From Fodinibius roseus (GTDB lineage Bacteria > Bacteroidota > Rhodothermia > Balneolales > Balneolaceae): DNA of 64,000 nucleotides. Both the position numbers and the translations under genes were made by a program. This document shows positions 1-64,000 of the stretch, piece after piece. Within the stretch, counting starts at the first letter, position 1, and every line of letters begins with the position of its first letter. Location of the stretch: NCBI RefSeq assembly GCF_900129315.1, contig NZ_FQUS01000005.1, positions 1 through 64,000 of the forward strand, given 5' to 3'. Under the pieces are notes generated by a model. It worked only from the letters and a program-made list of their open reading frames with translations. It ran no database searches and was not told the DNA's origin.

Positions 1-93
1 ATCGGTCAAAATGTTGACGATTATAAAAGCATCAGTTCAACATTCAGCCACAAAAAATAAATCAAAGAACAACAAAAGGTTTTTCAAAGCCTC
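1..93 (+). repeat. possible fragment of the long palindromic element
   Basis: Positions 78-92 read GGTTTTTCAAAGCCT, which matches the right terminal arm of the nine intergenic elements described below. The preceding bases only loosely resemble the right half of the element, and no left arm is visible before the window edge. It may be a decayed or truncated copy upstream of the pyrR-like gene. Confidence 0.35.
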
Positions 94-215
94 CTTTTAA
101 TGAATGTTATCTTGTTGAGAATACAATATATTCCTTTCTTATATTTATAATGTATCAAATGCATTTTTAATTATAAATAGTGATTCCGGATAATTTCAGT
201 TTAAAAAGATATTAT

Positions 216-740
216 ATGAGTACCTCAGATAACTTAATACTCATGACGAACGATCGCATCACCCGCTCCCTGAAACGAATGGCCCATGAAATCAATGAGA
301 GGAACAAGTCCGATCACCCTTTCCTGCTCTTTGGGATTAATCAGCGTGGTTTAGCTGTAGCAAAGGAATTGGGCAGGGTTTTGTCAGATATAATGAATGA
401 TGAGGTCAAAGTCGTTCCGCTGAATTTAGAGGCAGAAGTATCGGTCGAAGAACAAGGGAGAGAACGGATATACGAAAAGCAGCATTTTATCGTTCTTGTA
501 GATGATGTGATATTTTCTGGACGGACAATGTTCCATGCTCTGACGACCACTGTCAACCGGTTAGAGCCTTCTGAAATACATACAGCCGTACTCATTGATC
601 GCGGCCACCGTAAATATCCGGTAAAAGCAGAATTTTATGGGATGAAACTACCGACCAAGCTCGATGAACATGTAGCGGTGGTGGTAGAGGATGGCAAAGT
701 ACAGGAAGTTCAGCTAACTTATGAGCGAGATGTTTCATAG
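216..740 (+). CDS. pyrR: PyrR-like phosphoribosyltransferase
   Basis: This is a type I phosphoribosyltransferase of the PyrR/uracil phosphoribosyltransferase family. The PRPP-binding loop is visible as VLVDDVIFSGRTMFHAL, followed by the PyrR-type block AVLIDRGHRKYPV. The N-terminal LLFGINQRGLAVAKELG strand-loop is also typical. PyrR proteins convert uracil and PRPP to UMP, and in some bacteria they control pyr mRNA by binding it. No pyr biosynthesis gene or clear PyrR-binding leader is visible here, so a regulatory role is not shown. The ATG at 216 is preferred over the in-frame GTG at 180, because family similarity starts after it. The protein would be about 174 residues, close to the family's usual 180. 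Confidence 0.85.
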   Translation: MSTSDNLILMTNDRITRSLKRMAHEINERNKSDHPFLLFGINQRGLAVAKELGRVLSDIMNDEVKVVPLNLEAEVSVEEQGRERIYEKQHFIVLVDDVIFSGRTMFHALTTTVNRLEPSEIHTAVLIDRGHRKYPVKAEFYGMKLPTKLDEHVAVVVEDGKVQEVQLTYERDVS

Positions 741-807
741 TTATTTTTTTTTATCGTATTTTAAACAGCTAATTGACTCTGACTTAAACAATAACACGTA
801 ATTGGAA

Positions 808-1755
808 ATGCGCAAATATGTCCCCCTGGTTGTTTTTGCATGGCTGATACTGGCCTTCATAAGCCCCGTATCGGGACAGGAAGCGATCAGGATAAGCGAG
901 CTTCTTAAAGATGACGGTGATATTTCGATTCAGGATATTTCCAGAATAGATGAAACTGTCATTGTTGCCGATACGCTGGATGGCTGGCAGGCCAGCTGGA
1001 TAGGAGGAGTCAATGGGGCGCAGGCTGCTTATAATAACTGGAGTCAGGGGGGGACAAACACCATTAGTGTCACCGGCTCTACCGTCTTTAATCTCAAATT
1101 TCGTAAAGAACGATTTGCCTATGCGCTGGATACCAACCTGCGATACGGCAAAGCGAGAATTGAAGATGAAGGGACCCGAAAGACGGATGACCGGGTAGCT
1201 ATTAATAACAAGTTCAGTTATCTCTTCAATAATGATAAGTGGAGTGCATTCGCCAACATCAATTTCAGCACGCAGTTTGACAAGGGGTTCGATTACAACG
1301 TTCCGGATACGGTTCAGCCCCGGTTGATTTCCAAGATATTTTCGCCGGCTTATTTCACTCAGATTGCAGGTATCGCTTTTACCCCGGCCGACTATTTTTC
1401 GTTGCAGGCGGGTATGGCCATGAAAGAGACGATTATAGCCGACACCTCTTTGTCTGAACGTTATGGGTTGGGGCCTGGGGAGCAATTTCGGTTTGAGCCG
1501 GGTTATTCAACAGCAATGTTTTTTGAAAGGGAATTGTTCAGCAATGTACGTCTGATCAGTTCGGTAGAAACATTTACCAACCTGCAGCGCAATATATCAA
1601 GCACCGATGTCCATTTTTCCAATGAACTTGTCGGCAAGATAAATAATTTTATGAATATGTCTTTCCAGTATGTGACAATATATGACGATGACTACTCCAA
1701 AAAGGTACAGGTAAAGCAGGTGTTGTCAGCCGGGATATCCGTAACTATTTTATAG
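808..1755 (+). CDS. DUF3078 family exported protein
   Basis: The protein starts with a signal peptide (MRKYVPLVVFAWLILAF then a Ser-Gly-Gln cleavage region). It continues with a DUF3078-type segment containing WQASWIGGVNGAQAAYNNWS and NNKFSYLF, rich in alternating aromatic residues as expected for outer-membrane beta strands. DUF3078 proteins are widespread in Bacteroidota-like bacteria and have no established function; a beta-barrel or envelope role is inferred. The ATG at 808 is chosen over the TTG at 802 because it begins the signal peptide cleanly. The gene stands alone and is followed directly by a palindromic repeat starting at its stop codon. Confidence 0.8.
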   Translation: MRKYVPLVVFAWLILAFISPVSGQEAIRISELLKDDGDISIQDISRIDETVIVADTLDGWQASWIGGVNGAQAAYNNWSQGGTNTISVTGSTVFNLKFRKERFAYALDTNLRYGKARIEDEGTRKTDDRVAINNKFSYLFNNDKWSAFANINFSTQFDKGFDYNVPDTVQPRLISKIFSPAYFTQIAGIAFTPADYFSLQAGMAMKETIIADTSLSERYGLGPGEQFRFEPGYSTAMFFERELFSNVRLISSVETFTNLQRNISSTDVHFSNELVGKINNFMNMSFQYVTIYDDDYSKKVQVKQVLSAGISVTIL

Positions 1756-1900
1756 CGGGTTTTGCAAATCCCTTCTTTTAGCCGATGTCTGCGTTACCGT
1801 CTGGTAGGAATCCTAACATATGGGATATATATTGGGATTCCACTCGCCATCTCGCCTTGACCTTGAAACGAACTTCCTGGTTTTTCAAAGGACCCTCTTT
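1756..1900 (+). repeat. long palindromic intergenic element, copy 1
   Basis: The ends are GGGTTTTGCAAATCCC and CCTGGTTTTTCAAAGG, matching the family's terminal arms with some drift. It lies between the convergent DUF3078 gene and the aldehyde dehydrogenase gene, starting at the DUF3078 stop. It is one of the two copies not located upstream of a start codon. The inner sequence has diverged more than in most other copies. Confidence 0.65.
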
Positions 1901-1975
1901 ATAATACAATAGTTCATTATGTGGCCTTCGAATAGATTATTCGTACTATACCGCAAGCATTAAAGCGGGCCTTTT

Positions 1976-3505
1976 TCAGTCCACATTAAATTCGATACCC
2001 TGGGCCAGCGGCAACTCATCACTCCAGTTGATCGTATTGGTTTGTCGGCGCATGTACGCCTTCCATGCATCCGACCCGGATTCACGTCCCCCGCCCGTTT
2101 CTTTTTCTCCACCGAAAGCCCCGCCGATTTCGGCCCCGCTCGTGCCAACATTGATATTGGCAATGCCGCAATCGGAGCCCCGTGCACTTAAAAACGTTTC
2201 TGCTTCACGCAGGTTCAGGGTAAACATAGAAGAGCTGAGTCCCTGTCTGACATCGTTGTGCAGGGTGATGGCTTCATCAAGGTCCGTGTATTGAATCAAA
2301 TACAGGATAGGAGCAAACGTTTCTTCCTGTACAATATCCCAGTCATTTTGTGCGGTGACGATAGCCGGACGCACATAATGGCCCTCCGCCAGTTGATTTT
2401 TGTCCAATACCTGACCGCCGTAAACAAGCTCTCCGCCTTCTTTTTGCACTTCGTCCAGGGCCTGCTGCATGTTGTCCACGGCCTGTTGATCGATCATGGG
2501 ACCTACCAGCGTGTCGTTATCCAGCGGGTTTCCGATGGGTATATCCCGGTAGATTTCAACCAGTCGTTCTTTGAGAGTGTCGAAGATTTCTTCATGTATA
2601 ATCAGTCTTCGCGTCGACGTACAGCGCTGTCCACAGGTCCCCACCGCGCCAAATGCGATCGCGCGGGCGGCCATCTCAAGATCGGTATCCCTCGAGACAA
2701 TAATGGCATTGTTTCCACCCAGCTCAAGAATTGTCTTACCGAGACGGCCGGCAACGGTCCTGGCCACTTCTCTGCCCATTCGGATGGAACCGGTAGCCGA
2801 AATCAGGGGGATCCGTTCATCGCTGCTCATCCATTCACCTACCTCGCGGCCACCGGTAACCAGGTTGAAGATTCCTTCGGGCAGGTTGTTTTGTTTTAAC
2901 ACTTTCGCAATAATATTTTGTACAGCTATGCCGCACAGAGGAGTTTTCTCGGAGCCTTTCCAGATCATAACGTTGCCGGCGACGGCTGCTATCATGGCAT
3001 TCCAGCTATACACGGCTACCGGAAAATTAAAAGCGGAAATGATGCCGGTGAGCCCCAGCGGATGCCATTGCTCGTACATGCGGTGGCGGGGACGCTCGGA
3101 CGGCATGGTTTTCCCGTATAGCATCCGTGACTGTCCCACGGCAAAGTCGCAGATATCAATCATTTCCTGGACTTCCCCCAGTCCCTCTTGGTAAATCTTG
3201 CCCATTTCGTAGGTAACCAGCCGCCCCAAATATTCTTTATGTTCGCGCAGTTTATCCCCAATTTGGCGTACAATATCCCCGCGTTTGGGCGCTGGTATCA
3301 TACGCCATTCCTTAAAAGCCTCTTGGGCCGTTCCGATCACCTGTTCATATTCTTCGCGTGTAGTGACCGTGACATCAGCGATTTGAGTATTGTCGATGGG
3401 CGTGTAGCTTGCAATCTTTTCTTTTGCACCGGACCCCAGAAACTCCTGTCCCGTGCTCGTTCCCGAGTTCGTACCCTCGATGCCCAGTTTTCTTAAAAAA
3501 TCCAT
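1976..3505 (-). CDS. amaB: ALDH7-type aldehyde dehydrogenase (aminoadipate-semialdehyde dehydrogenase-like)
   Basis: This is an NAD(P)+-dependent aldehyde dehydrogenase of 509 residues. The active-site block FGAVGTCGQRCTSTRRL, with the nucleophilic Cys, and the preceding LELGGNNAIIV strand are characteristic of the ALDH7 (antiquitin) subfamily. That family oxidises alpha-aminoadipate semialdehyde, in equilibrium with piperideine-6-carboxylate, to aminoadipate during lysine breakdown. The NAD-binding EFxG-equivalent region reads SATGSIRMGREVA. The length and full set of conserved blocks indicate an intact enzyme. It is transcribed alone, convergent with the DUF3078 gene. The subfamily call is good, but the substrate in this organism is inferred. 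Confidence 0.88.
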   Translation of the reverse strand: MDFLRKLGIEGTNSGTSTGQEFLGSGAKEKIASYTPIDNTQIADVTVTTREEYEQVIGTAQEAFKEWRMIPAPKRGDIVRQIGDKLREHKEYLGRLVTYEMGKIYQEGLGEVQEMIDICDFAVGQSRMLYGKTMPSERPRHRMYEQWHPLGLTGIISAFNFPVAVYSWNAMIAAVAGNVMIWKGSEKTPLCGIAVQNIIAKVLKQNNLPEGIFNLVTGGREVGEWMSSDERIPLISATGSIRMGREVARTVAGRLGKTILELGGNNAIIVSRDTDLEMAARAIAFGAVGTCGQRCTSTRRLIIHEEIFDTLKERLVEIYRDIPIGNPLDNDTLVGPMIDQQAVDNMQQALDEVQKEGGELVYGGQVLDKNQLAEGHYVRPAIVTAQNDWDIVQEETFAPILYLIQYTDLDEAITLHNDVRQGLSSSMFTLNLREAETFLSARGSDCGIANINVGTSGAEIGGAFGGEKETGGGRESGSDAWKAYMRRQTNTINWSDELPLAQGIEFNVD

Positions 3506-3618
3506 AAGCTGTCTCTTTTTCTGTTGGCTTTACCTTAAAGATAAGGATACTTTTTGTGTTTTGAAGGCAAAGCTGTTTAATTAATGCCGGAAGCTAACAA
3601 AACTGCAAGACAATCTTT

Positions 3619-4404
3619 ATGGACTCTGTGTCGAACCGCCAGCTGACGCTCCTCAGAAAATTAAACCGGAAAAAATATCGCTATGAGAAGCGCCTTTTTT
3701 TAATTGAGGGAGCCCGGGCTGTTCGTCAGGTTGCAGCAAATAACAGGATTGGAATCGAAACCTTGTTTTTTGACGAAGCCCGGCAGTACTGGTCAGAGGA
3801 CGAGTGGAAACAGCTGACCAGGCATATCGACTCCGCCGTGATAGATGAAGAGCATTTTGCAAACGTTTCGGATACGGCTAACCCCCAAGGGGTGCTGGCA
3901 ATGTGCCGGATGCCCGATGAGCAGCCGGTTACAGAGATGGGAGCCGGGGAAGGGATCATCGTGGCGCTGGATGCCATCCAGGATCCCGGGAATCTGGGCA
4001 CCATGATTCGTACGGCCTCGTGGTTCGGGGCAGCCGGAATGCTTTGCGGAAAGGGCACGGTCGACCTGTTCCACCCCAAGGTTGTGAGAAGCACCGCTGG
4101 TGCGACCGGTACGATTCCGCATATCAATGGAGAACTGTCAAAACTATTGAGCGCTTTTGAAGAGCTGGGTTGGAGCATTATACTGCTTAATAAAAGCAAA
4201 AAATCCGTTTCCCTATCAATGATTGATTCCCGCCTGAAGACGATTATTGTGGTCGGGAACGAAGGTCACGGGATCGATAGCCGGTTGATGAGGGATGGAC
4301 GGCTGCAGGCTGAAATACCTGCGACAGCCCCTCAGCCCGAAGTAGAAAGTTTAAATGCCGCTGTTGCTGCTTCGATTGCGCTGTACCGATTTTCCGGAAC
4401 GTAA
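3619..4404 (+). CDS. TrmH/SpoU-family RNA 2'-O-methyltransferase
   Basis: This is a 261-residue SPOUT methyltransferase that transfers a methyl group from SAM to a ribose 2'-OH in tRNA or rRNA. All three family motifs are visible: QDPGNLGTMIRTA (about 121-133), GNEGHGI (213-219) and ESLNAAVAASI (243-253). These form the trefoil knot and SAM site. The first 100 residues resemble the substrate-binding N-terminal domain of RlmB-like enzymes, including RLFLIEGARAV. It is a single gene divergent from the aldehyde dehydrogenase gene. The RNA target cannot be told from sequence. Confidence 0.9.
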   Translation: MDSVSNRQLTLLRKLNRKKYRYEKRLFLIEGARAVRQVAANNRIGIETLFFDEARQYWSEDEWKQLTRHIDSAVIDEEHFANVSDTANPQGVLAMCRMPDEQPVTEMGAGEGIIVALDAIQDPGNLGTMIRTASWFGAAGMLCGKGTVDLFHPKVVRSTAGATGTIPHINGELSKLLSAFEELGWSIILLNKSKKSVSLSMIDSRLKTIIVVGNEGHGIDSRLMRDGRLQAEIPATAPQPEVESLNAAVAASIALYRFSGT

Positions 4405-4893
4405 AAGTGCCGAAAACGTATTGCGTGCTATGTATTTAGCGGTTAGAAGTCAGTACCGCCCGCATTACGGAATAGGTGATACTCATGGAATGGAAAACAA
4501 AAAGGCAAAAGATATTAATTATATTTAGAAATGGCACATTGAAGGTTTGGGATAGAGAAAAAGTTTCCCATAATCAGTGACAAGTGACCAAATTAATCCT
4601 TGACTGGAAAAAAAAACGACACCCTCTGATAGCTGATAGGGCATTTATATTTTAAAATATTTGGTATTGATTCTGACGGAGTGATTGTCTAATGTTGATG
4701 TAATGAAAGACTCGGTTTCAGTCATTCTTTTAGAAGTCTTTGCAAAACCGTTCCTTTGGTCAATTTCGGCGTTATCGGTTGGTTGAAATCCTCAGATATG
4801 GGCAATATGCTGCGAGGGCAACCTCCCACTGGCCTTGACTTTGAACAGAATACCTGGTTTTCAAAGACTTCATTTAAATAAAATCTACGCTCT
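4405..4893. other. intergenic region with heptamer traces and palindromic element copy 2
   Basis: No gene is supported here. The region holds a short AGTGAC-type 7-bp duplication near 4575-4590, two CTGATAG heptamers at about 4627-4640 preceded by a stretch resembling the flank of the large heptamer array at 23.1 kb, and palindromic element copy 2. Confidence 0.6.
4733..4871 (+). repeat. long palindromic intergenic element, copy 2
   Basis: The left end is AAGTCTTTGCAAAACCG and the right end is CCTGGTTTTCAAAGACTT; these arms pair almost perfectly. The block TTTGGTCAAT follows the left arm as in other copies. It ends 22 nt before the phoH-like start codon. It is the only upstream copy whose orientation relative to the gene differs from the other six. 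Confidence 0.8.
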
Positions 4894-6225
4894 ATGCCTC
4901 CTGCTAAAAAGCATAAGATTTTTGTTCTCGATACGTCCGTTCTCTTATACGATTGTGATGCTGTTAAAAATTTTGAAAAGAATGACGTTGCAATCCCCAT
5001 CACTGTTTTGGAAGAGATCGATGCGTTTAAGAAGGGGAATGATGTCATAAACCTGCATGCCCGGGAGTTCAGTCGCTATCTCGATAAGATATCGGACAAA
5101 AATCTCCTGCAGAAGTGGATTCCGCTTAACGGGGAAACACACGGGAAGCTGCGCGTACTCAACAAGGAGGACAGCAAAGTGGATGCCGCCGAAGTGTTCG
5201 GCAGGGAAAAGAATGACCACCGTATTTTGAACGCTGTTCTTAAACTGATGGAGGAGGAGCCCGCCAAGAAAGTGATTTTGGTTTCCAAGGATATCAACCT
5301 GCGTATTAAGGCACGGGCATTAAGTATTGATGCCGAGGATTATGAGTCGATCCGGATTAATGATATTGATCACCTTTACCGGGGGAAGAGTACGGTTAAT
5401 GTTGAAAATCCCGAGGTTATCGACCGGTTCTATGAACAGGGAGAACTGGAGCCGGGGGAGGTGGTCCCGGACGACCCCGCCAGCAATCATTTTTATATTC
5501 TAAAAAACCACTCAAATTCGGCCCTGGCTTACTACAATCCTCAAAAGAATATCATCGAACCGGTTCGGAAAAAGAGGGCGTATGGCGTAGCTCCCCGGAA
5601 TGCCGAGCAAACCTTTGCGCTGCAGGCCATTATGAATCCCGATAACTTACTGGTGACGATCACGGGTGCGGCCGGGACCGGCAAAACGCTGTTGGCTCTG
5701 GCGGGTGCGATGGAACAGCGCCGTAATTACCAGCAGATCTACCTCGCGCGGCCGGTTGTACCGCTCAGCAATAATGATATCGGCTATCTGCCCGGTGATA
5801 TCCAATCGAAAATCGATCCGTACATGCAGCCGCTTTGGGATAATTTATCGTTTATTAAAAATCAGTTTCCAAAGACCAGCCCGGAGCACCAGAAGGTGGA
5901 GGAGATGCTTGAAAATGAAAAACTCCGCATTGTGCCCCTGGCCTATATACGGGGACGCAGTCTCTCCAATATTATTTTTATTGTGGATGAGGCCCAGAAC
6001 CTGACCCCGCACGAGGTGAAAACAATCATCACCCGGGCGGGTGAAAATACCAAGATCATCTTCACGGGCGATATTTACCAGATTGATACGCCCTACCTCG
6101 ACACCCAGAGTAACGGGCTGTCGTTCCTGGTGGACCGGATGCATGACAATGATCTGTATGCGCATATTAACCTGGAGAAAGGAGAGCGTTCCGAACTGGC
6201 CAACCTGGCGAGCAAGTTGCTGTAA
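4894..6225 (+). CDS. PIN domain-PhoH ATPase fusion (PhoH2-type)
   Basis: This 443-residue protein combines an N-terminal PIN nuclease domain (about 5-160) with a C-terminal PhoH ATPase (about 230-443). Candidate PIN acidic residues are D13 (VLDTSVLL), E40/D43, D108 (KNDHR) and D133 (SKDINLR). The ATPase has Walker A GAAGTGKT (258-265) and Walker B VDEAQN (364-369), plus a TGDIYQID sensor region. Proteins with this architecture have been described as RNA helicase/ribonucleases. No adjacent antitoxin-like small gene is seen; the gene stands alone behind palindromic element copy 2. The start at 4894 is the first ATG before the conserved KIFVLDTSVLL strand. Confidence 0.88.
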   Translation: MPPAKKHKIFVLDTSVLLYDCDAVKNFEKNDVAIPITVLEEIDAFKKGNDVINLHAREFSRYLDKISDKNLLQKWIPLNGETHGKLRVLNKEDSKVDAAEVFGREKNDHRILNAVLKLMEEEPAKKVILVSKDINLRIKARALSIDAEDYESIRINDIDHLYRGKSTVNVENPEVIDRFYEQGELEPGEVVPDDPASNHFYILKNHSNSALAYYNPQKNIIEPVRKKRAYGVAPRNAEQTFALQAIMNPDNLLVTITGAAGTGKTLLALAGAMEQRRNYQQIYLARPVVPLSNNDIGYLPGDIQSKIDPYMQPLWDNLSFIKNQFPKTSPEHQKVEEMLENEKLRIVPLAYIRGRSLSNIIFIVDEAQNLTPHEVKTIITRAGENTKIIFTGDIYQIDTPYLDTQSNGLSFLVDRMHDNDLYAHINLEKGERSELANLASKLL

Positions 6226-6278
6226 TAACCATCACCTTTTTAAAATCTCATAGTCAAGGCTAAAAACTTTTACGTTAA

Positions 6279-6312
6279 GTTAGCTCATATTTTTTGCAAA
6301 ATGTGAGTTAAC
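6279..6312. terminator. bidirectional hairpin terminator
   Basis: The arms 6279-6293 and 6298-6312 pair over 15 bp with two G-U pairs and a 4-nt loop. A/T tracts lie in the stem on the loop side. It sits between the convergent phoH-like and BaiN-like genes and overlaps the stop codon of the latter (6308-6310). Confidence 0.5.
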
Positions 6313-7537
6313 CAACATGTAGATGCCGGGCTGCAATCCATGCGGTGGTCCAGGCCGACTGAAAGTTATACCCGCCGGTAATGCCATCAATATTCAGCAC
6401 TTCGCCGGCAAAATACAGATTGGGACGGATATTACTCTCCATGGTCCCCATATTAATCTCCCTGAGCGGCACGCCGCCGCTGGTTACAAACTCCTCCTTG
6501 TAGGTGGTCTTTCCCTGAATCTCGTAGCTTGCTCCGGTAAGTTTTTGCGCCAGATGATGGATCTGGTTGTTGGAAAGTTCAGCCCAGCGCTGCTGTTTGT
6601 CAATATCCGAGAGTTCGACAAACCGTTTCCACAGCCGGTTTGGAAGGGCAAAGCGGTCTTGCTTGGTGATCAGTTTTCGGGCGTTATAATCCCGCAGCTC
6701 TTTCAGCGTTCCCCGCACTTCTTCTTCGTTTTTGGGAGGCACCCAGTTAACACGAATCGTAAACCGGTACTCCTTGTCGCAGAGGTAGCGGGCCGCCCAT
6801 GCCGATGTTTTGAGCACGGCCGGACCGCTCAATCCCCAGTGCGTGATGAGGAGAGAGCCTTTATGCTGAAAGGAGGTTCCCTCGATCGCTACGGAAACTT
6901 TCTCAAGGGAAATGCCCGCCAGATCTTCGAAGATTTTCCTGCGAAAATTGAAGGTGAACAGCGAGGGAACGGGATCGACAATGGTGTGGCCGAGGTCGCG
7001 GATCCAGTCATACATTTGGCTTCGGTTCGAGCCTCCGGTAGCAATAACGGCCGCATCGGCGTTTATGGGTTGTCCACCGCGAAGATTGATGGTATAACGA
7101 TCCTTTTCAATCGGGATGATTGCATCGACCCGGGCCTTCGTCCGGATTTCCACGCCCCGTCTGCGTGCTTCTTCTTTTAAACAGTTAATAATCGTGGCAG
7201 AGTCGTCGGTGACAGGAAACATGCGTCCGTCCTGCTCGGTTTTCAAATCTACGCCGCGGTCGTTAAACCACCGTACCGTATCCCGGGCCTGAAATTGCTC
7301 GAAGGCCCAGCGCAGTTCTTTCCCGCCCCTCGGGTACGCCATGGACAGCCTTTCCGGATCGAAACAGTGGTGCGTTACATTGCAGCGGCCACCCCCGGAA
7401 ATGCGTACTTTTGACAACACCTCACGGCTGCGTTCAAAGAGGATCACGCGGAGATCGGGGAAGAGACGTGCGGCATTTACCGCGGCGAAAAAACCGGCTG
7501 CGCCCCCGCCGATTACGGCCAATGTATTATCGCTCAT
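6308..7537 (-). CDS. BaiN/HI0933-family FAD-dependent oxidoreductase
   Basis: This is a 409-residue flavoprotein. The N-terminal dinucleotide-binding motif IGGGAAGFFAA and the family signature KVRISGGGRCNVTH (about 43-56) are visible, together with a C-terminal FAD block (FAGEVLNIDGITGGYNFQSA). The family (YhiN/HI0933/BaiN) contains NAD(P)/FAD-dependent oxidoreductases of mostly unknown substrate; the BaiN name comes from bile-acid reduction in gut clostridia and need not apply here. It lies directly downstream of murI on the same strand, 23 bp apart, so the two probably share a transcript. Confidence 0.88.
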   Translation of the reverse strand: MSDNTLAVIGGGAAGFFAAVNAARLFPDLRVILFERSREVLSKVRISGGGRCNVTHHCFDPERLSMAYPRGGKELRWAFEQFQARDTVRWFNDRGVDLKTEQDGRMFPVTDDSATIINCLKEEARRRGVEIRTKARVDAIIPIEKDRYTINLRGGQPINADAAVIATGGSNRSQMYDWIRDLGHTIVDPVPSLFTFNFRRKIFEDLAGISLEKVSVAIEGTSFQHKGSLLITHWGLSGPAVLKTSAWAARYLCDKEYRFTIRVNWVPPKNEEEVRGTLKELRDYNARKLITKQDRFALPNRLWKRFVELSDIDKQQRWAELSNNQIHHLAQKLTGASYEIQGKTTYKEEFVTSGGVPLREINMGTMESNIRPNLYFAGEVLNIDGITGGYNFQSAWTTAWIAARHLHVG

Positions 7538-7560
7538 CTGCTACTCCGGTATAACTTAAT

Positions 7561-8388
7561 TTACACTTCAACATATTCGGATTGTACTTTTTGCCCGAAG
7601 AAGGTGGCAGCATGATGGTCGAACAATTCGGGAGCATCGGTGGTAAGAAATCTGCGCGTACCGTTTTGTGAGCACTGTTCATCAATTTCAGGGTGACGCT
7701 TCAGGTAGTCCTGCAGGCTTGCGGCTACAATGGGACCCTGACTGAGCAGGGAAATGCCCGTATCCAGCATGCTGCGGATTTTAGATATCAACAGAGGGTA
7801 ATGCGTGCATGCCAGCAGCATCGTATCAATAGTGGCTGATTGCTGCCTTAGCTGGTCCAGGTATTTTTTTACAAAGTAATCGGCTCCCGGATGGTTGTGT
7901 TCTCCGTTTTCCACCAGCGGCACCCACATCGGGCAGGCTTGCTGGTAGACGGACAGCCGGGGAAATTGTTGCTTGATTTCGATCTTATAGGAATCCGACT
8001 GAATAGTTCCGGTCGTCCCCAGCACCCCTACGTGTCCCGTATCGGAGTGCAGGCCGATGACTTCTGCGGTGGGCCTGATAACCCCCAGGACTCGTTTATG
8101 GGGTGCCAGATCGGGTAGGTCCCGCTGCTGAATCGTACGCAGCGCCTTGGCGGAAGCGGTGTTGCAGGCCAGGATGACCAGGTGACATTGCTGTGTAAAA
8201 AGGTATTTCACACACTGCAGCGTAAACCGGTAGATGGATTCGAACGACCGGTTTCCATAGGGCGTGCGCGCGCTGTCACCCAGGTAGAGATAATCGTAGG
8301 AGGGAAGCCGGCCGGTGATATCTTTCATTACGGTAAGTCCGCCCACCCCGGAATCAAATATACCGATGGGAGCATTTTTTGTTCTCAT
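7561..8388 (-). CDS. murI: glutamate racemase
   Basis: The enzyme interconverts L- and D-glutamate for peptidoglycan synthesis in the cytoplasm. The N-terminal block PIGIFDSGVGGLTV and the two catalytic cysteines, C75 in ACNTASA and C194 in ACTHYPLL, are present. At 275 residues it has normal family length. It is the first gene of a likely two-gene unit with the BaiN-like oxidoreductase. The start at 8388 places the conserved strand 7 residues in, as expected. Confidence 0.95.
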   Translation of the reverse strand: MRTKNAPIGIFDSGVGGLTVMKDITGRLPSYDYLYLGDSARTPYGNRSFESIYRFTLQCVKYLFTQQCHLVILACNTASAKALRTIQQRDLPDLAPHKRVLGVIRPTAEVIGLHSDTGHVGVLGTTGTIQSDSYKIEIKQQFPRLSVYQQACPMWVPLVENGEHNHPGADYFVKKYLDQLRQQSATIDTMLLACTHYPLLISKIRSMLDTGISLLSQGPIVAASLQDYLKRHPEIDEQCSQNGTRRFLTTDAPELFDHHAATFFGQKVQSEYVEV

Positions 8389-8539
8389 GCAAGCAAAAGG
8401 TCAAATGTAGATAATTATGATATGTATAATAGGCTGAAGGTAGGGAATCGTTCAATAAAAATTAAAAATTACATACGATGAGGTAAGAAGAACCATAGTT
8501 CACCATGCAAGGAAAAAACAAAGGATACATCCCCAATCT

Positions 8540-11500
8540 CTAATTCAGCTTCCGGGCCAGTACCACCGTTTTTTTAAAGGCTTTGTCGCTCCCCGAGGCG
8601 CTGTCGTAGGCTTCAAAAACGATAATATAGATCCCGATGCGGTTGCGCCGGCCGTCATCTCTGCGCCCATCCCAGCTGAGGGTCCCTTCGAATCCGGCCG
8701 GTTTGCCGTCCGCAAGCTCTTTGATGTGTCGCCCGTAGCGATCAAAAATATTAACCCTCAGCAGGTAGTCGGACTGATCGAGCGTATAGCTGACGACCAG
8801 GTTATCTTCGTAGCCATCGCCGTCGGGAGAGAAGGGATTTGGGGAGAAGCTGATACCGGTTTTCTTCGGCTGTTCGGGGTGCTCCTGGTACAGGGAGTTG
8901 CCGGCGCCGGGCGTGCCGCCTTTGGGATGTACGCTGGACCCCCAGTTCTCCCCGCTGTTGCTCATTCCCCCGGGTGTGATGCGCTCCAGGGCAATGCCCC
9001 GGCTATCCACAAGGTTGGGATTATGCCACGTCTCACTGTAGTGGACATAATCGATCGTGGTCCCGGTGCTGTCGGCGATATAAACGGCATCCTCGGAGGC
9101 CAGGCTCAGGCTGCCCCGGTCCACCCGCAGGATGGCTTCCAAACGGGGGGGATCCATATCAAAAAAAGTGGCCACTCTGGATTGGGCGAATGCGGGCGCC
9201 GGATCAGCATAAATCAGCACCGTCTCCCGGGGTAACACCCATTGGGCTGTTGTTGTGACCGGCTGCAGTTCCCGGACCCGGCCGTTCTCATCCGGGGCAT
9301 CGTGCATCAGCAGGCCCTCCAGGGAGAGCGCATAGTCCCGCGTATTATATAACTCCACGTATTCCCCCTGATCCGCCTGCATATCGTTATCGTTAGCGAA
9401 GGGGAGGAACATGATCTCATTAATGACGAGATCCCCGGCCTGGAGGGACCGGGCGACCGGAATCTCACTGCTCGGCGTCATATTCCCGCGCACATCCGTG
9501 AGGTTTTCAATGGTAATCGTCTGTGCTGCGGAATTTGTTCCCTCAGCGGGAGCCTGCAGGAAAATCTGGTGTCCCCTCGCCGAATCGAAAGAACTGACCG
9601 CCAGCGGTGCCCCGTTAAGGATAAACTGCAAATTATCGGTACGGCGAATGAATTCATTGAATTGGATTTTAATCCGGTCATCCCCGGGATTGTTTGCAAA
9701 AACGACCCGCGGGGGTACGTCATCTTCTTCAAAGTTCATGTTCCGGATCCCGGCTGAGTGTCCATCGGCAGAAAGGTTCGACTGCCAGTTGGACGGATCA
9801 CCGGAGGCGGCCAGCGGATCTTTCCGCTCCAGGGAATATCCCTCTGCCTTGCCCATCCAAGACGCCTGGTAGTGCAGTGAATCGATGGTTGAACCCGGCT
9901 TATTTTTGAGAACGAGGGCCTCGCCGCTGTTATTCAGGGTGGGGAAAGCGGTCAGCGCTACCGCCATCTCGTACTTTTGGGCAAATGAGGCACTGCCGGT
10001 GAGGATGAGATAGCTGTGGGCGCGGAGTCGGGTATCCGGGGGGATGAAACCCGCGTCAATCCCGTCGCTCAGGGACCAGCCGCTCAGGTCAATATTTTTG
10101 GCGGATCGGTTGTAAAGTTCGACGAATTCGGCCGTTTCACGGCCTGGGGCCGCCATAATCTCATTTATTACCATATCCCCGGCGCCGGCCTTTTCGAAGC
10201 GCAGGTATTCGATTTGGTGGCTTGATGATCCGCCGCTGTTGCCGAATATATCCGGGATGCCGGAGACGGTAAGGGTGTACGTTTCTCCGGAGGTCATGGC
10301 GCGGGACAGGAAGAGGGTCACGGTATCGCTTTGCACCGATACCTGCTGCAGGTTTCGATTCGGGGAGATCCTGTAGTTTTGAAAGGCAGAAGCATCGGCC
10401 GCCTCCACGTGCTCAGAGAATACCAGCTGCAATTGTGACTCATTCAGCGGTTGGAGTTCCAGCATCTCCGGCGGTGTCTGGTCTTCCGGGATAGTGTTCG
10501 GCCGGCCCGGACTTCCACTATCCCGGGGCGCTGGTCCCCAGTTCTCTTTGAAGGTGCCCGCTACCTTGGTCGTTTTACGTTCCAGGGCCCGTTCATTCTC
10601 ATCGCCGCCCCACTCCGCAGTATATTGCAGGGAGTCCAGCACCATGCCCTCCCGGTTCTTCAATACAATTTCATCGCCACTATTATTGAGAGCGGGGAAT
10701 GAAGGGCCCAATGCCAGCAGCTGTATATCCGGATCTGTTTTCAGCAGGGTGTTATCCGGTGCGAGAACGGCGTAGCTCTCCGGTGGAAGAAGCCATTCTT
10801 CCGAAGCAATGGAGGTCGCTATACCACGATTGTCGCTCAGCGTCCAGTTACTGGGATCGAAGGAGTGGTTTGTGGGATTATAGATCTCGATATACTCCGT
10901 CTCGCCGGAGGCAGGATTGTAATTAAACTCGGTGATAAAAATATCGCCCGAGTCCGCCGACGAAATTTCATAATAGGTAAAGGTTGTGTCCCCGGCAGCC
11001 ATGACATTGCTAAAAATATCCTCGATGTTCGAAATCGCCAGGGTATGGGACTGGGCATTCTGCAGCGGGTCGTCCAGCTCTAATTCCACGCTGTCCGGAG
11101 CAGTAACCGTTACGGAGGGAACATTTTTGCCGGAAAGGCCATAGTTTGCCGGATCCGAGGCCGTCGAGAGATCCAGCCGCTCATCAAATCCGAGTTTTAT
11201 CATCGTACTGGAGAGAATCGTTAATTCTGTGAGCACTGGACCTGTTTCATCGGCCGGCACGTTATTCGGCTCCCCGGGCGTGCCGGACCGCCCGCCCGGC
11301 GAGTCGCCCCAGTTCTCCCGGTAGATGCCCGGAGTGGATGCCGAACGCCGCTCCAGGGCCACCCCGCTGCCGCCCCATCCGGGGGTATAGCTAAGCGAAT
11401 CGGCCACCTCCCCCTCACCGGTAATCAGTTGGATGGTATCACCGCTGTTGTTCAAGGCAGGGTGGTTATGCTCAACATACCGTTGATTTCCAAAAACCGA

Positions 11501-12676
11501 TGCGAGCGTAGCAGTGTCGGAAGAGATCACGAGGAACGCATTTGGCGGTAACACAAGCGTATCGGCCGAAAAGATGGTCCCGTTCGTTTCATCTGTTATT
11601 CGCCAGTCCTGCAGGTTTAAGGATTTATTCGATAGATTTTTCACTTCCACAAACTCGGGCAGTTCATCCGGGGGATCGAACATGAATTCATTGATAATGA
11701 TATCTCCCGGCTCAAAAGGATCAAAAAGAGAAAATGAAATGACAGCATCGGGGTCGATTGTATTCCCGGACTGATCCTCAACGTTGTTTACAGACAGGAG
11801 GTATGATCCCCCGGGCAGGGGATCCGGGTAAAAGAGCGTAACGGCATTATCCCGGATAGAAATGCTGTCGGGGGGACCCACCCCGTTGTCGATAGAGAAG
11901 TCGGCGACTCCTGCGCCGGCCGGATTGATAGCCCTGGTGAAAAGGACTTCAAACTGCCGGTTTGATTGGATATTGAGTTTTGATACCGTTATGGGAAACT
12001 CTGTAATCGTAACATCATCGAAGAAAAACCTGTCCGCACGCGTGGAGGTATACGTCGACCGTATGCCGAAAAAGGAGGTCGAAGCAAAGGTATTGTCCGG
12101 AGCCGTACCCCCCTCCGGGTTGAGGGGGCCGTCGTAGCCTTCCCCGACTTCCAGCGACCAAATGCCGCCGGCCTGCCGGGTTGCCCGGACTCTGAAGGAA
12201 CCGCCGCTGCTGATATCGGTGGTTCCGGACAAGACGGTTTCTGCTTCGACGCCCCCTTCATAGCGGACAATCCGGAATACATCATCCGACCCGTTTTCAC
12301 CGGCGCGCAGCGCGTAGCCGTTAACGGGACCGGAAAGGTCCGCCCGGTCGCTCAGCAGGAAAATGTCGGCCCGGTTATTGGCGGAAGGAGCAAAATCGAG
12401 CCGGAGATACCATTCCCAGCTTCCGTTGACGGCCGTGGAAGGGACGGAAAGACAGGCGGGATCGCTCCCGTCATTTCCCTCCAGCCGGAGCAGGTTGTTT
12501 TCTGTCTCTGATGCAATAGTAAACAGAGAATCATCTCCGCTCCAGGCCGGATCGGAGGTGATATTCCCATCCTCAAAATCATCCTTTAAATAGATGGATT
12601 GGCTGTGGCTCTCCGTGACAGTTCCGAGAGAAAACAGCAGAACAAGCCACCACAGGGAACGGCTGCTTATGGTCAT
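8540..12676 (-). CDS. giant surface protein with four lamin-tail domains and FlgD-like C-terminus
   Basis: This 1378-residue exported protein has a signal peptide (about 1-26), a concanavalin/laminin-G-like jelly roll (about 27-226), and then alternating Ig-like (Big_5/SbsA-type) and lamin-tail (LTD) domains. The LTDs begin at about 327 (GDIIINEFMFDPP), 577 (GDIFITEFNYNPA), 835 (GDMVINEIMAAPG) and 1088 (GDLVINEIMFLP). The last 95 residues start with FSPNPFSPDGDGYEDNL and contain the RVNIFDRYGRHIKEL core of FlgD-Ig/gliding-motility-type C-terminal domains, often linked to secretion and surface anchoring in this group. Binding of extracellular polymers is plausible but unproven. The gene stands alone. 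Confidence 0.88.
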   Translation of the reverse strand: MTISSRSLWWLVLLFSLGTVTESHSQSIYLKDDFEDGNITSDPAWSGDDSLFTIASETENNLLRLEGNDGSDPACLSVPSTAVNGSWEWYLRLDFAPSANNRADIFLLSDRADLSGPVNGYALRAGENGSDDVFRIVRYEGGVEAETVLSGTTDISSGGSFRVRATRQAGGIWSLEVGEGYDGPLNPEGGTAPDNTFASTSFFGIRSTYTSTRADRFFFDDVTITEFPITVSKLNIQSNRQFEVLFTRAINPAGAGVADFSIDNGVGPPDSISIRDNAVTLFYPDPLPGGSYLLSVNNVEDQSGNTIDPDAVISFSLFDPFEPGDIIINEFMFDPPDELPEFVEVKNLSNKSLNLQDWRITDETNGTIFSADTLVLPPNAFLVISSDTATLASVFGNQRYVEHNHPALNNSGDTIQLITGEGEVADSLSYTPGWGGSGVALERRSASTPGIYRENWGDSPGGRSGTPGEPNNVPADETGPVLTELTILSSTMIKLGFDERLDLSTASDPANYGLSGKNVPSVTVTAPDSVELELDDPLQNAQSHTLAISNIEDIFSNVMAAGDTTFTYYEISSADSGDIFITEFNYNPASGETEYIEIYNPTNHSFDPSNWTLSDNRGIATSIASEEWLLPPESYAVLAPDNTLLKTDPDIQLLALGPSFPALNNSGDEIVLKNREGMVLDSLQYTAEWGGDENERALERKTTKVAGTFKENWGPAPRDSGSPGRPNTIPEDQTPPEMLELQPLNESQLQLVFSEHVEAADASAFQNYRISPNRNLQQVSVQSDTVTLFLSRAMTSGETYTLTVSGIPDIFGNSGGSSSHQIEYLRFEKAGAGDMVINEIMAAPGRETAEFVELYNRSAKNIDLSGWSLSDGIDAGFIPPDTRLRAHSYLILTGSASFAQKYEMAVALTAFPTLNNSGEALVLKNKPGSTIDSLHYQASWMGKAEGYSLERKDPLAASGDPSNWQSNLSADGHSAGIRNMNFEEDDVPPRVVFANNPGDDRIKIQFNEFIRRTDNLQFILNGAPLAVSSFDSARGHQIFLQAPAEGTNSAAQTITIENLTDVRGNMTPSSEIPVARSLQAGDLVINEIMFLPFANDNDMQADQGEYVELYNTRDYALSLEGLLMHDAPDENGRVRELQPVTTTAQWVLPRETVLIYADPAPAFAQSRVATFFDMDPPRLEAILRVDRGSLSLASEDAVYIADSTGTTIDYVHYSETWHNPNLVDSRGIALERITPGGMSNSGENWGSSVHPKGGTPGAGNSLYQEHPEQPKKTGISFSPNPFSPDGDGYEDNLVVSYTLDQSDYLLRVNIFDRYGRHIKELADGKPAGFEGTLSWDGRRDDGRRNRIGIYIIVFEAYDSASGSDKAFKKTVVLARKLN

Positions 12677-13090
12677 GTTGTTTTTCTTATCTCTTGATTT
12701 TTTGTCTGGTGGTCCCGATAGCCGCGGGATATCGTACTCTCCTGAATTAAAGGGATGAAATAGCTGTCAACCATTCCACCCCGGAAGGATGCCTGGGTAC
12801 GCTCTTTTTCAATGGTATCAACGTTTGGTTTTCAAATGTTCTGTAAGTAAGACCGTTTCGGAGGTGAATCCTTACAAAATTTTTTCATTTTTTTTATTTA
12901 TCATGTAGGGAGCTTTGAAACACCGGGAATTTGATCATGATCGATATCAAAGCCTGAGTGCATTCAAAAACCGGAACATATAGGGTATATGTGATGGATG
13001 TAAGGATGTTGAATGTGCGAACATGCAGATAGTGGCCAAAAAACGGTTTTGCAAAGCTCTCACGTAATCTGTCTCAAAAACAACCATTGT
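12677..13090. other. intergenic region with palindromic element copy 3
   Basis: This divergent spacer lies between the LTD protein and a small unknown gene. Apart from copy 3 it holds a segment near 12820-12842 (GGTTTTCAAATGTTCTG) that may be a decayed right end of another copy. No gene or RNA is recognised. Confidence 0.5.
12909..13061 (-). repeat. long palindromic intergenic element, copy 3
   Basis: It reads in reverse relative to copies 1, 2 and 4. Its ends are AGCTTTGAAACACCGG and CGGTTTTGCAAAGCT. The inner arms TGCATTCAAAAACC and ATGTTGAATGTGC pair with each other. It ends 29 nt before the ATG of the downstream gene, with the CGGTTTTGCAAAGC end nearest the gene. Confidence 0.85.
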
Positions 13091-13492
13091 ATGAATACTG
13101 GTATTCGCACTGTTCCTTTTGAAATCACAGGTGTATCTCACGGGTTAAAGGAAGTGAAGGGACTTGTTAAGCTGAATGAGGAGGGGTTTGAACTGGAATA
13201 TACGTTGCAGGACAGTTTTGTAGGGGTCTTCAAATCGGACATGAAGTCGACGATCATCCCGTATGGGAATCTGGAAGAGATTATGTTTGAAAAAGGGTGG
13301 TTCAGCGGTAAGATCATCCTGGAGGGGACCTCAATGAATGCCTTCAGCGGGCTGCCGGGCACGGAGCCGGGCAGCCGTACGCTGAAGATAAACCGAAAGC
13401 ACCGCGATGAGGCCGAAAAGCTGGTTTCACACGCGCGCATGCGACTTTCCGAGTACCGGCTTGACGCGATGGAAGGGGAGGGCGAATTCTGA
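13091..13492 (+). CDS. small uncharacterised protein, possibly PH-like
   Basis: I do not recognise the family. From the ATG at 13091 it is 133 residues. It has no signal peptide or membrane segment, and shows alternating beta strands (VKLNEEGFELEYTLQD, GWFSGKIILEG), then a strand, RTLKINRKHR, and a charged C-terminal helix (DEAEKLVSHARMRLSEY). This order, about seven strands followed by one helix, resembles bacterial PH-like domains; that is only an inference. An open frame continues upstream to 13013, but that part is palindromic element sequence, so the later start is chosen. Confidence 0.65.
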   Translation: MNTGIRTVPFEITGVSHGLKEVKGLVKLNEEGFELEYTLQDSFVGVFKSDMKSTIIPYGNLEEIMFEKGWFSGKIILEGTSMNAFSGLPGTEPGSRTLKINRKHRDEAEKLVSHARMRLSEYRLDAMEGEGEF

Positions 13493-13570
13493 AATCCCGG
13501 TCCGGGGTATGAAATAAGCCATCCAGGATACGAGAAGCCGTGTCCGGAATTCGGGGTCAGGGCCCCGGGA

Positions 13571-13604
13571 TCCAGTATTCGCCACTCACGATTCATTACT
13601 CACG
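13571..13604. repeat. degenerate heptamer repeat (ACTCACG/ATTCATT type)
   Basis: The sequence ACTCACG, ATTCATT, ACTCACG, ACTCATT runs with a 7-bp period directly after the asd stop codon (minus strand), between two convergent genes. A similar ACTCAT-rich stretch lies at about 63050-63072. No function is visible. Confidence 0.5.
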
Positions 13605-13606
13605 AC

Positions 13607-14668
13607 TCATTTACTAAAATACCCCTTTGCCGCTAACAGTTCGCCATTTAGTATGGCTCCGCCTGCCGCACCCCGGATCGTGTTATGGGCCATCGTCACA
13701 TAGCCCAAATCCATGACGGTTCCCTTGCGAAGGCGTCCCACAGCCGTTTGCATGCCTCCCTCGCGATCGGCATGCAGCCGGGGCTGGGGGTATCGCTCTT
13801 CTTCATACAGGCGAACGGGAAGTTCGGGAGAAGAGGGCAAGTCGAGATCTGCAATGGGGTTGTCCCACTCCGTAAAAGCCCTTCTTGCATCTTCAATATC
13901 AGACGGCGGATCTAGCAGTTTCACCGAAACCGAGAGCAAGTGTCCCTCTATTGTCGGCACGCGAACGGCCGTCGCCTGGATCGGGAAATTGCTGTATTCG
14001 GTCGTGTCTCCATTGATATGACCGAGCAGCTTGTTGGATTCAACTTGAACTTTCGGCTCTTCACCGCTGATATACGGGACAACATTGGCAACGATATCAA
14101 GACTGGGAACGCCGGGGTAGCCTGCTCCCGAGACCGACTGCATGGAAGTAACCACCACCGAATCGATGCCAAAAGCATCGGCCAGCGGCTTGAGCGACAT
14201 GGTCAGGGGCACCGAAACACAGTTGGGATTGGTGACAATCCACCCACTGCCGTTGCTGCTGAAGGTCTGTTTTTTGATCAATTCAGCATGGTCGGGGTTG
14301 ACCTCGGGAATCAGCAGGGGCACCTGGTCGTGCATGCGGTAGTTTTTGGCGTTGGAGATAACGGGAATGCCGGCCGCGGCAAATTCCTGTTCGATATCGC
14401 CGGCCACGGAAGAATCCAGGCCCGAGAACACAAAGTCAATATCCGTGAATTCCGAAGCCCGGCAGTCGGAAACAGTGATGTCTGCTATAGCGGACGGCAA
14501 CTCGGTTTTTTCGATCCAATGGGCGGCCTGTTTGTATTTCTTGCCGGACGATCGGGTGGAAGCTCCCAGTTTGGTAATGGTAAACCAGGGATGGTTTTCG
14601 AGTAAACGAATGAATTTTTGTCCGACAGCGCCGGTGGCGCCGAGTATACCGATTTGATATGAATGCAT
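13607..14668 (-). CDS. asd: aspartate-semialdehyde dehydrogenase
   Basis: It reduces aspartyl phosphate to aspartate semialdehyde, the branch point to lysine/diaminopimelate, threonine and methionine. The NADP-binding loop GILGATGAVGQ is at the N-terminus. The catalytic Cys is in VTNPNCVSVPL (C150 from this start), and the catalytic His region reads VPTIEGHLLSVSV. The sequence SMQSVSGAGYPG and the overall spacing fit the archaeal/fungal-type enzyme rather than the enterobacterial type. The ATG at 14668 is preferred over the TTG at 14680. It is a single gene; dapF of the same pathway is 42 kb away. Confidence 0.93.
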   Translation of the reverse strand: MHSYQIGILGATGAVGQKFIRLLENHPWFTITKLGASTRSSGKKYKQAAHWIEKTELPSAIADITVSDCRASEFTDIDFVFSGLDSSVAGDIEQEFAAAGIPVISNAKNYRMHDQVPLLIPEVNPDHAELIKKQTFSSNGSGWIVTNPNCVSVPLTMSLKPLADAFGIDSVVVTSMQSVSGAGYPGVPSLDIVANVVPYISGEEPKVQVESNKLLGHINGDTTEYSNFPIQATAVRVPTIEGHLLSVSVKLLDPPSDIEDARRAFTEWDNPIADLDLPSSPELPVRLYEEERYPQPRLHADREGGMQTAVGRLRKGTVMDLGYVTMAHNTIRGAAGGAILNGELLAAKGYFSK

Positions 14669-14841
14669 TTTTTTCGTCAAGTTTGGGTTATTTACTTACT
14701 AAGTTTTAGGTACCAGGTATGAGGGCCCGTTACCTGCCAGCGGCCCTGAAAATAAGAATAAAAGGAGAATTAATTAAAGGCGTATTTTTTACTATCTTTG
14801 GTCGTCTTTGAATTTTTCAATTACAAACCTACTGAAGCCAC

Positions 14842-16311
14842 ATGTCAGTTACTGAACTCGAAAACCTGGATACCATTGTCTCGCTGGCGAAAGCCCGTGG
14901 ATTTATTTACCAATCATCGGAAATTTACGGCGGACTGGGGGCCGTCTATGACTACGGTCCGCTTGGGACGGAGTTAAAGCGTAATATTCGTGATTTCTGG
15001 TGGACAGAGATGACCCGGCGCCATGATAATATCGTGGGACTGGATGCCGCTATCCTGATGCACCCGAAGGTGTGGGAGGCCAGTGGACATGTAGAGGGCT
15101 TCAACGACCCGATGATTGATGACAAACAGTCGAACAAGCGGTACCGGGCCGATATGCTGGTAGAGGGACATATTGCCAGGCTGAGAGGCAAAGGCAAAGC
15201 AGAGGAAGCCGACGAGCTCCAGCAGCTGCTGGACACGGCCGGTTCCCGGAATGGCTTGTGCGAGGATCTCCACCAGATTATCATGGATCACGAAATCCGG
15301 GCTCCTGAGTCGGGCGCCTTCGAGTGGACCGACGTGCGGCAGTTCAATTTGATGTTCAAAACCCAGTTCGGGGCTACCTCGTCCGGGGACGACGGCGATG
15401 TGGTGTACCTGCGTCCCGAAACCGCCCAGGGCATCTTCGTGAATTTTAAGAATGTGATGGATACGGCGCGCCAGCAGGTGCCGTTCGGCATCGCCCAGGT
15501 GGGGAAGGCGTTTCGCAATGAGGTGGTGGCCCGGCAGTTTATATTCCGCATGCGTGAGTTTGAGCAGATGGAGATGCAGTATTTTGTAGAGCCCGGCACC
15601 GATGAGGAGAGCTATGACACCTGGCTAAATAAGCGCCTGGAGTGGCACAAGGCGCTGGGCATTCGCCAGCACAAGCTGCGAATCCACCCGCATCCCGAAG
15701 ACAAGCTGGCCCACTACGCCGCGGATGCCGCTGATATTCAATATGAATATCCTATCGGGTGGCAAGAAGTGGAGGGCATCCATAACCGGACGGATTTCGA
15801 CCTTTCCCAGCATCACGAGTATTCCGGCAAGAAGCTGGAATATTATGATCAGAAAAAGCAGAAACGGTATATACCGTATGTGATTGAAACGTCCATCGGG
15901 CTGGACCGTACGGTCATGATGGCGCTCTGTGATGCCTATCGCGAGGAAGAAGTGGATGGTGATACCCGAACGGTGCTGAAACTTAATCCGGAGATTGCGC
16001 CGACAGAAGTGGGGATTTTCCCGCTCATTAAGAAGGACAAGCTGCAGGACCTGGCCCACAAGATCGAAGAGGATCTGCGCGGGGACTATAAGGTACTATA
16101 CGACGAATCGGGATCTATCGGTAAGCGCTATCGTCGCCAGGATGAAGCCGGTACGCCCTTTTGCATTACGGTGGATTTCGACGGCGTGGAGTCTGAGGGT
16201 GAAGATACGGTAACCATCCGCTATCGCGACGACATGACACAGGACCGCGTGCCGGTGAGCCGCCTCCGCGAGGTGATCAGCGACCAAACAAAAAGCTGGA
16301 AACCGGAGTAG
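14842..16311 (+). CDS. glyS: glycyl-tRNA synthetase, single-chain class II
   Basis: This is the alpha2-type glycine-tRNA ligase, 489 residues. Class II motif 2 is visible in FRNEVVARQFIFRMREFEQMEMQYF (shown here by its ends FRNEVV and EMQYF), and motif 3 in ETSIGLDRTVMMAL. The N-terminal AKARGFIYQSSEIYGGL block is diagnostic. The C-terminal anticodon-binding domain covers about 390-485 (APTEVGIFPLIKKD onward). The cytoplasmic enzyme charges tRNA-Gly. It lies alone on the plus strand, divergent from asd. Confidence 0.96.
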   Translation: MSVTELENLDTIVSLAKARGFIYQSSEIYGGLGAVYDYGPLGTELKRNIRDFWWTEMTRRHDNIVGLDAAILMHPKVWEASGHVEGFNDPMIDDKQSNKRYRADMLVEGHIARLRGKGKAEEADELQQLLDTAGSRNGLCEDLHQIIMDHEIRAPESGAFEWTDVRQFNLMFKTQFGATSSGDDGDVVYLRPETAQGIFVNFKNVMDTARQQVPFGIAQVGKAFRNEVVARQFIFRMREFEQMEMQYFVEPGTDEESYDTWLNKRLEWHKALGIRQHKLRIHPHPEDKLAHYAADAADIQYEYPIGWQEVEGIHNRTDFDLSQHHEYSGKKLEYYDQKKQKRYIPYVIETSIGLDRTVMMALCDAYREEEVDGDTRTVLKLNPEIAPTEVGIFPLIKKDKLQDLAHKIEEDLRGDYKVLYDESGSIGKRYRRQDEAGTPFCITVDFDGVESEGEDTVTIRYRDDMTQDRVPVSRLREVISDQTKSWKPE

Positions 16312-16404
16312 GAGTTATGGTGCTATCTTTTCTCAATCAGCTGTTGAGGGCGGCGTCAGAGGAAAAGTCGTTAGTCATCTCCTTAGCAATGCTTTTACCG
16401 AGGT

Positions 16405-17304
16405 ATGCAAAAGATAAGAACCATTAAAAAGCGAGTTCGAACCGCTATATCATACAGAGCCAGTACCCTGCGATGGATGGGTGCGGGTATTGCTGGTCCG
16501 GTTTCGCTGCTGTTCGTTGCCGCTATTTTTTCAGTTATTCCTCTGTCCTGTGCCGTTTTGATCGGTGAGCGTGGATCTGTTCCCCGGTATGACTGGCGTG
16601 TAGTGAACGTGTTTCCCCATGATACGACAGCTTTTACCCAGGGATTAGTTTTTCACGGCGGATGGCTATATGAAAGCACGGGCAGGAGAGGGGAGTCGGA
16701 GATCAGGAAAATTCGTCTGGAAACCGGGGAGATCGTTCGCCGGCGAAAGATGGAAGATGAATATTTTGGCGAAGGACTCACCATTTTGAATAATCGTATG
16801 ATTCAGCTCACCTTGAGTTCGGGCAAGGGGTTCGTTTATGATCAGAAATCATTCGGGCTCCTTAATACGTTTCCGATTGCCGGGGCGGGATGGGGACTGA
16901 CAGACGACGGCAAACAACTGATTATGAGCGACGGATCCGCCATCCTTCATTTCCTTGATTCCGAAACGTTCCGGAAAGTCCGGCAGATAACCGTTACGGA
17001 CAGTGGAGAGCCGGTATCAAAATTAAATGAACTGGAGATGATCGGTGGCAAGATATTTGCCAATGTATCAACATCTGATGAGATTTTAATCATTGATCCC
17101 GGGAGCGCGGAAGTTACAGGACGCATTGATCTGGAGAGGCTTGTCAGCCGCGTAAAAAAAGAATATGCGGTAAATATCCTTAATGGCATTGCATACGACT
17201 CCCTCAACGACCGGGTTTTTATTACCGGGAAGTTGTGGCCGAATATCTATGAGATCAAGTTCCAGGTGCCCCCGGATTCAGCAAAATTAAGGAACCGCAG
17301 GTAA
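16405..17304 (+). CDS. glutaminyl-peptide cyclotransferase (beta-propeller type)
   Basis: The protein belongs to the plant/bacterial glutaminyl cyclase family, which converts N-terminal Gln to pyroglutamate. Family blocks include FPHDTTAFTQGLVF, LYESTGRRGES, GWGLTDDGKQLIMSDGS and LNELEMIGGKIFANV, with AVNILNGIAYD and FITGKLWPNIYEI at the end; these form a five-bladed propeller. The first 50 residues carry a basic N-terminus and one hydrophobic segment ending in IPLSC (C49), so it is either a lipoprotein or membrane-anchored in the periplasm. A later start at M25 would shorten the basic region. In related bacteria such enzymes can modify exported proteins. Confidence 0.88.
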   Translation: MQKIRTIKKRVRTAISYRASTLRWMGAGIAGPVSLLFVAAIFSVIPLSCAVLIGERGSVPRYDWRVVNVFPHDTTAFTQGLVFHGGWLYESTGRRGESEIRKIRLETGEIVRRRKMEDEYFGEGLTILNNRMIQLTLSSGKGFVYDQKSFGLLNTFPIAGAGWGLTDDGKQLIMSDGSAILHFLDSETFRKVRQITVTDSGEPVSKLNELEMIGGKIFANVSTSDEILIIDPGSAEVTGRIDLERLVSRVKKEYAVNILNGIAYDSLNDRVFITGKLWPNIYEIKFQVPPDSAKLRNRR

Positions 17305-17322
17305 GTCTATTACCTGCGGTTC
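17292..17322 (+). terminator. rho-independent-like terminator overlapping the stop codon
   Basis: A perfect 13-bp stem (17292-17304 with 17310-17322) encloses a 5-nt loop. The left arm contains the TAA stop codon of the glutaminyl cyclase gene. It is followed by a short T-containing tail (TTATTAAG), so termination efficiency is uncertain. Confidence 0.7.
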
Positions 17323-17358
17323 TTATTAAGAAGCAAAAATCGTTATTTACAACGTTTT

Positions 17359-17961
17359 TTATTCCGTATTGGCAATGCCAATCACGCCGCATCCCAGGCG
17401 CGGGCCAGCAGCACCGGTGGGCTGTGACTCGAGGTCATCTTCTCCGGCGTGGATGATGATACCGTGGCCGATGATACTGTTGGGACCATTGAGCGTGATC
17501 TTGGAGTCGACATAGTCTTTGGTTGCTACGCCCTCCGCATCGGCCTCGATGTTACCCATATCACCCACGTGCCGGGTATCGGCATCCGGACCGGCGTGCT
17601 CCGTTCCTTCCGGGTTATAATGTCCGCCTGCGGACGTCCCGTCAGGTGCGGTACAGTCGCCGTACTGGTGGATATGGAAGCCGTGCTTGCCCTCTTCAAT
17701 TCCTTCTATTTCGGCCTGAACCTGTACGCCGTCGCCGGTAGCCGTAAAGGTAACGGTACCCGACGCCTCATTTCCTTCGGTAGGATGGATGACGGCTACC
17801 GCTTTAGAATAGTCGGTAGCAGCACCTGACATGGTTTGCTCCGCTTCCTGCTGCATTTGCGGTTCAGACTGGGGTTCTTGCTCCGGCGTGTCTTGCTGAG
17901 CACAACCAACGGCCAAAAGCATTGCACACAGACTTATGGAAATATTTTTAAATAATGTCAT
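17359..17961 (-). CDS. sodC: Cu/Zn superoxide dismutase lipoprotein
   Basis: The enzyme dismutates superoxide in the cell envelope. A lipoprotein signal ends at LLAVGC (C20), followed by a Gln/Glu-rich linker to about residue 50. The metal ligands are all present: H96 and H98 (GFHIHQYGDC), H114, H122, H131, D134 and H171 (GHGIIIHAGEDD). The disulfide cysteines C103 and C191 are also there, and the catalytic Arg follows GAAGPRLGCG. At 200 residues it is slightly long because of the linker. It is transcribed toward the glutaminyl cyclase gene. Confidence 0.95.
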   Translation of the reverse strand: MTLFKNISISLCAMLLAVGCAQQDTPEQEPQSEPQMQQEAEQTMSGAATDYSKAVAVIHPTEGNEASGTVTFTATGDGVQVQAEIEGIEEGKHGFHIHQYGDCTAPDGTSAGGHYNPEGTEHAGPDADTRHVGDMGNIEADAEGVATKDYVDSKITLNGPNSIIGHGIIIHAGEDDLESQPTGAAGPRLGCGVIGIANTE

Positions 17962-18262
17962 AACTGATAAAAGATTTATTTTTTGATTAAAACTTACTGT
18001 TCACAACAAAGGATGAATTTTTGGCATTCCTGCTTAATTGGATAAACAGGATGCTGATGCATAAATACCATCTTTTTTACCCATCAGCAAGTGAGGATGT
18101 TCCCTTCGAGCGGCCGCCCATTGATCCGGATATCCGCATACCGATACCAGTGGTAAGAACAAGGTCACTATTCGCCCTTATTCCATATCCCGATAAGGGC
18201 ATAGCATGATGACTGGACACAGCATGGGTACAAAATGCGCGCCGGGCATATGACAGAATAGA
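17962..18262. other. intergenic region, nothing recognised
   Basis: About 300 bp between sodC and the SPFH gene. A 62-codon open frame at 18021-18209 shows no domain, no clear ribosome binding site and proline-rich low-information sequence, so it is not called. Confidence 0.5.
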
Positions 18263-19216
18263 TCAGGTTCCTTTTTTGAGATCGCTTTCTACGGGTACAA
18301 TCGAAATTTTATCCAGGGAAAGGCCACTCATAATGGCATCGTAATTGGTCACGTCTTTGGGTATGATGACATCATTTTTATCACTGGCCAGTTTTGAAAG
18401 CTGGCTGATATACTGCTCCGCCAGTCGCATCTGCATGGCTTCTTTGCCTTTATCATGTGAAAGGGCTTCGGCGATCTCTTCAATGGAAACAGCAGTAGCT
18501 TCGGCGATGGACTCGATCTCTTCGGCGACTCCTTCGGCTTCGTTAATTTGACGCTGCATCTCACCTTCAGATTTATTAATGATCTCTTCCTTTTCTCCTT
18601 CCGCATCATTAATCGTCGACTGCATGATACCCTCAGATTTGGCAATCGTTGCACGCCGGTTGCGTTCCGCCGTCATTTGCCGTTCCATCGCATTTTGAAT
18701 GGTTTTGGGCGTGTAAATATTTTTGATCTCGTATCGCAGTACCCGGATGCCCCATGCCTTTTCCATCTCACTGAGCACGTTAACCACCTCCTTGTTAATG
18801 ATGGCCCGGTCCTCAAAGGTATCGTCCAGGTCCATTTTCCCGATAATCGACCGCGTAGTGGTCTGGGCAAGCTGCACGGCGGCAAAACGGTAGTTGGTGA
18901 TGCCGTAACTGGCATTCACCGGATCAATGACGGCAAGGTAAATGACGCCGTCCACTTCTACCTTCACATTATCCCTGGTGAAGCATTCCTGCGGTTCCAC
19001 TTCAATGGTTTCCTCCCGCAGGTCCTGCTTGTACTGCACCTTGTCAAAAAACGGTACCAGCGCGTGGAATCCGGGTCCCAGGGTCTTGTGGTAGTTCCCC
19101 AGTCGTTCCACAACATAGGCCCGCTGGGTGGGGACCAGCTGAATGGACTGGATAAATTTGAAGAGTACATAGATGCTTAGAAGTCCTAATACGGCCTGGC
19201 TTATGAGTTCAATCAT
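18263..19216 (-). CDS. SPFH/band 7 domain membrane protein (stomatin-like)
   Basis: This 317-residue protein has an N-terminal membrane segment (about 4-22), then an SPFH domain with AYVVERLGNYHKTLGPG and DNVKVEVDGVIYLAV, and a long charged coiled-coil region (about 185-265) rich in repeated EGE/NKSEGE patterns. It resembles QmcA/paraslipin-type proteins that form large cages on membranes and associate with FtsH or NfeD. Its start codon lies 2 bp after the stop of a second SPFH gene, so the two are co-translated and probably form a heteromer. It is the third gene of the nfeD-SPFH-SPFH unit. Confidence 0.92.
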   Translation of the reverse strand: MIELISQAVLGLLSIYVLFKFIQSIQLVPTQRAYVVERLGNYHKTLGPGFHALVPFFDKVQYKQDLREETIEVEPQECFTRDNVKVEVDGVIYLAVIDPVNASYGITNYRFAAVQLAQTTTRSIIGKMDLDDTFEDRAIINKEVVNVLSEMEKAWGIRVLRYEIKNIYTPKTIQNAMERQMTAERNRRATIAKSEGIMQSTINDAEGEKEEIINKSEGEMQRQINEAEGVAEEIESIAEATAVSIEEIAEALSHDKGKEAMQMRLAEQYISQLSKLASDKNDVIIPKDVTNYDAIMSGLSLDKISIVPVESDLKKGT

Positions 19217-19218
19217 GG

Positions 19219-20157
19219 TTAACCTCTTGTGGGGTTGGTATTGGCAGAAGAGGGCGTATGATCGCTTACCTTGTCAACGCCTTCAAAAAATGTTTTTAAA
19301 TTAGCGGTTTCAGTGGGCAGCACGGAGACGTTGGAGTGTTCGATAACATGGCCCAGCTGGTTGATAAACTGTTCAATAAGCTGGGTTTTAACGGCGAGGT
19401 CTCCGCCCGGTTTGGCGATGGCTTCCGATACGCGTTTGATGCCTTTGGAAGTCGCTCTGGCAATAAGTTCGATCTCCTTGGCCTTCCCCTTGGCTTCGTT
19501 AATTCTTTTTTGGCGCCTGGCCTCCGATATCAGGATCGCTTCCTGGCGTTCGCCCTGTGATTCATTGATCTTAAAATCCCGCGTCCCGGTAGAGGTCGTA
19601 ATTTCGGCCCGTTTGTCCCGCTCAGCTTCCATCTGCTTTTCAAGGGTATTGATGAGATTGTCAGAGGGACGAATGTTGCGGATTTCGTAACGTAATACTT
19701 TAATGCCCCAGGGATCGGAAGCTTTATCGATTTCACGGACAATATTTTCATTCATCTGCTCCCGCTCCGAAAAGGTGTCGTCCAGCGTAATCTTACCGAT
19801 TTCGCTGCGCATGGTGGTCTGGGCCAGGTTGATCGCGGCCAGCTGGTAGTTATGAATGCCATAGCTGGCCTTGTAGGAGTCCATGACCTTGACGTACACC
19901 AGGCCGTCCACCTCCACTTCTATGTTATCCTTGGTGATGCAGGTCTGGCTGGGCACATCGATGACCTGCTCGCGCATCTCCTGGCGGTAGGCCGGGCGAT
20001 CGACAAAAGGGATCAGAAAATGGAGGCCCGGCTTTAAGGTCTCGGTATATTTTCCAAGGCGTTCCTTGATCACTTCTTCGCGCATCTCTACGATAATGAA
20101 TACTTTGGTGAAGATAAAGACGCCTATGGCGATGATGATGAGTAGGGTCGTCCACAT
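19219..20157 (-). CDS. SPFH/band 7 domain membrane protein (stomatin-like)
   Basis: This is the second stomatin-like paralogue, 312 residues. It has an N-terminal hydrophobic segment (LLIIIAIGVFIFTKVFII), an SPFH domain (EEVIKERLGKYTETLKPG, DNIEVEVDGLVYVKV) and a coiled coil (about 185-250) with KINESQGERQEA. It shares domain order and many positions with its neighbour, implying tandem duplication. Palindromic element copy 4 lies between it and nfeD, starting 34 bp upstream of this start. A membrane microdomain or protease-scaffold role follows from family knowledge. Confidence 0.92.
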   Translation of the reverse strand: MWTTLLIIIAIGVFIFTKVFIIVEMREEVIKERLGKYTETLKPGLHFLIPFVDRPAYRQEMREQVIDVPSQTCITKDNIEVEVDGLVYVKVMDSYKASYGIHNYQLAAINLAQTTMRSEIGKITLDDTFSEREQMNENIVREIDKASDPWGIKVLRYEIRNIRPSDNLINTLEKQMEAERDKRAEITTSTGTRDFKINESQGERQEAILISEARRQKRINEAKGKAKEIELIARATSKGIKRVSEAIAKPGGDLAVKTQLIEQFINQLGHVIEHSNVSVLPTETANLKTFFEGVDKVSDHTPSSANTNPTRG

Positions 20158-20191
20158 AAGTATTGGGGGTTTAGATGATAATTAACATAAA

Positions 20192-20323
20192 GAAGGCTTT
20201 GGAAAATTGTTCATTTAGCCAACCGCTGCATGTTCGCGCATTCAACATCCTCACATATACCTTGCAGGGGGGATTCACTCAGCCTTTGATATTGACTATA
20301 GTTCCCGGTTTTACAAAGCCTTT
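20192..20323 (+). repeat. long palindromic intergenic element, copy 4
   Basis: The ends are AGGCTTTGGAAAATTG and CCGGTTTTACAAAGCCT. The core has the family block GCATGTTCGCGCATTCAACA. It fills nearly all of the nfeD-SPFH gap within an apparent minus-strand operon. The end nearest the SPFH start codon (34 bp) is the left arm, as for most other upstream copies. Confidence 0.85.
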
Positions 20324-20349
20324 ATAAAATGGGTAACTATTGTATTAGC

Positions 20350-20814
20350 TTATTCTTCCAGCTCGTCAACGGGCTCCACGATCCAGGTGACATTATCGCG
20401 ATAGCGTATCTTTGCCTTGGAACCGGCGGGAATTTCCCCTTCAAGGGTTTTGGCCTGCCAGGAGATCCCCTGGAAGCGAATGCGTCCGCTGTTGTCCTGG
20501 GCGTTGACCGGTTCAACCACATCCACCACCTCGTCCATGGCTTCAACATCCTCATTCGCTAATTTAAAGCTGCTTTCCCCGCCCCAGTATTTCATAAGCA
20601 GGGGACGCATAGCCAATATCAGGGCAACGGAGGTGAAAAGCCAGGCTACCACCGAAGCGGCGGGATCCTCAAGAATCCCAAACCAGCGTAACCCGCCAAC
20701 CAGCAGTCCGCTGAATCCCAGGAAAAAGGAAACCCCGCCCGGTACGAGCGTTTCGATAATCATGAGCGCGACGCCCCCGATAAAAAATATCATTGTGAGT
20801 GTTTCACCATCCAT
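20350..20814 (-). CDS. NfeD family membrane protein
   Basis: This 154-residue protein has three hydrophobic segments in the first 80 residues (IFFIGGVALMIIETLVPGG, FFLGFSGLLVGG, WLFTSVALILAM) and a C-terminal OB-fold (about 100-150, GRIRFQGISWQAKT, PAGSKAKIRYRDN). The layout matches the short NfeD class without the protease domain. NfeD proteins partner with SPFH proteins, which agrees with the two SPFH genes downstream on the same strand. It is the first gene of that unit, interrupted only by palindromic element copy 4. Confidence 0.9.
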   Translation of the reverse strand: MDGETLTMIFFIGGVALMIIETLVPGGVSFFLGFSGLLVGGLRWFGILEDPAASVVAWLFTSVALILAMRPLLMKYWGGESSFKLANEDVEAMDEVVDVVEPVNAQDNSGRIRFQGISWQAKTLEGEIPAGSKAKIRYRDNVTWIVEPVDELEE

Positions 20815-21169
20815 TGGTCGCTTCTTTTATAGTCATTTTGTTCAAATAATAGATAAAATTTTTATCTCTGCAAACATCTAATAATACAAATATCGCCCTG
20901 TTGTACGGGTACGCTGATAATAAAAGCAATGGAAATTCAGGTGGTGAAATACACCTAATTAAAACTCTACGTGAAATGCTTTTTATTGTTTCAAAAGAAG
21001 GCAGATATCTGCTATTCCATGCTGAATTCAACGTGGGTATGAGCATGTCTTCCGGATACTTGCTTGCCTTTGGAGTGAGAAAAGTTACGGATTATAAAGG
21101 GGCATCGGGAACAATTTAAGCTCAAGGGATACTATAAGTGAATGAATCCTAACAAGAATTCAGGCTACT
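20815..21169. other. divergent intergenic region, nothing recognised
   Basis: This spacer separates nfeD (minus) from the beta-barrel gene (plus). A 72-codon frame at 20901-21119 starts with TTG and has no recognisable domain, so it is left out. Promoters for both genes must lie here, but I cannot place them with confidence. Confidence 0.45.
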
Positions 21170-21766
21170 ATGAAAAAACTATTACTAATACCATTATTTG
21201 CATTTTTATTCACACCATTCGAATCCCATGCTCAAACCAGCTCAGACGACACTATTTCCAATACCCTGGGCATCGGTCCCCGGTTGGGCTATTATAAAGC
21301 CGAGGACGCTGAGGAGGGCAGCTTTTACGGCGGAGCCCAGATCCGCGCACGGCTGGGCCGGGTTGTCGGTATTGAGGGCGCAATCGACTATCGCACCGCC
21401 CAGGAGTACGATTTGGGCGAATATTCGGTGGACGTCCGCCAGATTCCGGTAACGGCCTCGGCATTGCTCTTTCTGCCGGTCAGCGAGCACTTCCAGCCCT
21501 ATGGCGTAGCCGGCCTGGGCGCTTATTACGATATGCTTGATTTCAGCGAAGAAGCAGAAAACCTGCCGGGCATTGAAGATGATCATACCGTGGATTTCGG
21601 TTACCACCTCGGCTTTGGGTTGGAACTGCCGTTCAACAAGAATACGGCCCTGAATGTTGATTACCGGTATATCTTCCTGGACCCCGGAAGTGATAGTTTC
21701 GGAGATGTGGAAGAGGCCGATTTCAGCGGCAATGTATTGACGGTGGGACTCATGTTCTACATGTAG
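21170..21766 (+). CDS. small outer-membrane beta-barrel protein
   Basis: A 198-residue exported protein. The signal peptide is MKKLLLIPLFAFLFTPF ending at SHAQ. The rest shows about eight amphipathic beta strands with alternating hydrophobic residues (GPRLGYYKAED, GGAQIRARLGRVVGIEGAIDY, YGVAGLGAYYDM, HLGFGLELPF) and a C-terminal strand VLTVGLMFYM ending in an aromatic-containing tail, as in OmpA/OmpW-like porin-family barrels. The acidic loops could bind cations, but no specific role is evident. It is a single gene followed by a strong terminator. Confidence 0.82.
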   Translation: MKKLLLIPLFAFLFTPFESHAQTSSDDTISNTLGIGPRLGYYKAEDAEEGSFYGGAQIRARLGRVVGIEGAIDYRTAQEYDLGEYSVDVRQIPVTASALLFLPVSEHFQPYGVAGLGAYYDMLDFSEEAENLPGIEDDHTVDFGYHLGFGLELPFNKNTALNVDYRYIFLDPGSDSFGDVEEADFSGNVLTVGLMFYM

Positions 21767-21865
21767 ATAGATATCATTTAAATATCATTAACAGGGAAGC
21801 TAAAGCGGATGTTGATAATATGGGCCGAAGCAACTGTCGTTTTAACCTACCTGCTTACTTTTTCC

Positions 21866-21893
21866 ATAGCGCGGGAATCCATTCCCGCGCTAT
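21866..21893 (+). terminator. hairpin terminator after the beta-barrel gene
   Basis: A perfect 13-bp GC-rich palindrome (ATAGCGCGGGAAT with its complement) is separated by 2 nt and followed by CTTTATTTTAATT. It lies 100 bp downstream of the beta-barrel stop codon. Confidence 0.75.
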
Positions 21894-22123
21894 CTTTATT
21901 TTAATTCATTGTTTAGCGCCTAAAGTTTCAGGGGGGACCCTCGATTGATATTTGGGCGCTCAATTAAAACCTGTCCATCCGGCCTGATAAATTGTGCTGA
22001 GGAGAGTCACCGGAGCCAAAGCGGCCAAACAATATGACAATTCGCACTTGTTTCTTTCCGTTAACCTTTACAACTTCATAGGCATTTAAATTAAATCTAA
22101 ATAACAGTCGCGTGCCTGTAACC

Positions 22124-23050
22124 ATGTCTGAAATAAAGCTTCCAGAAGTAGAGCTTAACATATACACTCCGAGAGAACCCGTTGAAGCGACGATCGTTGA
22201 AAATCGGCTCTGTACCAAGGAAAGCAGCCCCAATTTTGTGCGGCATGTCACCTTTGATATTTCGGGGACCGAGCTGGAGGGACATGTACAGGTCGGCCAG
22301 TCTATCGGTATCCTGCCGCCGGGGGAAGATGAGAACGGCCGCCCGCACAAACTGCGGCTGTACTCGGTATCTTCCCCCACGGAAGGAGAGGACGGGCAGC
22401 CCCACCTTATTTCAACGACGGTGAAGCGAACGATCGAGGAGTTTGATAATAATGAACTCTATCTGGGCGTGTGTTCCAATTACCTGGCCGACCTGCAGCC
22501 GGGGGACAAGGTCAGGATGACCGGTCCCAGCGGGCGGCGATTTTTGCTGCCTCAGAATGCGACGGACTTTAACTATGTCATGTTTGCGACCGGGACGGGC
22601 ATTGCGCCCTACCGGGGCATGATCAAGGAGCTGCTGAAGGCGGGTATTGAAAACGATATTGTGCTTATTTTCGGCTGTCCGTATCGCACGGACCTGCTTT
22701 ATGCCGATTATTTTGAGCCGCTGGACGAAGAACATCCCAACTTTCATTACCTGCCGCATATCTCCCGTGAGGCACGGCGGGCGGACGGCACAAAAAAATA
22801 TGTTCAAACCTGCCTGTGGGATGCCGCAGAGCTGCTGGATCCACTGCTCGAACAGGAAAATACGCTGTTATATATTTGCGGGCTCAAGGGGATGGAAGCA
22901 GGTATCTACCGGGCGTTGGGAAAGAAGAAGCTGACACAGTACCTGGATATCCGCGAACCTGCAGTGAACAAAAAACCGGAGGACTGGGATGAAAAAGACC
23001 TGAAGCGATACGTAAAGCCTTCGGCGCGGACTTTTGTGGAGGTGTATTAG
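22124..23050 (+). CDS. plant-type ferredoxin-NADP(+) reductase
   Basis: This FAD- and NADP-dependent oxidoreductase of about 308 residues belongs to the plant-type FNR superfamily. The FAD block HKLRLYSVSSPT (RxYS type) and the NADP loop VMFATGTGIAPYRGMI are clear, followed by IVLIFGCPYRTDLLY, YICGLKGMEAGIY and a C-terminal TFVEVY aromatic end that stacks on the flavin in this family. It probably passes electrons between NADPH and ferredoxin or flavodoxin. The ATG at 22124 is preferred over the GTG at 22112. No ferredoxin gene is next to it. Confidence 0.9.
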   Translation: MSEIKLPEVELNIYTPREPVEATIVENRLCTKESSPNFVRHVTFDISGTELEGHVQVGQSIGILPPGEDENGRPHKLRLYSVSSPTEGEDGQPHLISTTVKRTIEEFDNNELYLGVCSNYLADLQPGDKVRMTGPSGRRFLLPQNATDFNYVMFATGTGIAPYRGMIKELLKAGIENDIVLIFGCPYRTDLLYADYFEPLDEEHPNFHYLPHISREARRADGTKKYVQTCLWDAAELLDPLLEQENTLLYICGLKGMEAGIYRALGKKKLTQYLDIREPAVNKKPEDWDEKDLKRYVKPSARTFVEVY

Positions 23051-23141
23051 TCATGAGCGAAAAGGGTCGAGCAGAAAAGCAGAAGCCAATAAAAAAATTT
23101 CTAAATCAACTCTTGACAGCGTTTTCGAAAATGGACAGCCT

Positions 23142-23220
23142 CTGATAGCTGATAGCTGATAGCTGATAGCTGATAGCTGATAGCTGATAGCTGATAGCTG
23201 ATAGCTGATAGCTGATAGCT
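23142..23220. repeat. CTGATAG heptamer tandem array
   Basis: Seventy-nine bases are made of uninterrupted CTGATAG units, about 11.3 copies. The array ends three bases before the DUF502 stop codon and lies between two convergent genes. Because 7 is not a multiple of 3, any frame through it reads as a 7-residue repeat, giving a spurious QLSAISY peptide on the minus strand. Heptamer arrays of this kind are known in other bacteria, notably cyanobacteria. Confidence 0.97.
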
Positions 23221-23223
23221 GGA

Positions 23224-23796
23224 TCATGAAGCTTCTATGTTCGATATTCCGCCGGAAATAACATATTTCATGGCATCGGCAGAGTCGAGTTCTAAAGGAC
23301 GCACATTCTCGGAAGGGACGAAGTAAAGGTTGCCCGAGAAGTTGTATGAATGCGGGCAATACACCGCAACCCTGCCCGTAATCCCCAGGTCAGACAGGTC
23401 TTCCTGCGTGATAAATCCCATCCGTTGTACGGACATACCTCCGAAATCAACCACCACGGGCTTATTAAAGCGTTTTTTATCGCCAACGAATGCTTCCGTC
23501 AAGTCCTTGAGGGCGGTGTAAATGATCTTGATAATGGGGACCCGCTTTACCAGGTCCTCAAAATAGGTTACAAGGGGGCGCGTAAACGTGAGCGAAAAAA
23601 TATAGCCGATCACGGCAATACCCAGGAAGACCGTGATTATTCCCAGTCCCGGTATGTCAACGCTCAGCCACTGAAACAGCAGGTCGTTGAGCACATTGTT
23701 TGACCAGACGACGGCTGAATAGATGATATAAGCAGTGGCTCCGAGGGGGAAGACCAACAGCAGGCCACGGAAAAAATTGTTCAAGAGGGGACGCAT
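23224..23796 (-). CDS. DUF502 family membrane protein
   Basis: This 190-residue protein has two N-terminal membrane segments (FFRGLLLVFPLGATAYIIYSAVVW and IPGLGIITVFLGIAVIGYIFS, given here by their ends FFRG, VVW, IPGL and IFS) and a soluble C-terminal domain. The family core VKRVPIIKIIYTALKDLTEA is clear, as is the late block GITGRVAVYCPHSYNFSGNLYFVP. DUF502 proteins are widespread in bacteria and in chloroplasts (LIKE-COV); no biochemical function is established. It is divergent from alaS, and its 3' end abuts the heptamer array. Confidence 0.9.
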   Translation of the reverse strand: MRPLLNNFFRGLLLVFPLGATAYIIYSAVVWSNNVLNDLLFQWLSVDIPGLGIITVFLGIAVIGYIFSLTFTRPLVTYFEDLVKRVPIIKIIYTALKDLTEAFVGDKKRFNKPVVVDFGGMSVQRMGFITQEDLSDLGITGRVAVYCPHSYNFSGNLYFVPSENVRPLELDSADAMKYVISGGISNIEAS

Positions 23797-23945
23797 AAAT
23801 ATGTGGGGTTAATTATGAATGATCTGCGGGATTCTAATGATATATATGGCAACTCCCAAATTTGTAGGTTATTGGGATGAGTTCAATACTATTTTTTACT
23901 ATTTTCAACGTCTGTAAAATCTGCAATTAAGTAAACATTATTTTC

Positions 23946-26621
23946 ATGTCTCACAAGAGCTCTGCTCAGATACGCCAGGAATTCCTGGATTTCTTCAAGT
24001 CCAAACAGCATCTGCCGGTACCCAGTGCTCCGGTGGCCCCGAAAGATGATCCCACGCTGCTGTTTACCAATGCCGGGATGAACCAGTTCAAGCCTATTTT
24101 CCTGGGGGAACAACCGGGCTATAAAAAAGAGGGGGAAGTCTGGCGCCGGGTGGTTGACAGCCAGCGCTGTATCCGCGTGAGTGGCAAACACAATGACCTT
24201 GAGGAAGTCGGTCGCGATACCTATCACCATACGCTCTTTGAGATGCTGGGCAACTGGTCGTTCGGTGACTATTTTAAGCGTGAGGCCATCCGGTGGGCCT
24301 GGGAACTGTTGGTGGATGAGTGGGACCTCGAGCCCGATCGCCTGTATGCCACAGTATTCGGGGGAGATGAGGAAGACGGTCTGCCGGTGGATGAGGAGTC
24401 GATAGCACTCTGGAAAGAAGAGACCGGTATAGCGGAAGATCATATTCTGAAGTTTGATAAAACGGATAATTTCTGGGAAATGGGGAGCACCGGGCCCTGC
24501 GGACCCTGCTCGGAAGTGCATATCGACTTGCGTCCCGATAAAGAGCGGGACCAAAAACCGGGTGCCGAGCTGGTTAATATGGACGATCCCAAAGTGATGG
24601 AGATCTGGAACCTGGTCTTCATCCAGTTCAACCGGCAGTCGGATGGATCGCTGGAGAAGCTGCCGGCCCGGCACGTGGACACCGGCATGGGTTTTGAGCG
24701 GATGTGCGCGGTATTACAACAGAAAAGATCGAATTACGATACGGACCTGTTTACCCGGCTGCTGGATAAAATCGGAGCGCTCGCCGAGCTATCCTATGGC
24801 AACGATGAGCAGACTGATATTGCGATGCGCGTAATTGCGGATCATATCCGGGCGGTCAGCTTTTCTATTGCCGATGGGGTTTCCCCCGGCAACGACGGCC
24901 GGGGCTATGTAGTGCGGCGTATTTTGCGGCGGGCCATTCGTTATGGCTGGGACCGCCTGGAGCTCAAAGAACCTTTTTTCCATAAACTGGTGCCGGTGCT
25001 CGCCGAGCAGTTTGCCGATGTATTCCCCGTTCTGATTCAACAGCAGGAGTATGTGATCAATGTCATCCGCTCCGAAGAGCAGAGTTTTCTAAACACGCTG
25101 GGACAGGGTATCGAGCTCTTTGAAGAGATGACGAAAGAGAGCGACCGGATTTCCGGAGAGCAGGCATTTAAGCTGCATGATACGTACGGCTTTCCCATCG
25201 ACTTGACCCAGCTTATGGCGCGGGAACGGGGGGTGGAAGTGGACCGGGAAGGCTTTAAAGAGCGGATGAAACAGCAGAAAGAACGGGCCCGGGCGGCCGG
25301 AAAGTTTACGGTGGATCAGTCATCGCAAAAGCAGTGGATTACGGTTCACGATACCGGGGAATTCGAGTTTACCGGTTATGACGAGCTTTTCTCCGACGTC
25401 CGGATTAAAGCACTGCGCAAGGGAGAGAATCAGAACGCCATCATCCTGGACCGGTCGCCCTTTTATGCCGAGAGCGGGGGACAGGTGGCCGATACCGGGG
25501 TCATAAGCAACGGGGAGGAGCATCTTCGCGTGCTGGATGTTCAACAGTCGCCCGAGGGCTATATCCACAGCGTGGATCAGCTGCCGGATGATCCGGGAGG
25601 CAATTGGCAGGCGTTGGTGGACCGGGAGCGCCGTCGCGAAATCCAAAAACATCATACGGCCACTCACCTGGTCCATGCGGCGCTGAAGCTGGTGCTGGGC
25701 GATCATATCGCACAGAAAGGCTCGCTGGTGGATGAACGGCACCTGCGGTTTGACTTTTCTCATTTTGAGCAGATTACCACGAAAGAATTGGGACAGATTG
25801 AGGAGACGGTCAATGACAAAGTACAGCAAAATATTCCCAAACGGGAGGAACGGCAGGTTCCCATTGATGAAGCCCGGCAGCGGGGAGCTACCATGCTGTT
25901 CGGCGAGAAATACGGCGAGAAGGTACGTGTTATAGCCTTCGATCCGGAATACTCCATGGAGCTTTGTGGCGGCACTCACGTAGAAGCTACCGGGGAAATC
26001 GGTTATTTCCGGTTGTTAAGTGAATCCTCTGCGGCCGCCGGGGTACGTCGCATTGAGGCGAAAGCCGGAAAGAGCGCGGACCATCATCTGCGTTCGGAGC
26101 ATGAGCTGGTGAACCGGATACGGGCTGAAATAGGACAAAGCGACCATATCGTCCGTGATATCCGGCAGCTGATAGAAGAACGCAAGTTGCTGGAACGCGA
26201 GGTCGAAAAGCTGCAGCATCAGCAGAGTCTGGCCCGCCTGAACGAGCTTTTCGCACACCCGGCGGCACTGGAAAATGGAGTGCAGCTTGTGAGCGGGGAA
26301 ATTCCCCATGCCGATATGGACCTGCTGAAACAGCTGGGCTATGAAGCACTTGAAAAAGCAAAAGAGGCAACGATTACGGTTTTGGGCGCCCGCGATGAGG
26401 ATGAAGGCAAAGTCTATATTGCCGCGGCTGTTACGGATGATCTGATCCGCGAAAAGAATCTCAAAGCCGGGGCACTGGTCAGTACCCTGGGACGAATGCT
26501 CGGCGGGGGAGGCGGCGGACAACCCAACCTTGCAACAGCGGGGGGACGCAAACCGGAGAAGCTCAACGAACTGTTCGATCAGCTCCCGGCTACTATTTCC
26601 AAAGAGTTGGATGAGGCATAA
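23946..26621 (+). CDS. alaS: alanyl-tRNA synthetase
   Basis: At 891 residues this is a full-length class II enzyme. The N-terminal aminoacylation domain opens with QEFLDFFKSKQHL and contains DDPTLLFTNAGMNQFK. The editing domain has the zinc motif HHTATHLVHAAL (HxxxH) and LCGGTHVEATG (CxxxH). The C-terminal part holds the dimerising coiled coil (EERKLLEREVEKLQHQQS) and the glycine-rich GRMLGGGGGGQPNLATAGG segment of the C-Ala domain. It charges tRNA-Ala and clears Ser/Gly mischarging. It is a single gene on the plus strand. Confidence 0.97.
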   Translation: MSHKSSAQIRQEFLDFFKSKQHLPVPSAPVAPKDDPTLLFTNAGMNQFKPIFLGEQPGYKKEGEVWRRVVDSQRCIRVSGKHNDLEEVGRDTYHHTLFEMLGNWSFGDYFKREAIRWAWELLVDEWDLEPDRLYATVFGGDEEDGLPVDEESIALWKEETGIAEDHILKFDKTDNFWEMGSTGPCGPCSEVHIDLRPDKERDQKPGAELVNMDDPKVMEIWNLVFIQFNRQSDGSLEKLPARHVDTGMGFERMCAVLQQKRSNYDTDLFTRLLDKIGALAELSYGNDEQTDIAMRVIADHIRAVSFSIADGVSPGNDGRGYVVRRILRRAIRYGWDRLELKEPFFHKLVPVLAEQFADVFPVLIQQQEYVINVIRSEEQSFLNTLGQGIELFEEMTKESDRISGEQAFKLHDTYGFPIDLTQLMARERGVEVDREGFKERMKQQKERARAAGKFTVDQSSQKQWITVHDTGEFEFTGYDELFSDVRIKALRKGENQNAIILDRSPFYAESGGQVADTGVISNGEEHLRVLDVQQSPEGYIHSVDQLPDDPGGNWQALVDRERRREIQKHHTATHLVHAALKLVLGDHIAQKGSLVDERHLRFDFSHFEQITTKELGQIEETVNDKVQQNIPKREERQVPIDEARQRGATMLFGEKYGEKVRVIAFDPEYSMELCGGTHVEATGEIGYFRLLSESSAAAGVRRIEAKAGKSADHHLRSEHELVNRIRAEIGQSDHIVRDIRQLIEERKLLEREVEKLQHQQSLARLNELFAHPAALENGVQLVSGEIPHADMDLLKQLGYEALEKAKEATITVLGARDEDEGKVYIAAAVTDDLIREKNLKAGALVSTLGRMLGGGGGGQPNLATAGGRKPEKLNELFDQLPATISKELDEA

Positions 26622-26766
26622 TGACCACATCCGACGAATGCCGATAACGTTTTTTAACGTAAACAATCTGTAATATTCAAGAATTTTAAGTATATTTTGA
26701 AACTATAAATTTTAAAAATTTTAATGTTAATCGTTGAAGCTACACTTGTTGGCGTAAATAGTTGCT

Positions 26767-27876
26767 ATGGCTGATAAAAAGAAAGAAGAACAAGAAGAAG
26801 TACAGTTTACACCCTCTGGGACGGGGATTCGTACCAACGGACAGGTGGTCCGAAGTACGGAATTACCGTCGCCTACGCGGAAAAAACACAAGTCGCTCGG
26901 TCTTTCGGAAGAGGACGTCGTGGATATGTTTGAACTGATGTATCTGCAGCGCCGTTTCGAGGAGCGGGCCATGCAGATGTACCAGAAAGGAAAATTCGGG
27001 GGATTCCTTCATCTCTATATGGGGCAGGAAGCCATTTCTACGGGTACCGCCTATGCCCTGAATGATGACGATGATATTATTACGGCCTATCGCGATCATG
27101 GCTGGGGACTGGTCCGCGGCGTGTCGCCCAAAGCGGGAATGGCCGAACTGTACGGGAAGGTTACCGGCTGCTCGCAAGGCAAGGGGGGATCTATGCACTT
27201 CGCCAATGTAAAGGATCATTTTTGGGGAGGGCATGGAATTGTCGGTGGCAGTATTCCGCTGGGTGGAGGTATTGCTTTGGCTAACAAGTATAAGCAGAAC
27301 GGCCGTGTTACCGCTTCTTTTTTGGGGGATGGGGCCGTGGACCAGGGCGTCTTGCATGAGACCATGAATATGAGTCAGAACTGGAATCTGCCCTGTATCT
27401 TTGCAGTGGAGAATAACGGCTATGCGATGGGGACCGCCGTACATCGCCACTCGGTGGGCGAATTGGTGGACCGCGCCAAAGGATTTGATATGAAAAGTGC
27501 GGTGATCAACGGGATGGATGTGTTTACCGTCTATGAAAAGATGAAAGAAGTCGCCGAGGATGTCCGGGAGCATTCCAATCCCTGGTTTTTGGAGATCCGT
27601 ACCTATCGCTACCGGGGACACTCAATGTCGGATCCGATGAAATATCGAACCAAAGATGAGCTCAGGGAATATGAGGAGCTTGACCCGATCGAACGCATTA
27701 AAGGCTACCTGCTGGACAACGATATAATTGATGAGGATAAGGTCGAGGATATCCAGGATTCGGTGGAAGATACGGTTATGGAGGCTATCGATTTTGCCGA
27801 GGAGAGTGATTTTCCCGACAAGAGTCATTTATATAAAGATGTGTTTGTGGAAGATGACTATCCGTTTCATACGTAA
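26767..27876 (+). CDS. pdhA: pyruvate dehydrogenase E1 component, alpha subunit
   Basis: This is the thiamine-diphosphate-dependent E1 alpha subunit, 369 residues. The ThDP motif runs from GDGA (187-190) to ENN (215-217), with GDGAVDQGVLHETMN between. The phosphorylation-loop block YRYRGHSMSDP is near 280, and MGQEAI and the HGIVGGSIPLGGG segment are typical. The first 40 residues are a charged, low-complexity extension not usual in the family. It forms a heterotetramer with the PdhB encoded downstream. The 223-bp gap to pdhB holds palindromic element copy 5. Pyruvate is favoured over branched-chain substrates from motif details. Confidence 0.93.
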   Translation: MADKKKEEQEEVQFTPSGTGIRTNGQVVRSTELPSPTRKKHKSLGLSEEDVVDMFELMYLQRRFEERAMQMYQKGKFGGFLHLYMGQEAISTGTAYALNDDDDIITAYRDHGWGLVRGVSPKAGMAELYGKVTGCSQGKGGSMHFANVKDHFWGGHGIVGGSIPLGGGIALANKYKQNGRVTASFLGDGAVDQGVLHETMNMSQNWNLPCIFAVENNGYAMGTAVHRHSVGELVDRAKGFDMKSAVINGMDVFTVYEKMKEVAEDVREHSNPWFLEIRTYRYRGHSMSDPMKYRTKDELREYEELDPIERIKGYLLDNDIIDEDKVEDIQDSVEDTVMEAIDFAEESDFPDKSHLYKDVFVEDDYPFHT

Positions 27877-27915
27877 TTGAAATTCGGAAGTTCTTTTTTC
27901 AGTAACAGCTGATTA

Positions 27916-28057
27916 GAGGGATTTGAAAAACCGGGAATGTTGATCAATATCAACCCCTGAACGGATTCAAAACTTCCGCATATATTAAGGCACAGGTACG
28001 CATGTTGAATGCGCGGAAATACAGGTATTGGCCAAAAGAACGGTTTTACAAAGCTCT
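27916..28057 (-). repeat. long palindromic intergenic element, copy 5
   Basis: This is one of the best-preserved copies. Its ends are AGGGATTTGAAAAACCGG and CGGTTTTACAAAGCTCTT. Next to the ends, TTGATCAATATCAACC and ATTGGCCAAAAGAACGG carry the conserved inner pairing blocks. It lies between pdhA and pdhB, 42 nt before the pdhB start codon, so it must be transcribed if these genes are one operon. Confidence 0.9.
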
Positions 28058-28099
28058 TGATTAAATATATCTAAAAAATCTATTACTAAACTTGAAAAT

Positions 28100-29083
28100 A
28101 TGGCTGAACTACAATTCAGAGAAGCAATACGGGCTGCCATTGATGAAGAGATGCAGCAGGATTCAACTATTTTTGTAATGGGCGAGGAAGTGGCTGAATA
28201 TGATGGCGCATATAAGGTTACGGAGGGACTCCTTGATAAATACGGTCCCAAACGAATGATTGATACACCTATTTCCGAGCTGGGGTTTGCCGGAATGGGG
28301 GTCGGGGCAGCGATGAATGGATTGCGTCCCATCGTGGAGTTCATGACGTTTAATTTTGCGGTGTTAGCGGCAGACCAGATTCTCAATCACGCCTCCAAAA
28401 TAAGGTATATGACCGGGGGACAGGTTAAAATTCCTATCGTATTTCGGGGTCCGAACGCATCGGCGGGACAGCTGAGTGCGACGCACTCTGTATCCTATGA
28501 TTCAATGTATGCCCACTTTCCCGGTCTGAAAGTGATTTATACATCTGAGCCGGAGGATGCCAAGGGATTATTGAAATCCGCCATCCGTGATGATAATCCC
28601 GTACTGTTTATGGAATCGGAGCAGATGTACGGCTTGAAAGGGGAAGTATCCGATGAGGAGGACTTTACCATTCCGATCGGTAAGGCCAAAGTAAAGCGGG
28701 AAGGTAGTGATGTCACCGTGGTTGCCCACGGGAAGATGTATCATGTTGCCAAACAGGCTGCCAGTCAGCTGGAAAAGGAGGACGTGGACATAGAGATTCT
28801 CGATCCGCGTACGGTCAAACCCCTGGATATCGAAGCCATTGTGAAGTCAGTCAAAAAGACGAATCGTTGTGTAATCGTGGACGAAGCACATCCGTTTGGC
28901 GGACTGGCGGCGGAAGTGGGATATTTGATACAGCGCGAGGCATTTGACTATTTGGATGCCCCTGTGCAACGGGTTACTTTACCGGATACCAGCGCGCCTT
29001 TTGCTAAAAATCTTTTTGATGAGTGGCTACCCGGCGCCAATGATGTTATTGAAGCGGTTAATACCGTCACCTATCGCAAGTAA
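28100..29083 (+). CDS. pdhB: pyruvate dehydrogenase E1 component, beta subunit
   Basis: At 327 residues this matches the E1 beta family closely. The N-terminal block LQFREAIRAAIDEEM, FVMGEEVAEYDGAYKVT and GFAGMGVGAAMNGLRPIVEFM are diagnostic, and the transketolase C-terminal domain contains VDIEILDPRTVKPLD and DEAHPFGGLAAEVG. E1 beta completes the ThDP active site with PdhA. It is followed 29 bp later by the E2 gene. No stop-start overlap with pdhA exists because of the element upstream, which may let pdhB be translated independently. Confidence 0.95.
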   Translation: MAELQFREAIRAAIDEEMQQDSTIFVMGEEVAEYDGAYKVTEGLLDKYGPKRMIDTPISELGFAGMGVGAAMNGLRPIVEFMTFNFAVLAADQILNHASKIRYMTGGQVKIPIVFRGPNASAGQLSATHSVSYDSMYAHFPGLKVIYTSEPEDAKGLLKSAIRDDNPVLFMESEQMYGLKGEVSDEEDFTIPIGKAKVKREGSDVTVVAHGKMYHVAKQAASQLEKEDVDIEILDPRTVKPLDIEAIVKSVKKTNRCVIVDEAHPFGGLAAEVGYLIQREAFDYLDAPVQRVTLPDTSAPFAKNLFDEWLPGANDVIEAVNTVTYRK

Positions 29084-29112
29084 TCTAAACGTACAAATTT
29101 AATATAGTTACT

Positions 29113-30387
29113 ATGGCAATTAAGGTTGAAATGCCCAAGTTGAGCGATACCATGGAAGAAGGGGTCATCGCCAAGTGGAATGTAGAGGAAGGAGACAATG
29201 TGGAATCCGGCGATATCATAGCCGAGGTCGAGACCGACAAGGCTACGATGGAGGTTGAAGTTTTTGACGCCGGGACCATTCTGAAAATACTTGCCAGTGA
29301 AGGTGATGCGGTGCCGTTGGGACAGATAATGGCTGTTATTGGCGAAGAAGGGGAAGACATCAGTGATATCCTCAAGGAGGCTGAATCCGGATCTGAAAGT
29401 ACTTCCGGCGCGGGAAAAGAGGGTACCGACCAGAAGGAGCAGGAAAAGGAAACCCCGGAGAAAGAAAAGGATGACGATTACGATCCTGTTTTTGAGGATT
29501 CTGACCAGGGGCAGGGGAAAGCTCCGGCTTCGAAAGATACGGCCGGAAACGGCCGGATCAAGGCATCGCCGCTGGCCCGAAGGATGGCCGAAGAGGAAGG
29601 AATTACCCTTGCCAATGTGGAGGGGAGTGGCCCGCAGGGACGGATCATTAAGCGGGATATCGAAAGTTACGAACCTGCCGAAGCGCCGGCTGCGGCAACC
29701 GTTTCGCGCGAGGATAAAGAGGTTCGGGTCTCCCAGATGCGCAAAACCATTGCACGCCGGCTTTCAGAAAGCAAGTTCAGCAACCCGCATTATTATGAGA
29801 CCATATCGGTGGATATGCAAGCGGTGTGGGATGCCCGTAAACAGATTAATGAAGTCAGCGATACAAAGATAAGCTTTAACGATATTGTGGTTAAAGCCTG
29901 TGCCGCCGCATTGCGCAAGCATCCGGAAATCAACAGCTCCTGGCACGGAGATAAGATCGTCCAGCACGGCGATGTCAATATTGCAGTGGCGGTAGCCGTT
30001 GATGAAGGACTGCTGACACCGGTTATCAATAATACGGATCAAAAAGGGCTGGAACAGCTGCAAATTGAAACCAGAGAGCTGGCTGAAAAAGCGCGGGAAC
30101 GCAAACTGCAGCCCGAAGAGATGGAGGGCAGTACCTTCACTATCAGTAACCTGGGTATGTTCGGCATCGAAGAATTCACGGCTATTATCAATCCGCCGAA
30201 TGCCTGTATTCTGGCCGTGGGCGCTATCAAAGAGATACCTGTCGTTGAAGACGGAGAAGTGGTGCCCGGCAAGCGGATGAAGATGACGCTCTCAAGCGAT
30301 CACCGTATTGTGGACGGAGCCATGGCTGCGCAGTTTCTGAACACCCTCAGGCAGATGCTGGAGAACCCGCTGGGTATCGTGCTGTAG
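29113..30387 (+). CDS. pdhC: pyruvate dehydrogenase E2, dihydrolipoamide acetyltransferase
   Basis: The 424-residue E2 subunit has one lipoyl domain (1-77) with the lipoylated lysine K43 in ETDKATMEVE. A charged linker (80-148) follows, then a peripheral subunit-binding domain (151-186, ASPLARRMAEE) and the catalytic acetyltransferase domain (about 200-424). The catalytic histidine is H397 in SSDHRIVDGA. It transfers the acetyl group to CoA and forms the core of the complex. The E3 (lipoamide dehydrogenase) gene is not in the window, so it must be elsewhere. Copy 6 of the palindromic element and a terminator follow. Confidence 0.95.
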   Translation: MAIKVEMPKLSDTMEEGVIAKWNVEEGDNVESGDIIAEVETDKATMEVEVFDAGTILKILASEGDAVPLGQIMAVIGEEGEDISDILKEAESGSESTSGAGKEGTDQKEQEKETPEKEKDDDYDPVFEDSDQGQGKAPASKDTAGNGRIKASPLARRMAEEEGITLANVEGSGPQGRIIKRDIESYEPAEAPAAATVSREDKEVRVSQMRKTIARRLSESKFSNPHYYETISVDMQAVWDARKQINEVSDTKISFNDIVVKACAAALRKHPEINSSWHGDKIVQHGDVNIAVAVAVDEGLLTPVINNTDQKGLEQLQIETRELAEKARERKLQPEEMEGSTFTISNLGMFGIEEFTAIINPPNACILAVGAIKEIPVVEDGEVVPGKRMKMTLSSDHRIVDGAMAAQFLNTLRQMLENPLGIVL

Positions 30388-30417
30388 CTTATGATGCATG
30401 ACAGAATAGCTATAAGA

Positions 30418-30552
30418 ACCCTTTGAAAAACCAGGAACTTCAGTCAATATCAACCTGAACGCATTCAAAACCACCGCCTAAATTCAGGCACAGGTAAGGA
30501 ATCGGTATGGACGAAAGTGCAGAGATTGGCCAAAAGAACTATTTTCAAAGGT
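30418..30552 (-). repeat. long palindromic intergenic element, copy 6
   Basis: Its ends are CCCTTTGAAAAACCAGG and ATTGGCCAAAAGAAC followed by TATTTTCAAAGG. It begins 30 bp after the pdhC stop and stands just before a hairpin terminator. One inner arm has diverged. With copy 1, it is one of only two copies not placed directly upstream of a gene. Confidence 0.8.
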
Positions 30553-30556
30553 GCTA

Positions 30557-30596
30557 TAAAAGGTTCTGGGTCGTAAGATCCAGTACCTTTTTTTAT
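30557..30596 (+). terminator. terminator of the pdh genes
   Basis: The arms around AGGTTCTGGGTC and GATCCAGTACCT pair with two mismatches around a 4-nt loop (GTAA), followed by a run of seven T within TTTTTTTATTTTA. It closes the pdhA-pdhB-pdhC unit. Confidence 0.75.
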
Positions 30597-30663
30597 TTTA
30601 TATTCCGGAATATTTCATTTGCTTCCGATATTTGACGGGAGCCCGATAAAGGAATGAAGACAA

Positions 30664-30801
30664 ATGAATGTCAACAATCACTATGTTTCGGCGGGACAGT
30701 TGTACCGTTCGATGATGGAAGGACGGAAGACCAGCGCCGATACGCAGACATCGTACAAACGAACCCATAAACTTATAGATATCCAGGGAGAGCCTACATG
30801 A
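30664..30801 (+). CDS. possible 45-residue leader ORF overlapping rfbD
   Basis: A 45-codon frame starts at the ATG at 30664 and ends in an ATGA overlap with the rfbD start codon, the classic arrangement for translational coupling. The peptide (MNVNNHYVSAGQLY at its N-terminus, KLIDIQGEPT at its end) has no recognisable domain or membrane segment. A competing frame from 30654 is also open for 38 codons, so coding is not proven. An AAGGA stretch lies about 11 nt upstream. Confidence 0.3.
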   Translation: MNVNNHYVSAGQLYRSMMEGRKTSADTQTSYKRTHKLIDIQGEPT

Positions 30802-31667
30802 ACATTGTATTGCTGGGAGCAGGGGGACAGCTGGGACGGGAGTGGCAGGTTTTCTTTAAGAAAGGCGAGCACAACCATACCCTGCTTCCCTATACGTCTG
30901 CACAACTGGATATTACCCATGAAAGTGAACTTGCTGATGAAATGCGCCAACTGCAGCCCGGGGTGGTCATCAACTGTGCGGCCTATACGGATGTCGACGG
31001 AGCCGAGGAGCAGCGGGACCTGGCATGGGAAGTCAATGCGGATGCAGTGGCCCGGCTGGGAGAGCTGAGCGGGGAACTGGGCTTTACACTTGTTCATTAC
31101 TCTACCGACTATGTATTTCCGGGTGAAGAGGAAGACCGTGAACAGTTTCCCGATGGATATGCGGAAGATCACCCGGCGGACCCGGTAAACTACTATGGAC
31201 AGACCAAGTGGGAGGGGGAGCAAGCCGTTCGAACATCCTCCGCGCACCACTTGATTCTTCGTATTTCTTGGCTCTGTGGTGTTTTCGGGTCAAATTTTGT
31301 AACAACGATGCTTCGGCTGGGCAGCCAGCGCGAGGTGCTGCAGGTAGTGGATGACCAGTGGGGGAGTCCCTCTTTTACAGCCGAGGTGGTACGACATACA
31401 TGGATGTTGCTCAAAGCAGGGGAAGCAGGCACCTTCCACAGCACCTCGCGTGGACTGATTACCTGGTATGACTTAGCGCAGGCTATTTTTGAAGAAAAGG
31501 ATATCGATGTTACCGTAAAGCCAGTACCATCCGAAGCTTTTCCCACGGTGGCCGAGCGCCCCCGTTTTTCAAAACTCAATACGCAGAAAATAGAATCGAT
31601 CCCCGGCTGCACGGTGGAAGAATGGGATGTCGGATTAGCCCGGTTGCTCTATCAATTGCGAACCTAA
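30798..31667 (+). CDS. rfbD: dTDP-4-dehydrorhamnose reductase
   Basis: This is the last enzyme of dTDP-L-rhamnose synthesis, reducing dTDP-4-keto-L-rhamnose with NAD(P)H. The Rossmann loop LLGAGGQLGREW is at residues 4-15. CAAYTDVDGAEEQ is the family block, the catalytic Tyr and Lys are in YYGQTKWEGEQ, and the STDYVFPG strand precedes them. At 289 residues it has normal length. It is first in the rfbD-rfbC-rfbB run. No rfbA (thymidylyltransferase) is present in the window. Confidence 0.94.
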   Translation: MNIVLLGAGGQLGREWQVFFKKGEHNHTLLPYTSAQLDITHESELADEMRQLQPGVVINCAAYTDVDGAEEQRDLAWEVNADAVARLGELSGELGFTLVHYSTDYVFPGEEEDREQFPDGYAEDHPADPVNYYGQTKWEGEQAVRTSSAHHLILRISWLCGVFGSNFVTTMLRLGSQREVLQVVDDQWGSPSFTAEVVRHTWMLLKAGEAGTFHSTSRGLITWYDLAQAIFEEKDIDVTVKPVPSEAFPTVAERPRFSKLNTQKIESIPGCTVEEWDVGLARLLYQLRT

Positions 31668-31849
31668 ACTCCTATATTCGCAAACGGAAACAATTTCAGG
31701 GGAAACCGATACCATAACCGGGAGACGACTCGTTTCCGGTCCGGTCTGCGGCCCGTGGGTTCAAAGCCGTTTTAACCGTCTTGTAGAAACAGGACGCTAT
31801 AACTAACCCCGTAGATAATTATGAGGTTCTGCAACAGGAATAAGGAGGA

Positions 31850-32401
31850 ATGGAGATAACAACTACAGACATCCCGGAAGTATTACTGCTGAAACCGGTC
31901 GTACATCGCGATAGCCGCGGCTTTTTCCTCGAAACCTATCGCGAAGAACATTTTCGTACTCAGGGGATAGAGGTACATTTTGTGCAGGATAATGTATCAA
32001 AATCCCGGCGGGATACGGTGCGGGGACTCCATTACCAGATCGAGCAGCAACAGGATAAACTGCTGACGGTTATGCAGGGTGCTATTTTAGATATAGCCGT
32101 TGATCTCCGGCATGCTTCACCGACGTTCGGACAGCATTCGGCTGTGAAACTGACGGAGGATAACAAACACCAGGTTTTTATCCCCAAGGGGTTTGCACAC
32201 GGTTTTTCCGTACTTTCCGCGGAGGCGCTGGTCTATTATAAATGCAGTGCCTATTATTACCCCGAAGGCGAGCGAGGATTATACTGGAACGATCCGAAGC
32301 TGGATATTGATTGGCAGGTAGATGAGCCGGTGGTCTCCGAAAAGGACCAGAATCAGCCGCTGTTACACGAAATTTCTAAAGAAGATCTGTTTTATGAATA
32401 A
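31850..32401 (+). CDS. rfbC: dTDP-4-dehydrorhamnose 3,5-epimerase
   Basis: This 183-residue cupin enzyme epimerises C3 and C5 of dTDP-4-keto-6-deoxyglucose. Visible features are DSRGFFLETY, the catalytic His in RGLHYQ (H61), the AVDLRHASPTFGQ strand, IPKGFAHGF and the catalytic tyrosine around VYYKCSAYY. A good ribosome binding site (AAGGAGG) precedes the ATG at 31850. The gene overlaps the rfbB start by 8 nt, which couples the two. The 180-bp gap after rfbD holds nothing recognised. Confidence 0.95.
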   Translation: MEITTTDIPEVLLLKPVVHRDSRGFFLETYREEHFRTQGIEVHFVQDNVSKSRRDTVRGLHYQIEQQQDKLLTVMQGAILDIAVDLRHASPTFGQHSAVKLTEDNKHQVFIPKGFAHGFSVLSAEALVYYKCSAYYYPEGERGLYWNDPKLDIDWQVDEPVVSEKDQNQPLLHEISKEDLFYE

Positions 32402-33386
32402 GCGAATTATGGTTACGGGTGGAGCGGGCTTTATAGGTTCCAACCTGCTCTGCTATTTACACGAAAAATATCCCGAGGCTAATTTTCTGAACATCGATAA
32501 GCTGAGCTATGCTTCCGACCTGTCGTATTTGAGTTCGATCAAAGATTCCAACCGATATACGTTTAAAAAACTGGATATCGTTGATCGCGACGCCGTGAGG
32601 GATATCATCCGTACCTACGAACCGGACGGTGTTTTTCACCTCGCCGCCGAATCGCACGTGGATAACTCTATCAAAGGTCCGGAGCCGTTCATACAGTCGA
32701 ATATTGTGGGCACCTTTAACCTGATTGAGGAATGCCGACAGTTCTGGCAGCAGTTGGACTCTCACCGGTTTTTACACGTTTCTACCGATGAAGTGTATGG
32801 TGAGCTGGGTGATGAGGGTACATTTTCGGAGGAGACGCCGTACGCCCCCAACTCACCGTATTCGGCCTCCAAAGCGGGCAGTGACTTTATTGTCCGGTCT
32901 TACTTCCATACGTACGGTATGAATGTGGTGACCACCAACTGCTCGAATAATTTTGGTCCCCACCAGCACGACGAAAAGCTGATCCCCACCGTTATCCGCA
33001 CCGCTTTGGAAGAGGAGGATATACCGGTATACGGGAAGGGAGAAAATGTGCGTGACTGGCTGTATGTGCAGGATCATTGTGAGGCCCTGGACCTGGCCTA
33101 CCAGAAGGGCAGGGCAGGAGAGACATATACAATCGGCGGCGATAATGAATGGAAGAATATCGATCTGGTCAAGAAAATATGCGAGATCCTGAATGAGGAG
33201 CAGCCTTCCGGTACCTTAAGCGATTACAAGGAGTTGATAACATTTGTGAAGGATCGCCCGGGTCATGATTTCCGCTATGCCATTGACGCCTCGAAGATAA
33301 AACGGGAGCTGGGGTGGAGCCGGGAAGATTCCTTTGAGGACCGGCTGCGAGAGACAGTGCAGTGGTATATCCGGCGGTATGGGTAA
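32394..33386 (+). CDS. rfbB: dTDP-glucose 4,6-dehydratase
   Basis: The enzyme makes dTDP-4-keto-6-deoxyglucose using bound NAD+. From the ATG at 32394 it is 330 residues: the NAD loop VTGGAGFIGSN is at 7-17, HLAAESHVDNSI at 82-93, the catalytic TDE triad portion STDEVYGE at 130-137 and YSASK at 156-160. The open frame extends upstream to 32322 inside rfbC, but that part is not homologous. The 8-nt overlap with rfbC indicates translational coupling. The product feeds rhamnose or another deoxysugar into the surface polysaccharides encoded from 42 kb on. Confidence 0.95.
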   Translation: MNKRIMVTGGAGFIGSNLLCYLHEKYPEANFLNIDKLSYASDLSYLSSIKDSNRYTFKKLDIVDRDAVRDIIRTYEPDGVFHLAAESHVDNSIKGPEPFIQSNIVGTFNLIEECRQFWQQLDSHRFLHVSTDEVYGELGDEGTFSEETPYAPNSPYSASKAGSDFIVRSYFHTYGMNVVTTNCSNNFGPHQHDEKLIPTVIRTALEEEDIPVYGKGENVRDWLYVQDHCEALDLAYQKGRAGETYTIGGDNEWKNIDLVKKICEILNEEQPSGTLSDYKELITFVKDRPGHDFRYAIDASKIKRELGWSREDSFEDRLRETVQWYIRRYG

Positions 33387-33590
33387 TCTTATCGGCCGAT
33401 TATATCGATTATATTGATGACAGGTGCCTGTCGGACTTAGCAAAATCTATTGCGAGTCCGTCGGATTTGGCCAGATTCTGAGTTCTTTTTCGTTAAGTAG
33501 TCCCCCTATTCGCCTCAAAATGGGAAGCCAATCGTCTGTCTCTCGTTACAATGTTCTATGTTAGACAGGCTTCAAGGGAAAATCTTAATC

Positions 33591-34811
33591 CTATTCTTCA
33601 GGCAGGTCATTCCCGCGGGGCATAAACGCCTGTATACCGGTAATATCCCGGCCCAGTATCAGTCCGTGGATATCATAAGTGCCTTCATAAGTGTTGACCG
33701 ACTCGAGGTTCATCATGTGGTGGATGACGCGGTAATCGCCGGTAATGCCGTTGGCGCCATGCATATCGCGGGCCGTGCGGGCGATTTCAAGGGCTTTCCC
33801 GCAGTTGTTTCGTTTGGCCAGGGATACCATGGAATGGTGCTCGCGCCCTTCATCCCTGAGCTTGCCCAGGCGCCAGGCGAGCAGCTGCATCTGACTGATG
33901 TCCGTCAGCATATTTGCCAGCTTGGTTTGGGGCAGCTGGTTGGCCCCGATGGGGTAACCGAACTGGTTGCGGTCCATTACATACTGCCGCGCCTTCCGGT
34001 AGCAAAATTCCGCCGCGCCCACCGCTCCCCAGACAATTCCGTAGCGTGCGCTGTTGAGACAAGTAAACGGGCCTTTGAGTCCGGTGATGTCGGGAAAAAC
34101 ATTTTCTTCGGGCACAAACAGATCCTCAAAAACCAGTTCCCCCGTTTCCGATGCCCGAAGCGACATTTTGTATTTTGTTGCCGGTGCGCTGAATCCGTCC
34201 ATCTCTTTTTCCACGAGAAACCCCCGGATGACACCTTCGTCATCTTCGGTTTCTTTGGCTTTGGCCCAGACCACCGCCACATCGGCGATGGGGGCATTGG
34301 TAATCCACATTTTAGCCCCGTTGAGGATCCATCCGTCCCCCGTTTTCACAGCGGTGGTGGTCATGGCTCCCGGATCTGAGCCGTGATCGGGTTCCGTAAG
34401 CCCAAAGCATCCAATCAGTCGGCCCGTTGCCAGTTCGGGCAGGAACCTTTTTTTCTGTTCCTCTGTGCCGAACGTTAAAATGGGGAACATCACCAGCGAG
34501 GATTGCACGGACATAAAAGAGCGATAGCCGGAATCCACGCGCTCGATCTCCCGGGCAATAAGCCCGTAGGCGGTTTGACTGGCGCCGCTGCCCCCGTACT
34601 CGGGATCAATATAGGCCCCTAACAATCCCAGTTCTCCCATCTCCCCGGCAATCTCAGGGTCAAAATATTCTTCCTGGTTGCCTTTTAAAGCCCGGGGTTC
34701 CAGCTTGCTCTGGGCGTAGTCGCGGGCGGTCTCCATGATCATGCGATCCTCTTCGTTCAGCTCGGATTCAAACTGAAAGGGATCGTCAATGTTAAAGCTG
34801 TTGCGTGACAT
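33591..34811 (-). CDS. gcdH: acyl-CoA dehydrogenase, glutaryl-CoA dehydrogenase-like
   Basis: A 406-residue FAD flavoenzyme. The subgroup-specific blocks FMSVQSSLVMFPI, GCFGLTEPDHGSDPG and the C-terminal TYEGTYDIHGLILGRDITG (catalytic Glu in the YEGTYD position) match glutaryl-CoA dehydrogenases, which decarboxylate glutaryl-CoA to crotonyl-CoA in lysine and tryptophan breakdown. The start at 34811 (MSRNSFNID) is preferred to an upstream frame start at 34868. A second acyl-CoA dehydrogenase lies 74 bp upstream on the same strand. The exact substrate is inferred. Confidence 0.88.
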   Translation of the reverse strand: MSRNSFNIDDPFQFESELNEEDRMIMETARDYAQSKLEPRALKGNQEEYFDPEIAGEMGELGLLGAYIDPEYGGSGASQTAYGLIAREIERVDSGYRSFMSVQSSLVMFPILTFGTEEQKKRFLPELATGRLIGCFGLTEPDHGSDPGAMTTTAVKTGDGWILNGAKMWITNAPIADVAVVWAKAKETEDDEGVIRGFLVEKEMDGFSAPATKYKMSLRASETGELVFEDLFVPEENVFPDITGLKGPFTCLNSARYGIVWGAVGAAEFCYRKARQYVMDRNQFGYPIGANQLPQTKLANMLTDISQMQLLAWRLGKLRDEGREHHSMVSLAKRNNCGKALEIARTARDMHGANGITGDYRVIHHMMNLESVNTYEGTYDIHGLILGRDITGIQAFMPRGNDLPEE

Positions 34812-34885
34812 AAGGAATGGTTTTTGAGCGTAAATTAGTAGGTTGTAAAGTAAGCGGATAGGGGACAAATGTAAATCCCCCGCCT

Positions 34886-36037
34886 TTATCCCCAGTACTC
34901 CTTCTTCAGCTCGCGGGCGATGATCATTCGCTGTACTTCGGAGGTTCCCTCGCCGATAGTCATAAGCTTGGCGTCCCGCAAAAATCGTTCTACATGGTAT
35001 TCTTTGATGTAGCCGTATCCCCCGTGGATCTGAACGGCCTCGTCGGCTGCCCGTACGGCCAGTTCCGAGGCAAAAAGTTTGCCCATGGAAGCGGCCTGTT
35101 TAAAGGGCTTGTCCCGGTCTTTAAGCCAGGCTGCACGATGGACCAAAAAACGGGCCGCGTCAATCTCCGTAGCCATGTCGGCCAGTTTGGTTTCTATGGC
35201 CTGGAAATCGCCGATCGGGGAACCGAACTGCTTGCGCTCTCCGGCATAAGTTATGGATTCTTCCAGGGCTCCGCGGGCAATACCTACCGACAGGGCGCCA
35301 ATGCCGATGCGCCCCCCGTCCAACACTTTCATCGTATCCACAAATCCGTTATTCAATTCGCCCAGCAAGTTTTCTTCCGGCACACGGACATTCTCGAAAT
35401 AGACTTCCGTCGTATCGCTGGAATTCATACCCAGCTTTTCCATTTTGCCGCCGGATTGAACACCTTCCCATTCACTTTCGACAATAAATGCGCTTATGCC
35501 CTTGGTCCCTTTATCCGGATCGGTTTTGGACAGAACGACGAAGATATCTCCCACCGAACCCTGGGTGATAAAAATTTTGGTGCCGTTGAGCATCCAGTGA
35601 TCCTCCTTTTTTACAGCCGTTGTTTTCAAGCCGGACGCATCACTGCCGGAGCCGGGTTCGGTGAGACACCAGCCGGCGAGTTTTTCACCTCTTGCGAGCG
35701 GCGTAAGGTATTTTTCTTTCTGCCGGTCGGTGCCCGCCAGGGCAATATGTCCCGATCCGAGCGAGGTGTGCGAGGCTACAGTCAGGGCCAGGGAGGCATC
35801 CCAGCGGGCGATCTCCTCAATGCCGAGACAGTAACTGATGGAATCAATGCCCCCGCCCCCGTATTTTTCAGGATGAACCATTCCCAGAAATCCCTGTTCC
35901 GCCAGCATTCGGATGATATCGCGGGGGAATTCTTTTTTTGCGTCGCGTTCTTTAACGCCGGGTGCCACGTGGCGTTCAGTAAAATCTTTGATGCTGTCGC
36001 GAATGAGCTGCTGCTCTTCAGAAAGTGTAAAATCCAT
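34886..36037 (-). CDS. short-chain acyl-CoA dehydrogenase
   Basis: A 383-residue FAD-dependent acyl-CoA dehydrogenase, closest in motif to butyryl-CoA dehydrogenases. Signature 1 ([15 protein letters not shown]) and signature 2 with the catalytic Glu ([19 protein letters not shown] and [15 protein letters not shown]) are intact. It introduces the trans-2 double bond in beta-oxidation and passes electrons to ETF. With the glutaryl-CoA-type gene downstream it may form a two-gene acyl-CoA catabolism unit. Chain-length specificity cannot be read here. Confidence 0.92.
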
Positions 36038-36077
36038 AGAGAATAGTTGTTAAAGGTTACAGGCTGCGGCATTTTTG

Positions 36078-38708
36078 TCACTGGCCATAAATGGTCCAGC
36101 ATTGCATGCCCTCATCGGTTTGAGCAATAAGCTCTGAATAACCATCCTCATCTATATCAGCAACAATGGGATACTGCATACCGGCAGAGGGTACGATATG
36201 CAAGCGTTCTCCGTTCGATGATCGCCAGGCATAGAGGCGGGCATAATTAGCCAGCGTCAGGATTTCTTTCTGATCATCACGGTTAAGATCGGTAATCAGG
36301 GGGGTAAATGAATCGTCGGCGGGCTGACTCATATTTCGATTTAAAAGAAGTTGTCCGTCCATCGTAAAAACAAAGAATGACCCGTTCGCATCCATCGTTA
36401 CAATCATCGACTCATCGTAGGTCCGTCCCTCGCTTTGGACACGAAGCGTTTCTATGACCGGACTGCCAACCAGGGAGTTGCTGGAGACATAGATGGCCTC
36501 ATGATCGGTACTTGAAGAGGGGGATACGTCTAATGAATCCGCAAAAAGCTGATCGGGACCGATAGCATATAGATTCCCATCGGCCGCATTGCCCAGTATT
36601 TTTTCTTCATAGAGGATGGGAGACCCCGTTAGCGGGGCATCCACAAAAATAGGAAAGCCCGCCTGGGAAGTCCCGTCAGATCGCCAGGCATGGGTCGCAT
36701 TCTCGGAAAAAGCCATCACCGTTTTACTTCGCCGAAATTCCCCGACCGTGGGTTTGCCGGAAATCCGGGTATTGGTTGTTACCGGCCAGCCATCGATGTT
36801 TTGTCCCCTTTCATTCAGGGCGTGCAGTTCCCGGTTGTCGGTGGCAACGAGTGCGTTCGGGAGGCCGTCTCCGTCAATGTCACTGACCAGGAGGGGGGTA
36901 GTGATCGCTTCATCAAGGGTAAAGGGAAACTGAGGCAGGAGTTCTCCCTGTTCATTCCACCCATAGATTTTGTCTCCCGCAGCCAATAAAATAACGTTCT
37001 GGTCCGTCCCGTACCAGTCATAGACAACTGGTGATCCGACCGGCTGGTCGCCATCGGTTTCTACTTCAAAAACAGTAGAACCGTCCGCCGCCAGGGCATG
37101 GACCACGCCGGCATTTGTGGCAAAGATGATTTCCTGCCGGCTGCTTCCCCCAATATTTGCGAGGGCCGGGGGACCGGAGAGATCGTTTAGCAGGGATAAA
37201 TGCCAGTTTTCAATATAAGGATCTGTGCGTCCCTCGGTCCGGTGTGTGTTGAGCTGAAACTGAAGATGTTCTTTATTTTCATCCAAAGCGGTATGAGCCG
37301 TTAGGAAATCAAATCTTGAAAGCAGGGTATTGGCATAACTTTCAGGATATAGAAACGATTGAATAAAACTTCCAAAATCACTATTGGTAACAAGCAGGCT
37401 GCTTACCTGTTCGGGAAGTCCGGCTTTAACATCCCGGAAGGAGCGCTCATAATACATGGTTCTCCTCCGCTCGCTATCGGATTCGATAATTTCGGCAAGT
37501 CCCCTCCGTTGGGAGAGGGCTGCAACATCATTGGTGATTTTTAAGTAAAAGCTGGAAAAAGAAGACAGCGGACTCCCGATAAGTTGGGCCAACCCTCTGC
37601 TTTGGATAATATAGGTTTCCTCTTGCAGTTCAATAGATTGCCCGTTAACCAGCTGGTCCAGTTCTTTTTTAAAGGCCTGGGGATTCGCCAGTTTTCGAAG
37701 AAAAAGATGCTCGCCCGTAGCGAGAAAACCAGATTCGGCATAGGTGACGAGTGCGAATTCCTTGTCCAAATGCTGACTTATGGCCGTATACCGATCCTGC
37801 TGATCGATCAACATGGAATCCACGCGGGTGGTATCTGACAGCGACGGGGGTAGCTCCGCCGGAGGTGTTTTTCGAAAAAGTCCGAATGCTGCGGCACTGG
37901 ACGAGATATAGCGGTCAAGGGTGATCGGCGCGTTTTCACTTGAAACAGCTTCTACAAGCACACTCTTTTCTTCGTTATTAAGAGGAATGGTGCCTGAAAA
38001 CCGGAATTCCCGATTTTGTCCCTCGCCTTCCCCGGAAAGGGATAATAAGGCCGGTTCGGTCCCCGTGAAAGCATCTTTAATAGCCGGATGGTAGGTAACC
38101 TGTGCAAGCTGCCGCAGGGCCTGATCCAGCGAAGGAGTATTCATCATAATATGTCCGGCTTCCAGCTGTAGGTTATCAATATTAGCCCGGGGTCCCTCTC
38201 CGGTGTATGCACGGATTGCTTCTTCAACTGCCAGGCTTGATTCCGAGATGATGAGCATATCAGAAAGCTGCGCGGCAAAAAGATTGCGATTCTGAAGTTG
38301 TAATTTTTGAATTTCCGTATCCCGGAAGAAATACTCGTTTTGGGCAAATTCCTGGTAATACTGCTTTTCCAGGAGGTCAAGATATTCCGGAGGTGCGTCT
38401 GCCATCCAGATGGCCTGCAGCTTATTACCGGTTCCCGGATACAGGATGATCCCATGTAACGCAGCCGATGTCCCGGCCGTTGAATCCACTTCCGACAGCA
38501 GTTGTATGGCAGAAGAGGTAATGTCATCAAGAAAAAGAGCCTGCTGCGAGTCAAGAATCGCGCGCAGGGTAGTCTCTTCCCCGGGAATAATAACAAAGGG
38601 AGCATCTTGAGGAATGGCCTGGGTCCACGGATCATTACTCACGGAGGAGCAGGAGACAGATGTAATAATGCCAAGCAGAAGAAGTGCTGAATATTTCAGT
38701 TTATTCAT
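36078..38708 (-). CDS. large lipoprotein with C-terminal beta-propeller (FG-GAP/VCBS-like)
   Basis: This 876-residue protein starts with a lipoprotein signal ending near TSVSC. Residues about 25-500 resemble a DUF3352-like domain seen in envelope proteins (alternating helices and strands, NPQAFKKELDQLVNG). From about 510 on, repeats with the pattern PLLVSDIDGDGLPNALVATDN, PLITDLNRDDQKEILTLAN (given as separate motifs) and YPIVADIDEDGYSELIAQT carry Asp-rich calcium-binding-type loops of FG-GAP/VCBS blades. I do not recognise a specific function; a surface-exposed propeller adhesin or chaperone is possible. It is a single gene preceded by palindromic element copy 7. Confidence 0.8.
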   Translation of the reverse strand: MNKLKYSALLLLGIITSVSCSSVSNDPWTQAIPQDAPFVIIPGEETTLRAILDSQQALFLDDITSSAIQLLSEVDSTAGTSAALHGIILYPGTGNKLQAIWMADAPPEYLDLLEKQYYQEFAQNEYFFRDTEIQKLQLQNRNLFAAQLSDMLIISESSLAVEEAIRAYTGEGPRANIDNLQLEAGHIMMNTPSLDQALRQLAQVTYHPAIKDAFTGTEPALLSLSGEGEGQNREFRFSGTIPLNNEEKSVLVEAVSSENAPITLDRYISSSAAAFGLFRKTPPAELPPSLSDTTRVDSMLIDQQDRYTAISQHLDKEFALVTYAESGFLATGEHLFLRKLANPQAFKKELDQLVNGQSIELQEETYIIQSRGLAQLIGSPLSSFSSFYLKITNDVAALSQRRGLAEIIESDSERRRTMYYERSFRDVKAGLPEQVSSLLVTNSDFGSFIQSFLYPESYANTLLSRFDFLTAHTALDENKEHLQFQLNTHRTEGRTDPYIENWHLSLLNDLSGPPALANIGGSSRQEIIFATNAGVVHALAADGSTVFEVETDGDQPVGSPVVYDWYGTDQNVILLAAGDKIYGWNEQGELLPQFPFTLDEAITTPLLVSDIDGDGLPNALVATDNRELHALNERGQNIDGWPVTTNTRISGKPTVGEFRRSKTVMAFSENATHAWRSDGTSQAGFPIFVDAPLTGSPILYEEKILGNAADGNLYAIGPDQLFADSLDVSPSSSTDHEAIYVSSNSLVGSPVIETLRVQSEGRTYDESMIVTMDANGSFFVFTMDGQLLLNRNMSQPADDSFTPLITDLNRDDQKEILTLANYARLYAWRSSNGERLHIVPSAGMQYPIVADIDEDGYSELIAQTDEGMQCWTIYGQ

Positions 38709-39268
38709 GAAAAGAAATAAGGTTCTCAGAAGAGTTTATTACTATGGATAAATATAAATTTAGAAGGCTTTGCAAAACCGCTTTTTGACCCATTTTTGTA
38801 TGTTCGCGCATTCAATATTCTCACATATACCTTATGTGGGGTGGTTTTGAGTGCACTCAGAGGTTGATATTGACTAAAATTCCTGGTTTTTCAAAGTCTT
38901 CGTTTAATGACTTATAACAAAGCTGTTCAAAAAAAAGTATATGTCGCCCTCAAAAGTAACAATTATGTAAGATAAATGGACGTCCAAATCCTGGATGCCC
39001 AATAATACCATTCATTCTTACAAATTTGAAATACAGAGGTTCCGGACGGTAACAAGAGGGGCTTGTATCGGAGAGCAGCTCCCTGATCTGCTTGGCAAAA
39101 AACCCGCTGTACGTTCAGGTTCTCTTCACCCTTAAAAACAGGTTCAGAAATTATATAATGGATTGCGATTTGGCACGTTAAAAAAGAAAAGTAAAAAATA
39201 ATGATCAGACTGGCTTATTTGTACAACATTGCTTTATTTAAATAAGAACCGTTGATTGATGCGCGGCT
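38709..39268. other. divergent intergenic region with palindromic element copy 7
   Basis: Besides copy 7 (38763-38901), about 360 bp up to the next gene contain AT-rich sequence and a block near 39050-39145 without a supported frame. No RNA gene is recognised. Confidence 0.5.
38763..38901 (+). repeat. long palindromic intergenic element, copy 7
   Basis: The ends are AAGGCTTTGCAAAACCG and CCTGGTTTTTCAAAGTCTT. The core has GTATGTTCGCGCATTCAAT on the left and TTTTGAGTGCACTCAGAGG on the right, which pair. It stands 54 bp upstream of the lipoprotein start codon (minus strand), with the left arm nearest that gene. Confidence 0.9.
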
Positions 39269-39883
39269 ATGATCGCTGAATCTATACTTGAAGATATGGC
39301 TGGGACAGATTTTAATATTTTCTATTGGTTGATCTTAGGAACCTTTACCCTTGCGGCAGTGTTTTGGGCTACAGCCACCCTGCTCAATGTTGTTCGGCTG
39401 CGGAATGTTCGACTGAGCTGGAAGACGGGAAAAGTAAAAGGATATCCGCTTTTTTCAACGCTCTTTTTGCTGGCTACGCTGACGGTGGGTGGCCTGGCCG
39501 TTTATCGCGGGGTATCGGCTGAGATTATCGCTTCAGCTCTTTATATATGGCTGGGAGTGAGCTGGTTCGGAACCAGTTATTTTGCAAGTAAACGTTTTAT
39601 TACCGATTACGGTATCGTTAAAAATGTCAACGAGCCGTCCCAGACGGTAGCCTGGCATCAGATACGCGATTTTGTGGAAAAAGAGAAGGAGGAGCATATT
39701 CACTATATTTTTATCTACAGCGCCGATATCTACGACGATTATTCTGATTTAATCCGCCTCGAGCTGGAAGTACCGCACAAGCAGCAGCGGGCGTTTCAGA
39801 ATTTGATTGCCCATAAACTCGGCCATCGAATTCGTTGTTATGTAAAAGACGACGATACCATAAATGTAGAACAGTTTAATTGA
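39269..39883 (+). CDS. uncharacterised membrane protein
   Basis: I do not recognise the family. The 204-residue protein has three predicted membrane segments (about 17-38, 60-78 and 84-101) and a soluble C-terminal domain of about 100 residues. That domain has alternating strands (SKRFITDYGIVKNV, VAWHQIRDFVEKEK, HIHYIFIYSAD, LIRLELEVP) and a helix, a layout seen in bacterial PH-like membrane proteins. It lies 42 bp before hflX on the same strand and may be co-transcribed. A later start at 39296 is possible. Confidence 0.7.
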   Translation: MIAESILEDMAGTDFNIFYWLILGTFTLAAVFWATATLLNVVRLRNVRLSWKTGKVKGYPLFSTLFLLATLTVGGLAVYRGVSAEIIASALYIWLGVSWFGTSYFASKRFITDYGIVKNVNEPSQTVAWHQIRDFVEKEKEEHIHYIFIYSADIYDDYSDLIRLELEVPHKQQRAFQNLIAHKLGHRIRCYVKDDDTINVEQFN

Positions 39884-39925
39884 TCGCAGCCTTAAATAAA
39901 TCATAACTTATAGAGTAACAGTCAT

Positions 39926-41218
39926 TTGTTTGAAGAGATACAAAATTCTGATATTGTTCAGGAGCGGGCGCTGCTGGTAGGGATCTACGGTCCCGAGACG
40001 CCCCGTATCCAGGCAGAAGAGTATTTGGATGAACTTGAAATGCTTACCCGCACTGCCGGCGGGATAACAATAGACAAGGTGTTGCAGAACCGCATGCATC
40101 CTGATCCCTCAACGTATATAGGATCCGGGAAGCTTCGTGAACTGAAACAGATGGTGAGCGAGCACAAGATTGACACCCTCATTTTTGATGATGATCTTTC
40201 TCCTACGCAGATTCGCAATATTGAAGATGCGACGAAAGCGAAGTTGTTGGATCGCAGCGGACTTATCCTTGATATTTTTGCATCCCGCGCCCAGACAGCT
40301 GCAGCGAAGACACAGGTAGAGCTGGCACAGCTGCAGTACCTGCTACCGCGATTAACACGCTTCTGGACTCACCTCTCACGCCAGCAGGGGGGCATCGGCA
40401 CGCGGGGGCCCGGGGAAACCCAAATTGAGACCGACCGCCGGCTGATTGACAAACGGATTGCCAATCTCAAGGATAAGCTTGAGAAACTTGACCGGCAGCG
40501 GACAACCCAGCGCAAGGGCCGTTCCGAGAATGTGAGGATTTCCCTGGTTGGCTATACCAATGCCGGTAAATCAACACTGATGAATGCGTTGACGGATACC
40601 GAGGTACTGGCCGAGGATCGCCTGTTTGCCACCCTGGATTCGACTGTCCGCCGGTGTGAAATTGCGAACTACGATGTTCTTTTGTCCGACACTGTCGGAT
40701 TTATCCGAAAGTTGCCGCATGACCTGATAGAAAGTTTTAAATCCACGCTGGATGAGGTGCGTGAGGCCGATATCCTGCTTCACGTGGTAGATGCCTCTGC
40801 ACTGATGCTCGATGATTATATCCAGGTGGTCAACGACACGCTCGAGGATATGAATGCTACCGGGAATAAGAAGATACAGCTGGTGTTTAACAAGATAGAT
40901 ATCCTTGAACCCCGGCAGATCGTTGAGCTGAAGAAGCAGTTTCCCGAGGCCGTATTTGTTTCCGCTGAACGAAATATCGGACTCTTGAAGCTGGAGAAGC
41001 AGATTAGAAGTCTTATTGAAGAAGATTTTGTGACGGAAACCATGCGTATCCCTGCGGCAAAATATGAAGGAGTCGCTTTTTTACACCGCGAAGCTAACAT
41101 TTTGGAAAAAAAATACGTAGGATCTGATGTGAAGCTGACCTTCAGTATCGCCGAACCCGATTTAATGCGGTTGAAAGCGTTACTGGATGATATTGATACG
41201 GCTGAATCAGTTGTGTGA
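39926..41218 (+). CDS. hflX: GTPase HflX
   Basis: A 430-residue ribosome-associated GTPase that in other bacteria splits stalled or hibernating ribosomes. The HflX N-terminal domain has the glycine-rich GGIGTRGPGETQIETDRR block (155-172). The GTPase domain has P-loop GYTNAGKS (209-216), the G3 region LSDTVGFIRKLP and G4 NKID. A C-terminal extension follows. The start appears to be a TTG at 39926; no in-frame ATG or GTG is available upstream, and the N-terminal sequence fits the family. It is followed 27 bp later by a CBS gene. Confidence 0.92.
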   Translation: MFEEIQNSDIVQERALLVGIYGPETPRIQAEEYLDELEMLTRTAGGITIDKVLQNRMHPDPSTYIGSGKLRELKQMVSEHKIDTLIFDDDLSPTQIRNIEDATKAKLLDRSGLILDIFASRAQTAAAKTQVELAQLQYLLPRLTRFWTHLSRQQGGIGTRGPGETQIETDRRLIDKRIANLKDKLEKLDRQRTTQRKGRSENVRISLVGYTNAGKSTLMNALTDTEVLAEDRLFATLDSTVRRCEIANYDVLLSDTVGFIRKLPHDLIESFKSTLDEVREADILLHVVDASALMLDDYIQVVNDTLEDMNATGNKKIQLVFNKIDILEPRQIVELKKQFPEAVFVSAERNIGLLKLEKQIRSLIEEDFVTETMRIPAAKYEGVAFLHREANILEKKYVGSDVKLTFSIAEPDLMRLKALLDDIDTAESVV

Positions 41219-41245
41219 GTAAACAATCATGTAAATTGCAGACCG

Positions 41246-41914
41246 ATGCTTGTAAAGAAAAATATCATAAGGTCGAACTTCAATCCGCTGAAGGGGACAG
41301 ACACCGTTGATGCGGTTAAGAAACGGATGGAAGAGGAAAACATCTCTACGCTGCCCGTCACTGACAGCACGACCCATGCGCTGATCGGACAGGTTACCCG
41401 GGATGCATTGGAGGAAGCAGATCCGACAGACTCTGTTGCGGAGATCGATCTTGACGAACCGGTGAAAGTCTACCGGGAACAACACATCTTTGAAGCCGCC
41501 CGGCTCATGCTGCAGTATGAGCAGGAAATGTTACCGGTGGTTGATGAAGAGTGGACGCTGTTGGGCATTATTGAAAAGAAACAAGTGCTGGAAAAGATCC
41601 CTCAGATGCTTAACGTGACGGAACCGGGATCTGTTATTTCGGTCATGCTCGACCGACGGGATTTATCGATTACCGAAGTTGTGAATATTATGGAAACCGA
41701 GGGGGCCAAGATCCTGGGTATGACAGTTGAAAAATCACAGCAACCGGGAGAATCTTTTGAAATATCATTCAAGCTTGACCTTGAAGATGTGAGTCGCGTG
41801 GCCGCAGCACTTCGCCGGTATGATTATGTAGTCTCTACCAGCTCTGAAAACGAGGTTTTCAACCAGGATCTCGAAACCCGGGCCGATGAGCTGCTCAAGT
41901 TCATCGATATGTGA
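41246..41914 (+). CDS. CBS domain protein with C-terminal ACT-like region
   Basis: This 222-residue protein carries two CBS motifs (about 1-60 and 68-125: TDTVDAVKKRMEEENISTLPV and HIFEAARLMLQYEQEMLPVVD, quoted in part). A C-terminal segment (135-210) has the beta-alpha-beta look of an ACT domain (GSVISVMLDRRDLSITEVV, FEISFKLDLEDVSRVAAALRRY). Such proteins usually bind adenine nucleotides or amino acids as sensors; no catalytic domain is present. It sits directly behind hflX and is likely in the same transcript. Its partner is unknown. Confidence 0.85.
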   Translation: MLVKKNIIRSNFNPLKGTDTVDAVKKRMEEENISTLPVTDSTTHALIGQVTRDALEEADPTDSVAEIDLDEPVKVYREQHIFEAARLMLQYEQEMLPVVDEEWTLLGIIEKKQVLEKIPQMLNVTEPGSVISVMLDRRDLSITEVVNIMETEGAKILGMTVEKSQQPGESFEISFKLDLEDVSRVAAALRRYDYVVSTSSENEVFNQDLETRADELLKFIDM

Positions 41915-42193
41915 ACATATGGTCATGAGATAGTTTTATTTCCCATCGGATCGTTTGTCTTCCGAAGCAGACTGCCCCCGGGCATAAGGTCGAAACAGAA
42001 GGGTTATTAACCCATCCAACGCTGAATTTGTTATCCTGACAGGCAAACCCACCGTGCGATTCCCTCCATCTCTGCCATAAGTGTAAAGATAAAATCCTTT
42101 TATACGGTTTTATTCTCTTGAATTAAAGGCTTATTATCCTCCAAATTACGAAAAGTTAACTTTCTAAACTTTAGATCGGGAGTAAATGTTATA

Positions 42194-42916
42194 ATGCTCA
42201 TATCATTGCATATGCCCAAGTGCGGGGGGACAAGTTTCAAAGAATTGCTTAAGAGACATTTTAAATGGCGGTTTTCTAAAGATTATGATTATCCTATTCA
42301 CTGGTCGCCCGACAAGCGAAGAAAAGAAGCTATTGAGTCACGAGAAAGGATAAAAAGGAGATACCGGTATTTCTATAGATATCGTTTTACCGAATGCATA
42401 CACGGTCATTTTCTGCCCTATAAGTACGATTATTTTTACGGCAGGGATGGAATTACGTTCATAACCTGGCTCCGGGACCCGGTAGAGCGACTGGTTTCAC
42501 ATTATTATTTTTGGTTGCGCACCTACGAGACAGCTAAACCAAAGCCGTTGCACAGAAGAGTTGTTGAAGAAGATTGGACCCTTCAGGAGTTCGCTTTTTC
42601 TGAGGAACTAAAGAATGTATACTCCGAATTTTTATGGAATTTTCCTGCCCGGCAATTCGACTTTATCGGAATAACGGAACACTATGAAGAAGATGTACGT
42701 TATTTTGCCAATCATTATTTGGGATTAAAGGATGTTTCTGTCCCCCAAAAAAACATCAGTCCCCGGAAATCAAAGCCTCTCATTACAGATGAGGGTCTCA
42801 TAAAAGAACTCAAATCTTTTCATGCACGTGACTATGAGCTCTATGACTATGCCCTTGAAGCCAGGCGGGAAAGGATAAGGTCAAATGAGAGCCAGCAAAC
42901 GACCGATCATAAATAA
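42194..42916 (+). CDS. sulfotransferase family protein
   Basis: A 240-residue PAPS-dependent sulfotransferase of the carbohydrate type. The 5'-phosphosulfate loop PKCGGTSF is at residues 8-15, and the 3'-phosphate-binding block LRDPVERLVSHYYF at 93-106 with its Arg and Ser. Members of this group sulfate polysaccharides. It is the first gene of the surface-polysaccharide region, upstream of the Wzz-like gene, so sulfation of the exported polymer is a reasonable inference. The sequence is more AT-rich than the genes to its left, suggesting transfer. Confidence 0.85.
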   Translation: MLISLHMPKCGGTSFKELLKRHFKWRFSKDYDYPIHWSPDKRRKEAIESRERIKRRYRYFYRYRFTECIHGHFLPYKYDYFYGRDGITFITWLRDPVERLVSHYYFWLRTYETAKPKPLHRRVVEEDWTLQEFAFSEELKNVYSEFLWNFPARQFDFIGITEHYEEDVRYFANHYLGLKDVSVPQKNISPRKSKPLITDEGLIKELKSFHARDYELYDYALEARRERIRSNESQQTTDHK

Positions 42917-43018
42917 CCGGCACCCGCGGAATAAGAATAATCTTTTCAGGCACCTTAAAAATCCGTATAATTTGTGGCTGTAAACATGATATTTGTATAA
43001 ATAAAAAAAGAGGAAAGA

Positions 43019-44221
43019 CTGAGCAAGGAGAACAGACATAGCGATTCGGAATCTTCCGGAGACTCGCCGACACAAGAGCAGCTTTCCGCTAAAGAGTATC
43101 GACTTATTCCGGTAGACGAGGAGGGACAAAAGGGAGATAATGCGGTTAATTTGATTGAGCTGTTTCGTTTATTGCGCAATCAGCGCCGGCTCATAGCTAA
43201 GATAACGGGCGGGTTTCTTATTCTCGGACTTGCCATAGCACTTTTCAGCCCGGTTGAATATACCTCTGAAGCTTTATTAATGCCTGAGATGAAAAGCAGT
43301 GAAAGTTCGGCCGGCGACATGCTGGAAAATTATGGCGGCCTACTGGGGCTGGGCAGTATGGGATCAATGGATTTATCGAAAGAGGGAACTATTGCCCCGG
43401 AGGTATATCCTAAAATCGTACAGAGCCTCGGCTTTCAGCATAAACTGCTTAACCAGGATATTTATTTTTCAAAGCTGGATACCACTGTCAACGGTTATAA
43501 CTATTTCGAGGATATCCGCAACTTGTCGCTCTTTGAAATACTGCTCGAATATACGCTCGGGCTCCCAAGCAAAATCCGCTCTCCCGAACCGCCTGCCCCT
43601 CTGCCCGACTGGCTTCGCAAAGAGTTTGACGAGGCCGCCGTTGTTGAGTTAGCAGATGATGAACTTGAAATCATTGGGGCCATGCAGGAACGGATATCCA
43701 TTGAACTGGAGGGTGAAACCGGGGTACTGACCGTCAAGGCAACGATGCCCGATGCTATTGCTGCCGCCCAGGTAAATGGCACGGTCATCAACATGCTGAA
43801 AGAATTTGTTAAATCCTACAGTACACAGAAAGCTAAAGAAGATCTGGTTTTTGCCGAAACACAGCACAAGCAGGCGCGCGATCGTCTTGAGGAAGTCCAG
43901 GGAGAACTGGCATCCTTTCTGGATCAAAACGTGAATCTGGCTACGGCTAAATCCCAGGCGCGTGAACAACGCCTGCAGGCAGAATTCGATTTAGCCTACA
44001 ATATGTATAATAATGTGTCGCAGCAGCTGATGGAAGCCAAAATGAAAGTACAGGAACAAACGCCCGTATTCAAAGCGCTGCAAGCGGCGAATGTACCGAC
44101 CCAAAAAAGTAAACCGCAGCGCATTCTGATCCTCATCCTGTCGTTTTTTGCAGGACTTATCGCCTCTTTCTTTTATATCACCGGCCGGAATATCTATGAT
44201 AACGTCAGCCGGCAACTTTAA
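43019..44221 (+). CDS. Wzz-like polysaccharide chain-length determinant, probable CTG start
   Basis: The protein is a Wzz/polysaccharide co-polymerase: an N-terminal membrane segment (KITGGFLILGLAIALFSP), a periplasmic domain opening with EYTSEALLMPE, a long coiled coil (about 265-335 in the full form) and a second membrane segment (ILILILSFFAGLIASFFYI). The first usual start in frame is a TTG at 43151, giving 356 residues, but the frame stays open and protein-like for 44 more codons upstream (EYRLIPVDEEGQKGDN, typical of these N-termini). The only plausible initiator there is CTG at 43019, preceded by AGAGGAAAGA. The long form (400 residues) is preferred. Confidence 0.85.
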   Translation: MSKENRHSDSESSGDSPTQEQLSAKEYRLIPVDEEGQKGDNAVNLIELFRLLRNQRRLIAKITGGFLILGLAIALFSPVEYTSEALLMPEMKSSESSAGDMLENYGGLLGLGSMGSMDLSKEGTIAPEVYPKIVQSLGFQHKLLNQDIYFSKLDTTVNGYNYFEDIRNLSLFEILLEYTLGLPSKIRSPEPPAPLPDWLRKEFDEAAVVELADDELEIIGAMQERISIELEGETGVLTVKATMPDAIAAAQVNGTVINMLKEFVKSYSTQKAKEDLVFAETQHKQARDRLEEVQGELASFLDQNVNLATAKSQAREQRLQAEFDLAYNMYNNVSQQLMEAKMKVQEQTPVFKALQAANVPTQKSKPQRILILILSFFAGLIASFFYITGRNIYDNVSRQL

Positions 44222-44301
44222 CTACTTTTTGTCCTAAAATCCGTTTGTCGTATCCCCATCGGTTGCCTATTCAAAAATCATGCTTTAATTGTTGAATATA
44301 G

Positions 44302-45843
44302 ATGAAGCCATCGTCCAGTTCTTCTACAGAGGAAAAGGGTATATTAGCACAAAATACGCTGGTCAATGTGATGGGGCGGGGTATCCCGCTGCTCTTTGCT
44401 GTTATTGCCATACCGTTTGTTATCGATGGGCTGGGAACCGAACGTTTCGGCGTACTTACGATCGTCTGGATCGTAATCGGTTATTTCGGTCTTTTCGACA
44501 TGGGACTGGGACGGGCCACCACAAAATTTGTGGCGGACGAAGAAGCCCGGGGCGGGGAACAGCTATCGCCCATTATTTTTACTTCTGTTTTTCTATTGAT
44601 CGGCTTTGGGATCGTAGCCGGACTCCTGATTGTCGCTGCCACCCCGTACCTGGTCAACGGCCTTCTGAATATCCCCGCTGAGCTGACCGGAGAAACCCGG
44701 AAAGCATTTTATATCCTCAGTGCGTCCATTCCCCTGGTACTGGGGTCGGTAGGGGGACGGGGTGTCCTGGAGGCCCAGCAGCGCTTCACCCTGGTCAACA
44801 CGGTAAAAATACCGGCGAGCACGCTCAATTATGTCGGTCCGTTACTCATACTTCCCTTCAGCAATCAGCTACATCACGTGGTGCTGTTGCTGGTAGTCGG
44901 TCGCGGGGCCTCATTTGTCATTTACCTCTATTACAGCTGCCGGGATCAGCAGTTTTTGAAGCCATCCGAATACCCCTTTTTCCGGTGGACCAAAAAACTG
45001 TTGGGTTTTGGAGCGTGGCTGACCATCAGCAATTTCATCAGTCCTATAATGATTTATATGGATCGCTTCATACTGGGGGCCATCCTAACCATGAGTGCAG
45101 TGGCATACTACACCACCCCCTATGAGATGGTAAGTCGTCTCGGCCTCATTTCCGGCGGATTTATGGGAGTGATGTTTCCGGCTTTCAGCGTCTATTCCCT
45201 GAAGGATGAGGAGAAGCTTATCGCCCTGCAACAAAAATCAATCCGCTATTTGTTTTTGGTCCTGCTGCCACTGGTTACTTTCTTGATTTTTTCTGCTGAA
45301 CCGCTGCTCTACTACTGGCTGGGCAACGAATTTGCCGAAAACAGTACCCTCGTTCTGCAAATACTGGCGGCGGGCATGCTGATCAACTGTATGTCGATGG
45401 TACCGTCCACGCTTATACAGGCTGTAGGCCGGCCTGATATCCGGGCGAAGCTCCACATGGCCGAGCTGCCGGTATACTTGGTTATGATTTGGGTCTTTGC
45501 GCAATACATGGGCGTTGTCGGCGTAGCGCTGGCCTGGCTGCTGCGTGTTGTCATTGACGGCGGATTTCTGCTGTTTTTCTGTAATCGACTGGTGCCGTTT
45601 ATGAACCGGAATAGAGCCACGCTTTATCGTCAGTTTCTTCTGTATACTGCTGTTTTTACATTCCTTGCCGCACTATTTTACTTCATCGAAGGACGGATTA
45701 CGGTACTGGCACTCGGCGGCTTCTCTGCTTTGCTCAGTTTGTATCTTATTTGGTCGCGAACGCTTAAACAAGACGAGCGGGAGCAGGTTATCGGGCTGTA
45801 CCGGGGGATGAAGAAAAAGATTGCATCTAAAGCCGGCAGATAG
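44302..45843 (+). CDS. oligosaccharide flippase (Wzx-like)
   Basis: A 513-residue polytopic membrane protein with about 12-14 hydrophobic segments, matching the polysaccharide flippase fold of the MOP superfamily. Landmarks are the N-terminal NTLVNVMGRGIPLLFAVIAIPF, quoted in part, followed by GLGTERFGVL, and DMGLGRATTKFVA. It moves lipid-linked oligosaccharide units across the inner membrane. It lies 80 bp after the Wzz-like gene and before a glycosyltransferase and a polymerase-like gene, so the four form a Wzx/Wzy-style module. The specific glycan is unknown. Confidence 0.9.
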   Translation: MKPSSSSSTEEKGILAQNTLVNVMGRGIPLLFAVIAIPFVIDGLGTERFGVLTIVWIVIGYFGLFDMGLGRATTKFVADEEARGGEQLSPIIFTSVFLLIGFGIVAGLLIVAATPYLVNGLLNIPAELTGETRKAFYILSASIPLVLGSVGGRGVLEAQQRFTLVNTVKIPASTLNYVGPLLILPFSNQLHHVVLLLVVGRGASFVIYLYYSCRDQQFLKPSEYPFFRWTKKLLGFGAWLTISNFISPIMIYMDRFILGAILTMSAVAYYTTPYEMVSRLGLISGGFMGVMFPAFSVYSLKDEEKLIALQQKSIRYLFLVLLPLVTFLIFSAEPLLYYWLGNEFAENSTLVLQILAAGMLINCMSMVPSTLIQAVGRPDIRAKLHMAELPVYLVMIWVFAQYMGVVGVALAWLLRVVIDGGFLLFFCNRLVPFMNRNRATLYRQFLLYTAVFTFLAALFYFIEGRITVLALGGFSALLSLYLIWSRTLKQDEREQVIGLYRGMKKKIASKAGR

Positions 45844-45976
45844 GTTAATGTTCATATGAATACATCGCTTCATCACGATAACATATTGGTCATTACATGA
45901 AAAAAGTTCTTTGTGTATCTTGGTAGCTTCATATAATGGATATCTTTGCCAACGACTTCAGCTAAAAAGTGTGAGT

Positions 45977-46879
45977 ATGACTACAGCAGCAGTACCAAAA
46001 GTTTTTATTATCTTAGTCAACTGGAATGGTTGGAAAGATACGACCGAATGCCTCCGATCGCTGGAGGAGCTTGATTATGCCAACTATTCCGTTATCGTTG
46101 TGGACAACGGGTCCACCGACCGATCGGTAGAGGAGATCGAGCGACGATACCCCGATATTACACTTCTGAAAAACGATGAAAACCGTGGGTTCGCAGGAGG
46201 AAATAACACGGGGATTGAATATGCACTTGACCGGGATACCGATTATGCTTGGCTGCTTAATAACGATACGGTGGTCGACCGGCAGGCCCTTTCGCACCTG
46301 GTTGACCGGATGGAAGAAAATCCGGGGATAGGTATCTGTGGATCCAGACTTATTTACTATCACCAGCGTGATACGACTCAAGCGTGGGGCGGGGGAAGAT
46401 TTAATAAATGGATAGGAACGATCCGGAGTTTTGGCCAGAACAAACCGGTGGATTTAAAACCCAACCGGCAGGCAGTAGAGAAGAAACTGGATTACGTGGT
46501 AGGCGCCTCAATGCTGGTCTCAAGGAGGTTTATCGACAGGGTAGGGTTGTTGAGCGAAGAGTATTTTCTGTACTACGAAGAAATAGACTGGGCGATGCGC
46601 GGGGAGGGGCAGTTCAGCCTGGGTTTTGCCCCCGGCAGCATGGTCTATCACAAGGAGGGTGCTTCGACCGGGGGACAGCAGATGCAGCAGGCAGTGAGGA
46701 GCAAGCAATCCGATTATTATCAGCTGAAGAATCGGCTCAAGTTTACCTATAAGTTTTTTCCGGCCTATTTGCCCGGCGTTTATTTATCCGTTATTTATGC
46801 CATGATAAACAGGATGAGGCGTGGCCAGTGGAACAGGATACCGATGATCGCAAAACTGATGTTCACCTTTAATACATAG
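45977..46879 (+). CDS. GT2-family glycosyltransferase
   Basis: An approximately 300-residue family 2 glycosyltransferase. GT-A landmarks are FIILVNWNGWKDT at the N-terminus, VVDNGSTDRSV, GGNNTGIEYAL, LNNDTVVD (the DxD-type metal site) and YYEEIDWAMRG. The motif set resembles rhamnosyltransferases, and rfbDCB upstream supply dTDP-rhamnose, so that donor is plausible but unproven. The ATG at 45977 is preferred because the open frame before it (from 45911) is not family-like. The gene is 19 bp before the O-antigen ligase/polymerase gene. Confidence 0.9.
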   Translation: MTTAAVPKVFIILVNWNGWKDTTECLRSLEELDYANYSVIVVDNGSTDRSVEEIERRYPDITLLKNDENRGFAGGNNTGIEYALDRDTDYAWLLNNDTVVDRQALSHLVDRMEENPGIGICGSRLIYYHQRDTTQAWGGGRFNKWIGTIRSFGQNKPVDLKPNRQAVEKKLDYVVGASMLVSRRFIDRVGLLSEEYFLYYEEIDWAMRGEGQFSLGFAPGSMVYHKEGASTGGQQMQQAVRSKQSDYYQLKNRLKFTYKFFPAYLPGVYLSVIYAMINRMRRGQWNRIPMIAKLMFTFNT

Positions 46880-46898
46880 CCCGGAAGGACCTGTTACT

Positions 46899-48155
46899 GT
46901 GGACCTGCAAAAGAAATTTGTGTTGGGACTCTCACTCGTATCGTTGTACGGTACGGTAACGAACTTCGTTTATCTGAGTCCGTTGCTAACCCTTTTGGTG
47001 CCCCTGGGCCTTTATGCCGTGAACAAGGATGAGCTGGCACGACCTGTTGCCTGGCTGTACGGCTTCCTGCTTCTCTTTTTGGTCAGCGTCGTCTTATATC
47101 ACCCGCTTTCGCTCGTCGAGTTCGGTTTTTACCGGCGCGACGGCAACTTTATCATCTCCTATGCGCCCCTGCTTATTCTGCCGCTGTTTAGCTATGAATT
47201 TGAGCTGCGACAATATTTCCGGAAGTTCTACCGGTTCAGTGTTATACTGTATGGATTGTTATTCGTGTATCACCTTTTGACAACTAACTTCTTGGGAAGC
47301 ATCCATGAAATAGTTTTCAGCGGATTGTTTTATGCGCAAAACGCTGTAGGGGGATTTTTATCCATTTTGGGAGCACTGGGCTTTGCCTACTGGTATCACC
47401 GGCGGAGTAAAAAGGAGCTGTTTTGTTTTTTACTTGTTGCGATCATTCTTGTTGCGACCTATTCCCGCGGATCCATCCTGGGCTTGGCATTGGGTATCGC
47501 CGGTTGGTACTGTACCGTCACGGGTCGGACCAAGACACTTATTGGTCTTCTGATTATTCCGGTTCTCTTTACGGCTGGTAGCCTGATGATCGGTTACCCG
47601 TATTACACCGACCGGTTGGTCACGCAGGATGAAGTCACCAAGGAGATTGACAGTGATGTAGGGCAAAAGAATGCGAATGTTATGATCAGGGTGTTTTATA
47701 CCTTTCCCAGGGCTTGGTATATGTTTTTGGAGTCGCCCATCCTGGGCAGTGGCGTGGGATCTTATGACGACAGGCCGTACGATCTACAAGAGATTGTTCC
47801 ATATCTGACCTATAATGCCCAGCCCCAAAAAGCGCATACTGATGCGCATGCTCATCACTCGTATCTCCATATCCTTGCGGAACAGGGGGTAGTGGGACTG
47901 ACCCTGTTTTTGACGTTTTGGGTATCGCTTTTTTTATACCTCAAGCGGATTAAAACCCAGCCGGTGATCCGCGATTACCTGCTGATTGTTTTTTTTACCG
48001 TCACCTTTTCCTCATTTACCGCGCATCGCATTACTACACCTTCACAGATGCTGCCGTTTACCATTTCGCTTGGCCTGTTTATTATGCATAGGGAAGCTTA
48101 CAAACGGGTTAAAATCAGGGTGCTAAGTGGAGAAGAATCCGACGAGACTCTGTAG
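46899..48155 (+). CDS. O-antigen ligase/polymerase family membrane protein
   Basis: A 418-residue protein with about ten membrane segments and a large periplasmic loop typical of the Wzy_C/WaaL family, including ATYSRGSILGLALGIAGW and the conserved HAHHSYLHILAEQGVVGL segment (His and small residues that form the active site region). It either polymerises O-units or ligates polymer to lipid A core; sequence alone does not separate the two. The start is a GTG at 46899, preceded by GGAAGGA. It ends the plus-strand run of polysaccharide genes; the next gene is on the opposite strand. Confidence 0.85.
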   Translation: MDLQKKFVLGLSLVSLYGTVTNFVYLSPLLTLLVPLGLYAVNKDELARPVAWLYGFLLLFLVSVVLYHPLSLVEFGFYRRDGNFIISYAPLLILPLFSYEFELRQYFRKFYRFSVILYGLLFVYHLLTTNFLGSIHEIVFSGLFYAQNAVGGFLSILGALGFAYWYHRRSKKELFCFLLVAIILVATYSRGSILGLALGIAGWYCTVTGRTKTLIGLLIIPVLFTAGSLMIGYPYYTDRLVTQDEVTKEIDSDVGQKNANVMIRVFYTFPRAWYMFLESPILGSGVGSYDDRPYDLQEIVPYLTYNAQPQKAHTDAHAHHSYLHILAEQGVVGLTLFLTFWVSLFLYLKRIKTQPVIRDYLLIVFFTVTFSSFTAHRITTPSQMLPFTISLGLFIMHREAYKRVKIRVLSGEESDETL

Positions 48156-48306
48156 GAGGGACGGCCAGCTATAGTGTAGATGGTTTGTCTCTTGTACAAA
48201 TTATTGGACGTAAGCGGGAAAGAGATCTCCCTAAAATAATTGCTGTTGCTACTACTAACAAAGTCAAGTACTTATAAAAGGCCCGCTTTAACTGGCTTCG
48301 AAAGAT

Positions 48307-49944
48307 TCATTGCATTGACGGGTTCATATCACTAAATGGTTGGCCATTTTGCCAATCATTCCAATCAATTACGAAGCTTACACTGCTACCAGAAGCTCCA
48401 TCTTTTTGTGTGAGAGTAATAGTAGCATCTACAATATTAATTTCCGCTGTAATTTGGGCACTTGAATCATTGTTAATCGCACTTCTCATTTCATAAAGCA
48501 TCGAATTATAAGGCTCCCCATTGCTATATTGTACGTTTGTAGTATGCGAATCATAGTATACACCAACAGTGGTATTTGAAGTTGGACTATTTATAACCGC
48601 CGTTATGGCTGATTTCAAGTCTCCATTTGTTTGATGTATCCATTCCCAATCGGTACCATTACCTTCCATATATTGGGCACCGTTTGTGAGTGTATTCCAG
48701 TTTTCATAAACAGTCCCATTTACTACACCAGCATCATGGGTTCTTAAATTAGCATCAAATGTATTATTTTGTATTGTATATTCGGTAGCTGGTTGTTCAT
48801 TTTCCCCCGTACCATACCAGGTTATATTATAACCGCTTACAGTGTCTTCAAAGGTACAATTTTTAACAAGGCTATAACCGTTTCCACCAAATTGTATTCC
48901 TCCACCATGAAATATAGTTGTGTTGTTGTGAACTCCATTTTTTTGAAAAGTACAATTATGAAGTTCAAACCTATTATTTAATCCTTGACTCCATGCAGCC
49001 CAAGGCCTAACATTAGATCCTTTTTGATTGCAACGATCTATAGTACAATTATAAGCTTTTATATCTAATACACCGCCATTTTCGGGTGTTTCTGTTTGCC
49101 CTATTCCTCCTGCTGTTTTACGAAAAGTACAACTATGTAGTTCAGAACTTGCTTCATCAGAACCTTCTTGCCAAAAACCAGCACCAACCCTATTATTTTC
49201 TGAATTATTAGGGGTAAAAGTACCCACAGCAAGACAATCAATATATTTTATATTTGTTGCATTATCTGTACCAAAAAGGGTTATTGGGGAGCTTTTATTA
49301 GTAGTTGCACTTTCTGCATAAGATTTACAATTTCTAAAGGTTACGTTATAAGAATGTCCTCCGGCTAAGAATTGAGCCTTACCTGTTACTCTAACTCTTT
49401 GCCCATATACTTTACAGTTTTTAAATTCTATGTCATGGGGTGGGTTGTTACTTTCATTTGGTCCTGCTATAAGACTAACTGTAGCTGCATCATCTACCCT
49501 TATATTTTCTATCAGTCCGTTTTTTGCTCTATTAACTACCCAAATTCCACCACCGATATCAGCTTCTTTTCCATCAACTTTTAAATCATGTATGTGGAAG
49601 TTATCAGCATTTGAAACCTTCATCCAAGCTGCGCCTCCTCCCCAATCCCAATCAACGCAAGGGGGGGATGGTCTTCCAGAAACAGATTTAAATCTAATAG
49701 TTGCTGTTCCAGTTTTATTAGGATTAGTACGTAATTCAATATTATCTTTAGTTTGAAAGTACATCATATTGAATTCATAAATACCGGGGTCAAGCTGGAT
49801 AATATCTCCATTATTTAGAGAATTTCTAAACTCACATATAAATTTATATGAATTGTTTATTGCTCTACTTTCTCCACCGGTTGTCCCTTCAACAATTCCC
49901 CAACCGCCATTGGATACGGAATCTGATATTGTTATTGTAGCCAT
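48307..49944 (-). CDS. right-handed parallel beta-helix protein
   Basis: This 545-residue protein has repeated beta-helix turns: FHIHDLKVDG, GLIENIRVDDA, HDIEFKNCKVYG, YNVTFRNCKSYA, IKYIDCLAVG, SELHSCTFRKT, IKAYNCTIDRC, FELHNCTFQKN and SLVKNCTFEDT. The regular N-C-x-x/V-x-N steps form the ladder seen in pectate-lyase-like and tailspike-like proteins. There is no signal peptide; the chain begins MATITISDSVSNGGW. A substrate or receptor cannot be named. It is antisense to the polysaccharide genes, very AT-rich and stands alone, all suggesting recent acquisition. Surface display would need an unconventional route. Confidence 0.8.
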   Translation of the reverse strand: MATITISDSVSNGGWGIVEGTTGGESRAINNSYKFICEFRNSLNNGDIIQLDPGIYEFNMMYFQTKDNIELRTNPNKTGTATIRFKSVSGRPSPPCVDWDWGGGAAWMKVSNADNFHIHDLKVDGKEADIGGGIWVVNRAKNGLIENIRVDDAATVSLIAGPNESNNPPHDIEFKNCKVYGQRVRVTGKAQFLAGGHSYNVTFRNCKSYAESATTNKSSPITLFGTDNATNIKYIDCLAVGTFTPNNSENNRVGAGFWQEGSDEASSELHSCTFRKTAGGIGQTETPENGGVLDIKAYNCTIDRCNQKGSNVRPWAAWSQGLNNRFELHNCTFQKNGVHNNTTIFHGGGIQFGGNGYSLVKNCTFEDTVSGYNITWYGTGENEQPATEYTIQNNTFDANLRTHDAGVVNGTVYENWNTLTNGAQYMEGNGTDWEWIHQTNGDLKSAITAVINSPTSNTTVGVYYDSHTTNVQYSNGEPYNSMLYEMRSAINNDSSAQITAEINIVDATITLTQKDGASGSSVSFVIDWNDWQNGQPFSDMNPSMQ

Positions 49945-50490
49945 AGCATTTCCTCTTTTAACTTGATGTCGACGAGTAACTACTCAATTAGCTCTCTTCG
50001 TAAGCAATAGCAGTTCAGGATGTATTACTACTGCTAAATCCCTAGATTCTATATGTTTTTGTAACCACTCGCCTGTTATTGGTTTAGTATGCTCTTAAAC
50101 AAATAAACGTAAAGATTCTTGTTATCACTATCAAGAACGCTATATATTTCTTTATCATATGAATATTATATTTCTGTGATTAGGCCTTTATGTCCAAACA
50201 CCCGTTTTACCAACATTCTATGGAGGGTTGTTTGTAGTAATTCAAGTCTCCCTTAACAAAGGAGTCCGGCTTTATCAACGCGGAGAATTGTGTTTGCCCG
50301 GGATTAAGTTTTGCCATTCGGACGGAATAACCCATCTTGATGTTGAGATAACAGGTTGATTAGGGTTTTTAGAATTTTCTATATTCATATGTAGCGATTT
50401 CCTTTGATGGTAATAAAAGTTTTACTTTACTATGGAAATCGGAAATTATATACTGTTTAAGATTTTACAATCTATAGCAAGACGAAAATC
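49945..50490. other. AT-rich intergenic region, nothing recognised
   Basis: This divergent spacer lies between the beta-helix gene and gmhA. No frame with a recognisable protein, no RNA gene and no palindromic element is seen. It probably contains promoters for both genes. Confidence 0.5.
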
Positions 50491-51075
50491 ATGGAGAAAA
50501 AGAGTTTGAGTTTTGAAATAACGTCATTGATTCACAACCATGAAGCTACAGTAAAGCAATTATACAGCTTAGTTGATGGTCTTGCAGAAGCTTCAGAGCG
50601 CATCTCATCCTGCATAAAGGATGGCGGCAAAATTTTCTGGATGGGAAATGGTGGAAGCGCCTCGGCGTGTCAACATCTGGCAGCAGAGTTTGTGGGACGA
50701 TTTCAACAGGACCGGGCAGCTCTGCCCTCTATCGCATTGACCACCGATACGTCAATTTTAACAGCTATTTCCAATGACTATGGATTTGAGTCGGTCTTTT
50801 CCAGACAAATTGAAGCTTTATGCACGGACCGGGATATTGTAATCGGTCTATCGACCTCCGGGAAGAGTCGGAATATTATCGAAGGAATTAAAAAAGCTAA
50901 TGAGATGGGAGCACTCACGATAGGGCTAACCGGTCAGGAGTCCAGTCCTTTGGCTCAAATCGCAACCCGTTGTTTAAATATGCCCTCTCAAAATACAGCA
51001 CGCATCCAGGAAATGCATTTGTTATGCTGCCATATTATTTGTGAGATAGTGGAAAATACCATATTTGATGATTAA
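50491..51075 (+). CDS. gmhA: sedoheptulose-7-phosphate isomerase
   Basis: It converts sedoheptulose 7-phosphate to D-glycero-D-manno-heptose 7-phosphate, the first step to ADP-heptose for LPS inner core. The SIS-fold blocks GNGGSASACQHLAAEFVG, LTTDTSILTAISNDYGF and GLSTSGKSRNIIEGI are clear, and the metal-site region RIQEMHLLCCHIICE closes the chain. At 194 residues it is full length. It is 8 bp upstream of hldE on the same strand, so the two are one transcript. Confidence 0.95.
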   Translation: MEKKSLSFEITSLIHNHEATVKQLYSLVDGLAEASERISSCIKDGGKIFWMGNGGSASACQHLAAEFVGRFQQDRAALPSIALTTDTSILTAISNDYGFESVFSRQIEALCTDRDIVIGLSTSGKSRNIIEGIKKANEMGALTIGLTGQESSPLAQIATRCLNMPSQNTARIQEMHLLCCHIICEIVENTIFDD

Positions 51076-51083
51076 TTTAGTTT

Positions 51084-52550
51084 ATGTGCAAAGAACTTAA
51101 AAATATCGTTTTGCAAGAGTTTACTGACCAGCACATAGTTGTAATCGGAGACCTGATGCTTGACAAGTATTTGATGGGAAGTGTACGCAGGATTTCTCCC
51201 GAAGCACCGGTTCCTGTGATGCGACTAAGAGAGGAAAAACTTCTGCTCGGGGGATCGGGAAATGTCGCTTTAAACCTTAAGCGCCTGGGTGTTTCCGTTT
51301 CACTAATTGGTTTGGTAGGAACCGATCACAATAGTTCGATTATTAAGGATCTGTTAGAGGAACAACAGATATCCTCTGATCATCTGATTTCTTCCTCAGC
51401 AAAACCAACGATTACCAAGACCCGAATCGTAGGCGAAAAACAACAGATTGCACGGATTGACCAGGAAGAACCAAGCCCCGTTAGCAGTGATGTGCAATCA
51501 CTTCTTATAGAGAAGGTAGCCTCTCTTATTGCTTCCAGATCTGTTGATGCTATTATCATATCAGATTACGCAAAAGGATTAATTACGGATGAGGTTTGTC
51601 GATCTATCATCCGAACTGCAAAAGAAAAAAACATTCCCGTCATCGTTGATCCCAAAGGAAAGAATTTTACAAAGTATGAGAATGCTACTGTGCTGATGCC
51701 CAATGAAACTGAGTTATCAATCGCGAGCCGTGATAACTGGCAAACGGAAGAAGATTTTACGAAGATAGCAACACAGATGTATAAAGCATTACACGTCGGT
51801 TATCTTGCAGTTACGCGCGGACCTAAGGGAATAAGCCTGATTTCTGAAAATAAAAATCGTGACATTCCGACAACAGTCCGGGAGGTTTATGATGTTTCCG
51901 GAGCCGGTGATACTGCGGCTGCAGTATTGACTATAGGATTTGTTGCAGGCCTGCCCATTGACAAGGCGATTGAATTAGCAAATATAGCTGCCGGATATGT
52001 CGTAAGCAGGTGGGGGACCTATGCGGTATCGTATGCTGAATTGAGCGATGCCATTCAACGTTACGGACAGGAAAATACAAAAAGGTTCACTCTTCCTGAA
52101 CTTGAGAGTCGTGTCGCAGAGTGGAAGAATCACAACCAAACCATCGTGTTTACAAACGGCTGTTTTGATATCCTGCACCGGGGACACATCCATCTTCTTA
52201 GAGAAGCCAAAAAGGAAGGTGACAAGCTTATCGTGGCACTCAATACGGATAAATCTGTTCAACAACTGAAAGGGAAAAACAGACCTTTGAACAACTTAAA
52301 AGACCGGGTATCAGTATTGGAGGCTCTCTCCGTCGTTGATGCGATTATTGCCTTTGAAGAACAGACTCCCTTGCGGTTGATCAAACAAATAAGGCCCGAT
52401 GTGTTGGTCAAGGGTGCTGATTACAGAGAAGAGGAGATCGTCGGTGCCCGGGTCGTCACAACAGGAGGCGGCAAAGTCGTGAGGGTACCACTGGTAGAGG
52501 GAAAGAGCACGACCGGATTAATAGAACAGATAGAAAGATCACAGCAATGA
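51084..52550 (+). CDS. hldE: bifunctional heptose-7-phosphate kinase / heptose-1-phosphate adenylyltransferase
   Basis: The 488-residue protein fuses a ribokinase-type domain (about 1-330; GDLMLDKYLMG, LLGGSGNVALNL, and the catalytic VSGAGDTAAA) to a cytidylyltransferase-like domain (about 345-488; FTNGCFDILHRGHIHLL with the HxGH site, RLIKQIRPDVLVKG). It phosphorylates at C1 and, after phosphatase action, adenylylates to ADP-heptose. gmhB (phosphatase) and hldD (epimerase) are not in the window. The stop overlaps the start of the heptosyltransferase gene (ATGA). Confidence 0.96.
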   Translation: MCKELKNIVLQEFTDQHIVVIGDLMLDKYLMGSVRRISPEAPVPVMRLREEKLLLGGSGNVALNLKRLGVSVSLIGLVGTDHNSSIIKDLLEEQQISSDHLISSSAKPTITKTRIVGEKQQIARIDQEEPSPVSSDVQSLLIEKVASLIASRSVDAIIISDYAKGLITDEVCRSIIRTAKEKNIPVIVDPKGKNFTKYENATVLMPNETELSIASRDNWQTEEDFTKIATQMYKALHVGYLAVTRGPKGISLISENKNRDIPTTVREVYDVSGAGDTAAAVLTIGFVAGLPIDKAIELANIAAGYVVSRWGTYAVSYAELSDAIQRYGQENTKRFTLPELESRVAEWKNHNQTIVFTNGCFDILHRGHIHLLREAKKEGDKLIVALNTDKSVQQLKGKNRPLNNLKDRVSVLEALSVVDAIIAFEEQTPLRLIKQIRPDVLVKGADYREEEIVGARVVTTGGGKVVRVPLVEGKSTTGLIEQIERSQQ

Positions 52551-53755
52551 TTAATTTATTTCAAGAACGAGGGAATGCTTTTCTACGTCTGCTCGATCGG
52601 TATATGGGCATTCCTCTTGTGCTGCTCCTGAGCCTCTTCCGAAAGAAAAAGGATTTTGGCAGGAGGCCACAACGCCCCCAAAGCATTGTGTTTTTTAAGA
52701 TGAGTGGCATCGGAGATTCGATTCTTACCCTTCCTTTTATTCAAAAATTGCGTAACACTTATCAGGATATTGAAATTACGGTGGTCTGCGGCAAAAACAA
52801 TCAGGTCGTTTATCAAAAATTGTTGGATAAAAAGTATGTATCAAAGGTTATCAGTCTGGATCTCAGCCGGTTTATCTATGATTGGAACTATTTGAGAAAA
52901 AAGATTAAAGAGCTCAGAGGATTACGTTACGATTATTGTGTTGATTTTGAACCATGGTCCAGAATAAGTGCGTTTTTGTCGTTTCTTATGAAGGGAAATT
53001 ATAAGATTGGATTTCGAACAGAGCGACAGTACAAGCATATGCTTTTCGATCATTATGAAGTCCATCAGGACACAAAGCATGAATTCGAGAATTATAAAAT
53101 GCTTACCTCAGCCATTATCGATCAGGTGCAGGGAGTTCCGACCTATCCGGTGGCGGCACAAGATTCCTTTTATTTTAAAGATTTTATGGACAAGCATGAT
53201 ATTCAGGAGTATATAATCTTCCATCCGTGGGCTTCCGGATATAAAAATACGCTAAAAGAACTCGATAAAGGAGCGATAACCTATATCTGTAATAATTTGG
53301 CTGCTAAAGGGTATACGATTATTTTTACAGGTGGTCCTGCAGATAAGGATAAATCTGAAGCTCTTACCTCATATATCGATCGTTCTTATTCTATCGCTGG
53401 AAAAACGCATTTAAACGAAACAGCTGTTTTTCTGAAGAATGCGGATTGTGTCATAACGGTAAATACGGGAGTATTACATTTAGCGGCTGCTGTAGGTGCA
53501 AACCTGGTATCTATTAATGGCCCCACAGATATCAACCGCTGGGGTCCCCTGTGTGAACAGGCAATTAATATTAAAAGCAGTTTGCACTGTTCTCCTTGTC
53601 TCGATCTCGGGTTTGAATATAAATGTAAAGAGCATAACGTCCCTGAAGGATATTGCATGAAAAAAATAGATCTGGATGAAGTCGTAAACACAGCAGTACG
53701 TATAATTCGGGGCAGTGAGCCTGCAGACACTCAAAAAGGCTTGGAAAAACCATAA
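52547..53755 (+). CDS. ADP-heptose:LPS heptosyltransferase (GT9)
   Basis: A 402-residue GT9 glycosyltransferase that adds heptose to LPS core. The N-terminal KMSGIGDSILTLPFIQKLR block matches the family's GxGDxLxxxP motif. The acceptor/donor segment TGGPADKDKSEAL and the late TVNTGVLHLAAAVGANLVSINGPTD block are typical. The ATGA overlap with hldE couples translation. The C-terminal Cys-containing CSPCLDLGFEYKCKEH may bind metal. Which heptose (I, II or III) is added cannot be said. Confidence 0.92.
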   Translation: MINLFQERGNAFLRLLDRYMGIPLVLLLSLFRKKKDFGRRPQRPQSIVFFKMSGIGDSILTLPFIQKLRNTYQDIEITVVCGKNNQVVYQKLLDKKYVSKVISLDLSRFIYDWNYLRKKIKELRGLRYDYCVDFEPWSRISAFLSFLMKGNYKIGFRTERQYKHMLFDHYEVHQDTKHEFENYKMLTSAIIDQVQGVPTYPVAAQDSFYFKDFMDKHDIQEYIIFHPWASGYKNTLKELDKGAITYICNNLAAKGYTIIFTGGPADKDKSEALTSYIDRSYSIAGKTHLNETAVFLKNADCVITVNTGVLHLAAAVGANLVSINGPTDINRWGPLCEQAINIKSSLHCSPCLDLGFEYKCKEHNVPEGYCMKKIDLDEVVNTAVRIIRGSEPADTQKGLEKP

Positions 53756-53762
53756 CATTGGT

Positions 53763-53918
53763 CATTCTGAGCTTGTCGATCTGCGCAAGTAGCTCTTCGA
53801 GGACCTCCCCGACTTGCGCGTGGGCCAGCCCTTGCCCGTACAGGGCACTGACCATCCGGTCCGTCTCCTCTTGCTGGGCATGTAGCAGCGCTAAGACCTT
53901 GGGATAAAATCCCTCCAT
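53763..53918 (-). pseudogene. N-terminal remnant of an IS256-type transposase
   Basis: A minus-strand frame begins MEGFYPKVLALLHAQQEETD and continues RMVSALYGQGLAHAQVGEVL, which resembles the start of Mutator/IS256 transposases (the LYxxGL...EVLEEL pattern). The similarity ends after about 47 residues, where the heptosyltransferase end begins; no catalytic DDE domain is present. Its G+C is higher than its AT-rich surroundings. It looks like a truncated insertion sequence at the junction with the second sulfotransferase gene. Confidence 0.45.
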
Positions 53919-53940
53919 TGCGATCTCGCGAGTTGGGTAT

Positions 53941-54684
53941 CTAAGTCTCAGTACTATATTTTTTTATAAAACCAAGCATATCATCTATATAGTTATTTGA
54001 ATTCTCTACCAGTTTTTCTAACTCTATATAATATATATCATCGAATAGTTCTGTATATGTTTTTTTATATTTTTTAATCAGATCAATACATTTGGTATGG
54101 TAATATTCAGGCCCTCTCTCTCGCATTATTTTATCATAACCGCATAATTTAGGCCCAAAAGGGTAATGCCCCTTGCGCCAGTGATTAAATTTAAGAAAAG
54201 AGTATTTGGTAAAATTAAAAACTTGAGTGGGATGAATTTGCTCGTGTAGCAGCAGCGTATTTCGGGGATATTGTTTTTGTTCTAAATTATATTTATCCGG
54301 TTGTGATTTGTATAAAAACTTACTTGGTATAAATCCATTATTTTTTCGAGTTGCCTTTAAATTGGATTGCAAGCAAGCTTGTTCATTTCTCTCGATAAAT
54401 AATATTTTAGCCTCTGGTAATACATATTTTACTAACTCTGGCCTAAAAAGGTTTGGAGGGGATTTTTCGATGATAATTTTGTTGTGATGGCCTAGTTTTC
54501 GTGTGACAAAATTTTTTAATTTGTCATTTCTAACAGGCTTAACTTGATCATATATATTAAACCTGTCGATATTTTTCCACAAGAGATGAGGTTCATTAAA
54601 TTGTCTACATTCAATGTTATTATAGATTAAATTGGATAAATAAGTGGTTCCGGATCTCGAATAACCAATAACACAGAATATCAT
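53941..54684 (-). CDS. AT-rich sulfotransferase-like protein
   Basis: A 247-residue sulfotransferase-family protein. The 5'-PSB loop is GYSRSGTTYLSNLI (residues 7-20), and a strand ILFIERNEQACLQSNL stands where the 3'-phosphate-binding RDP segment is expected, with Arg kept but the Asp-Pro replaced by Asn-Glu. The rest is Lys- and Asn-rich. The gene is strongly AT-rich and opposite to the heptose genes, suggesting transfer. Palindromic element copy 8 stands 34 bp upstream. The acceptor may be a surface glycan, unproven. Confidence 0.75.
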   Translation of the reverse strand: MIFCVIGYSRSGTTYLSNLIYNNIECRQFNEPHLLWKNIDRFNIYDQVKPVRNDKLKNFVTRKLGHHNKIIIEKSPPNLFRPELVKYVLPEAKILFIERNEQACLQSNLKATRKNNGFIPSKFLYKSQPDKYNLEQKQYPRNTLLLHEQIHPTQVFNFTKYSFLKFNHWRKGHYPFGPKLCGYDKIMRERGPEYYHTKCIDLIKKYKKTYTELFDDIYYIELEKLVENSNNYIDDMLGFIKKYSTET

Positions 54685-55000
54685 TTTTTACTATGGGTAA
54701 TTTAAAAACAACCTTACTGTAGGTTTTGCAAAACCGTTCTTTTGGTCAATTGCCGTATGTTTATATGTATTCAACATCCTCACAAATGCTTTCTATGCTG
54801 TGGTGTTGAATTCGCCCCGTGGTTGATCTTGATTAAAGTTCCTGGTTCAAAAAAACTCTCTTGCTAATGTGAACATATTTATTCGGTGAACATTAATCAA
54901 AACAATCTTTTATCTGAGATAATAGAATACCTTTTATACTCAGAACCCAAACGGGAACTCAGATTTCTTTTCCCAGCATATAAATTTCCTACAATGTTAA
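54685..55000. other. intergenic region with palindromic element copy 8
   Basis: Copy 8 fills the left half. The right half, up to the DUF5103 stop codon, is AT-rich with no gene recognised. Confidence 0.5.
54719..54862 (+). repeat. long palindromic intergenic element, copy 8
   Basis: The ends are AGGTTTTGCAAAACCG and CCTGGTTCAAAAAAACT. It keeps TTCTTTTGGTCAATTGCC next to the left arm and TTGATCTTGATTAAAGTTCC next to the right. The left arm is nearest the sulfotransferase start codon, 34 bp away. Its presence beside an acquired gene shows the family reaches transferred DNA. Confidence 0.85.
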
Positions 55001-56308
55001 CTACCGGTAGGACACCTGTTCCGTATTAAGCAGGCGATCGAATTGCTGATCTGGGTCTTTAAAATAGACAAAGCTCAAATACTGCTGCCGGACAGGCCGA
55101 AAACTTTGTTCGAGAGAAAGGTTGTCAATGGTGTTTTGGGTCACCCGAACGTACTTATAGGCGTATGTTCCCTGTTTAATAAGTGCTTCTGCCTTCCACA
55201 GACCTTCAGAGGCATCAAAACGCATCTTATTGGCGTTCGAGATCATCCAGTTATTGAAATCGCCCACAATATGGAGCTCGTCAGAAGGGGACACCGATCG
55301 GCCGGCCTCCAATGAAAAACGGACGCGGGCATACCGGCCGCTTCGGTCATCGACCAGTGCACCAATATGTTGTGTGGGCGAAAAGGGCGGATTGAGATCC
55401 ATATCCAGGTTTTGGACGTCCCTGCGCAGGATAAGGGTAGGGGGACGGGTACCCGGCTGGTATTCTGTGATCCGGCGTCCGTCGGCGTCAAAGGCCCGGA
55501 TATCCAGCAGTCGAAACGCCTCATCCGCGAGAAAAGCGGCCTCCCGGTCCAGGCGGCCGGTTATGTGCCCCGGTTCGGCCGTGCTCAGGAAATCCGCCGC
55601 CCGCATACGTCCCCAAAACTGGTTCTGCACGTACGAGAGGGACAAATCAAATTGGGGAAATTCCACAAACCCGGGATAGCGAAAGGAACTGAGTAGCTGG
55701 TGCAAGGGACGGCTGTCCTGTCGTTGGGCAAACAGCGTTTCAATGCGCGTTTCCAGGTATCCCTCATCTTCGGTCACAAAGAAAGGCATGGAAAAAAGAA
55801 GCCGGTCACCCTGATATTCATACACTTCAAGCAGATAATTGCCGCTTACTTTCGGTTTCAGCTTGTCATTAGGGAAGGGGTACTCCACGTGCCGGTAGGA
55901 TGGATCCCGGGTAAGGCTCTGCTCTGATTGTTGAATATGGGTATACGAAAAGCCCTCGAGATACGCAGAGGCGGGAATAGTACTCTGCATCCAGTTCCGG
56001 TTGCGATGGGTGACTTGCACCCGGTACTGCCGGCTTTGCGGACTCAGGTCATCGAAGGAAAGGATCAGTTGTTCATCGGTGCCGAGCGTTACGACAGGCG
56101 GTCTCCCGGGTCTTTCCCGGGGATGAAGTTGCAGGCTCCGAATATTCTGCGGCGGACTTTGCTGTACCGCTAAGGCAAAAGGTTCCTGATAACCTTCTTC
56201 CTGCTGCTGGTCAGCAGTAGCGGTATCGGTTGATTCCGGTACCTTGCAGCCGGCAAATGTGGCAAGTAAAAGGAATGGCAATATGCTACATAAAATAGGT
56301 GCCTTCAA
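55001..56308 (-). CDS. DUF5103 family lipoprotein
   Basis: From the TTG at 56308 the product is 435 residues, beginning MKAPILCSILPFLLL and a lipobox ending FAGC. It carries the DUF5103 pattern of Bacteroidota-like envelope proteins: YRVQVTHRNRNWMQSTI, YPFPNDKLKPKVSGNYLLEVY, FPQFDLSLSYVQNQFWG and a C-terminal glycogen-branching-type Ig segment LHIVGDFNNW. Function is unknown. The open frame continues upstream inside dapF but is not family-like there; TTG at 56314 is an alternative. It overlaps the dapF end by 23 nt and is last in the ccmB-holB-dapF unit. Confidence 0.82.
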   Translation of the reverse strand: MKAPILCSILPFLLLATFAGCKVPESTDTATADQQQEEGYQEPFALAVQQSPPQNIRSLQLHPRERPGRPPVVTLGTDEQLILSFDDLSPQSRQYRVQVTHRNRNWMQSTIPASAYLEGFSYTHIQQSEQSLTRDPSYRHVEYPFPNDKLKPKVSGNYLLEVYEYQGDRLLFSMPFFVTEDEGYLETRIETLFAQRQDSRPLHQLLSSFRYPGFVEFPQFDLSLSYVQNQFWGRMRAADFLSTAEPGHITGRLDREAAFLADEAFRLLDIRAFDADGRRITEYQPGTRPPTLILRRDVQNLDMDLNPPFSPTQHIGALVDDRSGRYARVRFSLEAGRSVSPSDELHIVGDFNNWMISNANKMRFDASEGLWKAEALIKQGTYAYKYVRVTQNTIDNLSLEQSFRPVRQQYLSFVYFKDPDQQFDRLLNTEQVSYR

Positions 56309-57122
56309 AGACAAAATGAGCAGGTCCTTCCAGTTTAAGATTAGCGTAGGTTTGTGTGCGCCGGTCAAAGGAGAAGTAAACCAGCAGGGTTCCTCCCTCT
56401 GTTTTGACCTGAAAAGGCTGTTCGGCATCCGGCCGGTTTTCCAGTTCATGCCACACCAGGGCAGCGGCGATGGCGCCGGTCCCGCAGGCCAGCGTGAGGT
56501 CTTCGACCCCGCGTTCATAGGTCTGAAGGCGGACTTCGTTATCGCCGGTTCCGCAAATAAAGTTGACGTTGGTACCTTCCGGCTGAAAAGCCGGGTGATA
56601 GCGTAGTTTTTCTCCTTCCTGGCGCAGCAGATCTTCCTGCTGAAGCCGCTCCGCATCTACGGGGGTGACGATATGTTCGGTTCCGGTATGGAGTTGCCAG
56701 ATTTTTTTGCCGTCAAGATTCACGTGCCTGACCTCCGTTTCAACCGGGAATGAAATCCGTACGGTATTCGAGTCCATCACGCTGGCTTTGTACAGCTTGT
56801 CGTGGACCGTAAACGTATGATTCTTGTCAAAACCGAGGTTCCGGGCGAAAAGCGCCAGGCACCGGGCGCCGTTCCCGCACATGCCCGCATCGCTGCCGTC
56901 CGGGTTGCGGTAAAACATGGTGTAGTTGGCCTCCCCGTGTTCGGCGGGAAACAGGGCAAGCAGTCCGTCGGAACCAATGCCGAATTTTCGGTCACACAGC
57001 TTGGGAGCGAGCCGCACCAATTCCTCTTTGGAGAACAGCCGTTCGAGGTTGTTGATAACCACGAAGTCGTTCCCGGTCCCCTGCATCTTGGTAAAAGTGA
57101 TCGTTGTTCTGTGGGTATCCAT
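56286..57122 (-). CDS. dapF: diaminopimelate epimerase
   Basis: It interconverts LL- and meso-diaminopimelate, for lysine and cell-wall synthesis. The two catalytic cysteines are present: C82 in AGMCGNGARC and C213 in LACGTGAIAA. KMQGTGNDFVVINN opens the chain and GSDGLL follows at 51-55. At 278 residues it is normal length. It starts 2 bp after the holB stop and overlaps the DUF5103 gene downstream, a tightly packed operon. Confidence 0.95.
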   Translation of the reverse strand: MDTHRTTITFTKMQGTGNDFVVINNLERLFSKEELVRLAPKLCDRKFGIGSDGLLALFPAEHGEANYTMFYRNPDGSDAGMCGNGARCLALFARNLGFDKNHTFTVHDKLYKASVMDSNTVRISFPVETEVRHVNLDGKKIWQLHTGTEHIVTPVDAERLQQEDLLRQEGEKLRYHPAFQPEGTNVNFICGTGDNEVRLQTYERGVEDLTLACGTGAIAAALVWHELENRPDAEQPFQVKTEGGTLLVYFSFDRRTQTYANLKLEGPAHFVFEGTYFM

Positions 57123-57124
57123 AG

Positions 57125-58342
57125 TTAATCCGAAAAAGCGGGTAAATGTTTATAGGATTCGTCAGATGCTATTTCAAGATCGAGGTCGCGCATCAGGTTT
57201 GCAAAGCGCAAAGCCAGGACCGTAAAAACAATTTTGCCCTGCACGTATTGATAAATCATCGGCTTACACTTGTTCACTTCTTCAATCATCGACTGCAGAC
57301 GGGCCTCATGAAGCGTGTCGCAAAATTTCCGGATAACATCCAGCTGGTCGGCATTGGTAATGAGCGCTTTGTTTTCCGTCGCGCGATACACCAGCAGGTC
57401 CCGCAGAAAGACCTCCAGCACGTTTAGTATCGCAATCTGTCCCTCTATATTTTCGCGGCTCTGCCAATCCTGGGCCATCCGGGTGATTTCAACGGCATCC
57501 TGGATATAGGAAGCACGCAGGTAATCCACGATTTCCCTGCGGAGGCTTTTGAGCTGGTCGACCTCATAGAAGCGCGTCAGCGCATAATTGCCCCCGGATA
57601 CGCGTGCCAGGTAGCTCGCATCCTCCCGGGAGAGTCCGTCGTAGTCGATCAGGGCCTGTTCGATCTCTTTTGTTTTTAAAGCAGACAGCGGAATATGCTG
57701 GCAACGTGACAGGATCGTGGGCAGCAGGGCTTCGGTATGGCTGGTGGTCAGCAGGAACATAAGATTTTTCGAAGGCTCTTCGAGGAGCTTCAAAAAGGCG
57801 TTGGCCGCCTCTTTGCGCATATGTTCAATATCAGTCAGTACAATAATGTTTTTCCGACCCTCATTGGGCTTTAACCGGGCGGCCCGCCGGATATGCTCCC
57901 GGAAATAATCAATGGGATAGAATGCCTGCAGGTTCTTGGAACTTGCGTCGTCCGTGAGAGAGGGACGCAGACTGAAGTCCACGATTTCGTAGGGATCCTC
58001 GCGCAGCATCTCCAGACGGGGACGCAGTTCCATCTCTACATCGTTCTTGCGAACGGCGCTGGTGGGTACGGGTAAAAAGACATGAATATCCGGGTGGGTA
58101 AACCAGGACGATTTTTTGGAGAAGGCCTGGTCCCCCAGCCCGGTGAGGTTGTCAATGCCGTTGATAAGCTCAGCAAAAGCCAGGGCGAAAGCTTTTTTAC
58201 CGGTGCCGGGAGAGCCTGAGAACAGGTAGGCGTGGCTGATGCGCTCCGATTTCAGGATACGCTTGATCTGCTCGCGCGCAAACTGCTGCCCGACCAGCCG
58301 CCGGTCTCCGAAATCAAATGTCAGATGGTTGAGTTCGCTCAT
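57125..58342 (-). CDS. holB: DNA polymerase III subunit delta'
   Basis: A 405-residue clamp-loader AAA+ protein. The Walker A-like site FSGSPGTGKKAFALAFAEL is at about 41-59, and the sensor regions include IIVLTDIEHMRKEAANAFLKLLEEP (quoted in part) and the SRCQHIPL arm. The C-terminal helical domain is typical. Delta' works in the clamp loader that places the beta clamp on DNA. It is 6 bp after ccmB and 2 bp before dapF. The residue count is above the E. coli protein (334), with the excess in the helical region. Confidence 0.92.
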   Translation of the reverse strand: MSELNHLTFDFGDRRLVGQQFAREQIKRILKSERISHAYLFSGSPGTGKKAFALAFAELINGIDNLTGLGDQAFSKKSSWFTHPDIHVFLPVPTSAVRKNDVEMELRPRLEMLREDPYEIVDFSLRPSLTDDASSKNLQAFYPIDYFREHIRRAARLKPNEGRKNIIVLTDIEHMRKEAANAFLKLLEEPSKNLMFLLTTSHTEALLPTILSRCQHIPLSALKTKEIEQALIDYDGLSREDASYLARVSGGNYALTRFYEVDQLKSLRREIVDYLRASYIQDAVEITRMAQDWQSRENIEGQIAILNVLEVFLRDLLVYRATENKALITNADQLDVIRKFCDTLHEARLQSMIEEVNKCKPMIYQYVQGKIVFTVLALRFANLMRDLDLEIASDESYKHLPAFSD

Positions 58343-58348
58343 AATAGG

Positions 58349-59017
58349 TTATTCTTCCCAAATGTAATCAAAAAGTAAGATGCCGGCTGTGATGGTCGTG
58401 CCCGTATAGCCTACAAGCGCCCAAAAATCGTTGAGATAGTGCTGAGAGAAATCCTCAATGAGCGCCACCTTGGTAAGCTGAACCAAAATAAGGATAAGCG
58501 GGAACAAGAGGGGAATGCTCAGGACCGAGAAAATAGCTCCTTTCCGGTCCGCCTGCGAGACGATGGCGCCCAGCATGGTAGCGACGCCGGAAAGACCTGC
58601 CGTGCCCACGGTCAAAACCAACAAAAAGGCGCTGTTGTCGGCAATAGATATTCCCAATAAAAAAATATAGGTGATAAAGGTCACACAGTTTACCGACAAA
58701 GTAAAGAGATAGTTGAAGCACAGTTTACCCAGGAAAACATCAATGGCGCGACTGTGAAGGCGCAAAAGATCGAACGTTCGCTTGTCTGTTTCCATTACAA
58801 ATGAACGGGAAAGACTTGAAAGGGCCGCAAAGAGAATGATGATCCATACCAGGGCGCTTTGGGCGCTTTTCGGAAGCCGCTCAGCGTTCAGTGCAAACAG
58901 AACAAGCAATAAAGAGGCGCCTACGAATGCCAGGACGGTATTGATAGCGTAGCGCGACCGGAGTTCGATCTGCAGGTCCTTGCTCAGTATGGCGGTTATT
59001 CCCTGTAATAAATTCAT
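58349..59017 (-). CDS. ccmB: heme exporter protein CcmB
   Basis: This inner-membrane subunit of the CcmABCD transporter for cytochrome c maturation has six hydrophobic segments, opening with AILSKDLQIELRSRYAIN. FVMETDKRTFDLLRLHSRAIDVFLGK is the family block (quoted here by FVMETDKRT). ccmA, ccmC and other maturation genes are not in the window, so this gene is detached. The ATG at 59017 is preferred over the TTG at 59023. It is the first gene of the ccmB-holB-dapF-DUF5103 unit, behind palindromic element copy 9. Confidence 0.9.
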   Translation of the reverse strand: MNLLQGITAILSKDLQIELRSRYAINTVLAFVGASLLLVLFALNAERLPKSAQSALVWIIILFAALSSLSRSFVMETDKRTFDLLRLHSRAIDVFLGKLCFNYLFTLSVNCVTFITYIFLLGISIADNSAFLLVLTVGTAGLSGVATMLGAIVSQADRKGAIFSVLSIPLLFPLILILVQLTKVALIEDFSQHYLNDFWALVGYTGTTITAGILLFDYIWEE

Positions 59018-59067
59018 CAGCAAAGTTTACAAAAAAGTAGTGAAGCATTAACCCGAATTATGTAGAC

Positions 59068-59206
59068 GAGCCCGTTGCAAAACCGTTAATTCGCCCAATC
59101 TCTGCATGTTCGCGATTTCAACATCCCCATATCGTTAACATATAGACTGCGGTTTTGAAATCGCTCAGGGTTGGTATTGAACAAGAACCGTGTTTTCAAA
59201 GCCCTC
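59068..59206 (+). repeat. long palindromic intergenic element, copy 9
   Basis: The ends are GCCCGTTGCAAAACCG and CGTGTTTTCAAAGCCC. The core has CTGCATGTTCGCGATTTCAACATC on the left (quoted in part) and GGTTTTGAAATCGCTCAGGG on the right; GCGATTTCAA and TTGAAATCGC are exact complements, a compensatory change from the GCGCATTCAA/TTGAATGCGC of other copies. It stands 50 bp upstream of ccmB. Confidence 0.9.
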
Positions 59207-59580
59207 TGCAAATAACTGTTTAGCATGACTGCAAGTTTCTAAATATCAATGTTTTCAGTGTATGTTACAATAGGAGCAAAAGATTGCGTGCTGCAGCGGC
59301 TGCAACCCCTTCCGTGGGTTCCGGAACCCCCTTTCGGTCTGCGTCATCCGGAGCAGTTCTCATCCGGTTCATACCCTTTGGATCAACCTGCAAAATGACG
59401 CCTCACCCATGGCAAAGCCAAAGCATTCGGGAGTGAGAAATGTGGGTTAACAATAATTAGTTAAAGGTAAAAAAGAGCCGGCTGAAAAACGATCATTTTT
59501 CTCCATGCTTTCTATACCGGGCTGATAAGTTCTTAAAACATCCATTCAAAAAATATTATAAGATTAGCGGGGTAATGGAC

Positions 59581-59612
59581 TTGTATCGGAAGTAAAACGA
59601 TGAGTATATTTG
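59581..59612 (+). promoter_or_regulatory. possible Bacteroidota-type promoter for ptsN
   Basis: TTG at 59581 and TATATTTG at 59605-59612 match the -33 (TTTG) and -7 (TANNTTTG) elements of Bacteroidota promoters, with 21 nt between them, slightly more than the usual 19. It lies 38 bp upstream of the ptsN start codon. Position and match are the only evidence. Confidence 0.3.
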
Positions 59613-59650
59613 AGCAACAGATGAAATGAATAAATTTTAGTCTTTTTCGC

Positions 59651-60121
59651 ATGAATATTTTCAGCTTATTAGAAACCCAAACCGTTTTGCCAAACCTGGA
59701 AGCTAACAATAAAGCTGAAATACTGGAGAAATTGGTATTGTCTCTTCAAGGGCAGGTTTCGGAAGAGGAGGCCCAAAAAATCCTGGAAGCGGTCAAGGAG
59801 CGAGAAAATATCATGTCCACCGGGGTGGGAAAAGGATTAGCCATACCACATGCCAAAACAGCTGTTATTGAACAGACCTATGCTGCTTTTGCCGTGCTTA
59901 AAGAACCTGTGGAATACAATGCGGTTGACAATCAACCTGTTTCGATGGTTTTTTTGCTGGTAGGTCCGCAGTCGAGCAACAGTATGCATATCAAGATGTT
60001 GAGCCGTATTTCGCGACTAATGAATGACAGCAGTTTTCGGAATCGACTGAAGGAATGCACAACCGCAGAAGAAATTATCGAACAATTTAAGAAAGAAGAG
60101 CATGTGTCTTTCAGTGGATGA
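59651..60121 (+). CDS. ptsN: PTS EIIA-type regulatory protein (PtsN-like)
   Basis: This 156-residue protein belongs to the PTS EIIA type-2 (mannitol/fructose/nitrogen) family. The phosphorylated histidine is in GVGKGLAIPHAKT (H69 or so), followed by VEYNAVDNQPVSMVFLLVGP. As no PTS permease is nearby, a regulatory role like PtsN is likely. It is 24 bp upstream of dacB and near an NtrC-like regulator. A possible promoter lies just upstream. Confidence 0.9.
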   Translation: MNIFSLLETQTVLPNLEANNKAEILEKLVLSLQGQVSEEEAQKILEAVKERENIMSTGVGKGLAIPHAKTAVIEQTYAAFAVLKEPVEYNAVDNQPVSMVFLLVGPQSSNSMHIKMLSRISRLMNDSSFRNRLKECTTAEEIIEQFKKEEHVSFSG

Positions 60122-60145
60122 CTAATTCCAATAAATCACAGTTGT

Positions 60146-61615
60146 ATGGTTGGAAAAAATACGATTTGTACAGGATGGGCTGTTTTGGTTTTGTTCGCGG
60201 CCACTGGGGGTGAGGTAAAGGCTCAAAACGCTGTCTTTTCACCTGAAGTTATTCAGACGATCGAAAACAGTCGTGTCTACGATGCTTTTTGGTCGGTCAT
60301 TGTCCGCGATAGCACGGGCAAAATTCTTGAAGGCTATAATTTTGATAAGATTGTACGTCCCGCTTCCAACCTGAAGCTGTTGACGTCCGCCATGGTGTTG
60401 AAGGAGCTGGGGCCCGATTTTCGGTATTCCACGAAAATGTACGGCCTGGGTTCACAGTCCGGTAACTCATGGCAAGGTGATATCATTATTCGGGGAAGCG
60501 GCGATCCGTCCATTAGCGGCACATTTTATAACAAGGACCGTTTCCATGTATTTGAAAAGTTTTACCGGGCGCTTGATTCCCTGGGCATCCGGAAGGTACA
60601 GGGATCGCTTATCGGCAACGATTCGTATTTCGATCAGCGGGTTTACCCGGAAGGTTGGAGCTGGGATGACCTCACATTTTATTACGGGGTGGAAATTAAT
60701 GCCTTGTCGTTCAATGAAAATGCAGTCGATCTGCGTGTATATGCCAATAACAGTATAGGAGAAAAACCCCATATTGAATGGTTTCCTTTCGATACCGATT
60801 ACGTGGAATTTGTTAATAAGCAGGTCATCACCCCGGCCTATTCAGAATATGACGAGTCGTATCGGCGAATTATGGGTACGAACACCATTTTATTGCGCAG
60901 CACGCTGCCGCAGAATTATGTTGAGAAAGAGTCGCTGTCCATTATGGACGCACCCCGTTTTTTTGTGGATACCTTTGAAAAGTACCTGTCCCAGGGAAAC
61001 ATAACGTTTAGCAGGCCATTTTCCATTGAAAGTCATACACGGAATTGGGAAAGTAGCCGTTACACGATCCTGGAAGAGCATCAGTCGGTTCCACTTAGGC
61101 AGCTGTTACAGGAGGTTAATAAAGAGAGCAATAATTTCTATGCTGAGATGTTGCTTAAAACGGCTGCGGCCGAGCACTATAAAACGGAGGGAAGTACCGA
61201 ACTCGGTATAAGTCTGATTGAAACTTTTGCTATGGATATGGGTATGGACATAGAGGACTTGGAGATAAGCGACGGATCGGGTTTGGCATCTTCAACTCTT
61301 ATGACGAGTGAAGACCTGAGCAGGATGCTGGTAAAAATGCGTTCTGCCCCTCACTTTGAGGTGTATAAAAACAGTTTGTCGATTGCCGGGAGAGACGGTA
61401 CGCTCGAACACCGGTTTCGAAACTCACCAGTCGCAGGGAAACTACACGGTAAAACAGGGTATATTTCGGGCGTTCGAGCTTTGAGCGGATATTTGGAGTC
61501 GGCATCGGGACAGCCGCTTGTTGTCAGTATAATAACGAATAATTATACCGAGTCAACCTCTTACGTTGATTCAGTGCAGGAAGAAATTATTCAACAAATT
61601 TATTATAAATATTAA
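60146..61615 (+). CDS. dacB: D-alanyl-D-alanine carboxypeptidase/endopeptidase (PBP4 type)
   Basis: A 489-residue class C penicillin-binding protein that trims or cleaves peptidoglycan cross-links in the periplasm. It has a signal peptide (CTGWAVLVLFAATGG, cleaved near KAQ), the SxxK active site in PASNLKLLTSA, SxN in ESNNFYAEML and KTG in HGKTGYISGVRAL. DGSGLASSTLMTSEDLSRML is the family's usual block (quoted in part). It is the second gene of the ptsN-dacB-regulator-folD run. Confidence 0.93.
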   Translation: MVGKNTICTGWAVLVLFAATGGEVKAQNAVFSPEVIQTIENSRVYDAFWSVIVRDSTGKILEGYNFDKIVRPASNLKLLTSAMVLKELGPDFRYSTKMYGLGSQSGNSWQGDIIIRGSGDPSISGTFYNKDRFHVFEKFYRALDSLGIRKVQGSLIGNDSYFDQRVYPEGWSWDDLTFYYGVEINALSFNENAVDLRVYANNSIGEKPHIEWFPFDTDYVEFVNKQVITPAYSEYDESYRRIMGTNTILLRSTLPQNYVEKESLSIMDAPRFFVDTFEKYLSQGNITFSRPFSIESHTRNWESSRYTILEEHQSVPLRQLLQEVNKESNNFYAEMLLKTAAAEHYKTEGSTELGISLIETFAMDMGMDIEDLEISDGSGLASSTLMTSEDLSRMLVKMRSAPHFEVYKNSLSIAGRDGTLEHRFRNSPVAGKLHGKTGYISGVRALSGYLESASGQPLVVSIITNNYTESTSYVDSVQEEIIQQIYYKY

Positions 61616-61634
61616 CATTTATTAACGAAAACGC

Positions 61635-63008
61635 ATGCCGAACAAGCCCCCTACAATACTGGTAACGGATGACGAGGAAAGCATTCGCAATTCGCTCCGG
61701 GATATCCTTGAGTTTGAGGGGTATCGTGTACTTGAAGCTGAAGATGGTGAACAGGTGTTTCGAATTTTGTCGGATGATACCGTTGATCTTATGCTCCTGG
61801 ATATTAAAATGAAAGGGATGGATGGGATGGAGGTACTTTCTAAACTGAAAGAGAATAATTTCCATTTTCCGGTCATAATGATTTCAGGGCACGGGAACAT
61901 TGAAATTGCGGTGGAAGCCACCAAAAAGGGGGCTTTTGATTTTATCCAGAAGCCACCTGACTTGAACCGGTTGCTGGTAAGTGTACGAAATGCCCTGGAT
62001 CAACATCGACTGTCGGAAGAAAATGAAACCATACGATCGCGGCTGCCCGGGGTACCCGAAATTATAGGGGAAAGCCGGGCTATTGAAAAGATCAAGGAAA
62101 CCATCGATAAAGTTGCCCAGACGAACTCAAGAGTTATGGTGACCGGCGAAAATGGAACGGGAAAGGAACTGGTAGCCCGCTGGATCCATGAAAAAAGTCA
62201 GCGCAGCAATGAAGAATTCGTAGAAGTCAACTGTGCTGCCATTCCTGCAGACCTGCTTGAAAGTGAGCTTTTTGGTCATGAGAAGGGCGCTTTTACCGGT
62301 GCCAGCAGTCAGCGTATCGGTAAATTCGAACAAGCTGACGGGGGTACGCTTTTCCTGGATGAGGTGGGAGATATGAGTCCCAATGCGCAAGCAAAAGTTC
62401 TGCGGGCCCTGCAGGAAAATGCCATCATTCGCGTTGGCGGGACCGAGAAAATAACGGTGGATGTCCGTGTGATCGCGGCAACGAACAAAGATCTGCTGGA
62501 AGAGATCGATACAGGCGGTTTCAGAGAAGATCTCTATCACCGTCTGAATGTGATTCCCATTCATGTTCCGCCGCTTCGGCAACGACGTGAAGACATCCCT
62601 GCGCTGGCCCGGCGCTGGCTCGAACATCTGGCAGAAAAGGACATTACATTTGCCGGTATTTCGTTTAGTGATGACGCACTGGAGGCGTTAAAAGAACAAC
62701 AGTGGTCGGGTAATGTGCGGGAGCTTCAAAATGCGGTAGAACGACTGGGACTGCTTGCCGGGGGTACGACGATCTCAGGGAAGGAAGTCGATAGTCTAAC
62801 GCTCACGGGTTCCCGGAAACCAGAGGGAACCGACAGCCTGCTCGAAAGTATTGATACCTTTCAGGGTTTTAAAGAAGCGTCAGAACGATTATTTTTGCTG
62901 CGAAAACTGAATGAAAATGATTGGAATATCTCCCAGACGGCCGAGGCGATCGATATCCAGCGAAGCCACATGTACAATAAAATGAAAAAGTACGATATTG
63001 AACGGTAA
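61635..63008 (+). CDS. NtrC-type sigma-54-dependent response regulator
   Basis: A 457-residue activator with REC (1-120, phosphorylatable D56 in LMLLDIKMKG), AAA+ (about 140-370; Walker A GENGTGKE at 171-178, GAFTGA sigma-54 contact loop at 218-223) and a C-terminal Fis-type helix-turn-helix (about 425-455, ISQTAEAIDIQRSHMYNKM). It should activate sigma-54 promoters when phosphorylated. No histidine kinase gene is adjacent, so its partner is elsewhere. It is 19 bp after dacB. Confidence 0.95.
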   Translation: MPNKPPTILVTDDEESIRNSLRDILEFEGYRVLEAEDGEQVFRILSDDTVDLMLLDIKMKGMDGMEVLSKLKENNFHFPVIMISGHGNIEIAVEATKKGAFDFIQKPPDLNRLLVSVRNALDQHRLSEENETIRSRLPGVPEIIGESRAIEKIKETIDKVAQTNSRVMVTGENGTGKELVARWIHEKSQRSNEEFVEVNCAAIPADLLESELFGHEKGAFTGASSQRIGKFEQADGGTLFLDEVGDMSPNAQAKVLRALQENAIIRVGGTEKITVDVRVIAATNKDLLEEIDTGGFREDLYHRLNVIPIHVPPLRQRREDIPALARRWLEHLAEKDITFAGISFSDDALEALKEQQWSGNVRELQNAVERLGLLAGGTTISGKEVDSLTLTGSRKPEGTDSLLESIDTFQGFKEASERLFLLRKLNENDWNISQTAEAIDIQRSHMYNKMKKYDIER

Positions 63009-63088
63009 ATACGGGATGTCAATAACCGGTGCCCGGGGTTCATTCAGTTTGACTACTCATTTCATTACTCATAACACAAGACCATAAG

Positions 63089-63979
63089 ATGTCCGCTAAA
63101 ATTATTGACGGTAAGAAAGTAGCAGCAATAACAAGAGATGAAGTTCGTGAAGATGTGGAAGATTGGCTCGAAGCGGGACACCGTCCCCCTTTTCTGCAGG
63201 TAATACTGGTGGGCAATGATCCCGCTTCAAATGTATATGTGGGAGCTAAGACCCGTGCCTGCAAAGAAGTAGGTATTGAAACCGATACCCGGCAACTGCC
63301 TGATACGGTTTCTGCCAAAGAGCTGAAAAAGACCATACAGTATTATAATGAGAACAGCGAGGTGGATGGAATCCTGGTACAGCTTCCCCTGCCGTCCCAC
63401 CTTTCTTCGCACGACGTAATAGAGGCTATTGACCACCGCAAGGACATCGATGGTTTTCATCCCATGAATGTAGGCCGGCTTACCGTGGGGCAACCCAGCT
63501 TTCGTTCCTGCACGCCCGCGGGTATCTTTGAACTGTTTAAATATTACAGCATTCCCACCAAGGGGAAACACGCCGTTGTGGTGGGAGCGAGCGATATTGT
63601 CGGGAGACCGATCTCCGTTATGCTTTCCAAAGAGGATGCAGGAGGAAAGGCAACTACGACTGTTTGCCACAAGTACACCAAAGACCTGACGGCTCATACC
63701 ATCTCCGCCGATATACTGGTGGTAGCCGCAGGTCAACCTAATTTAATCAGGGGGGAGATGGTGAAAGAAGGGGTTGTGGTGATTGATGTAGGCATTAACC
63801 GCGTAGCCGACGAGACCCGGAAAAAGGGGTACAGCCTCGTTGGCGACTGTCATTTCGAAAGCGTAAAAGAAAAGGCAAGCTGGATCACGCCGGTCCCCGG
63901 CGGCGTGGGTCCCATGACCGTAGCTATGCTGATGAAGAATACGCTGCTGGCCGCCAAAAAATCGATTTACCCGGAGTAA
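63089..63979 (+). CDS. folD: methylenetetrahydrofolate dehydrogenase/cyclohydrolase
   Basis: The bifunctional enzyme interconverts 5,10-methylene- and 10-formyl-tetrahydrofolate using NADP+. The active-site Tyr and Lys are Y50 and K54 in VYVGAKTRAC. DGILVQLPLP, CTPAGIFELF, the NADP loop VVVGASDIVGRP and the closing ITPVPGGVGPMTVAML are all present. At 296 residues it is intact within the window. It is 80 bp after the NtrC-like gene, with an ACTCAT-rich stretch between them, and may share its transcript. Confidence 0.96.
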   Translation: MSAKIIDGKKVAAITRDEVREDVEDWLEAGHRPPFLQVILVGNDPASNVYVGAKTRACKEVGIETDTRQLPDTVSAKELKKTIQYYNENSEVDGILVQLPLPSHLSSHDVIEAIDHRKDIDGFHPMNVGRLTVGQPSFRSCTPAGIFELFKYYSIPTKGKHAVVVGASDIVGRPISVMLSKEDAGGKATTTVCHKYTKDLTAHTISADILVVAAGQPNLIRGEMVKEGVVVIDVGINRVADETRKKGYSLVGDCHFESVKEKASWITPVPGGVGPMTVAMLMKNTLLAAKKSIYPE

Positions 63980-63980
63980 T

Positions 63981-63996
63981 CCTCCCCGCGGGAGGC
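63981..63996 (+). terminator. possible hairpin after folD at the window edge
   Basis: CCTCCC and GGGAGG arms around CGC follow the folD stop directly. The window ends before any T-tract could be seen, so this is a weak call. Confidence 0.3.
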
Positions 63997-64000
63997 GCTA

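Follow-up and report, generated by a model that had tools for sequence, protein, structure and literature searches.

The palindrome that separates pdhA from pdhB in the pyruvate dehydrogenase operon of Fodinibius roseus is quite probably a tolerated MITE that would be read through when pdhABC is transcribed. It is one of an old, non-autonomous family that would have been mobilised by an IS5-family transposase and mostly lost from operons in its antisense orientation.

The pdh locus and its two palindromes

Within the window, by which we mean the whole 64,000-nucleotide stretch of DNA that was analysed, pdhA ends at 27876 and pdhB starts at 28100, giving the spacing of 223 bp that an earlier note on this DNA had given, whereas pdhB and pdhC are separated by only 29 bp. 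The imperfect palindrome reported in the first of these gaps is 143 bp long (copy 5), and a further copy in the same orientation (copy 6) does lie, as had been described, between pdhC and a terminator-like stem. The boundaries of copy 5 were set by its terminal repeats and flanking duplication, and the remaining 80 bp of the gap consist of host spacer and a second GATTA. The features of the locus are as follows.

26767 to 27876, plus strand: pdhA, pyruvate dehydrogenase E1 alpha (TIGR03182, 3.5e-127)
27911 to 27915, no strand: left target-site duplication GATTA of copy 5 (exact 5-nt family geometry)
27916 to 28058, plus strand: MITE copy 5, 143 bp, ends GAGGGATTTGAAAAACC ... GGTTTTACAAAGCTCTT (covariance-model match 135.2 bits)
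28059 to 28063, no strand: right target-site duplication GATTA of copy 5 (exact 5-nt family geometry)
28100 to 29083, plus strand: pdhB, pyruvate dehydrogenase E1 beta (NF006667, 6e-143)
29113 to 30387, plus strand: pdhC, dihydrolipoamide acetyltransferase E2 (TIGR01349, 1.3e-138)
30416 to 30554, plus strand: MITE copy 6, 3' of pdhC, more decayed (model match 95.6 bits)
30566 to 30583, plus strand: terminator-like stem-loop 3' of copy 6, CTGGGTCGTAAGATCCAG, then a T-rich tail

Copy 6 is flanked by TATAA at 30411-30415 and 30555-30559, its right arm being one base short, and it retains 29 of the 46 consensus pairs of the family, compared with 39 of 46 in copy 5. The bracketing of pdhB-pdhC by two hairpins to which the earlier note drew attention is thus real, but because copy 6 has its own duplication and its own degree of decay, it looks like two separate insertions of one common element.

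The element proved to be common when a covariance model, derived from 38 of its copies, was run on the window and the genome: the window gave nine matches and the genome at least 150. The stretches around the copies were taken for the genome-wide analysis. The window copies outside the pdh locus are these.

1757 to 1892 (approximate ends), minus strand: MITE copy 1, second subfamily, cluster 1 (87.7 bits at 1746-1903)
4735 to 4870 (approximate ends), minus strand: MITE copy 2, second subfamily, cluster 1 (114.0 bits at 4724-4879)
12907 to 13054 (approximate ends), plus strand: MITE copy 3 (113.0 bits at 12900-13070)
20193 to 20322 (approximate ends), minus strand: MITE copy 4 (102.5 bits at 20183-20331)
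38764 to 38900 (approximate ends), minus strand: MITE copy 7 (133.1 bits at 38754-38909)
54720 to 54860 (approximate ends), minus strand: MITE copy 8 (105.6 bits at 54710-54868)
59069 to 59206 (approximate ends), minus strand: MITE copy 9 (101.9 bits at 59059-59214)

An open reading frame at 13013-13492, with no NCBIfam match, starts within copy 3; either the element supplies its start codon or the start has been misplaced. The window also holds a repeat of another kind, about a dozen head-to-tail CTGATAG heptamers at 23142-23221, adjoining the gene at 23224-23796.

Marks of transposition and the candidate parent element

The elements have the characters of MITEs: they are short (131-154 bp with a median of 140 among 101 copies), non-coding and present in high copy number, and they end in terminal inverted repeats (GAGGGCTTTGAAAAACC / GGTTTTGCAAAGCCCTC) in which each arm matches its own partner better than in shuffles. 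Across the 101 copies the 5-bp flanks match at a mean of 3.50 of 5 positions, the shuffled value being 2.12 (z 15.6), and the duplication is exact in 28 copies where 1.5 were expected, with the consensus TNNNA; duplication lengths of 3, 4 and 7 gave nothing of note in the same copies, and a length of 6 gave little. Such flank matching indicates that the family has moved by a transposition that duplicates 5 bp of its target. The outer five bases of the arms vary widely among the copies of this genome, yet they match within a copy (e.g., GAGAAC/GTTCTC and GAAGCC/GGCTTC), a pattern that template switching at quasi-palindromes could have produced, as could selection.

Which transposase would have moved these elements? 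The best candidate was found in a congener, G002, which has many 129-bp MITEs with the same ends as our family and a different core. These are young, since the 24 examined have a mean identity of 97.6% and 21 of them have exact 5-bp duplications. G002 also contains two insertion sequences of 1.28 kb with the ends GGGAGCTTTGCAGAACC and GGGGGCTTTGAATTACT and the duplications TAATA and TTAAA, one with an open 355-codon transposase frame and the other interrupted. Their transposase is a member of the IS5 family (NF033581 transpos_IS5_4, 3.5e-71, above the cut-off; DDE_Tnp_1 and DUF772). All that F. roseus has of this type of insertion sequence is a remnant with near-identical ends, which is internally deleted and has a broken frame; the outer 12 or so bases are common, with few differences, to the congener's copies (L197 and L199), the remnant (L198) and the MITEs. 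On the basis of the shared ends and duplication length, we infer that the family was moved by an IS5-family transposase of the G002 type. Other elements in G002 (L181, L182, L192 and L193) have the same GGGAGCTTTGCAAAACC end and further cores built on a TCATCCTGAATTCAGTTCAGGATCTC palindrome, which suggests that one set of ends can carry various palindromic cores.

High-copy intergenic palindromes are also what a REP-like repeat spread by a RAYT (Y1) transposase would produce, but the clear 5-bp target duplications, together with inverted ends that match an IS5-family element, make such an origin almost certainly wrong. No match to Y1_Tnp (PF01797) was found in the F. roseus genome.

Parallels can be found in other bacteria. 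The Neisseria ATR type II MITE is, like our family, non-autonomous, and has been proposed to derive from ISNme1, an IS5-family element; we liken the two by their ends only, the ISNme1 end GAGACCTTTGCAAAA (PMC4596501) being nearly the same as our family end GAGGGCTTTGCAAAACC. In Porphyromonas gingivalis the ends of the MITEs BrickBuilt and MITEPgRS match the IS5-family elements ISPg1/ISPg9 of that genome (PMC4596501), although BrickBuilt differs from our family in having a minisatellite inside, 19 copies and irregular duplications. The Chunjie MITE of Geobacter uraniireducens, to judge by the title under which it is cited (PMC10969869), lies within an operon whose structure is undisturbed, and it is by that title alone that we liken it to copy 5. 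Precedents are already known for MITEs in general, for their derivation from IS5 elements and for the presence of one inside an operon (PMC10969869, PMC4596501). A literature search brought up no account of MITEs from Fodinibius or from Balneolaceae at large, and the family described here appears to be previously undescribed.

Absence from the site in relatives

The nearest named match to pdhB, 93% identical, comes from Fodinibius salsisoli. At the four-fold-degenerate sites of pdhB, agreement with the 11 congeners searched is only 28-44%, and these must therefore be regarded as distant species. The comparison of pdhA-pdhB spacing in relatives that the earlier note had proposed gave gaps of 53-145 bp in these congeners and 15-51 bp in other Balneolaceae, and in none of those looked at was the element found. 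If the element and one GATTA are subtracted from the gap of F. roseus, 75 bp remain, which is inside the congener range. The core type of the F. roseus elements is patchy in its distribution, occurring in 20 of 92 Balneolaceae genomes and 9 of 21 genera; elsewhere in Fodinibius, G003 has one copy and G006 has three, and the 38 weak matches in G002 are the different-core element. The insertions probably postdate the split from the congeners, because the flanking duplications keep 70% identity, more than the four-fold-degenerate sites of pdhB do in comparison with those species.

Other palindromes occur in the pdh operons of relatives. The 145-bp pdhA-pdhB gap of F. salsisoli (L113 / L031) holds an unrelated GGGAGGCAATCCTCCC palindrome, and congeners G001, G005 and G009 (L116, L117 and L121) have another palindromic insert, around TTCTGAACTGAATTCAGGATGAC, in the pdhB-pdhC gap. 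From the presence of a different insert in that gap it follows that the pdh operon has received hairpins independently.

Hairpin strength and RNA processing

The palindrome of the earlier note holds up as a dispersed repeat; as a single RNA, copy 5 is unremarkable, folding at -34.7 kcal/mol with z -1.9, and z is -0.8 when the gap is folded as a whole. It is the dispersed family with its inverted ends and target duplications that is beyond chance, not the fold of copy 5. For the family consensus the folding energy is about -49 to -54 kcal/mol, and the 101 copies have 3573 Watson-Crick pairs versus 3247 with shuffled pairing (z 21.5). RNAalifold returned zero pairs for 38 copies, probably owing to gapped columns, and explicit pair counts were used instead. 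The Watson-Crick excess is due in part to the existence of subfamilies with compensated inner stems, in which the palindrome was kept while the source elements diverged. Selection on a single RNA strand should favour G-U over A-C changes. With the two consensus G-U pairs set aside, no G-U excess was present (236 G-U versus 226 A-C), and there is therefore no sign of post-insertion selection on the RNA. Additionally, hairpins in short sense spacers are weaker than those between divergent or convergent genes (mean -34.3 versus -39.5, p 0.011, at the same G+C, among 101 copies), as are those in operon-like sense spacers in a larger set (p 0.0014), although these were exploratory tests of which several were made, and the weakness is only suggestive.

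Could RNase III or RNase E cleave the pdhABC message at the element, giving pdhA and pdhBC separate stabilities? The long consensus stem and the covariation of stems among copies speak for this, as do the precedents of Correia (NEMIS) and ERIC, which resemble our family as small palindromic mobile repeats in transcripts (PMC10969869); we regard them as work-alikes for possible RNA processing and do not assign our family to them, as a search of the window at the Rfam gathering threshold gave no matches. However, copy 5 folds weakly for an element that keeps most of its consensus pairs, operon-like hairpins are weaker rather than stronger, the G-U and A-C counts are nearly equal, and the element is absent between pdhA and pdhB in relatives, so that we consider a processing site rather unlikely.

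Orientation between co-directional genes

Genes were called by codon bias and 141 copies were scored, a short spacer being one with 150 bp or less left after the element. Of these copies, 75 lie between co-directional genes, 60 in the sense and 15 in the antisense orientation (p 1.6e-7), and in short, operon-like spacers the ratio is 30 sense to 3 antisense (p 1.4e-6); both pdh copies are sense. A separate later set of 40 copies replicated the skew (20:1). When stratified by contig, the skew has a Mantel-Haenszel odds ratio of 8.3. A replication-linked orientation is made less likely by the persistence of the skew inside contigs, although neighbouring copies whose genes are opposite lie on opposite strands in only 13 cases versus 7. 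The skew was absent from the young MITEs of G002 (7:6), from the same family in four other Balneolaceae genomes (15:13) and from a smaller subfamily in F. roseus itself (6:4); the difference between F. roseus and the relatives has a p value of 0.012, and of 0.0006 in short spacers. The cores of the relatives differ from that of F. roseus, and the skew may depend on core sequence or genome.

The two orientations are not equivalent as RNA: terminator-like matches were found in 67% of antisense versus 31% of sense orientations, and the antisense consensus has a weak terminator-like stem (-6.6 to -7.6 kcal/mol) followed by GTTTTTC. Such a feature was looked for in copy 5 and was not found.

A major question is "What produced the skew?" One answer would be insertion bias, for instance through transcription-coupled transposition, with no later selection, in which case copy 5 would still be a tolerated MITE. 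That the skew tracks gene strand within contigs would fit, but the young MITEs of G002 have the same ends and no skew, the relatives have none either, and the weaker, presumably older set of copies is the more skewed (20:1 versus 40:14, Fisher p 0.053), all of which makes insertion bias unlikely and leads us to infer selection. Alternatively, an outward promoter in the element might feed pdhB-pdhC, the bias reflecting retention of useful promoters, and the IS5-type BrickBuilt MITE of P. gingivalis does have orientation-dependent promoter activity in Escherichia coli (PMC4596501). Yet a scan of the pdhA-pdhB gap for sigma-70-like promoters, a class that does not include the Bacteroidota type, gave no match, and the bias peaks in the short spacers typical of operons, which have the least need of an additional promoter; we hold a promoter to be very improbable. 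A broader reading, in which the older MITE subfamily would constitute genome-wide orientation-specific RNA elements that tune downstream operon genes, pdhBC included, strikes us as improbable.

Conclusions

Of the options the earlier note had offered for the hairpin, toleration and read-through are favoured, because the element is absent from the site in 11 congeners, the orientation ratio is 30:3, operon hairpins are somewhat weaker and there is no G-U excess; RNase processing and an internal promoter, of which the sequence gave no sign, are less likely. We propose that an IS5-family transposase acted in the past on the inverted ends of the MITE and that copy 5 would have inserted at a GATTA site of the pdhA-pdhB spacer once this lineage had parted from the Fodinibius species sampled. 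Transcription of pdhABC most probably still continues across it. Sense copies would be tolerated between co-directional genes while antisense copies, with their weakly terminator-like consensus, would have been largely purged, and a retained sense hairpin would then decay via neutral drift or mild counter-selection. Against this account speak the lack of skew in the relatives, in the G002 MITE and in the smaller F. roseus subfamily, the weakness of the terminator-like stem and its absence from copy 5, and the maintenance of the palindrome in the compensated subfamilies.

These observations provide a sequence-level account of a hairpin in a core metabolic operon and connect a Balneolaceae repeat of high copy number with an IS5-type transposition system. 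Most deserving of further attention is the orientation skew: if the 30:3 ratio does reflect purged antisense copies, then this one genome would hold a large natural experiment on the palindromes that operons tolerate.
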